Part shown: positions 1 through 32,382 of the stretch, piece after piece
Position numbering within the stretch: the first letter of the stretch is position 1
Layout: each line of letters starts with the position of its first letter
Assembly: GCA_016790395.1 (NCBI GenBank)
Contig: JAEUPH010000195.1
Location: 1-32,382, forward strand
Direction: 5' to 3'
DNA from: Rubrivivax sp.
GTDB taxonomy: Bacteria; Pseudomonadota; Gammaproteobacteria; Burkholderiales; Burkholderiaceae_C
DNA length: 32,382 nucleotides
Notes under the pieces: generated by a model
The model's input: the letters and a program-made list of their open reading frames with translations, nothing else
The model's database searches: none
Told to the model about the DNA's origin: nothing
Translations under genes and position numbers: made by a program

Positions 1-60
1 CTTGGGCGAAGGCGTGATCGCCAGTTTGCTGAGCTTGCGCTGAGACTGGCTCAACAAAGC

Positions 61-88
61 AAAAAGCCCAGCCGGTGATGGCTGGGCT
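61..88 (-). terminator. Rho-independent terminator of tRNA-Asn
   Basis: A perfect 9-bp stem (65-73 with 80-88, six-base loop) is followed on the minus strand by five T residues (61-65). It lies 27 bp downstream of the tRNA 3' end, so it most likely ends the tRNA-Asn transcript. The plus strand has no T-tract after the stem. Bases 1-60 contain no gene I can support. Confidence 0.8.
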
Positions 89-115
89 AAGTGCTTGCTA
101 TTGCTAGCGTTTCTA

Positions 116-191
116 TGGCTCCCCGACCTGGGCTCGAACCAGGGACCTACGGATTAACAGTCCGGCGCTCTACCGACTGAGCTATCGGGGA
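116..191 (-). tRNA. tRNA-Asn (anticodon GTT)
   Basis: Read on the minus strand, the 76 bases fold as a tRNA. The acceptor stem TCCCCGA pairs with TCGGGGA, the discriminator is G, and a genomically encoded CCA is at 116-118. The D arm contains AGCTCAGTCGGTAGAGC, the anticodon loop CTGTTAATC carries GTT, and the T loop is the usual GGTTCGAACC. The gene is co-directional with the upstream receptor gene but probably has its own promoter in the short gap. No integrase or duplicated 3' end nearby suggests use as an attachment site. Confidence 0.97.
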
Positions 192-201
192 ATAGCCGCG
201 C

Positions 202-207
202 AGTATA
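202..207 (-). promoter_or_regulatory. Candidate -10 element for tRNA-Asn
   Basis: The minus strand reads TATACT here, 10 bases before the tRNA 5' end, so a transcript could start about four bases upstream of the mature tRNA. No convincing -35 hexamer was found at 16-18 bp spacing, so only the -10 box is proposed. Confidence 0.4.
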
Positions 208-227
208 GCCTGAATCCGGGAGCCCGA

Positions 228-2396
228 TCAGAGGCTCAGCTGCAGCGACGCATGCCAGGTGCGCGGCGCCAGCGGGTACAGGTAGGCATGGTCGTACTGG
301 AAGGGCGCTTCCTGCCAGGCGCGGCGGTCGGCCAGGTTGTCGACGCCGGCGCGGCCCACCCAGCGGTAGCCGGCGGCCTTCCATAGGTAGCGCACGGCCA
401 GGTCCAGCCGGGTCCAGCCCGGCGTGGCGACGCTGTTGTCGGGCAGCACCATGCGCTCGCCTTCGCGGGTGACATAGCCCAGCACGGCCAGGCCGGGCAA
501 GGCCGGGACGTTGTAGGCCGCCTGCGCCTTCAGGCTGTTCGCCGGCACGTTGGTCGGGCGCAGGCCGTTCAGCGTCGGGTCGAGCGATCCTTCGCGGCGC
601 GCCTTCAGCAGCATCGCGCTGCCGCGCAGGTTCCAGGGGCCGCTGCGCCAGTCGGCTTCGGCCTCCAGGCCGCGGTGGCGCGCCTGGCCGTCGGCCTGCC
701 GGCTGCAGCTGTCGTCGACGTCGCAGTTGCCGACGTCGCGCCAGGCCGGACGCTGGATGTCGAAGGCGGCCAGGCGCCAGTCCAGCGCCTCGCTGCTGTG
801 CTTCAGGCCGGCCTCGAACTGCTCGCTTTTCAGCGCCGGCAGCGCCTGGCCGGCGTTGGTGTAGCGCGACCGGTTCGGCGCCACCTCGGATTCGACACCC
901 TGGCCCCAGCTCGCGTAGACCAACGCCTGGCGGCCGATCGCGCGGCTCAGCGCCAGCCAGGGCGTGGTGAAGTCCTGGCGGTACGAGGTCGCGCGCGAGC
1001 CGTCGGTGCGCACGCTGTCGCGCTGCAGCCGGCTGTGGCGCAGGCCGGCCCACAGCGTCCACTGCGCATCCAGCGCGATCGCGTCCTGCAGGTGCAACTC
1101 GGTGCTGCGTTCGTCGCGGTGGGTGTTCTCCTCGGTCAGCGTCGGGTCGGGCGGCACCACCGCGGTGCCGGCGATGTTGCCGATGCCGACCCAGTTGTAG
1201 GCCTGGCGCTGGAAGCGGGCCTGGTAGCGCGTGCCGGTGATGCCGAGGCTGAAGCGGTGCTCCATCGTCGCCAGCAGCGCGCGGCCGTTGACCGACAGGT
1301 CGGCCGCGTCGCTGGTGCGGCGTTCGTTCTCGCTGCGGTAGTCGTAGAAGTCGAACGTGCCGTCGCTGCAGTAGCGGCTGTAGTCGTTCTCGGCGCTGCA
1401 GCCGAACGGGAACGCGATGCGGTCGTCGCTGTCCAGCCGCTGGCGCATCGCATGCGCCACCAATTGCAGGTCGGGCGCCAGCGCCTGGGTGTAGCGCAGC
1501 GAGCCGGTCTGGCCCTGCATCACCACCGGCAGGCTCCAGGGCTGGTTGTTCAGGTTGATGCGCGGGTCGATGCTGCCGGCGTCGGGCAGGCGGCTGCCCA
1601 GCAGGCTGAAGCCCGGCGTGCTGGGCTGGCTCTGGCGGCTCCATTCGAACTCGGCCTCGAGCAGGCTGCCGGGCGTGGCCTGCCATTCGACGGCGCCGGC
1701 CAGCAGGCTGCGGCTGCCCTGGCTGTCGCGGGTGCGCGGGTCCAGGTGCTCGACGGCTGCGTTGACGCGCCAGCCGAGGCCGCCGTCGCGCGCGCCGAGG
1801 TCGACCGCGGCGCTGAGGCTGCCGTCCTGCTCCCAGCCCAGCGTGGCATTGCTCACCTGGTCGACCGGCCGCTTGACGATCAGGTTGACCAGGCCGCCCG
1901 GTGCGCTGGTGCCCGCCTGCAGGCCGCTGGTGCCCTTGAGGATCTCGATCGACTGCTTGTTGTCGCGGGCGATCACCGTCTCGGCATTGATCGGCAGGCC
2001 GTCGCGCCGGTAGTTGAAGCGGTTGTCCAGCGTGAAGCCGCGCACCGCCAGCTGGCCCCAGTAGCCCGGCGCGTTGTAGGCGTCGGTGATGCCGGCGTCC
2101 AGCCGGGTCAGGTCGGCGATGCCGCGGATGCCGGCATCCTGCATCACGCCCAGGCCGAGCACGGAGGCCGAGAACGGCGCGCGGTTCAGCGGTACGTCGC
2201 CGAAGCCGGCGATCGAGGCGCTGGCGTTGGCGCTGCGGCCGCTGACGGTGACGGTCTGCACCGGGGTGTCGGCTGCGGTCTGTGCCTGCAGCGGCGCCGT
2301 GCACAGCAGCAGGGCGGCTTGCGCGGCACAGGCCAGGGGATGCCGGCGCGGCGGCCGGCACATGGGGCGGCCCATGGAACGGAAATGGAATGCCAT
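228..2396 (-). CDS. TonB-dependent outer-membrane receptor under TPP riboswitch control, probable thiamine or precursor uptake
   Basis: The product is a 722-residue outer-membrane beta-barrel transporter driven by TonB-ExbBD. A signal peptide covers about the first 36 residues (twin-Arg-rich n-region, Ala/Leu core, cleavage near LQA-Q), followed by a TonB-box-like segment QTVTVSG. The plug domain contains the receptor hallmarks LAVRGF and IEILKG, with SAPGGLVNL close behind, and the chain ends in aromatic-rich barrel strands up to LQLSL. By sequence alone it resembles siderophore receptors of the FhuE/FpvA style. A TPP riboswitch in the leader argues instead for thiamine, a thiamine phosphate or a pyrimidine/thiazole precursor. 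I chose the ATG at 2396 over an upstream GTG at 2444 because it has a GAGAG ribosome-binding site seven bases away and puts the signal peptide near the N-terminus. The family is certain; the substrate is inferred. Confidence 0.93.
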   Translation of the reverse strand: MAFHFRSMGRPMCRPPRRHPLACAAQAALLLCTAPLQAQTAADTPVQTVTVSGRSANASASIAGFGDVPLNRAPFSASVLGLGVMQDAGIRGIADLTRLDAGITDAYNAPGYWGQLAVRGFTLDNRFNYRRDGLPINAETVIARDNKQSIEILKGTSGLQAGTSAPGGLVNLIVKRPVDQVSNATLGWEQDGSLSAAVDLGARDGGLGWRVNAAVEHLDPRTRDSQGSRSLLAGAVEWQATPGSLLEAEFEWSRQSQPSTPGFSLLGSRLPDAGSIDPRINLNNQPWSLPVVMQGQTGSLRYTQALAPDLQLVAHAMRQRLDSDDRIAFPFGCSAENDYSRYCSDGTFDFYDYRSENERRTSDAADLSVNGRALLATMEHRFSLGITGTRYQARFQRQAYNWVGIGNIAGTAVVPPDPTLTEENTHRDERSTELHLQDAIALDAQWTLWAGLRHSRLQRDSVRTDGSRATSYRQDFTTPWLALSRAIGRQALVYASWGQGVESEVAPNRSRYTNAGQALPALKSEQFEAGLKHSSEALDWRLAAFDIQRPAWRDVGNCDVDDSCSRQADGQARHRGLEAEADWRSGPWNLRGSAMLLKARREGSLDPTLNGLRPTNVPANSLKAQAAYNVPALPGLAVLGYVTREGERMVLPDNSVATPGWTRLDLAVRYLWKAAGYRWVGRAGVDNLADRRAWQEAPFQYDHAYLYPLAPRTWHASLQLSL

Positions 2397-2397
2397 C

Positions 2398-2430
2398 GTT
2401 TGCTCTCGTTGCGATGGCAGGTGGGCAAAC
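2398..2430 (-). promoter_or_regulatory. Possible RBS-sequestering hairpin of the TPP riboswitch
   Basis: Between aptamer and start codon the minus strand carries GTTTGC (2425-2430) and GCAAAC (2398-2403). These could pair and enclose the GAGAG ribosome-binding site, with the stem ending just before the ATG at 2396. No T-tract is present in this interval, so the switch more likely acts on translation than on termination. The stem is only six pairs, so this is a suggestion. Confidence 0.4.
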
Positions 2431-2463
2431 TCTGGAGGACGCACACGGAGAACCCGCGGGCCG

Positions 2464-2558
2464 ATTCAGGCTGCTTCCCTGCGCGAGGATTACCTCAGTC
2501 AGGTTCAAAGGGACTTTCTCAGTCGCACCGCTTGCGCGGCACAACACCCCTAGCGAAG
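2464..2558 (-). promoter_or_regulatory. TPP riboswitch (THI element)
   Basis: The minus strand contains the conserved blocks of the thiamine pyrophosphate aptamer in the right order. They are CTAGGGGTG at the 5' side, a variable hairpin, CTGAGA, CCCTTTGAACCTGA, GGTAATCC and GCAGGGAAGC at the 3' side. GCT (2552-2554) and AGC near 2473-2475 can close helix P1. The element lies 68 bases upstream of the receptor start codon and is on the same strand. When TPP is abundant, such elements normally shut off expression of thiamine synthesis or uptake genes. Confidence 0.95.
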
Positions 2559-2562
2559 TGAC

Positions 2563-2582
2563 GACGGTGCGGATGCACCGTC
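2563..2582 (-). promoter_or_regulatory. Hairpin directly upstream of the TPP aptamer
   Basis: A perfect 8-bp inverted repeat (gacggtgc / gcaccgtc) with a four-base loop sits at the 5' side of the aptamer. A CATAAT -10-like box on the minus strand at 2593-2598 would start a transcript near 2586, making this hairpin the very 5' end of the leader. It has no T-tract, so it is a poor terminator for the upstream fpr gene. It may stabilise the leader mRNA. Confidence 0.4.
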
Positions 2583-2642
2583 GACAGGCGAGATTATGGA
2601 CCGGCAGCGGCGTGCCGCCGGCGCGGCAGGGCTTCTTCGGGC

Positions 2643-3713
2643 CTACCGCCCCGGCGTGGCCACGCCCAGCAACTGGTGCAGCCGCGGGCTGGTGGTGGTG
2701 TACTGCAGCAGCGTCGGCTGATCGGGCCGCAGCCGCGCCGCCGCGGCAAAGGCCGCCAGCGTCGCCTCGTGGAAGCCGCAGAGGATCAGCTTCTTCTTGC
2801 CCGGGTAGGTCACCACGTCGCCCACCGCGTAGATGCCCGGCTGGCTGGTCTCGAAATGCGCCGGGTCGACCACCAGCTGCCGCCGCTCCAGTGCCAGGCC
2901 CCATTGCGCGATCGGCCCCAGCTTCGGGCTGACGCCGAGGAAGGCCAGCACCAGGTCGGCCGCCAGGCGGCGGGTCTGGCCGTCTTCGCCGATGACCTGC
3001 GCGGCCACCAGGCCTTGGGCATCGTCGCCGTCCAGGCCCAGCACCTGGCCGACCTCGAAGTGCACGCTGCCCGCAGCGATCAGGGCCAGCAGGCGCTGCA
3101 GCGGCGCTGGTTCGGCTGCCAGCGTGCGGCGGCGGTGCAGCAGGGTGATCGATGCGGGCTGCGGCGGCGGCGCCGCGGCGAGCTGCAGCACTGCCTGCAC
3201 CGCAGCGTCCTCGCCGCCGACCACCAGGACACGCCGGCCGGACCAGGCAGCGGCAGCGGGCACGCGGTAGAGCAACTGGCGGCCGGCGTGCCGCTCGGCG
3301 CCCTCGACCTTCAGCAGGCGCGCCTGGAAGGCCCCGACACCGCCGGCGATGAACACCGTGCGGGCGATGAAGCGGGTGCCGGCGCTGGTGCCCAGATCGA
3401 AGCGGCCATCGTCGCGCAGGGCCAGCGAGGCGACTTCCTGGCCGAGGTGGAACTGCGGCGCGAACGGCGCCAACTGCTGCAGCAGCCGCTGCACCAGCTC
3501 GCGGCCGGTGCAGACCTGCACTGCGGGGATGTCGTAGATCGGCTTGTCGGCGTACAGCTCGATGCACTGGCCGCCGGCTTGCGGCAGCGCGTCGACGACA
3601 TGGGCCCGGATGTCCTGCAGCCCGAGCTGGAAGACCTGGAACAGCCCGACCGGCCCGGCGCCGATGACCAGCGCATCGCACTCGATGGCGCCCTGCGGCG
3701 CGGGGGGGAGCAC
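2643..3713 (-). CDS. Ferredoxin--NADP(+) reductase, thioredoxin-reductase-like type
   Basis: This is a flavoprotein that exchanges electrons between NADPH and ferredoxin. About 356 residues are predicted. The FAD motif GAGPVG is at 18-23, and the chain continues with GGQCIELYADKPIYDIP, typical of the type-2 FNR family. The central NAD(P) site reads VVGGEDAA, where the family usually has GGGDSA. The C-terminal FAD contact is GIYAVGDVVTYPGKKKL. There is no ATG near the N-terminus; the GTG at 3713 gives a family-like length, 20 bases after the fdxA stop, but has no good ribosome-binding site, so translation may be coupled to fdxA. Lying just after fdxA in the sulfur run, it probably supplies electrons to FdxA and, through it, to sulfite reductase (inference). 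Confidence 0.88.
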   Translation of the reverse strand: MLPPAPQGAIECDALVIGAGPVGLFQVFQLGLQDIRAHVVDALPQAGGQCIELYADKPIYDIPAVQVCTGRELVQRLLQQLAPFAPQFHLGQEVASLALRDDGRFDLGTSAGTRFIARTVFIAGGVGAFQARLLKVEGAERHAGRQLLYRVPAAAAWSGRRVLVVGGEDAAVQAVLQLAAAPPPQPASITLLHRRRTLAAEPAPLQRLLALIAAGSVHFEVGQVLGLDGDDAQGLVAAQVIGEDGQTRRLAADLVLAFLGVSPKLGPIAQWGLALERRQLVVDPAHFETSQPGIYAVGDVVTYPGKKKLILCGFHEATLAAFAAAARLRPDQPTLLQYTTTSPRLHQLLGVATPGR

Positions 3714-3733
3714 GGCGGGCAGCGTGGGGCGGA

Positions 3734-4057
3734 TCAGCGGATCAGCTCGGACAGCTTGTCCTTGCGGTCCTTCCAGTCGTCGGCGTCGGGCAGCGCGGCC
3801 TTGCGCTTGGTGATGCTGGGCCAGTTGCGCGACAGCTCGGCATTGAGCTTGATGAACGCCACCTGGTCGCCGGGCACGTCTTCTTCCGGCAGGATCGCAT
3901 TGACCGGGCACTCGGGGATGCAGACCGCGCAGTCGATGCATTCATCGGGGTCGATGGCCAGGAAGTTGGGGCCTTCGCGGAAGCAATCGACCGGGCAGAC
4001 ATCGACGCAGTCGGTGTACTTGCAGCGGATGCACGATTCGGTGACGACGTGGGTCAT
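3734..4057 (-). CDS. fdxA: 7Fe ferredoxin (3Fe-4S/4Fe-4S), FdxA family
   Basis: This is a 107-residue soluble electron carrier. Cys9, Cys17 and Cys50 match the [3Fe-4S] ligands, and Cys21, Cys40, Cys43 and Cys46 the [4Fe-4S] ligands of Azotobacter FdI, shifted by one residue. Cys25 matches its free cysteine near the cluster. The C-terminal half (residues 60-107) is the charged extension usual in this family. The ATG at 4057 is chosen because the chain then starts MTHVVTESC, as in relatives; an upstream ATG at 4111 would add an unrelated tail. It lies between cobA and the reductase gene, so it is the likely partner of both Fpr and the siroheme sulfite reductase encoded upstream. Confidence 0.95.
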
Positions 4058-4135
4058 GGGGGCTTGGCGGGTTGAAGGAATTCCAGCCTCCGGCCCGCAA
4101 GCGCTGGGCACCGGGCCTGGAGGAAACAGACAATT

Positions 4136-4915
4136 TTATGCGGCCGGCCCCTGGGCCCCGCCGTGAGGCCGCTCGGTGCCAGGGGTCTTGGCGCCGGCGT
4201 CGGCGGGCGAGCTGCCCACCGGCATGGCCCCGGCGCCGACCGTCACCACCGCCGGGCGGCCGGCATGCGGCGCCCCGGCGTCGGCCAGCGTGGCCACCGT
4301 GTGGTCGGTGCAGCGTGCATCGGGCCAGCCGGCACGCGAGACCACGCTGGCCGGCGTGTCGGCAGGCCAGCCGGCCTCCAGCAGCTTGCCCGACAGCGCC
4401 GCCAGCTGCCGGCCGGCCATGTAGAACACCTCGGTATCGGCGGTGCGGGTGGCATGCAGGACCCCCAGCTGGGTCATCGCCGTGGTCAGGCTCACGCTGC
4501 GGCCGTTGCCGCGCCGGGTCAGCGGGCGCCGGGTGTCGGCGGCGGCGGCCAGCGCGGCACTGACACCGGGCACCACCTCGCAGCCGATGCCTTGCTCGTG
4601 CAGTGCCGCCAGTTCCTCCTCGAGCCGGCCGAACACGCTCGGGTCGCCGCCCTTCAGGCGCACCACGTGTCGGTGGCGCCGGGCGGCATCGAGCAGCAGC
4701 ACGTTGATCGCATCCTGGCCGGTGGCATGGCCGAAGCCGCGCTTGCCGACGTCGACCCAGCGTGCCTGCGGCGCCAGCGCACGCAGCGCCGGGTCGGTCA
4801 GCGCGTCGTGCAGCACCACCTCGGCTTCGGCCAGCAGGCGCGCACCACGCACGGTGATCAGGTCGGCAGCCCCGGGGCCGGCACCGATGAAGACGACGCT
4901 CGCGCGCTCTGTCAT
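4136..4915 (-). CDS. cobA: Uroporphyrinogen-III C-methyltransferase (siroheme branch)
   Basis: The enzyme methylates uroporphyrinogen III twice with S-adenosylmethionine to give precorrin-2, the precursor of siroheme and cobalamin. At 259 residues it is the stand-alone SUMT form, without the CysG dehydrogenase/chelatase half. Visible motifs are the N-terminal loop GAGPGAADLIT (residues about 11-21), VRLKGGDPSVFGR, VVPGVSAALA and PLTRRG. The C-terminal 25 residues are low-complexity and unlikely to be catalytic. It follows cysN by 29 bases, and the siroheme it makes is the cofactor of the CysI encoded in the same run. Oxidation and iron insertion must be done by a protein encoded elsewhere. 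Confidence 0.95.
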   Translation of the reverse strand: MTERASVVFIGAGPGAADLITVRGARLLAEAEVVLHDALTDPALRALAPQARWVDVGKRGFGHATGQDAINVLLLDAARRHRHVVRLKGGDPSVFGRLEEELAALHEQGIGCEVVPGVSAALAAAADTRRPLTRRGNGRSVSLTTAMTQLGVLHATRTADTEVFYMAGRQLAALSGKLLEAGWPADTPASVVSRAGWPDARCTDHTVATLADAGAPHAGRPAVVTVGAGAMPVGSSPADAGAKTPGTERPHGGAQGPAA

Positions 4916-4944
4916 CCGGCGATTGTGCCGCCCCGGTGCGGTGA

Positions 4945-6291
4945 TCAGGCCGCCGCCCGCACCAGCAGTGCGCCGCTGGTTCGGTTGCTGGCCGGGTCGA
5001 CGACGATCAGCGCGCCGCCGGCGCGGTTGCTGGCATAGGGCTCGACCGGCAGCGGCTGTTGCAGCTCGACCACCACGTCGCCGATCTCGTTGACGGCCAG
5101 CTCATGGGCGTCCAGCGGCTCGAGCGTGTGGATGTCGAGCCGGTGCTCGATCGCGCTGATGCGCGCCTGCACCCAGCGGTTGCCGTGGCGCACCCAGTAC
5201 TTGCGGCCGATTGCCGCCGGCTCGGTGTCCAGCCAGGCCAGCGTGGCGCTGAAGCGCTGCGCCGGCTGCAGGCTGCCGGGACTGGCGATCCAGTCGCCGC
5301 GCGAGATGTCGAGCTGGCGGTCGAGCACGATGCCGGCCGATTCGCCGGCCTGCGCCGCGGCCACCGGGCTGCCGGCGCGGCGCACCTCGGCGACCACCGC
5401 GCGCTCGCCGCTGGGGAACACCTGCACCGCGTCGCCCGCCTTCACGCTGCCGTGGGCGATGCGGCCCCAGAAGACGCGCGGCTGGTGGCCGGCCCCCTTG
5501 GCGTCCAGGCCGGCTTCGGCGTCGTCGCGTGCGACGTACTGCACCGGCTGCAGCAGCGTGCCGGCACTGCGTTCCTGCGTGGTCGGCAGCCGCTCGAGCA
5601 GCTGCAGCAGGCTGGGGCCCTGGTACCAGGGTGCGTCCAGCGGCTGGGTCACGTTGTCGCCGCGCAGCGCGCTGACCGGGATGATGCCGGCCAGCGCGGT
5701 GATGCCGGCCTCCTCGGCAAACGCCAGCAGCGCGCCGCGGGTGGCCTCGAAGGCCGCCGCGGGGTCGTCGACCGCGTCGAGCTTGTTGACCGCGAACACG
5801 ATGCTGGGCACGCGCAGCAGCTGGGCCAGCAGCGCGTGGCGGCGGGTCTGGGGCAGCAGCGGCACCGTGGGGCTGCGCCAGTCGATCTTCGTGATGTCGA
5901 CCAGCACCACCGCGGCATCGCTGCCGGCGGCGGCGGTGACCATGTTGCGCGTGTACTGCTCGTGCCCCGGCGCGTCGGCGATGATGAACTTGCGCCGGCG
6001 GGTGGCGAAGTAGCGGTAGGCGACGTCGATCGTGATGCCCTGCTCGCGCTCGGCCTCGAGGCCGTCGGTCAGCAGCGACAGGTCGATCGGTTCACCGGCG
6101 GCGCGCCTGGCCAGCGTGTCGAGCTGGTCGGCCAGGATCGCCCGGCTGTCGTAGAGCAGCCGGCCGATCAGCGTGCTCTTGCCGTCGTCGACGCTGCCGG
6201 CGGTGAGGAAGCGCAAGGCGCGGTGGTCTGTGGCTTCGACGGACTCTCGTTGGTCCGCCGCTTCGGCGGCGGTCTTCAGGACAGCGCTCAT
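4945..6291 (-). CDS. cysN: Sulfate adenylyltransferase subunit 1 (GTPase)
   Basis: CysN is the regulatory GTPase of ATP sulfurylase. GTP hydrolysis drives formation of adenylylsulfate (APS) from ATP and sulfate by CysD. The 448-residue chain has the P-loop GSVDDGKS (32-39), the G3 motif DAPGH (106-110) and the G4 motif NKLD (169-172), followed by the beta-barrel domains of the EF-Tu superfamily. Between G3 and G4 it carries the longer WRSPTVPLLPQTRRH segment, which I associate with Burkholderiales CysN. No APS-kinase (CysC) domain is fused at the C-terminus, which fits an APS-using CysH. The start is one base after the cysD stop. Confidence 0.96.
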   Translation of the reverse strand: MSAVLKTAAEAADQRESVEATDHRALRFLTAGSVDDGKSTLIGRLLYDSRAILADQLDTLARRAAGEPIDLSLLTDGLEAEREQGITIDVAYRYFATRRRKFIIADAPGHEQYTRNMVTAAAGSDAAVVLVDITKIDWRSPTVPLLPQTRRHALLAQLLRVPSIVFAVNKLDAVDDPAAAFEATRGALLAFAEEAGITALAGIIPVSALRGDNVTQPLDAPWYQGPSLLQLLERLPTTQERSAGTLLQPVQYVARDDAEAGLDAKGAGHQPRVFWGRIAHGSVKAGDAVQVFPSGERAVVAEVRRAGSPVAAAQAGESAGIVLDRQLDISRGDWIASPGSLQPAQRFSATLAWLDTEPAAIGRKYWVRHGNRWVQARISAIEHRLDIHTLEPLDAHELAVNEIGDVVVELQQPLPVEPYASNRAGGALIVVDPASNRTSGALLVRAAA

Positions 6292-6292
6292 G

Positions 6293-7252
6293 TCAGAAAT
6301 ACCCTTCCTTCTTGCGGCGCTCCATCGACGCGTCGCTGGTGCGGTCGTCCATGCGGGTCGCGCCGCGCTCGCTGACGGTGACGGTCAGCGTCTCGGCGAC
6401 GATGTCGGCGGCGCTCGCGGCGTCGCTTTCGACCGGGCAGGTGCAGGTCATGTCGCCGACGGTGCGAAAGCGCACCGTGGCGGTCTCGACCGTCTCGCCG
6501 GCCTCGGGCGGCGTCACCTCGGTCAGCGGCACCAGCAGGCCCTTGCGGCGGATCACCTCGCGCCGATGGGCGTAGTACAGCCCCGGCAGCGGGATGTTCT
6601 CGCGTGCGATGTACAGCCACACGTCCAGCTCGGTCCAGTTGCTGATCGGGAAGCTGCGGAAATGCTCGCCGGGCCGGTGGCGGGTGTTGAACAGCGTCCA
6701 CAGCTCGGGACGCTGCTCCTTGGGCTGCCACTGGCCGAAGCTGTCGCGGTGGCTGAAGATGCGTTCCTTCGCGCGCGCCTTCTCCTCGTCGCGCCGCGCG
6801 CCGCCGATCAGGCAGTCGAAGCGGTGCTCGTCGATCGCCTCGAGCAGCGTTACCGTCTGGTGGCCGTTGCGCGATTCCAGCGGGTGCGCCAGCCGAACGC
6901 TGCCGCGCTTCATGCTGTCTTCCAGGTGGCCGACGACCAGCCGCTCGCCCATCTCGGCGACACGCTGGTCGCGGAAGGCGATCACCTCGGGGAAGTTGTG
7001 GCCGGTGTCCACGTGCAGCAGCGGGAAGGGCAGCTTGCCCTTGAAGTCATTGCCGGCGACGCGGGTCTTGAAGGCCTTCTCTGCCAGGCGCAGCACGACG
7101 CAGGAATCCTTGCCGCCGGAGAACAGCAGGGCAGGGCGCTCGAACGATGCGGCGACCTCGCGCAGGATGAAGATCGCCTCCTCCTCCAGCCAGTCGAGGT
7201 GCCGGTGGTCCAGCTCGGGCAGCAGCTGGTCGAGGTTCACACGGGCGTTCAT
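6293..7252 (-). CDS. cysD: Sulfate adenylyltransferase subunit 2
   Basis: CysD is the catalytic subunit of ATP sulfurylase and forms APS. It has 319 residues, close to the usual length. The ATP pyrophosphatase loop SGGKDS is at 45-50, followed by HVDTGHNFPE and GGARRDEEKARAKER, then a conserved C-terminal segment ending RRKKEGYF. The ATG at 7252 overlaps the cysH stop as ATGA, so the two are translationally coupled. An upstream in-frame start at 7303 lies inside cysH and is less likely. Confidence 0.97.
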   Translation of the reverse strand: MNARVNLDQLLPELDHRHLDWLEEEAIFILREVAASFERPALLFSGGKDSCVVLRLAEKAFKTRVAGNDFKGKLPFPLLHVDTGHNFPEVIAFRDQRVAEMGERLVVGHLEDSMKRGSVRLAHPLESRNGHQTVTLLEAIDEHRFDCLIGGARRDEEKARAKERIFSHRDSFGQWQPKEQRPELWTLFNTRHRPGEHFRSFPISNWTELDVWLYIARENIPLPGLYYAHRREVIRRKGLLVPLTEVTPPEAGETVETATVRFRTVGDMTCTCPVESDAASAADIVAETLTVTVSERGATRMDDRTSDASMERRKKEGYF

Positions 7253-7992
7253 GCATGCTCTCCAATCATCGAGACCGCTTCCTGCTGGACATGCAGCCCG
7301 CATTCCTTCAGCGATTCATCCTCCCACCACCAGCGCCCGGCGCGGAAGTCCTCGCCGACGGCGATCGCCCGGGTGCAGGGCGCGCAGCCGATGCTGGGCA
7401 TGAACTGGTCGTGCAGCGGGTTGTAGGGCACGCCGTTGACCCGGATGTAGTGCCAGACGTCGGCCCAGCTCCAGTCGGCCAGCGGGTTCAGCTTGGTGCG
7501 GCCGGCGTCGTCGCGGTCGTGGAACGGCACCTCGCCGCGGGCGTTGCTCTGCTCGCGGCGCAGCCCGGTCACCCAGGCGCTGCGCGCGCCCAGCATGCGC
7601 GACAGCGGTTCCATCTTGCGCAGGCCGCAGCAGGCCTTGCGCAGCGCCAGGCTGCGGTACATCGCGTCCTCGCCATGGGTCCCGACGAAGTGCACGACGT
7701 CTTCGGCCACCGGCCGGTAGACCTCGACCGCCAGGCCGTAGTGCCGCTCGATCGTGCCGATCAGCGCCGAGGTCTCGGGGTGCAGCTTGCCGGTCTCCAG
7801 CGTGCCGATCGCGATCGGCAGCGCATGGCGGGCGATCAGGTCGGTGACGACCATGTCCTCGGCGCCCAGGCTGGTGGCCTGGACGATCGCGCCGGCGTGG
7901 TCGGTGGCGGCCGACTGCAGCACCGCCAGCGCGTGTGCCACGCGTTCTTCGAAACCCAGGGTCGCCCGGGCGTAGAGGTCGATTGCACTCAT
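7249..7992 (-). CDS. cysH: Assimilatory adenylylsulfate (APS) reductase
   Basis: The enzyme reduces activated sulfate to sulfite using thioredoxin or glutaredoxin. The 247-residue protein contains the cysteine pairs Cys121-Cys122 (ACCGLRK) and Cys203/Cys206 (GCAPC), which bind a [4Fe-4S] cluster and distinguish APS reductases from the cluster-free PAPS reductases of enteric bacteria. The catalytic Cys231 is in the C-terminal KECGLH motif. Substrate assignment to APS is supported by the absence of a cysC gene in the run. The ATG at 7992 starts MSAIDLYAR, two bases after the DUF934 stop. Confidence 0.95.
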   Translation of the reverse strand: MSAIDLYARATLGFEERVAHALAVLQSAATDHAGAIVQATSLGAEDMVVTDLIARHALPIAIGTLETGKLHPETSALIGTIERHYGLAVEVYRPVAEDVVHFVGTHGEDAMYRSLALRKACCGLRKMEPLSRMLGARSAWVTGLRREQSNARGEVPFHDRDDAGRTKLNPLADWSWADVWHYIRVNGVPYNPLHDQFMPSIGCAPCTRAIAVGEDFRAGRWWWEDESLKECGLHVQQEAVSMIGEHA

Positions 7993-7994
7993 GT

Positions 7995-8537
7995 TCAGAT
8001 GCCTTGTCCTGCAAACAGCTCGCCGGCGGCCGCGGCCCCTGCCGTCTCGCGCGACAGGTCGCGGGCGAACGCCGGTCGCGGCTGCCGCACGTCGCCCTGG
8101 TAGTGGCCGGCGAAGAAGCCCAGCGCGCGTTCGGCGGCCTCGAGACGCTGGTCGTGGCGCAGCTGCACCGCGTCGAAGCCGGTGCGCTGCAGCAGCGGCA
8201 GCATGTCGACCAGCACGTCGCCGGTGGCCCGCACTTCGCCGCCGAAGCGCAGCCGCACGCGCAGCAGCCGGGCCTGCGTGTAGGCGCGGCCGTCGACCCA
8301 CTTGGGGAACTGCAGCGCCACCAGCGCCAGGCGCGGCAGGTCGCCGGCCAGCGTCTCGATGTCGACGGTGTTCGGCACGATCACGCCGGTGTGCAGCGCG
8401 GCCGGCCAGCCGTCGCGCACGGCATGCCACTGCTCCAGCGTCAGCAGCGACCAGTCGCGCGCCGGCGGGTGCGGCTGCGGGCCGTCCTCGCCGCCGGCGG
8501 TGTGCCAGCGGTCGTGGTGGGAGTCGATGAACTTCAT
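7995..8537 (-). CDS. DUF934 family protein of the sulfite reductase operon
   Basis: This is a 180-residue protein of the DUF934 family, which in Proteobacteria is repeatedly found next to ferredoxin-type sulfite/nitrite reductase genes. It has no signal peptide, membrane segment or cysteine ligands. The most typical part is the central ALQFPKWVDGRAYTQARLLR stretch (about 77-96), followed by LRHDQRLEAAERAL in the C-terminal half. Its biochemical role is not known to me. Its location between cysI and cysH, 15 and 2 bases from its neighbours, suggests a helper in sulfite reduction, perhaps in assembly or electron delivery. Confidence 0.92.
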   Translation of the reverse strand: MKFIDSHHDRWHTAGGEDGPQPHPPARDWSLLTLEQWHAVRDGWPAALHTGVIVPNTVDIETLAGDLPRLALVALQFPKWVDGRAYTQARLLRVRLRFGGEVRATGDVLVDMLPLLQRTGFDAVQLRHDQRLEAAERALGFFAGHYQGDVRQPRPAFARDLSRETAGAAAAGELFAGQGI

Positions 8538-8552
8538 GGGTTGCTCCGTTGC

Positions 8553-10280
8553 TCAGGCCGCCACCAGCCGGTCGGCCGCCTGGCCCGTGATGTGGCGCTG
8601 CGCGTCGGCGGCGGCCTTGAACGGCGCCAGGCCGAGGCGGCGCACGGCGTCGATGAAGAGCTCGCCGCGACGGCGCTGGGCGAGGTAGACATCGACCACC
8701 GCCTCGATCACGTCGGGCACCTCCTCGGCGGCGAAGGACGGGCCGATCACCTTGCCGGGCACCGCCGCGCCGCTGATCGTGCTGCCGTCGGCGCCGCCCA
8801 GCGACACCTGGTACCACTCGCTGCCGTCCTTGTCGACGCCGAGGATGCCGATGTGGCCGCTGTGGTGGTGGCCGCAGCTGTTGATGCAGCCGCTGATGTG
8901 CAGGTCGATGTCGCCGATGTCGTGCAGCGCGTCCAGGTCGTCGAAGCGCTCGGTCAGCGCGGCGGCGACGGGGATGCTGCGCGCGTTGGCCAGCGCGCAC
9001 AGGTCGCCGCCCGGGCAGGCGATCATGTCCGTCAGCAGACCGATGTTGGGCGTGGCGAAGCCCTCCTCGCGCGCCGCCAGCCACAGCGCGCGCAGCTCGG
9101 CGTCGCGCACCCAGGGCAGCAGCAGGTTCTGGTCGTGCGTGACGCGCAGCTCGCCGGCGCTGAAGCGGTCGGCCAGCTCGGCGGCGCGGTCCATCTGCTC
9201 GGCCGTGACGTCGCCCGGCGGCAGGCCGGCGCGCTTGAGCGACAGCGTCACCGCGCGCAGGCCCGGCAGCTTGTGGGCGTGCACGTTGCGCTGCAGCCAG
9301 CGGTCGAAGGCGGGCAGGGGTTCGCCTACCACCGCCGCGGCCGGCGCCTTGACGTGCACGGGAACGCTGAAGCACGCCGCCACGCGGTCCAGTTCGGCCT
9401 GCGGGATCCGTGGCGTGGCGGGGTCGGCCAGCAGCGCAGCGAACTCGCGGTTGACGTCGTCGACGAAGCGCTGGCCCTCGGCCTTCACCAGAATCTTGAT
9501 GCGCGCCTTGTACATGTTGTCGCGGCGGCCGTGCAGGTTGTAGACGCGCACCACGGCCTCGAGGTAGACGAGGATCTGCTGCCAGGGCACGAACGCATGG
9601 AACTCGCTGGCGATGAGCGGCGTGCGGCCCATGCCGCCACCGACAGCCACGCGGAAGCCCACCTCGCCGGCGGCATTGCGCCTGAGCGTGAGGCCGATGT
9701 CGTGCCAGTCGGTGGCCGCCCGGTCCTCTCGGGCACCGGTGACGGCAATCTTGAACTTGCGCGGCAGGAAGGCGAACTCGGGGTGCAGCGTGCTCCACTG
9801 GCGCAGGATCTCGCAGTAGGGCCTCGGATCCACCTCCTCGTCGGGGGCGATGCCGGCCAGCGCGTCGGTGGTGATGTTGCGGATGCAGTTGCCGCTGGTC
9901 TGGATGCCGTGCATGTCCACGTCGGCCAGCAGGTCCATCACGTCGGCGCTGCGGTCCAGCGGGATCCAGTTGAACTGCAGGTTGGTGCGCGTGGTGAAGT
10001 GGCCGAAGCCGCCGCGCTCGGTGGGCAGGCCGGCGTCCTGCAGGTCGTGCTCGCGCGCGATACGGGCCAACTGCCGCAGCTGGCGACTGCTCAGTTCGCC
10101 GTAGGGCACGGCCACGCGCAGCATGGGGGCGTGGCGCTGCACGTACCAGCCGTTCTGCAGGCGCAGCGGGCGGAAGTCGTCGCCGGCCAGCTCGCCGGCC
10201 AGGTGCCGCATGAGCTGGTCGCGGTACTGCGCCGCCCGCGCGTGCACGAACTGGCGGTCGAAGTCGGTGTAACGGTACAT
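8553..10280 (-). CDS. cysI: Siroheme sulfite (nitrite/sulfite) reductase, hemoprotein
   Basis: The enzyme reduces sulfite to sulfide with six electrons at a coupled siroheme/[4Fe-4S] centre. The 575-residue chain carries two ferredoxin-like half-repeats. The cluster ligands are Cys422 and Cys428 (CPGGDLC) and Cys465 and Cys469 (CINSCGHHH). Upstream, the RTNLQF motif (about residues 97-102) is typical of the sirohaem pocket. No CysJ flavoprotein gene is adjacent. A ferredoxin and a ferredoxin reductase lie at the end of the same gene run, so ferredoxin is the probable donor. It is the first gene of the cluster. The ATG at 10280 starts MYRYTDFDRQFV. Confidence 0.95.
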   Translation of the reverse strand: MYRYTDFDRQFVHARAAQYRDQLMRHLAGELAGDDFRPLRLQNGWYVQRHAPMLRVAVPYGELSSRQLRQLARIAREHDLQDAGLPTERGGFGHFTTRTNLQFNWIPLDRSADVMDLLADVDMHGIQTSGNCIRNITTDALAGIAPDEEVDPRPYCEILRQWSTLHPEFAFLPRKFKIAVTGAREDRAATDWHDIGLTLRRNAAGEVGFRVAVGGGMGRTPLIASEFHAFVPWQQILVYLEAVVRVYNLHGRRDNMYKARIKILVKAEGQRFVDDVNREFAALLADPATPRIPQAELDRVAACFSVPVHVKAPAAAVVGEPLPAFDRWLQRNVHAHKLPGLRAVTLSLKRAGLPPGDVTAEQMDRAAELADRFSAGELRVTHDQNLLLPWVRDAELRALWLAAREEGFATPNIGLLTDMIACPGGDLCALANARSIPVAAALTERFDDLDALHDIGDIDLHISGCINSCGHHHSGHIGILGVDKDGSEWYQVSLGGADGSTISGAAVPGKVIGPSFAAEEVPDVIEAVVDVYLAQRRRGELFIDAVRRLGLAPFKAAADAQRHITGQAADRLVAA

Positions 10281-10301
10281 GGGGCGCGACTGTAGGCGGG
10301 C

Positions 10302-10355
10302 TGCTTATTTCTTGGAACGACAGAATTTTCCCGTGCTTATGTTCCTGAGGAATGA
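10302..10355. promoter_or_regulatory. Tandem operator-like repeat upstream of cysI
   Basis: In the 111-bp gap between cysI and the divergent lipoprotein gene there are two related units. They are TGCTTATTTCTTGGAACGA (10302-10320) and TGCTTATGTTCCTGAGGAAT (10334-10353). They begin 32 bp apart, about three helical turns, and each contains a TTCC/GGAA-type dyad next to TTAT. LysR-type sulfur regulators such as CysB bind TTAT-containing sites, so this is a candidate activator site for the cys run. No strong -35 box was found for cysI, as expected for an activator-dependent promoter. The regulator is inferred, not shown. Confidence 0.45.
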
Positions 10356-10391
10356 GATGGGCAGCGTTCGCCCTTCCAGGACAATGCCGGC

Positions 10392-11318
10392 ATGAGCTCC
10401 CCCCCTTCCGTTTCCAGGCGACTGCGCGCCGTCGTTGCACTGGTCCTGGCCGCATTGCTGGCGGCCTGCCAGACGGCACCGCCTGTGGCGCCGCCCGTCG
10501 CGCCGGCCGTCCCGCCCGTGGTGGTGCCGCCGCCGCTTCCCAAGCCGCCACGCATCGGGCTGGCGCTGGGAGGCGGCGCGGCGCGTGGCTTCGCACACAT
10601 CGGCGTCATCCAGGTGCTGGAAGAGAACGGCATCCGGCCCGACCTGGTGGTGGGCACCTCCGCCGGCAGCCTGGTGGCGGCCCTGTATGCCTCGGGGCGT
10701 TCGGGCCCGGAGATGGCCCAGCTGGCGCAGACCATGGACGAGGGCGCGATCACCGATTGGGCCTTTCCCACGCGGGGCCTGATTCGCGGTGAGGCGCTGG
10801 CCCGCTACGTCCGAGAGCAGACCGGCAACCGCCCCATCGAGCAGATGAAGCTGCCGCTGGGCATCGTCGCGACCGACCTCGACAGCGGGGCACCCGTGCT
10901 CTTCCAGCGCGGCGACACCGGCGTGGCCGTGCGCGCCAGCAGTGCCGTGCCGGCCGTGTTCCAGCCGGTGAAGATCGGGCCTCGCGAGTACGTGGACGGC
11001 GGCCTGGTTTCGCCCGTGCCGGTGCGCTTCGCGCGGCAGATGGGGGCCGAGATGGTGATCGCGGTGGACATCTCGTCGCCGCCCGACGGGAATGCCACGA
11101 CCGATGTGATGAAGATGCTGCTGCAGACCTTCGCCATCATGGGCAAGAGCATCAACCACTTCGAGTTGCGCGACGCCGACGTGGTGCTGCGGCCGGCGTT
11201 GACCGGCGTCTCCAGCGCCGACTTCAGCGCCCGGCTGCGGGCCATCCAGGCCGGACGCGAGGTGGCGCAACGGCTCCTGCCCGAGATCAAGGCCCGGCTG
11301 GCGGCATTGACGCACTGA
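10392..11318 (+). CDS. Patatin-like phospholipase, predicted lipoprotein
   Basis: The product is a 308-residue serine hydrolase of the patatin/RssA family, expected to act on lipid acyl esters. The first 26 residues form a lipoprotein signal with lipobox LAAC (Cys26), followed by a Pro/Ala/Val spacer (27-53). This suggests an envelope-anchored enzyme with its catalytic domain in the periplasm. Catalytic features are the oxyanion-hole stretch GGGAARG (60-66), the nucleophile Ser90 in GTSAG, and Asp202 in DGG, giving the Ser-Asp dyad. The residue after the lipid cysteine is Gln, so there is no Asp inner-membrane retention signal. It diverges from cysI and is followed by several hairpins. Substrate is unknown. 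Confidence 0.93.
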   Translation: MSSPPSVSRRLRAVVALVLAALLAACQTAPPVAPPVAPAVPPVVVPPPLPKPPRIGLALGGGAARGFAHIGVIQVLEENGIRPDLVVGTSAGSLVAALYASGRSGPEMAQLAQTMDEGAITDWAFPTRGLIRGEALARYVREQTGNRPIEQMKLPLGIVATDLDSGAPVLFQRGDTGVAVRASSAVPAVFQPVKIGPREYVDGGLVSPVPVRFARQMGAEMVIAVDISSPPDGNATTDVMKMLLQTFAIMGKSINHFELRDADVVLRPALTGVSSADFSARLRAIQAGREVAQRLLPEIKARLAALTH

Positions 11319-11338
11319 GGCGCGTCGGCTGCGGCCAG

Positions 11339-11365
11339 AAAAAAGGCCCGGCGCGAAGCCGGGCC
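11339..11365 (-). terminator. Hairpin with minus-strand T-tract (second terminator after the phasin gene)
   Basis: An 8-bp stem (11345-11352 with 11358-11365, loop GCGAA) is followed on the minus strand by six T residues (11339-11344). It would stop transcription coming leftward from the phasin gene. A further small stem, CGGGG/CCCCG at 11390-11403, lies between it and the next terminator. On the plus strand it has no T-tract. Confidence 0.6.
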
Positions 11366-11420
11366 CAACAACCTTCCACACGAGAGACCCGGGGCAAGCC
11401 CCGAGCCAACGGGTAGACGC

Positions 11421-11451
11421 AAAAACGCCGCGGAAAGTTCCGCGGCGTTTT
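11421..11451. terminator. Bidirectional terminator between the patatin and phasin genes
   Basis: A 10-bp perfect stem CGCCGCGGAA/TTCCGCGGCG (11426-11435 with 11438-11447) is flanked by five A residues on the left and four T residues on the right. It can terminate transcripts from both directions and separates the convergent patatin lipoprotein and phasin genes. Confidence 0.85.
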
Positions 11452-11494
11452 CAGATCAGCGCTTCAGGGCCGGGTTGCGGCCTCGTGGCCGTTC

Positions 11495-12049
11495 TCAGGC
11501 AGCCTTGCGGCCCTTGGGAGCGGCGGTGGCCTTGACGGCTTGCGTCGTCAGGGCGTTGAAGTTGGCTTCCGCCACTTCGGTGGCCTGCTTGGCGGCCTTG
11601 TGGACGCTTTCGTACGCATTGTTGGCGGCAGCGACCGCCGACTTGACCAGCGCCACGGCGCTTTCCGTGCCAGCCGGGGCGTTCTTGACAGCGCTGTCGA
11701 CCAGCGACAGGACCTTCTTCTGGCCGTCGGCCAGGGTCGCTTCGGCGGCCTTGGTCAGTTCGGCATTGGTGCCGGCCAGGATGTCGTACACATGGCGGCT
11801 GTAGGCGGCGGCCTTCTCGGCCGACGGCTGCAGCAGGCTGGCTTGCAGGTTCAGCAGTTCCTGCGCGTCCTTGACCGACAGGGCGGCCAGGGTCGTGTCG
11901 GCGGCTTCGGTCAGCGTGGTCTTCGCGACTTGCAGGTTCAGCTCGACGAGCTTCTCGACGCCTTCGAAGGCCTTGGTGGTCAGGCCGAACAGGGTCTCAA
12001 GGCCGGCCTTCTGGGCGGCGACGAATTGGTCAGGGGTGAACGTGGTCAT
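11495..12049 (-). CDS. phaP: Phasin (PHB granule-associated protein)
   Basis: This is a 184-residue protein of the phasin family, which coats polyhydroxyalkanoate granules and limits their coalescence. It starts [16 protein letters not shown], a typical betaproteobacterial phasin opening, and is almost wholly amphipathic alpha-helix, rich in Ala, Leu, Lys and Glu. There are no cysteines and no signal peptide. The C-terminus is a Lys/Arg/Ala tail (APKGRKAA). GGAG eight bases before the ATG at 12049 decides the start over an upstream ATG at 12103. It has its own sigma70 promoter and two palindromes that look like PhaR operators. This implies that the organism makes PHB. Confidence 0.95.
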
Positions 12050-12109
12050 GAATGATCTCCAGATCGTCAGGGGTTTGGTCCTGCTGCACCGACTGGGCTT
12101 CACGCCAGA

Positions 12110-12124
12110 TTGCTGCGCTGCAAC
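12110..12124. promoter_or_regulatory. Palindromic operator 1 of the phasin promoter (candidate PhaR site)
   Basis: TTGCTGCGCTGCAAC is a near-perfect dyad (TTGC...GCAA). It starts ten bases downstream of the phasin -10 box, so it would overlap or immediately follow the transcription start. PhaR repressors bind TGC/GCA-rich dyads in phasin promoters and release them when PHB is present. Assignment is by motif and context. Confidence 0.6.
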
Positions 12125-12133
12125 ATGGACTGA

Positions 12134-12162
12134 AGTATCGGCCAGGCACCGCGAGGGTGCAA
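12134..12162 (-). promoter_or_regulatory. Sigma70 promoter of the phasin gene
   Basis: On the minus strand, TTGCAC (12157-12162) and GATACT (12134-12139) are separated by exactly 17 bp. Transcription would begin near 12127, giving a leader of about 78 bases before the phasin ATG. Confidence 0.7.
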
Positions 12163-12169
12163 GCCCTTT

Positions 12170-12184
12170 TTGCTGCGCCGCAAC
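12170..12184. promoter_or_regulatory. Palindromic operator 2 of the phasin promoter (candidate PhaR site)
   Basis: TTGCTGCGCCGCAAC differs from operator 1 at a single base and lies exactly 60 bp from it, just upstream of the phasin -35 box. It also sits 32 bp before the GTG start of the divergent deacylase gene, so a bound repressor could affect both directions. Confidence 0.6.
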
Positions 12185-12208
12185 ATTCTAGGGACGCCTT
12201 CCTAGAAT
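12185..12208 (+). promoter_or_regulatory. Inverted repeat in front of the deacylase start codon
   Basis: ATTCTAGG (12185-12192) and CCTAGAAT (12201-12208) form a perfect 8-bp dyad with an eight-base loop. It abuts the second phasin operator and ends eight bases before the proposed GTG. It could be a protein-binding site or an mRNA hairpin limiting ribosome access. No T-tract follows. Confidence 0.45.
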
Positions 12209-12216
12209 CCGCCGCC

Positions 12217-13179
12217 GTGCGCGCCTTCCATGCCGATGCCTTCGTCCTGCCGCTTCCTGCGGGGCACAGCTTCCCCATGGGCAAGTACCGCCTGCTGCGC
12301 GAGGCGGCCGAAGCCACGCTCCCGGGCGTGCGGGTGGGCGAAGCGCCACCGGCCAGCGACGGCGAGCTGGCGCTGGCCCACGAACCGGCCTGGATCCACG
12401 CCGTGACCTCCGGCAGCACCACGGCAGCACAGCAGCGCGAGATCGGCTTCCCGTGGAGCGAGCGCATGGTGGAACGGGCGCGGCGGTCGGTCGGCGCCAC
12501 CATCGCCGCCGCGCGCGCGGCGCTCTTCGACGGTGAGGGCGTCGCCGCCAACCTCGCCGGCGGCACCCACCACGCCTATGCACACAAGGGCTCGGGCTAC
12601 TGCGTTTTCAACGACGTGGCCGTGGCCGCACGCCTGATGCAGGCCGAGTGGCACCGCCACTTCCGGCGCGGCCTGCGCGTGCTGGTGATCGACCTGGACG
12701 TGCACCAGGGCAACGGCACCGCTTCCATCTTCGCCGACGACCCGACCGTCTTCACCCTGTCACTGCACGGGGCCAAGAACTTCCCCTTCCGCAAGGAAGC
12801 CAGCGACCTGGATGTGGAACTGCCCGACGGCACCGGCGACGCCGAGTACCTGGCCGCGCTGGACGGGGCGCTGGCCGAAGCAGCCCGGCGAATGACCGAT
12901 CACCCGCCCGGGCTGGCCTTCTACCTGGCCGGTGCCGACCCGCACGAAGGCGACCGGCTGGGCCGCCTGAAGCTCACCGAAGCGGGCCTGGCCGAAAGAG
13001 ACCGCCGCGTGCTGGCCTGGCTGGCGGCGCGGCGCATCCCCGTGGCCTTGTCCATGGCCGGGGGCTACGGGCGCGACATCGCGGTGACGGTGGCGGTGCA
13101 GCGGCGCACGCTGGAACTGGCGCATGGCGCCTGGGCTGCCTGGGCCGACCGGCGGCTGGTGGAAGAATCGGCCGCATGA
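12217..13179 (+). CDS. Histone deacetylase-like amidohydrolase
   Basis: This is a 320-residue zinc hydrolase of the arginase/deacetylase superfamily. It should remove acyl groups from amines such as acetyl-lysine or acetylpolyamines. All active-site elements are visible: the His118-His119 pair in GGTHHAY, zinc ligands Asp161 and His163 (DLDVHQGNGT), Asp241 (GADPHEGD), and Tyr284 in AGGYG. The opening LPLPAGHSFPMGKY resembles class IV (HDAC11-like) bacterial members. The GTG at 12217 is chosen because homology begins at once; the longer in-frame ORF from 12052 would run through the phasin promoter. No clear ribosome-binding site is present. It overlaps the next gene by ATGA. Its true substrate cannot be read from sequence. 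Confidence 0.92.
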   Translation: MRAFHADAFVLPLPAGHSFPMGKYRLLREAAEATLPGVRVGEAPPASDGELALAHEPAWIHAVTSGSTTAAQQREIGFPWSERMVERARRSVGATIAAARAALFDGEGVAANLAGGTHHAYAHKGSGYCVFNDVAVAARLMQAEWHRHFRRGLRVLVIDLDVHQGNGTASIFADDPTVFTLSLHGAKNFPFRKEASDLDVELPDGTGDAEYLAALDGALAEAARRMTDHPPGLAFYLAGADPHEGDRLGRLKLTEAGLAERDRRVLAWLAARRIPVALSMAGGYGRDIAVTVAVQRRTLELAHGAWAAWADRRLVEESAA

Positions 13180-13622
13180 GCGAACGCCCCCACCCGCTGC
13201 CCCGCAGCCACTTCCTGCGCTTCGAGACCATCGCCACGCGCTGGATGGACAACGACGCCTACGGCCATGTCAACAACGTCGTCCACTACAGCTTGTTCGA
13301 CACGGCGGTGAACCGCTACCTGATCGAGGCCGGCGCACTTGACATCCACGCTGGCGCGGTGATTGGCCTGGTGGTGGAGACGCGCTGCCACTACTTCGAG
13401 AGCATCGCCTTTCCGCAGACCGTGCATGCGGGTCTGCGCGTGGCGCACCGCGGCCGCACCAGCGTGCAGTACGAGTTGGGCCTGTTCGCCGACGACGCGC
13501 CGCTGAGCGCGGCCGTCGGCCGCTTCGTCCACGTTTATGTGGACCGGGAGACCCGCCGCCCGGTACCCTTGCCGGACATCCTTCTCGCTGCCCTGGCGCC
13601 GCTCCAGGCGAACCCCGCATGA
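13176..13622 (+). CDS. Hotdog-fold acyl-CoA thioesterase (4HBT family)
   Basis: This 148-residue protein hydrolyses an acyl-CoA or similar thioester. The family signature is RWMDNDAYGHVNN at residues 22-34, with Asp25 or Asp27 as the catalytic acid, followed by the long hotdog helix and a five-strand sheet. A second typical stretch is VETRCHYFESIAFPQTV near residues 68-84. The start ATG shares its bases with the stop of the deacylase gene, and the stop overlaps the nitroreductase start, so it is the middle member of a coupled trio. Specificity is unknown; relatives act on short- to medium-chain or aromatic acyl-CoAs. Confidence 0.92.
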   Translation: MSERPHPLPRSHFLRFETIATRWMDNDAYGHVNNVVHYSLFDTAVNRYLIEAGALDIHAGAVIGLVVETRCHYFESIAFPQTVHAGLRVAHRGRTSVQYELGLFADDAPLSAAVGRFVHVYVDRETRRPVPLPDILLAALAPLQANPA

Positions 13623-14326
13623 ACCCGTCCGCCGTCACCGCCCAGAGCACCGCCGCCGTCGAGGCCGCGATCAGCTCGCGCCGCTCCATCCGGGCCTTCC
13701 TGCCCACGCCGGTGCCCCGCGAGACCGTGGAGGCCCTGCTGGCGGTGGCCGCCCGGGCGCCATCGGGGACCAACACGCAGCCCTGGCAGGTGCATGTCCT
13801 GACCGGGGCCGCCAAGGCCGCGCTGAGCGCCGAGATCCGCGCCGCCTTCGACGACCCGGTCCAGCGCGCGCAGCACAGCGAGCCCTATGCCTATTACCCC
13901 ACCGAGTGGCGCAGCCCCTACATCGACCGGCGCCGCAAGGTCGGCTGGGACCTCTACGGCCTGCTGGGCATCGGGAAGGCCGACAAGGCCCGCATGCACG
14001 AGCAGCATGCCCGCAACTACGATTTCTTCGGCGCGCCGGTGGGCCTGATCTTCACCATCGACAAGGTGATGCAGCAAGGCAGCTGGCTGGACTACGGCAT
14101 GTTCCTGCAGAACCTCATGGTGGCCGCGCGCGCCCATGGCCTGGACACCTGCCCGCAGGCCGCCTTCACGCAGTTCCACCGCATCATCGCCCGCCACCTC
14201 GGCCTGCGCGACGACCAGACGGTGGTGTGCGGCATGTCCTTGGGCCATGCCGACCCGTCGGCGCCAGAGAACACGCTGGTGACCGAGCGCGAGGCCGTGG
14301 CCGGCTTTGCGCGCTTTCTCCCATGA
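13619..14326 (+). CDS. Nitroreductase family flavoprotein
   Basis: This is a 235-residue FMN enzyme of the nitroreductase superfamily, which reduces nitro compounds, quinones or other electron acceptors with NAD(P)H. The FMN phosphate-binding residues are in SRRSIRAF (20-27), and the second FMN segment APSGTNTQPW is at 47-56. The C-terminal region has VVCGMSLGHAD, also characteristic. The gene overlaps its neighbours on both sides by ATGA. The physiological substrate cannot be predicted; the operon gives no clear pathway. Confidence 0.93.
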   Translation: MNPSAVTAQSTAAVEAAISSRRSIRAFLPTPVPRETVEALLAVAARAPSGTNTQPWQVHVLTGAAKAALSAEIRAAFDDPVQRAQHSEPYAYYPTEWRSPYIDRRRKVGWDLYGLLGIGKADKARMHEQHARNYDFFGAPVGLIFTIDKVMQQGSWLDYGMFLQNLMVAARAHGLDTCPQAAFTQFHRIIARHLGLRDDQTVVCGMSLGHADPSAPENTLVTEREAVAGFARFLP

Positions 14327-15726
14327 GCCGCACCGCGGCGCTGGCCGCCCTCCTTCTGGGGCTCTCGGGGAGCGCGCAGGCGGCCGATCTGGACGGCAGC
14401 CGCCTTGCCGCGTGGTGGGGCGTGCCCTTCGCGGGCATGCTGCTGTCGATCGCGTTGATGCCTCTGCTGATTCCGAAGATCTGGCACCACCACTTCGGCA
14501 AGATCACGGCGGCCTGGTCGCTGGCGTTCCTGCTGCCCTTCGCCGTGTCGGCCGGCCCGGCGGCGGCCGGCGGCGTGGTGATGCACACGCTGCTGGGCGA
14601 GTACATCCCGTTCATTGCACTGCTGGTGGCACTGTTCACGGCGGCCGGCGGCATCTACGTGCGTGGCAACCTGCACGGCAGCCCCGGCACCAATGTCGCC
14701 ATCATGGCCATCGGGGCCCTGCTGGCCAGCGTGATGGGCACCACCGGGGCGTCGATGCTGATGATCCGCCCGCTGCTGCGCGCGAACGACAACCGCCGGC
14801 ACCGCGCCCACGTGGTGGTGTTCTTCATCTTCATCGTCAGCAACGCCGGTGGCTCGCTCACGCCGCTGGGCGACCCGCCCTTGTTCCTGGGCTTCCTCAA
14901 GGGCGTGGACTTCTTCTGGACAGCGCGGCATGTGTTCCCCCAGACCGCCTTTCTCGTCGCCGCGCTGCTGGCCATCTTCTGGCTCATGGACCGTGGCTGG
15001 TACCGGGAGGAAGGGGTGCTGCCGGTGGATCCGACGCCCGACACGCGGTCCTGGGGCCTGGACGGCGCGATCAACTTCCTGCCGCTGGCGCTGGTGGTGG
15101 CCCTGGTGCTGATGAGCGGCACCTGGAAGCCCGGCATCGCCTTCCAGATCGCGGGCACCAGCGTCGAACTGCAGCAGATCGTGCGCGATGTCGCGCTGGT
15201 CGGCGTGACCCTGCTGTCGCTGGCCATCACGCCCCGCGGCGTGCGCGAGGCCAACCAGTTCTCCTGGGCGCCGATGGCCGAGGTGGCCAAGCTCTTCGCC
15301 GGCATCTTCATCACCATGGTGCCCGTGCTGGCCATGTTGAAGGCCGGTACCGCCGGGCCGTTCGCGGCGGTGGCGCACGCCGTCACCGGGGCCGATGGCC
15401 AGCCGCTGCCCTGGGTGTACTTCTGGCTCAGTGGTGCGCTGAGTTCCTTCCTCGACAACGCACCCACCTACCTGGTGTTCTTCAATCTGGCCGGGGGTGA
15501 TCCGCAGGTGCTGATGAACGCGATGGCGCCGACCTTGGCCGCCATCTCGGCGGGCTCGGTCTTCATGGGTGCCAACACCTACATCGGGAATGCGCCCAAC
15601 TTCATGGTCAAGGCCATCGCCGAGGACCGCGGCGTGCCCATGCCCAGCTTCTTCGGCTACATGCTGCGCAGCGGCATCTTCCTGCTGCCGTTGTTCGTGG
15701 TGATGACCTTCATCTGGTTCCTCTGA
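14323..15726 (+). CDS. Sodium:proton antiporter-like membrane transporter (NhaD / ion transporter superfamily)
   Basis: This is a 467-residue inner-membrane protein with about 11-12 hydrophobic segments. A possible signal sequence (residues 1-20, ending AQA-AD) precedes the first helices. Two internally related re-entrant signatures are visible: SNAGGSLTPLGDPPLFLGFL in the first half and DNAPTYLVFFNLAG plus GANTYIGNAPNFMVKAIAE in the second. These are typical of NhaD-like antiporters and related ArsB/CitM-type carriers. It probably exchanges Na+ for H+, but carboxylate transport is a possible alternative. The ATG at 14323 overlaps the nitroreductase stop. Confidence 0.9.
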   Translation: MSRTAALAALLLGLSGSAQAADLDGSRLAAWWGVPFAGMLLSIALMPLLIPKIWHHHFGKITAAWSLAFLLPFAVSAGPAAAGGVVMHTLLGEYIPFIALLVALFTAAGGIYVRGNLHGSPGTNVAIMAIGALLASVMGTTGASMLMIRPLLRANDNRRHRAHVVVFFIFIVSNAGGSLTPLGDPPLFLGFLKGVDFFWTARHVFPQTAFLVAALLAIFWLMDRGWYREEGVLPVDPTPDTRSWGLDGAINFLPLALVVALVLMSGTWKPGIAFQIAGTSVELQQIVRDVALVGVTLLSLAITPRGVREANQFSWAPMAEVAKLFAGIFITMVPVLAMLKAGTAGPFAAVAHAVTGADGQPLPWVYFWLSGALSSFLDNAPTYLVFFNLAGGDPQVLMNAMAPTLAAISAGSVFMGANTYIGNAPNFMVKAIAEDRGVPMPSFFGYMLRSGIFLLPLFVVMTFIWFL

Positions 15727-15739
15727 GGAAGGCTCAGCC

Positions 15740-16732
15740 ATGTTTCGACCGAACATCCTGCTGGCCCGGGCCATCTTTCCCGAGGCCGTCGCGAAGCTGC
15801 GGCAGCACTTCGACGTCGAAGAGAACCCCGAGGACGCCGAGCACGGCTTCGAGGCGCTCTCCGCCCGCCTGAAAGGCAAGCAGGGCCTTCTCTGCACCGC
15901 TGGCGAACCCATCACGGCGGCACTGCTGGACGCCCACCCGCAGCTCAAGGCCGTTTGCCTGATGACCGTGGGCTACAACAACGTCGACGTGCCGGCCTGC
16001 ACCGCGCGCGGCGTGCTGGCCACCAACGCGCCCGGCGTGCTGACCGAGACCACGGCCGACCTGGGCTTTGCGCTGATGATGGCCACGGCGCGGCGCATGT
16101 CCGAGGCCGAGCGTTTCCTGCGCAGCGGCCAGTGGACGAAGTGGCGCTACGACCTGCTCACCGGCAGCGACGTGCACGGCGCCACGCTGGGCATCCTGGG
16201 CATGGGGCGCATCGGGCAGGCCATCGCGCGGCGCGGCGCCTTCGGCTTCGGCATGAAGGTGATCTACCACAACCGCTCGCGCCTGCCCGAGTCCGACGAG
16301 ACGCCGCTCGGCGCGCGCTACGTCGACAAGGCCACGCTGCTGCGGGAGAGCGACCACCTGGTCCTGGTGCTGCCCTACAGCGCCAGCAGCCGCCACGCCA
16401 TCGGCGCGGCCGAGCTGGCGCAGATGAAGCCCACGGCCACGCTCACCAACGTGGCGCGCGGCGGCATCGTCGACGACGCGGCGCTCGCCGTGGCGCTGCG
16501 CGAGAGGCGCATCGCTGCGGCCGGCCTGGACGTCTTCGAGGGCGAGCCCGCGGTGCACCCGGCGCTGCTGGAGCTGCCCAACGTCGTGCTGCTGCCGCAC
16601 ATCGGCAGCGCCACGGAGGCCACGCGCCGCGCCATGGTGGGCTGCGCGGTGGACAACCTCGTCGCCGCGCTCACCGGCGGCGTGCCACCGACGCCGGTCA
16701 ATCCGGAGGTCCTGCCGCTGCGCCTGGGCTGA
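15740..16732 (+). CDS. D-2-hydroxyacid dehydrogenase (glyoxylate/hydroxypyruvate reductase type)
   Basis: This is a 330-residue NAD(P)H enzyme that interconverts 2-oxoacids and D-2-hydroxyacids. The nucleotide-binding motif GMGRIGQ is at 154-160, and the catalytic triad is Arg240 (NVARGG), Glu269 (DVFEGEP) and His287 (LPHIGSAT). The segment MTVGYNNVDVPACTARGV (75-92) is typical of the GhrB/GyaR branch, making glyoxylate or hydroxypyruvate the likely substrate. After the GMGRIG motif the sequence reads YHNRSRLP, and the basic residues there would suit NADPH. A GAGGA box overlaps the preceding stop and lies about 11 bases before the ATG, so it follows the antiporter in the same transcript. Confidence 0.94.
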   Translation: MFRPNILLARAIFPEAVAKLRQHFDVEENPEDAEHGFEALSARLKGKQGLLCTAGEPITAALLDAHPQLKAVCLMTVGYNNVDVPACTARGVLATNAPGVLTETTADLGFALMMATARRMSEAERFLRSGQWTKWRYDLLTGSDVHGATLGILGMGRIGQAIARRGAFGFGMKVIYHNRSRLPESDETPLGARYVDKATLLRESDHLVLVLPYSASSRHAIGAAELAQMKPTATLTNVARGGIVDDAALAVALRERRIAAAGLDVFEGEPAVHPALLELPNVVLLPHIGSATEATRRAMVGCAVDNLVAALTGGVPPTPVNPEVLPLRLG

Positions 16733-16745
16733 GACAATCGGGCCC

Positions 16746-17957
16746 ATGCCCGAATGGTTGGTCCCGGCGCTGCTCTTCGCGGTGCTGCTGTTGCTGCTGT
16801 GGATCGCGCTGCGTCCGCGCGATGCCGGGCCGGTGAGGGAGATCGAGCGCCTGGAGCGCGAACTGCGTGACGAACTCGGTCGCCAGGGGCAGGGCACGCG
16901 CGCCGATCTGGCCAGCTTCCAGCAGATGCTGCTCACGCAGAGCAGCGACCTGGCGCGCACGCAGAACGAGCAGTTGCGCCAGCTGTCCGAGGCCAACGAG
17001 CGACGCCTGCTGGCTCTGCAGGAAGGCAACGAGAAGAAGCTCGACCAGATGCGCGCCACGGTCGACGAAAAGCTGCACGCCACGCTGGAGCAGCGCCTGG
17101 GCGAGAGCTTCAGGCAGGTGGCCGAGCGCCTGGAGCAGGTGCACAAGGGACTGGGCGAGATGCAGACTTTGGCGCGCGACGTGGGCGCGCTCAACCGCGT
17201 GCTGACCAACGTGAAGACGCGCGGCATCTTCGGCGAGATGCAGCTGGCCGCGTTGCTGGAGCAGGTGTTCACGCCCGAGCAGTACGCCACCAACGTGGTC
17301 ACCGTCCCGGGCAGCAGCGAGCGCGTGGAGTTCGCCATCCGGCTGCCGGGGCAGCGCGACGACGGCGTGCCGCTGTGGCTGCCCATCGACGCCAAGTTCC
17401 CGCGCGAGGACTACGAGCGCTTGCTCGAAGCGCAGGACCGGGCCGACCCCGAGGCGGTGGAAGGCGCGGCCAAGGCCATCGAGACCCGGCTGCGCCTGGA
17501 AGCGCGGAGCATCCGCGACAAGTACGTGGCGCCACCGCACACCACCGATTTCGGCATGCTGTTCGTGCCCACCGAAGGCCTGTACGCCGAGGCCCTGCGC
17601 CGCCCCGGCCTGCTGGAGGCGCTGCAGCGCGAGTTCAAGGTCATGCTGGTGGGCCCCACCACGCTGCTGGCGACGTTGACGAGCCTGCAGATGGGTTTCC
17701 GCACGCTGGCTTTGGAGCAGCGCTCTGCCGAGGTCTGGGAGGTGCTGGGCGCGGTGAAGACGGAGTTCGGCAGGTTCGGCGAGGTGCTGGCCCGGACCAA
17801 GAAGAAGCTCGACGAAGCCAGCAGCAGCATCGATGCCGCGGCCACGCGCACTCGGGCCATGGAGCGCAGACTCAAGTCCGTGGAAGCGTTGCCCGACGTT
17901 CAGGCGGCGCAGCTGCTGCCCGGCCTCGTGGCGAGCGAAGACGAGCGCGATGGCTGA
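16746..17957 (+). CDS. rmuC: DNA recombination protein RmuC homologue
   Basis: This 403-residue protein begins with one membrane helix (about residues 4-23), followed by a long charged coiled coil (about 32-150) and the RmuC domain. The latter includes NVKTRGIFGEMQLAALLEQ, PIDAKFPREDYERL and FGMLFVPTEGLYAEAL, the conserved stretches of a restriction-endonuclease-like fold. RmuC restrains inversions at short inverted repeats in E. coli; its exact activity is unsettled. It starts 13 bases after the dehydrogenase stop and overlaps the transporter gene by eight bases. Confidence 0.95.
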   Translation: MPEWLVPALLFAVLLLLLWIALRPRDAGPVREIERLERELRDELGRQGQGTRADLASFQQMLLTQSSDLARTQNEQLRQLSEANERRLLALQEGNEKKLDQMRATVDEKLHATLEQRLGESFRQVAERLEQVHKGLGEMQTLARDVGALNRVLTNVKTRGIFGEMQLAALLEQVFTPEQYATNVVTVPGSSERVEFAIRLPGQRDDGVPLWLPIDAKFPREDYERLLEAQDRADPEAVEGAAKAIETRLRLEARSIRDKYVAPPHTTDFGMLFVPTEGLYAEALRRPGLLEALQREFKVMLVGPTTLLATLTSLQMGFRTLALEQRSAEVWEVLGAVKTEFGRFGEVLARTKKKLDEASSSIDAAATRTRAMERRLKSVEALPDVQAAQLLPGLVASEDERDG

Positions 17958-19140
17958 GCCGGCGCAGCCGGATGCCGGCGACGGCCGGCTGATCGCCGCG
18001 CTGGTGGCCGGCCAGCTGGGCCTGCATTCGGCGATGGCCGGGCTGCGGCTGGCAGCGCCGCTGCAGGCGCTGGACGAGGGTTTCAGCGCCTGGTCGGTCG
18101 GCCTGCTGCTGGCGCTCTTCGCGCTGGCCCCGGTGGTCACGGCCATGCCGGCCGGGCGACTGGCGGACCGGCTGGGCTACCACCGCCCCGTGCAGCTGGC
18201 CGTGGGGCTGAGCGCCGGTGGATGTGGCCTCGCCGTCCTGTCCACCTTCACGGTGGGCTGGGTTCACGTGGCCCTGCTGGCGGCGGGCGCGCTGGCCGTG
18301 GGCGCCGGGGCCAACACGGGCATGCTGACCATCCAGCGCACCGGCGGCCAGGTGGCGCGCGACAGCACCGAGCGGCTGCGCGTCTTCAGCTGGCTCGGCA
18401 TCGCGCCTTCGTTCTCCAACGCCATCGGGCCCGTGACCACGGGTTTCGTGATCGACCTCTTCGGCTACCGTGCGGCCTATGTCGTGCTGATGCTCATGCC
18501 GCTGGCCACCATCGTCGCAGCGCGCCAGGTGCCCCGGCTGGCGCCCCGGGTGGCGGCGGCACGGGAGCCGGGCCGCCGCGCCTGGGACCTGCTGAAGCAG
18601 CCCGGCTTCGCGCGGCTGCTGCTGGTGAACTGGCTGCTGGCCACCTGCTGGGACGTGCACACTTTCGCCGTGCCGGTGCTGGGCCACGAGCGCGGCTTCA
18701 CGGCCAGCACCATCGGGCTCATCCTGGGGGCCTTCACGCTCTCGGTCACGGCCATCCGGGTCGTCATCCCGCTGCTGGCCCATCGGCTGGACGAGACCAC
18801 TGTGCTGCGGCTGGCGATGCTGGGCACGGCGGCGGTGTTCGCGGCCTATCCGCTGGCGCCCAGCGCGGCCTTCATGGCCGGGCTCGCGGTCCTGCTCGGC
18901 GTGACGCTGGGCAGCGTGCAGCCCATGGTGATGTCCATGCTGCACGATCTCACGCCCGACCACCGCCACGGCGAAGCGCTGGCTTTCCGTTCCATGGCCA
19001 TCAACGCCAGCAGCACGGTGATGCCGCTGGCCTTCGGCGCCGCGGGCGCGCTGGCCGGTGCGGGCCTGCTGTTCTGGGTGGTGGGTGGCGCCGTGGGCGC
19101 GGGCAACTGGCTCGTGCGCCGGCAGGTGCCGGCATCCTGA
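17950..19140 (+). CDS. Major facilitator superfamily transporter
   Basis: This is a 396-residue permease with about 12 predicted transmembrane helices. The loop GRLADRLGYHRP between helices 2 and 3 is the MFS A-motif, and a weaker counterpart, LAHRLDETTVLR, lies in the second half. The N-terminus is short and cytoplasmic. The start is the ATG at 17950, inside the end of rmuC in another frame. Substrate is not predictable; the fold and the lack of a long central loop fit a drug/metabolite exporter or sugar-type carrier. It ends three bases from the stop of the convergent gene, with no hairpin between. Confidence 0.9.
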   Translation: MAEPAQPDAGDGRLIAALVAGQLGLHSAMAGLRLAAPLQALDEGFSAWSVGLLLALFALAPVVTAMPAGRLADRLGYHRPVQLAVGLSAGGCGLAVLSTFTVGWVHVALLAAGALAVGAGANTGMLTIQRTGGQVARDSTERLRVFSWLGIAPSFSNAIGPVTTGFVIDLFGYRAAYVVLMLMPLATIVAARQVPRLAPRVAAAREPGRRAWDLLKQPGFARLLLVNWLLATCWDVHTFAVPVLGHERGFTASTIGLILGAFTLSVTAIRVVIPLLAHRLDETTVLRLAMLGTAAVFAAYPLAPSAAFMAGLAVLLGVTLGSVQPMVMSMLHDLTPDHRHGEALAFRSMAINASSTVMPLAFGAAGALAGAGLLFWVVGGAVGAGNWLVRRQVPAS

Positions 19141-19143
19141 GCT

Positions 19144-19758
19144 TCAGAAGCGGATGCCGCCTTGCGGTGCGACGTCCACGTCGGGCGGCGGCGCCGGGGC
19201 GGGCGCAGCAGCGCGGGCGGGCGCCGGCGTTGCGCGTTCGACCAGCGGCTGCGGCTGCGGCACCGGCCAGTTCCTCGGCAGCTTGGATTCGCGCGGGTAG
19301 CCCGCGGCGTCCAGGAAGGCCGTCCAGTCGCTTTCGGAGAAGCCGCGCACCGGCTGTGCGCCGACGTTCATCGCCGGCACGCTGCGGCCGCCGACGGCCC
19401 GTTCCAGCGCCGCGGCGTCTTCCTCGGTGGTGACGCGGCGTTCGCTGTACGGGATGCCGCGCGTCTGCAGCAGCTTGCGGCCGGCATCGCAAGGCACGCA
19501 GTCCGGCGTGGTGTACAGGGTGACCGGGTAGCGCGCGACCGGCGTGCGCAGTTCGACCGGCAGGGAGGCGTCGCCCTGGGCGTTCTGCTGCACCGTGGTA
19601 CGGCCCATCGTCGTGACGCGCACGCTGCCGTCGGTGGGTGGGCGGTCGGTGTAGGTGACGCTGCCGTCGGGGCGCACGACCTTGTACTGCGCCAGCGCCG
19701 GCAGCACGGGCAGCAGCACGATCGCCAGCACGAGGGTGCGCATCGGTGATGTCGTCAT
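19144..19758 (-). CDS. Exported DUF4124/glutaredoxin-domain protein
   Basis: This is a 204-residue protein with a signal peptide (hydrophobic stretch 8-22, cleavage near LALA-QYK). A DUF4124 module follows (QYKVVRPDGSVTYTDRPP, about 24-41). A glutaredoxin/thioredoxin-like domain occupies about 77-155 with the active site Cys87-Val-Pro-Cys90 and the cis-proline loop GGRSVPAMNV. The last 50 residues are a Pro/Ala-rich tail. It should be a periplasmic or envelope thiol-disulfide protein. GGAG ten bases before the ATG at 19758 supports that start; the ATG at 19743 would give a tighter signal peptide. It lies 25 bases after prlC and is probably co-transcribed with it. Confidence 0.9.
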   Translation of the reverse strand: MTTSPMRTLVLAIVLLPVLPALAQYKVVRPDGSVTYTDRPPTDGSVRVTTMGRTTVQQNAQGDASLPVELRTPVARYPVTLYTTPDCVPCDAGRKLLQTRGIPYSERRVTTEEDAAALERAVGGRSVPAMNVGAQPVRGFSESDWTAFLDAAGYPRESKLPRNWPVPQPQPLVERATPAPARAAAPAPAPPPDVDVAPQGGIRF

Positions 19759-19783
19759 GTCCAGCACTCCAGGGTGGGTGGCC

Positions 19784-21799
19784 TCAGGCCAAGCCTTGAT
19801 GGCGGAGCATAGCGTCCAGACTGGGATCGCGCCCACGGAAGGCGCGGAAGCTCTCCAGCGCAGGCCGGCTGCCTCCGACTTCGAGGATCTGTTCACGGAA
19901 GCGAGCGCCCGTGGCGGGGTCGAAGATGCCGGCTTCCTCGAAGGCGCCGAAGGCATCGGCCGAGAGCACTTCGGCCCAGGCATAACCGTAGTAGCCGGCC
20001 GCATAGCCGCCGTCGAAGATGTGCGTGAAGGTGTGCGGGTAGCGCAGGAAGGGCGGGGCGGCCACCGGCTGGATCTCGGCGTTGACCTCCTCGGCCACGG
20101 CCTGGGGGCGGGAGGCGGCCGCGGGTTCGGTGTGCAGGCGCATGTCGAACAGCGCGAACTCGCACTGGCGCAGCAGCGACAGGCCGCTCTGGAAGTGGCG
20201 TGCCGCGAGCATGCGGTCGTACAGCGCGCGCGGCAGGGGCTCGCCGGTGTCGACGTGCGCCGTGAGCCGCTGCAGGACGTCCCATTCCCAGCAGAAGTTC
20301 TCCATGAACTGGCTGGGCAGTTCGACCGCGTCACCCTCGACGCCCGCGATGCCGGCCACCGCGCGCTCGTCCACCTGCGTCAGCATGTGGTGCAGCCCGT
20401 GGCCGAACTCGTGGAACAGGGTGATGAGGTCGTCGTGCGTCAGCAGCGCGGGCCGCCCGCCCACCGGCGGCGCGAAGTTGCACACCAGGTGGGCCACCGG
20501 CAGCTGCAGCCCGCCTTCGGGCCGCTTCCAGCGCGAGCGGCTGTCGTCCATCCAGGCACCGCCCTGCTTGCCGGTGCGCGCGTAGGGGTCCAGGTAGAAC
20601 GAGGCCACCGGGCGCTCGCCGCGGAAGATGCGGTAGTGGCGAACGCTGTCGTGCCAGACCGGCGCCGGCTCGGCACGGATGGCCACGCCGAACAGCGTCT
20701 CCACCAACCGGAACAGGCCTTGCAGCACGCGCGGTTCGGTGAAGTAGCTCTTGACCTCCTGCGCGCTGAAGGCAAAGCGGCGCTCCTTGAGCTTCTCGCT
20801 GGCGTAGGCGCGGTCCCAGGCCTGCAGGTCGGCGATGCCCAGCTCGGCGGCGGCAAAGGCACGCAGCTCGGCCAGTTCGCGCTCGGCGAAGGGGCGGGCG
20901 CGACGCGCCAGGTCGCGCACGAAGGCCAGCACTTCGTCAGGCGTGCGCGCCATCTTGGGCACCAGCGCGGCGTGGGCGTAGGTGGGGTAGCCCAGCAACG
21001 CGGCTTCCTCGGCCCGCAGTGCCAACAGCTCGGCCATCAGCGGGCCGTTGTCGCGGGTTGCGTCACCCAACTCGCTGGCCCGCGTGGCCCAGGCACGGAA
21101 GAGCTGCTCGCGCAGCGCGCGGTCGTTGGCGAACTGCATCACGGGCGTGTAGCAGGGCGCGCGCAGCGTCAGGCGGCAGCCTTCTGCGCCGGCGGCGGCC
21201 GCGGCCTCGCGCGCTGCGGCCACCACATCCTCGGGCACGCCGGCCAGGCGCGATGCGGGGACGTCGAGCGTGAAGGCGTCGGTGGCGTCCAGCACGTTCT
21301 CGCCGAACTTCTGCGACAGGGCACCGGCACGGTCCTGGATGTCGGCATAGCGCTCGCGCTGCGGGCCCTGCAGTTCGGCGCCGCCCAGCACGAAGTCGCG
21401 CAGCGCGTCCGAAAGCGCCTTGCGCTGGGCGGGTTGCAGGCTCCCGGCAGCCGGGCTGGCGGCGATGGCCTTGTACCTGGCGTACAGCCGGGCATCGGCG
21501 TTCAGGCGCGTGCTGAAGTCGATGACCAGGGGCAGGCACTCGCCATGGGCGGCCCGCAGTTCCGGGGTGTTCACCACGTTCTGCAGGTGGTTCACGTGCG
21601 ACCACGCGCGGAACAGCCGCTCCACCGGCACGTCCAGCACCAGAGCCAGCGCATCCCAGTCGGCCGCGACCGCGGGCGACACGGCCTTCTCGAGCGCAGC
21701 TTCGGCCGCCGCCAGCAACTCGACGATGGCCGGTTTCACGTGCTCCGGGCGCACCGCCGCGAACGGCGTCGGGTCGCCGCCTTCGAGGAGCGGGTTCAT
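19784..21799 (-). CDS. prlC: Oligopeptidase A (M3 metallopeptidase)
   Basis: This is a 671-residue cytosolic zinc peptidase that degrades short peptides, including cleaved signal peptides. The zinc motif [11 protein letters not shown] lies near residue 462, with the third ligand Glu in the following conserved helix. Other family stretches are [19 protein letters not shown] and the C-terminal [18 protein letters not shown]. The length matches E. coli OpdA (680). The chain begins MNPLLEGGD. The start codon overlaps the folD stop as ATGA, so it is translated in coupling with folD. Confidence 0.97.
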
Positions 21800-22653
21800 C
21801 GCACGACCTCGGCGGCCTGCAGCGTGTTCGCGAGCAGCATCGTGATGGTCATCGGGCCCACGCCACCCGGAACGGGCGTGATACGGCCGCTGTCGCCCAG
21901 TGCTTCGCGCAAGGCGGGAAAATCGACGTCGCCACAGAGCTTGCCCTCGTCGTCACGGTTCATGCCGACGTCGATGATCACCGCACCCGGCTTGACCATG
22001 TCGGCCGTGAGCGTGTTGCGCCGCCCGACCGCCACCACCACCACGTCGGCGTGGCGCGTGTGCGCGGCGATGTCGGGCGTGGCGCTGTGACAGACGGTGA
22101 CCGTGGCGTTGGCCTGCAGCAGCAGCATGGCCATGGGCTTGCCCACGGTGTTGCTGCGGCCGATGACGACGGCCCGCTTGCCCTTGAGCGCCACGCCGGT
22201 GCTTTCGATCAGCTTCATGCAGCCGTAGGGCGTGGCCGGGCGCAGGCCGGGCAGCCCGCTCATGAGCGAACCGGCGCTGTGCACGGAAAAGCCATCCACG
22301 TCCTTGGCCGTGGCGATGGCCTCGATCACCTTGTGCGGGTCGATGTGTCTGGGCACCGGCATCTGCACGAGGATGCCGTGGATCGCTGGATCGGCGTTCA
22401 GCGCGGCGATGCGGGCCAGCAGGTCGGCTTCGGGGAGCGTGGCTTCGTACTTCTCCAGGACCGAGTGGAAGCCGCACTCCTCGCAGGCCTTGACCTTGTT
22501 GCGCACGTAGACGGCGCTGGCAGGGTCGTCGCCGACGAGGATGACGGCGAGTCCCGGACGGCGGCCGGCGCCAGCCAGGGCGGCGGCGCGGGCGCCGATC
22601 TCGGCGCGCAGGCTCTTGGACAGCGCGACGCCGTCGATCAACTGGGCTGGCAT
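21796..22653 (-). CDS. folD: Bifunctional methylenetetrahydrofolate dehydrogenase/cyclohydrolase
   Basis: FolD converts 5,10-methylene-THF to 10-formyl-THF with NADP+, feeding purine and fMet-tRNA synthesis. The 285-residue protein shows [20 protein letters not shown] with the catalytic lysine near residue 55, the signature [13 protein letters not shown], the NADP motif [11 protein letters not shown] and the C-terminal [16 protein letters not shown]. All are intact. It is the first gene of the folD-prlC-glutaredoxin run and follows the response-regulator gene, separated by a hairpin. Confidence 0.97.
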
Positions 22654-22677
22654 GAACGGGGCTCCCTGGAAACGAAG

Positions 22678-22698
22678 AAGGCCGCATCGAGCGGCCTT
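22678..22698 (-). terminator. Hairpin between the response-regulator gene and folD
   Basis: A perfect 8-bp stem AAGGCCGC/GCGGCCTT with loop ATCGA lies 23 bases after the response-regulator stop on the minus strand. The following minus-strand sequence is CTTCGTTTCC, only weakly T-rich. It probably attenuates or ends the two-component transcript before folD. Confidence 0.6.
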
Positions 22699-22720
22699 GG
22701 GGATCTTGGATGCGGCGTCT

Positions 22721-23344
22721 TCAGCTCTTGCTCTGCGCGCCCAGCGCGATCTTGAGCAGGTCGGCCACGGTGTTGGCGTTCAGCTTTTCCATGATGTTGG
22801 CGCGGTGCGCCTCCACCGTCTTGATGCTGATGCCCAGGTCGTCGGCGATCTGCTTGTTCAGGCGCCCGGCGACGATGCGCTCCAGGACCTGGGCTTCGCG
22901 CGTGGTCAGGCGCGACAGCAGGGCGTCGCGGCTGGCCTGTTCCTGGTGCTGGCTGAAGGCCTGGCGCGCCTGGTCGAGCATGCGCTCCACCAGGCCCAGC
23001 AGTTCCTCTTCCTTGAAGGGCTTCTCGATGAAGTCCATCGCGCCCTTCTTCATCGTCGTCACGGCCATGGGGACGTCGCCGTGGCCGGTGATGAAGACGA
23101 TGGGCAGCGGGCTCTTGCGCTCGAGCAGGCGGTCCTGCAGTTCCAGGCCGCTCATGCCATCCATGCGGATGTCGGCGATGAGGCAGGCCACCTCGCGGGG
23201 GTCGAAGCGCGAGAGGAACGATTCCGAGGAATCGAAGCACTTGACGCGGTAGTCCTTGCCTTCAAGCAACCATTGCAGGGAGTCGCGCACCGCCTCGTCG
23301 TCATCGACGACGTAGACCGTGCCTTTCTTCGGGATCAGGCTCAT
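22721..23344 (-). CDS. FixJ/NarL-family response regulator
   Basis: This is a 207-residue two-component transcription regulator. The receiver domain (about 9-125) has the acidic pocket Asp14-Asp16, the phospho-acceptor Asp58 (ADIRMDG) and the conserved lysine in IEKPF. A Q-rich linker leads to a LuxR-type helix-turn-helix (about 145-195) with [15 protein letters not shown] and [14 protein letters not shown]. Its closest style is FixJ/TtrR. It lies 29 bases after the histidine-kinase gene, so the two form a pair. The kinase gene is back to back with aceE, making the aceE promoter a natural candidate target (inference). Confidence 0.95.
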
Positions 23345-23373
23345 GCGGGGCGGTGCTCGCGCACTGGAAAGGG

Positions 23374-25941
23374 CTAAGGGGATGGAGAGGTGGTTTCGCC
23401 TTCGGCCGCCGGGGCCGGGGCGTCAGAGCGGTGCAGCGTCTCCACCGGCACGGTGAAGGAGAACCGGCATCCGACAGCCTGCGTTCCATTGTAGAGGTTC
23501 TGGGCACGCATCCGGCCGCGGTGCGACTCGATGATGGAGCGACACAGGGACAGGCCGATGCCCAGGCCCTCCTTCTTGGTGGAGAAGAAAGCCTCGTAGA
23601 GCCTGTCGATGACCTCGTCCTTGATGCCGGGCCCGGTGTCGGTGACGCTGAACTCGATGACGCCGCCTTCCTCGGGCGTGTGCCGCGGCACCACGCGCAG
23701 CTCGATGTGGCGGCGCTGCGGCGGCAGCTGTTCGCTGTCGATGGCTTCGGCGGCATTCTTCAGGAGGTTCAGCAGCACCTGCTCGATGAGGATGGGATCC
23801 ACCTGGATCTCGGGCAGCCGCTGCGCCACGTAGGTGTGAATGGCGACGTTGCGGCGGCGCAGTTCGATGCCGGCCAGTTCCACCGCGTCCTCGACGATCT
23901 GGCGCGCCTGCGAGGGCTGGCGCTGCGGTTCGCTGCGTTTCACGAAGGCGCGGATGCGGTGGATGATCTGCCCGGCGCGCTCGGCCTGCCGCGCCGTCTT
24001 CTGCAGCGCGGCGATGAGGTCCTCGCTGCGGATGGTGTCGGCCTTCACGCGCGAAACCATGCCGTTGCAGTAGTTGGTGATGGCCGTGAGCGGCTGGTTC
24101 AGCTCGTGGGCCACCGACGACGCCATCTCGCCCATGGTCACCAGCCGGCTGGTCACCTGCGCCTTGTCGGCCTGCGCCGCGGCCTGCTCTTCGGCGCGCA
24201 GACGCGCCGTGATGTCGGTGGCGATGAGCATCTGCGCCAGGCGACCGTCGGTCCACTGCAGGTAACGGGAGCGCACGTCGAACCACTTGCCCAGGGAGTC
24301 GATGTACACCTCGCGCGGGTTGGCGCCGGTTTCGGTGAGCTCCTGGGTGGGCAGGCCCGACAGACCGTCCACCTCGTCATCGCCATCGGCGCCGAAGGGC
24401 TCCATGCCCACCACGCCGCCGGCCATCTGCTGGTGGCCCTTGGCGTCGCCACCGAACCACAGCCGGTAGCTGCGGTTCACGAACAGCAGTTCGCCCTGCT
24501 GCACCGAGAGCACCGAGACGCTGGCGTCCAGCCCTTCCAGCACGGTGGTGAAACGCTCATGGCTGGCGCTGAGCTGGTCGCGGATGCGCTTGGCTTCGGT
24601 GATGTTGGTGATGCTGGTCATCCAGCCCGTCTGCTGGCCCTTGGGATCGATCAGCGGGCTGATGTACATGCGGGCGTCGAAGATCGTGCCTTCCTTGCGC
24701 ATGACCTTGACCTCGATGCCGCCGCTCGGGCTTCGGCCTTGCAGCTCCTGGTTCAACAGACGGTGGTTCTCTTCCACGCGGTCCGGCGGCCAGTAGGGGT
24801 AGGGCGGCTGGCGGCCCACCAGCTCGGCGGAGGTGAAGCCCGTCATCTGGCAGAAGGCGGCGTTGACGTAGGTGATGCGGCCGTCGAGGTCCATGGCGCG
24901 CATGCCGGTGGGCATGCTGTTCTCCATGGCGCGGCGGAAGTTGGTCTCCTGCACCAGCGCCCCCTGGATCTGGCTGCGCCGGCGCATGTGGCGCCAGGTG
25001 CCCAGCAGCATCCACAGCGTCAGCACCGACAGCGCCACCACCATCCAGAACAGCGTGTTGTTGACCAGGCCGATGCTGGTGCGCCAGCCCTGGCCGCGCA
25101 GCAGCAGGCCGTTGATGGCCGGCGTCAGTGGCACGTCGGTGATGATGGGCGCGCGGCGGCCGGCCTGGGCCGGGTGCGGCTTGACCGTTGCGGCCAGCAC
25201 GCGTTGCTGGTCGTCGACCACGGAGATGAGGTGGCGCTGTGCGACGTCGGCGGGGACGAAGTGGCGCACGAGAGCGTCGATCGAGTACTCGAGGATCAGC
25301 ACGCCCGCGAAGGTGTTGCGCTCCACGAGCGGGATGTGCAGCTGCATCGCTGGTGCACCCGAAGCGTCCATGAAGGCGCGCGAGTAGGTCGGGGCCCGGC
25401 TGTCGCGTGCCGCCCGGAAGGTGTTCTCGGGCTCATTGGGCACATCGGTCCGCGGCAGGTTGGGTTCGGCGGTTCCGCCCTGGGAGTCCACCTGGTAGAG
25501 CGGGGCGAAGTGGCTGGCGCGCACGCGCCGGTGCGCGTCCAGCCAGGTGAGGTGCGTGATCTCGGGGCGCTCGCGGGCGAACGCCACGGCCTGGCCGGTG
25601 AAGTCGTCGGCGTCGGTGGTGCGCATGACGATCTCGCGGGCCATGCGCATCAGGGATTCCTGGTTCTGGATCAGGCGCAGCCCGATCTGCTGCTGGGTGA
25701 TCTCGGTGTCGCGCTTGACGGACTCAGATTCCCGCTCGATTTCCTCGTTGCGCAGGTACCAGAAGGCGGAAATGATCGCCGCGAGGAACAGCAGCACCGA
25801 CAGCAAGGGCCCCAGAGTGGCGAAGCGGTCCTGGCGCGCCGGCGACTGCCTTCGCCACCAGCGCCCGACCAGGCGCTTGACCGCCGGCAAGGGGGCCGAG
25901 ACTGACGGTGCGGATGGCGGAGTCACAGGGGGCGTCGACAT
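23374..25941 (-). CDS. Membrane PAS-domain sensor histidine kinase
   Basis: This is an 855-residue kinase. After a Pro-rich cytoplasmic start it has TM1 (about 43-63), a large periplasmic sensor domain (about 64-295, probably dCache-like) and TM2 (about 296-316). Two PAS domains follow, at about 335-450 (ENSMPTGMRAMDLDG) and 460-590. The phospho-acceptor His612 sits in AHELNQPLTAITNY, the H-box style of the FixL/DctB/TodS group. The ATP-binding domain has an N-box (NLLKNAAEA, Asn729), DTGPGI (from Asp768), an F-box region and GLGIGLSLCR. It probably detects an external small molecule; the ligand is unknown. Its partner is the FixJ-type regulator just downstream. The gene diverges from aceE across 135 bp. 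Confidence 0.95.
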   Translation of the reverse strand: MSTPPVTPPSAPSVSAPLPAVKRLVGRWWRRQSPARQDRFATLGPLLSVLLFLAAIISAFWYLRNEEIERESESVKRDTEITQQQIGLRLIQNQESLMRMAREIVMRTTDADDFTGQAVAFARERPEITHLTWLDAHRRVRASHFAPLYQVDSQGGTAEPNLPRTDVPNEPENTFRAARDSRAPTYSRAFMDASGAPAMQLHIPLVERNTFAGVLILEYSIDALVRHFVPADVAQRHLISVVDDQQRVLAATVKPHPAQAGRRAPIITDVPLTPAINGLLLRGQGWRTSIGLVNNTLFWMVVALSVLTLWMLLGTWRHMRRRSQIQGALVQETNFRRAMENSMPTGMRAMDLDGRITYVNAAFCQMTGFTSAELVGRQPPYPYWPPDRVEENHRLLNQELQGRSPSGGIEVKVMRKEGTIFDARMYISPLIDPKGQQTGWMTSITNITEAKRIRDQLSASHERFTTVLEGLDASVSVLSVQQGELLFVNRSYRLWFGGDAKGHQQMAGGVVGMEPFGADGDDEVDGLSGLPTQELTETGANPREVYIDSLGKWFDVRSRYLQWTDGRLAQMLIATDITARLRAEEQAAAQADKAQVTSRLVTMGEMASSVAHELNQPLTAITNYCNGMVSRVKADTIRSEDLIAALQKTARQAERAGQIIHRIRAFVKRSEPQRQPSQARQIVEDAVELAGIELRRRNVAIHTYVAQRLPEIQVDPILIEQVLLNLLKNAAEAIDSEQLPPQRRHIELRVVPRHTPEEGGVIEFSVTDTGPGIKDEVIDRLYEAFFSTKKEGLGIGLSLCRSIIESHRGRMRAQNLYNGTQAVGCRFSFTVPVETLHRSDAPAPAAEGETTSPSP

Positions 25942-25987
25942 GGCTGGATTATCGGTGCCGCACGGGTTGGCTCCTCAGAATCCCATA

Positions 25988-26015
25988 TTATGAAATCAAG
26001 TGGCACTATTTGAAA
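25988..26015 (-). promoter_or_regulatory. Weak candidate promoter for the histidine-kinase gene
   Basis: On the minus strand, TTTCAA (26010-26015) and CATAAT (25988-25993) are 16 bp apart in an AT-rich island unusual for this sequence. Transcription would start about 40 bases before the kinase ATG. The -35 match is poor. Confidence 0.3.
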
Positions 26016-26024
26016 AATGGTCGC

Positions 26025-26053
26025 GTTGTGACACACTCGCGCCCGATCACAAC
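26025..26053. promoter_or_regulatory. Dyad in the aceE upstream region
   Basis: GTTGTGA (26025-26031) and TCACAAC (26047-26053) are perfect inverted repeats whose centres are 22 bp apart, about two helical turns. The dyad ends 23 bases before the aceE ATG and includes no coding sequence. It is a candidate regulator-binding site for the pyruvate dehydrogenase operon. The 15-base spacer differs from the six of a CRP site. Confidence 0.4.
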
Positions 26054-26076
26054 AGCCTTGCAACAAGGAGACAAGC

Positions 26077-28782
26077 ATGTCCGCGATGCCGGAATCGTTC
26101 CACGGCGCTGCCGCCAACGACACCGATGCCCAGGAGACCCGTGAGTGGCTGGACGCCTTGTCCGCCGTCATCGGCGAAGAAGGCGAGGAGCGCGCGCACT
26201 TCCTGCTGGAGCAACTCATCGACCACGCGCGCCAGGCCGGCATCGACGTGCCGTTCTCCGCCAACACGGCCTACGTGAACACGATTCCCGCAGACCAGGA
26301 AGAGCGCACGCCGGGGAACATCGACATTGAGGAGCGCCTGCGCACCTACATGCGCTGGAACGCGATGGCCATGGTGGTGAAGGCCAACCGCCTGCACCCG
26401 GCCGACGGCGGCGACCTGGGCGGCCACATCTCCTCGTTCGCTTCGGTGGCCACGATGTTCGGCACCGGCTTCAACCACTTCTGGCACGCCGAGAGCGAAG
26501 GCCACGGTGGCGATCTGCTCTACATCCAGGGCCACAGCGCCCCCGGCATCTACGCCCGCGCCTTCATGGAAGGCCGGCTGACCGAGGAGCAGTTGCTGAA
26601 CTTCCGCCAGGAGGTGGACGGCAAGGGTATCTCCAGCTACCCGCACCCCAAGCTGATGCCCGACTTCTGGCAGTTCCCCACGGTCAGCATGGGCCTGGGC
26701 CCCTTGATGGCCATCTACCAGGCGCGCTTCCTGAAGTACCTGCACGCGCGCGGCATCGCCGACACCGCCAACCGCAAGGTCTGGGTCTTCTGCGGCGACG
26801 GCGAGATGGACGAGCCCGAGAGCCTGGGCGCCATCGGCCTGGCGGCGCGCGAGAAGCTCGACAACCTGGTCTTCGTCATCAACTGCAACCTGCAGCGCCT
26901 GGACGGCCCGGTGCGCGGCAACGGCAAGATCATCCAGGAACTGGAAGGCGAGTTCCGCGGCTCGGGCTGGAACGTCATCAAGCTGCTGTGGGGCAGCTAC
27001 TGGGACCCGCTGCTGGCGCGCGACAAGGAAGGCATCCTGCGCAAGGTGATGATGGACGTCGTCGACGGCGACTACCAGGCGATGAAGGCCAACGACGGTG
27101 CCTTCGTGCGCAAGAACTTCTTCGGCCGCCACCCCAAGCTGCTGGAGATGGTGGCCAAGATGAGCGACGAGGACATCTGGCGCCTGCAGCGTGGTGGCCA
27201 TGACCCGCAGAAGGTGTACGCCGCCTTCCACCGTGCCAACAGCCACAAGGGCCAGCCGACGGTGCTGCTGGTGAAGACCGTCAAGGGCTTCGGCATGGGC
27301 AAGAGCGGCGAGGGCAAGAACACCGCGCACCAGACCAAGAAGCTGATCGACGAGGACGTGCGCGCCTTCCGCGACCGCTTCGCCGTGCCCATCCCCGACG
27401 AGAAGCTCTCGGACATCCCCTTCTACAAGCCGGCCGACGACACGCCGGAGATGAAGTACCTGCACGAGCGCCGCCAGGCGCTGGGCGGCTACCTGCCCAA
27501 GCGCCGCGCCAGGGCCGACGAGAGCTTCACCGTGCCCAGCCTGGAGACCTTCAAGAGCGTGCTGGAGCCCACGCCCGAGGGCCGCGAGATCAGCACCACT
27601 CAGGCCTACGTGCGCTTCCTGACGCAGCTGCTGCGCGACCAGGCCCTGGGCCCGCGCGTGGTGCCCATCCTGGTGGACGAGGCGCGAACCTTCGGCATGG
27701 AGGGCCTCTTCCGCCAGATCGGCATCTACAACCCCGAGGGCCAGAAGTACACGCCGGTCGACAAGGACCAGGTCATGTACTACAAGGAGGACAAGGCCGG
27801 CCAGATCCTGCAGGAAGGCATCAACGAGGCGGGCGGCATGGCCAGCTGGATCGCCGCGGCGACGTCGTACTCGACGAACAACCGCATCCTGGTGCCGTTC
27901 TTCATCTACTACTCGATGTTCGGCTTCCAGCGCATCGGTGACCTGGCCTGGGCCGCTGGCGACATGCAGGCGCGCGGCTTCCTGCTCGGCGGCACCAGCG
28001 GCCGCACCACGCTGAACGGCGAAGGCCTGCAGCACGAGGACGGCCACAGCCACATCCTGGCCGGCACCATCCCGAACTGCATCTCCTACGACCCCACCTT
28101 CGCGCACGAGGTCGGCGTGATCATCCACCACGGCCTGAAGCGCATGGTGGAAAAGCAGGAGAACGTGTTCTTCTACCTCACGTTGCTCAACGAGAACTAC
28201 CCCATGCCGGGCCTGAAGGCCGGCACCGAGGAGCAGATCCTCAAGGGCATGTACCTGCTGGAAGAGGGCGCCAAGAAGACGCCGCGCGTCAACCTGCTGG
28301 GCAGCGGCACCATCCTGCGCGAGAGCCAGGAGGCGAAGAAGCTGCTGGAAGCCGACTGGGGCGTGGCGGCCAACGTGTGGAGCTGCCCCAGCTTCAACGA
28401 ACTGGCCCGCGACGGCCAGGACTGCGAGCGCTGGAACCTGCTGCACCCGACGGCCGAGGCGCGCGTGCCCTACGTGACGCAGCAGCTGAACGCGCACGCC
28501 GGGCCGGTGGTGGCCTCCACCGACTACATGAAGAGCTACGCCGACCAGATCCGCGCCTTCATCCCCAAGGGCCGCAGCTACAAGGTGCTGGGCACCGACG
28601 GCTTCGGCCGCAGTGACTTCCGCAGCAAGCTGCGGGAGCACTTCGAGGTGAATCGGCACTACATCGTCGTCGCGGCGCTCAAGGCGCTGGCCGACGAAGG
28701 CACCGTGCCCGCCACCAAGGTGGCCGAGGCGATCCAGAAATACGGCATCGCGGCGGACAAGATCAATCCGCTGTACGCGTGA
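26077..28782 (+). CDS. aceE: Pyruvate dehydrogenase E1 component (homodimeric type)
   Basis: AceE decarboxylates pyruvate with thiamine diphosphate and transfers the acetyl group to the lipoyl arms of AceF. At 901 residues it is full length for the homodimeric AceE family. The ThDP/Mg motif begins GDGEMDEPE at residue 240 and ends at NCN near 269-271. Other family stretches are [27 protein letters not shown] and [21 protein letters not shown] strong ribosome-binding site AAGGAGA lies five bases before the ATG. It is the first gene of aceE-aceF-BPH-lpdA. The divergent kinase/regulator pair and the dyad at 26025-26053 are the visible candidates for control. Confidence 0.98.
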
Positions 28783-28807
28783 CCCTCAGAACAAACGGAG
28801 ACAGGAC

Positions 28808-30454
28808 ATGGCGTTGGTCGAAGTGAAGGTGCCGGACATCGGCGACTTCAAGGACGTGGAAGTCATCGAGCTGATGGTCAAGCCGGGCGACAAGGTCGTG
28901 GTCGACCAGAGCCTGCTGACCGTGGAAAGCGACAAGGCGTCGATGGAGATCCCTTCGTCGCACGCGGGCGTGGTCAAGGAGATGAAGGTCAAGCTCGGCG
29001 ACAAGGTCGGCGAAGGCACGCTGGTGCTGGTGCTGGAGGCCGAAGGTGCTGCGGCGCCGGCCGCGGCCGCGGGTGCTGCGCCGGCCCCCGCCCCGGCGGC
29101 AGCGGCACCGGCGGCTGCCCCTGCGGCACCCGCGGCGGCCCCTGCCGCGGGCGGCCCGGTGGACGTGGTCGTGCCCGACATCGGCGACTTCGACCAGGTG
29201 GCCGTGATCGAGATCTTCGTGAAGCCCGGCGACAGCGTGAAGGTGGAGCAGAGCCTGATCACGGTGGAGAGCGACAAGGCGTCGATGGAGATCCCGTCCT
29301 CGCACGCCGGCGCGGTGACGCAACTGCTGGTGAAGGTGGGCGACAAGGTCTCCAAGGGGACGAAGATCGCCGTGCTGCAGGCGGCGGCCAGTGCTGCGCC
29401 GGCGGCAGTGGCACCGGCCGCCCCGGCACCCGCCGCGGCGCCGGCGGCTGCCGCACCGGCCACTGCAGCCGCCACGGCCGCACTGCCGGCGCACGCGCCC
29501 GGCACGCCTTCGGGCGGGCTGCCGCACGCTTCGCCCACCATCCGCCGCCTGGCGCGCGAACTGGGCGTGCCGCTGGCCGAGGTCAAGGGCTCGGGCCCCA
29601 AGGGCCGCATCCTGCAGGCCGATGTGCAGGGCTTCGTGAAGGCCGTGATGGCCGGCGACGCCCAGACCGCGGCACAGAAGGCCAAGGCCCCGGCCGCGTC
29701 GGCCGCCGGCGGCGGCAGCTTCCCCGGTCTGCTGGCCTGGCCGCAGGTGGATTTCGCGAAGTTCGGCGCCGTGGAGCGCAAGGATCTCAGCCGCATCAAG
29801 AAGATCAGCGGTGCCAACCTGCACCGCAACTGGGTGCTCATCCCGCACGTCACCAACCACGACGATGCCGACATCACCGAGCTGGAAGCCTTCCGGGTGC
29901 AGCTCAACAAGGAGAACGAGAAGAGCGGCGTGAAGGTGACGATGCTGGCCTTCATGATCAAGGCGGCCGTCGCGGCGCTGAAGAAGTTCCCCGAGTTCAA
30001 CGCCAGCCTGGACGGCGACCAGCTGGTGTTGAAGAAGTACTTCCACATCGGCTTCGCCGCCGACACGCCCAACGGCCTGGTGGTGCCGGTGATCAAGGAC
30101 GCCGACCAGAAGGGGGTGCTGCAGATCAGCAAGGAGATGAGCGAGCTGGCCGCCAAGGCGCGCGACGGCAAGCTGGGCCCGGCCGACATGAGCGGCGGCT
30201 GCTTCAGCATCAGCAGCCTGGGCGGCATCGGGGGGCGCTACTTCACGCCCATCATCAACGCGCCAGAAGTGGCCATCATGGGCGTGTGCAAGAGCAGCAC
30301 CGAGCCGCGCTGGGACGGCAAGCAGTTCGCGCCGCGGCTGATCCTGCCGCTGAGCCTGAGCTGGGACCACCGCGTCATCGACGGCGCCGCCGCGGCGCGC
30401 TTCAACGCGTACTTCGGCAGCCTGCTGACCGACTTCCGCCGCATCCTGCTCTGA
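28808..30454 (+). CDS. aceF: Dihydrolipoyl acetyltransferase, PDH E2 component
   Basis: AceF forms the core of the pyruvate dehydrogenase complex and passes acetyl groups from lipoate to CoA. The 548-residue chain has two lipoyl domains, each with the lipoylation motif ESDKAS (Lys43 and Lys157), joined by flexible Ala/Pro linkers. A peripheral-subunit-binding domain follows (about 239-277, [13 protein letters not shown] and GPKGRIL), then another linker and the C-terminal catalytic domain with the HRVIDG motif containing the active-site His and Asp. Two lipoyl domains is intermediate between the one of many organisms and the three of E. coli. It follows aceE by 25 bases. Confidence 0.98.
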
Positions 30455-30461
30455 AGCGCCG

Positions 30462-31040
30462 ATGAGCACCGTCGTCGTCGCCCGCAAGGGCGCCACCGTG
30501 GCCATCGCGTCGGACGCGCTCGTCACCTACGGCGAGACGCGCCTGCCGCCGGGCTACGAGGCCAACGACAAGATGTTCACGGTGGACAGCAGCATGGTCG
30601 GCGCCGTGGGCAGCATCGCGCACATGGCGGTGCTGCGGCGCGCGCTGGCCGAGCTGCCACCCGAAGAGCGCCAGCTGCATTCGCGCGACGGCCTCTTCGA
30701 CACCTTCCTGCGCCTGCACCCCAAGCTCAAGGACCGCTATTTCCTGAACACCAAGGAACACGACAGCGACCCCTACGAGAGCAGCCAGTTCGCCATCCTC
30801 ATCGCCAACGCGCACGGCATCTTCGGCGTGGAGAGCTACCGCGAGGTCTTCGAGTACCAGCGCTTCTGGGCCTCGGGTTCGGGCCGGCGCTTTGCCCTGG
30901 GTGCGATGCACGCGGTCTACGAGAAAGCCAAGACCGCGCGCGAGATCGCCGAAGCGGGCGTGCTGGCCGGCTGCGAGTTCGACACCAGCTCGGCCGGGCC
31001 CGTGCGCATCCACACCTACAAACTCAAGAGACATCACTGA
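30462..31040 (+). CDS. Betaproteobacterial proteasome homologue (BPH), Ser1-type Ntn-hydrolase
   Basis: This 192-residue protein resembles HslV and proteasome beta subunits. After removal of Met the chain starts Ser1-Thr2-Val3-Val4-Val5, aligning with HslV TTIVSV. Asp17 matches the catalytic Asp17, and Lys36 matches Lys33 after a three-residue insertion ([11 protein letters not shown]). The motif Gly138-Ser139-Gly140 ([12 protein letters not shown]) matches the conserved GSG near HslV Ser124. There is no prosequence, signal peptide or hslU nearby. From published work, BPH descends from HslV, forms tetradecameric double rings, has no known unfoldase, and some subfamilies use Ser instead of Thr. 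This gene fits that Ser subfamily. It starts seven bases after aceF and ends one base before lpdA, so it must be co-expressed with PDH. Substrates are unknown. Confidence 0.85.
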
Positions 31041-31041
31041 C

Positions 31042-32382
31042 ATGGCCCTCATCGACATCATCGTGCCGGACATCGGCGACTTCAAGGACGTGGCCGTCAT
31101 CGAGGTGCTGGTCAAGCCCGGTGACACCATCAAGGCCGAACAGAGCCTGATCACGGTGGAAAGCGACAAGGCTTCGATGGAGATCCCGTCGTCGGCGGCC
31201 GGCGTCGTGAAGGACATCAAGGTCAAGGTCGGCGACAAGGTCAGCCAGGGCACGGTGGTGCTGACGCTGGAAGCGGCGGGCGCCGCTGCTGCTGCGCCGG
31301 CTGCGGCCGCGCCGGCGGCCGCACCGGCTCCGGGGCCCGCCGCAGCGCCTGCTCCCGTGGCGGCCAGCTATGCCGGCGGTGCCGACCTCGAGTGCGACAT
31401 GCTGGTGCTGGGCGCCGGCCCCGGCGGCTATTCGGCGGCCTTCCGCGCCGCCGACCTGGGCCTGAAGACCGTGCTGGTGGAGCGCTTTCCCACGCTCGGC
31501 GGCGTGTGCCTGAACGTGGGCTGCATCCCTTCGAAGGCGCTGCTGCACGTGGCCGCGGTGATGGACGAGGTGAAGCACTTCGCCGACCTGGGCGTGGAGT
31601 TCGCGGCGCCCAAGGTCGATCTCTCGAAGCTGCTGGCGCACAAGAACAAGGTGGTGGGCAAGCTCACCGGCGGCCTGGCCGCCATGGCCAAGATGCGCAA
31701 GGTGACGGTGGTGCAGGGGAACGGCGAGTTCGCCGATCCGCACCACCTGAAGGTGACCACGGCCGACGGCAAGGTGCAGACGCTGCGCTTCAAGCAGGCC
31801 ATCATCGCCGCCGGTTCGGAAGCGGTGAAGCTGCCCTTCCTGCCGCAGGACGACCGCATCGTCACCAGCACCGGCGCGCTGCAGCTGCGCCAGCAGCCCC
31901 AGCGCATGCTGGTCATCGGCGGCGGCATCATCGGCCTGGAGATGGGCACGGTCTACAGCACGCTGGGCGCGAAGCTCGACGTGGTGGAGATGCTCGACGG
32001 CCTGATGCAGGGCGCGGACCGCGATCTCGTGAAGGTCTGGCAGAAGATGAACGCGCCGCGCTTCGACAAGCTGATGCTGAAGACGAAGACGACCGGCGCC
32101 GAGGCCACGAAGGACGGCATCCGCGTCATGTTCGAGGGCCTGGATGGCAGCAAGAGCGAAGGCGTCTATGACCTCGTGTTGCAGGCCGTGGGCCGCGTGC
32201 CCAACGGCAAGAAGATCGGCGCCGAAAAGGCCGGCGTGGTGGTCGGCGAGCGCGGCTTCATCCCGGTGGACGTGCAGATGCGCACCAACGTGCCGCACAT
32301 CTTCGCCATCGGCGACATCGTCGGCCAGCCCATGCTGGCGCACAAGGCCGTGCACGAGGCCCACGTGGCGGCCGAAGTGGCC
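31042..32382 (+). CDS. lpdA: Dihydrolipoyl dehydrogenase with N-terminal lipoyl domain, PDH E3 (3' partial)
   Basis: The protein reoxidises dihydrolipoyl groups of AceF with FAD and NAD+. The open frame continues past the right edge; 447 codons are present, and about 140-150 more are expected. A lipoyl domain (about 1-78, Lys43 in ESDKAS) and an Ala/Pro linker precede the flavoprotein. FAD motif GAGPGGY, redox-active disulfide in CLNVGC, NAD motif [10 protein letters not shown], and the second FAD contact [16 protein letters not shown] are all visible. The dimer interface domain with the HAHPT/HPHPT motif lies outside the window. The fused lipoyl domain is known in Betaproteobacteria, Neisseria and others. 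The start ATG follows the BPH stop by one base. Confidence 0.97.

Follow-up and report, generated by a model that had tools for sequence, protein, structure and literature searches.

Fuchs et al. (PMC5777263) found genes of BPH, the Betaproteobacteria proteasome homologue, in operons with argG, with three pyruvate dehydrogenase (PDH) genes (in Cupriavidus metallidurans) or with hsp33, and possible links of the family to damaged PDH and to stress have already been discussed there. The main text of that paper describes two recombinant BPHs, both with threonine as residue 1 (Thr1), which were inert on the standard substrates tried, yet bound epoxomicin; Cm-BPH bound MG132 as well. Pull-downs with the C. 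metallidurans BPH recovered neither PDH subunits nor HslU, and carbonylation patterns were not altered by BPH. Thr1 is the prototype, and every BPH outside Betaproteobacteria was described as having serine (Ser1). The passages covered of PMC8665760, a later survey from the same group, give no further function of BPH. Among the papers listed in a literature search, only PMC5777263 contained Rmet_1198, and none contained H16_A1376.

The question of why proteasomes keep a threonine nucleophile has been addressed with an engineered yeast mutant (PMC4792962). The methyl group of Thr1 in the proteasome is anchored by Ala46, Lys33 and Thr3. In the yeast beta5-T1S mutant, the Ser1 hydroxyl is rotated by 60 degrees into the place of the methyl group, and activity was 40-45% lower on one substrate with no detectable loss on another.

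In this study, we analysed a 32,382-nucleotide stretch of Rubrivivax sp. DNA (the window, meaning the whole stretch), which carries a BPH gene within a PDH operon. A sequence-only reading had proposed a protease tied to PDH quality control and had considered such a system new; the stoichiometric co-expression with PDH and the PDH substrates that it drew from the location were suggestions, not observations. The BPH identity, Ser1 and the operon position all stood up, but the newness did not, because both the operon location and the damaged-PDH idea are in PMC5777263; the main claim is thus largely in print, together with the negative pull-down and carbonylation experiments. The PDH linkage was dropped as a novelty for this reason. 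What looks new is a betaproteobacterial Ser1 lineage in which residue 48 has changed together with residue 1.

RESULTS

A BPH gene within the PDH operon

The genes run in the order aceE-aceF-BPH-lpdA, all on the plus strand (Table 1). Since aceF ends at 30454 and the ATG of lpdA lies at 31042, the BPH gene is separated from them by 7 bases and 1 base, respectively, and these coordinates agree with the earlier description of a 192-residue reading frame between the two genes. The N-terminus of LpdA is a lipoyl-type domain (named by eye). A consensus scan covering 25800-31300 detected neither a terminator-like site on the plus strand nor, within aceE-aceF-BPH, a promoter-like site on either strand, which fits a single transcript but is no proof of it. 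A check for a dedicated AAA unfoldase gave only aceE, aceF, BPH and lpdA as operon genes; HslU is encoded on another contig, beside part of hslV.

Elsewhere in the window, a PAS-domain histidine kinase and a LuxR-type response regulator are encoded divergently from aceE, and this pair could regulate the PDH operon. An M3-family oligopeptidase gene and folD overlap by 4 bases. The gene of a histone-deacetylase-family protein lies upstream of the PDH operon at a distance of about 13 kb; elsewhere, PDH is known to be acetylated.

Table 1. Features of the window and of the BPH gene (residues in mature numbering; A1, 86-row alignment)
Feature	Position	Strand	Remarks
Histone-deacetylase-family protein	12052..13179		
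M3-family oligopeptidase	19784..21799	-	
folD	21796..22653	-	
PAS-domain histidine kinase and LuxR-type response regulator	22721..25941	-	
aceE, pyruvate dehydrogenase E1	26077..28782	+	Pfam PDH_E1_M
aceF, dihydrolipoamide acetyltransferase, two lipoyl domains	28808..30454	+	Pfam 2-oxoacid_dh, Biotin_lipoyl (2 stretches), E3_binding
BPH gene	30462..31040	+	192 aa with initiator Met, ATG start; predicted mature chain of 191 residues from Ser1
Ser1, predicted N-terminal nucleophile, codon AGC	30465..30467	+	
Asp17, catalytic triad	30513..30515	+	Invariant in A1
Lys36 (Td-BPH Lys37, proteasome Lys33)	30570..30572	+	Invariant in A1; numbering from PMC5777263
Val48 (proteasome residue 46)	30606..30608	+	Co-varies with Ser1
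Gly49, oxyanion-hole glycine (Td-BPH Gly50, proteasome Gly47)	30609..30611	+	Invariant in A1
Pore loop region, 19 residues	30726..30782	+	Acidic run interrupted by His99 in most of the Ser1 subclade
Ser139 of the Gly138-Ser139-Gly140 (GSG) motif (Td-BPH Ser139)	30879..30881	+	
lpdA, partial (runs off the window)	31042..32382	+	From translation and homologues

Family identity and active-site residues

The product is nearest to BPH in both sequence and fold, rather than to HslV or the 20S proteasome. A phmmer search of PDB chains gave the C. metallidurans BPH (5ovu, E 1.6e-63), the T. denitrificans BPH (5ovs, E 3e-30) and HslV (E 0.017), and in a Foldseek comparison with the PDB the first six matches were to 5ovu, 5ovt and 5ovs, all BPH, followed by HslV. 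The AlphaFold2 monomer model made with A1 has a mean pLDDT of 90.7. The Pfam Proteasome model scored 22.0 bits (cut-off 22.4), and four NCBIfam HslV/proteasome models matched at 11-22 bits against cut-offs of 137-224; identity as HslV was rejected (TIGR03692, 20.8 bits against 157.75). The family trees of this analysis contain BPH-like rows only. By sequence and fold, the window gene is a true BPH, a proteasome-fold N-terminal-nucleophile hydrolase.

The residues named earlier (Ser1, Asp17, Lys36 and GSG at 138-140) are all present in mature numbering, and the catalytic set of BPH is complete: an N-terminal serine after Met, Asp17, the equivalent of Lys33, the oxyanion glycine and the equivalent of Ser129. 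In all 23 genes of the Ser1 subclade described below, the start codon (ATG in 10, GTG in 7 and TTG in 6) stands directly before Ser1. Over the same 19-residue span, the pore loop holds on average 5.0 acidic residues in the Ser1 PDH subclade, 6.6 in Thr1 PDH-linked BPHs and 7.6 in other Thr1 BPHs; the long acidic loop is kept in the window's subclade, but is weaker. By homology, the protein would be expected to form a double ring of seven, with neither a propeptide nor a dedicated unfoldase.

Distribution and genomic context of BPH genes

Of the 60 genomes in the window's genus, 23 had a BPH match, that of the window among them (13/36 among the more complete ones), as did 148/399 genomes of the order. 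The phylum sample gave 12/397, ten of the 12 being from the window's order, and a profile search of the class sample gave 46/369. The broken match of G993 in the class search was left out, and start sites of the proteins from this search were set by a rule that, close to where the profile begins, favours an M, V or L whose next residue is S, T, C or A. A scan of public genome contigs added 15 BPH loci, six of them titled Rubrivivax. Three of the 148 order genomes with a match (G427, G367 and G387) lie outside the locus set. Fetched loci without a BPH (L003, L070-L073 and L075) were left out, L002 (the same locus as L074) and the repeats L194, L195 and L198 were dropped before counting, and the merging of identical proteins reduced 188 rows to 175.

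The neighbours of these 175 distinct BPHs fell into four classes: Hsp33/Hsp15 (56; the class includes Hsp15-like neighbours), arginine/YajQ (47), PDH (41) and other (31). Representative neighbours were assigned by Pfam as HSP33, argininosuccinate synthase, DUF520 (YajQ), Ppnp and S4-domain protein, and one locus (L053) was moved from 'other' to PDH because aceF and lpdA adjoin it in tblastn. Outside the PDH class, 103 of 134 rows have Hsp33/Hsp15 or arginine/YajQ neighbours.

The 41 PDH-linked BPHs occupy exactly one side of a single branch in the 175-protein tree (SH-aLRT 98), and a careful tree that included ten outgroup rows supported the group at 97/90. The location of the gene in relatives is therefore not random; random placement had been named as what would count against the earlier reading. 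As judged from the tree, the PDH link most simply arose once and was then kept: the ancestral gene would already have lain between aceF and lpdA when the PDH-linked Burkholderiales lineages diverged, and it would then have been inherited there or lost. The linkage would thus be one old, kept arrangement, not a set of scattered insertions.

Among the arginine-linked BPHs (e.g., L174 and L170), a YajQ-type (DUF520) gene lies next downstream in 37 loci and a ppnP-type gene next upstream in 18 loci, neighbour details that are absent from the passages of PMC5777263 covered here. Carriage of BPH on plasmids or phages was considered and dropped, as the Ser1 BPH of L196 (P0002) had no match among them at the limits used.

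A threonine-to-serine switch in the PDH-linked group

The PDH-linked group divides into 23 rows with Ser1, which make up a single clade (100/99), and 18 that have kept Thr1, three of these (L022, L023 and L025) being of the window's own genus. Genomes of the window's genus supplied 21 of the 23 Ser1 rows, with two contributed by the window's own bin; the other two rows, L029 and L034, came from the scan of named contigs. The serine codon in this subclade is AGC in 22 genes and AGT in one, and all 146 Thr1 proteins of the 175-protein set use ACN. The remaining six Ser1 proteins of that set have TCN (five) or AGT (one, L181), and TCN was found in all 39 Ser1 rows from other orders among the further loci. 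Because AGC is one base away from ACC and two from TCC, the serine of the window came most simply via threonine. Tree and codons together indicate that Thr1 is switched to Ser1 once inside the PDH-linked BPHs, within the Rubrivivax-like subclade of the window.

The sequence-only reading was correct about Ser1 and stated that some subfamilies have it, but overlooked that the published Ser1 BPHs lie outside Betaproteobacteria, so that the window represents a betaproteobacterial switch. Ser1 occurs here in 23 of the 41 PDH-linked Burkholderiales rows as well as in L146, L148, L163 and L181, against the rule of Thr1 in Betaproteobacteria. The Ser1 distribution given in the main text of PMC5777263 needs revising; it is a distributional generalisation, not a defining catalytic feature.

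All 23 members of the subclade, down to 65% identity, keep Ser1, Asp17, Lys36, Gly49 and Ser139. Compared with their Thr1 PDH-linked sisters, they carry Glu123, Arg142 and Thr174 (each 23/23) and His99 in the pore loop (20/23), and these residues, with the fewer acidic ones, may reflect a shift in substrate handling. By the Nei-Gojobori method, the median pN/pS was 0.46 over all 253 pairs of the 23 Ser1 genes, and the median dN/dS was about 0.19 for the 15 closest pairs. Amino acid changes accumulate in BPH at about the rate of the middle part of LpdA (ratio 1.06, 190 pairs) and more quickly than in the C-terminal part of AceF (1.77, 253 pairs). The window BPH is a constrained gene, neither a relic nor a chance reading frame.

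Three genomes of one Burkholderiales genus (L146, L148 and L163) carry two BPHs each, one with Thr1 and one with Ser1 and Val48 (codon TCN). The latter copies group with the Ser1 BPHs of other orders, which suggests that the second BPH was gained horizontally. L181 is a lone Ser1 BPH beside argF, with codon AGT and Thr48, and represents a further betaproteobacterial origin of Ser1 without Val48.

Association of Val48 with Ser1

Residues 1 and 48 were tallied in 217 distinct proteins, three repeats having been removed from 220 rows. Residue 48 is Val in 58 of the 66 Ser1 proteins (Thr in 5 and Ala in 3), and in the 151 Thr1 proteins it is Thr (44), Cys (38), Ala (35) or Ser (34), never Val. When the positions of the window BPH were scanned for a residue that the two Ser1 groups have in common but Thr1 proteins seldom carry, position 48 ranked first after residue 1 itself (0.81; next, 0.42). 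Because the invariant oxyanion glycine directly follows it, position 48 corresponds to proteasome residue 46.

Parsimony on the 217-row tree (432 branches) gave seven changes of residue 1 and three changes to or from Val48, and all three of the latter fall on branches where residue 1 changes. At residues 48 and 1, respectively, Thr-to-Val accompanies Thr-to-Ser, Val-to-Cys accompanies Ser-to-Thr and, in the window's clade, Ala-to-Val accompanies Thr-to-Ser; for the deeper changes, the direction rests on the midpoint root. The other four residue-1 changes occur without Val48, and the eight Ser1 proteins that lack it trace to four further inferred Ser1 origins. With 8 of 66 Ser1 proteins lacking it, Val48 is not obligatory. 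Branches on which residue 1 changes account for 2.9 of the 79.9 length units of the tree, which puts three coincidences at 4.9e-5, a value uncorrected for the choice of column.

A correlated-evolution test (four states, four extra parameters) was applied to 61 of 172 candidate column-residue pairs, namely Val48, the 40 most associated and 20 random ones. Val48 had the largest likelihood ratio (19.4), with Ala188 nearly equal (19.1) and Val3 third (13.5); position 3 is also named as a contact of the Thr1 methyl, as Thr3 (PMC4792962). With only three Val48 changes, an independent-pairs sign test had too few pairs to reach 0.05. A single clade of all Ser1/Val48 rows was rejected (AU p 1.8e-6; 52-row sample, the group having been named after the trees were seen). 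In these alignments, the link between Ser1 and Val48 is strong as an association; once shared ancestry is taken into account, it is moderate.

More distant Ser1 proteasome-like proteins (L272, L274 and L275), which start with MSIV and have an AGW or TGW motif, lack Val48. They are perhaps members of a different proteasome-like family, and the Val48 rule may accordingly apply to BPH only. No compensation of T1S by Val46 was found in the literature searched, and the main-text passages of PMC5777263 covered here name no Val at the residue-48 position.

An optional companion of PDH

An lpdA match was present in 54 genomes of the genus, and the aceF-lpdA junction was read in the best 30 of these 54 loci. 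BPH lies between the two genes in 17 and is missing from 12, where the gap is 10-16 bases in 11 cases and 102 in one; the remaining junction, that of G026, ends at a contig end, and the BPH of this genome is on another contig. On the lpdA tree of these best 30 loci, BPH presence requires from four changes (well-supported branches only) to seven, and loss and replacement by recombination are both compatible with that tree. PDH can thus do without BPH, as shown by congeners in which the gene is missing and aceF almost adjoins lpdA; and since BPH also occurs in other operon contexts, the gene position does not establish the substrate.

HslV was matched in 54 of the 60 genus genomes (51 above the cut-off; the weak match in G004 falls on its BPH gene) and is present in the window genome in two contig pieces; G018 has a BPH without an HslV match. 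Replacement of HslV by BPH was rejected on these counts, G018 being the BPH-bearing genome without a match. BPH is an optional companion of PDH, not an HslV replacement.

A second aceF-BPH-lpdA set occurs in the same bin (L074; genome G000, contig C224, 15000-33193), with a BPH 70% identical to that of the window. No aceE is visible there, because this contig stops close to where aceF begins, and a second aceE was not found in the window's assembly, which is a fragmented bin of 353 contigs (75% complete, 4.59% contamination). The C224 DNA is 87-89% identical to genome G054 over pieces of 1.2-2.3 kb, and its BPH falls in a different subclade from that of the window. On these grounds, we treat the C224 set as probable contamination from a related species and not as a second PDH-BPH operon of the same genome.

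DISCUSSION

We suggest that the window encodes a working serine-type BPH, in which Thr1 was replaced by Ser1 once in the PDH-linked lineage and Val48 took over from the lost methyl contact, a reading that the sequences make somewhat probable. In the proteasome, the Thr1 methyl packs on Ala46 and so keeps the hydroxyl poised for attack, and in a Ser1 mutant the hydroxyl rotates into the vacated space. In the Rubrivivax-like subclade, Thr1 became Ser1 in step with residue 48, where a small residue (mostly Ala among the sisters) gave way to Val. This Val48 would occupy the space of the missing methyl and hold Ser1 in a productive rotamer, and it would be incompatible with Thr1. As Val48 would keep the nucleophile in the productive rotamer, the enzyme is probably a working serine-type BPH, not a decaying one. 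Its substrates may be PDH components or, possibly, oxidatively damaged proteins made alongside PDH.

The proposal that BPH, translated together with PDH, degrades E1, E2 or E3 when these are damaged or in surplus, or clips the lipoyl linkers, would account for a 41-row group found only in the PDH operon and for its tight spacing (the aceF stop and the BPH start overlap by 4 bases in 12 of the 40 PDH rows listed), and the link to damaged PDH has also been discussed in print (PMC5777263). However, the pull-downs in that paper were without PDH subunits and carbonylation was unchanged, most other BPHs (103/134) sit beside Hsp33/Hsp15 or arginine/YajQ genes, and 37 of 60 congeners, several with incomplete genomes, have no BPH match; of the 12 junctions read that lack BPH, 11 have aceF and lpdA almost adjoining. 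We consider such a role in PDH quality control unlikely.

Ser1 might instead mark drift toward a pseudoenzyme or a dying gene, with the operon slot merely a parking place. BPH presence is indeed patchy in the genus, and the two BPHs tested in PMC5777263 showed no activity in vitro. Yet every one of the 23 subclade members, even at 65% identity, has the active-site residues intact, the gene is under purifying selection and the change at residue 1 is matched by that to Val48, so that drift appears slightly less likely again than a role in PDH quality control. Acquisition of Ser1/Val48 by horizontal transfer from Ser1 BPHs of other orders would explain the identical residue pair in both groups, but is very improbable, as the window's clade is nested in Thr1 PDH-linked BPHs (100/99), a joint clade was rejected (p-AU 1.8e-6) and the serine codon families differ (AGC/AGT against TCN). 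Gene conversion of a short N-terminal patch with both residues is improbable, since in the simplest case TCN would have come with it.

A more general two-residue switch of the proteasome fold can be put forward, tentatively and at somewhat less than even likelihood: the methyl that holds the hydroxyl in place would be carried either on residue 1, as in Thr1 paired with a small residue 46, or on residue 46, as in Ser1 paired with Val46, Thr1 with Val46 being excluded, and BPH would have passed through it in both directions by parsimony, once in the PDH operon. Such a switch would explain how serine can take the place of a threonine that is nearly invariant elsewhere. On this view, A46V should restore T1S proteasomes but impair those with Thr1. 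A natural lineage that went from Thr to Ser with a changed methyl-packing residue makes the question of why proteasomes keep threonine testable by two point mutations in a crystallised family, and it extends the picture of Ser1 BPHs, placed outside Betaproteobacteria in PMC5777263, to a betaproteobacterial lineage.

Comparison with known systems

The closest described system is the C. metallidurans BPH (Rmet_1198, PDB 5OVU), which shares with the window the PDH operon, 56% identity (Foldseek match), the Asp17, Lys, Gly and Ser active-site set and, as predicted for the window BPH, the lack of a propeptide. However, it has Thr1 and an Ala before the oxyanion glycine in place of Ser1 and Val48, and its pore loop has five successive acidic residues where the window BPH has EHDSD. 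The T. denitrificans BPH (PDB 5OVS; 5OVT with epoxomicin) has the same catalytic layout at 37-38% identity, but it belongs to an argG operon and has Thr1 and a Thr before the oxyanion glycine. The Ser1 BPHs outside Betaproteobacteria (the other-order rows plus L040 and L196) resemble the window BPH in Ser1, and 32 of the 39 other-order rows also have Val48; they differ in their TCN codons and do not share one clade with the window's group. HslV shares the proteasome beta fold and the N-terminal nucleophile chemistry with the window BPH, whereas its sequence match is marginal and it partners HslU, which is here on another contig. The yeast 20S beta5-T1S mutant (PMC4792962) likewise has a serine nucleophile in the proteasome fold, but it is engineered, keeps Ala46, is less active and has a rotated Ser1, whereas the window BPH is a natural Ser1 protein with Val48.
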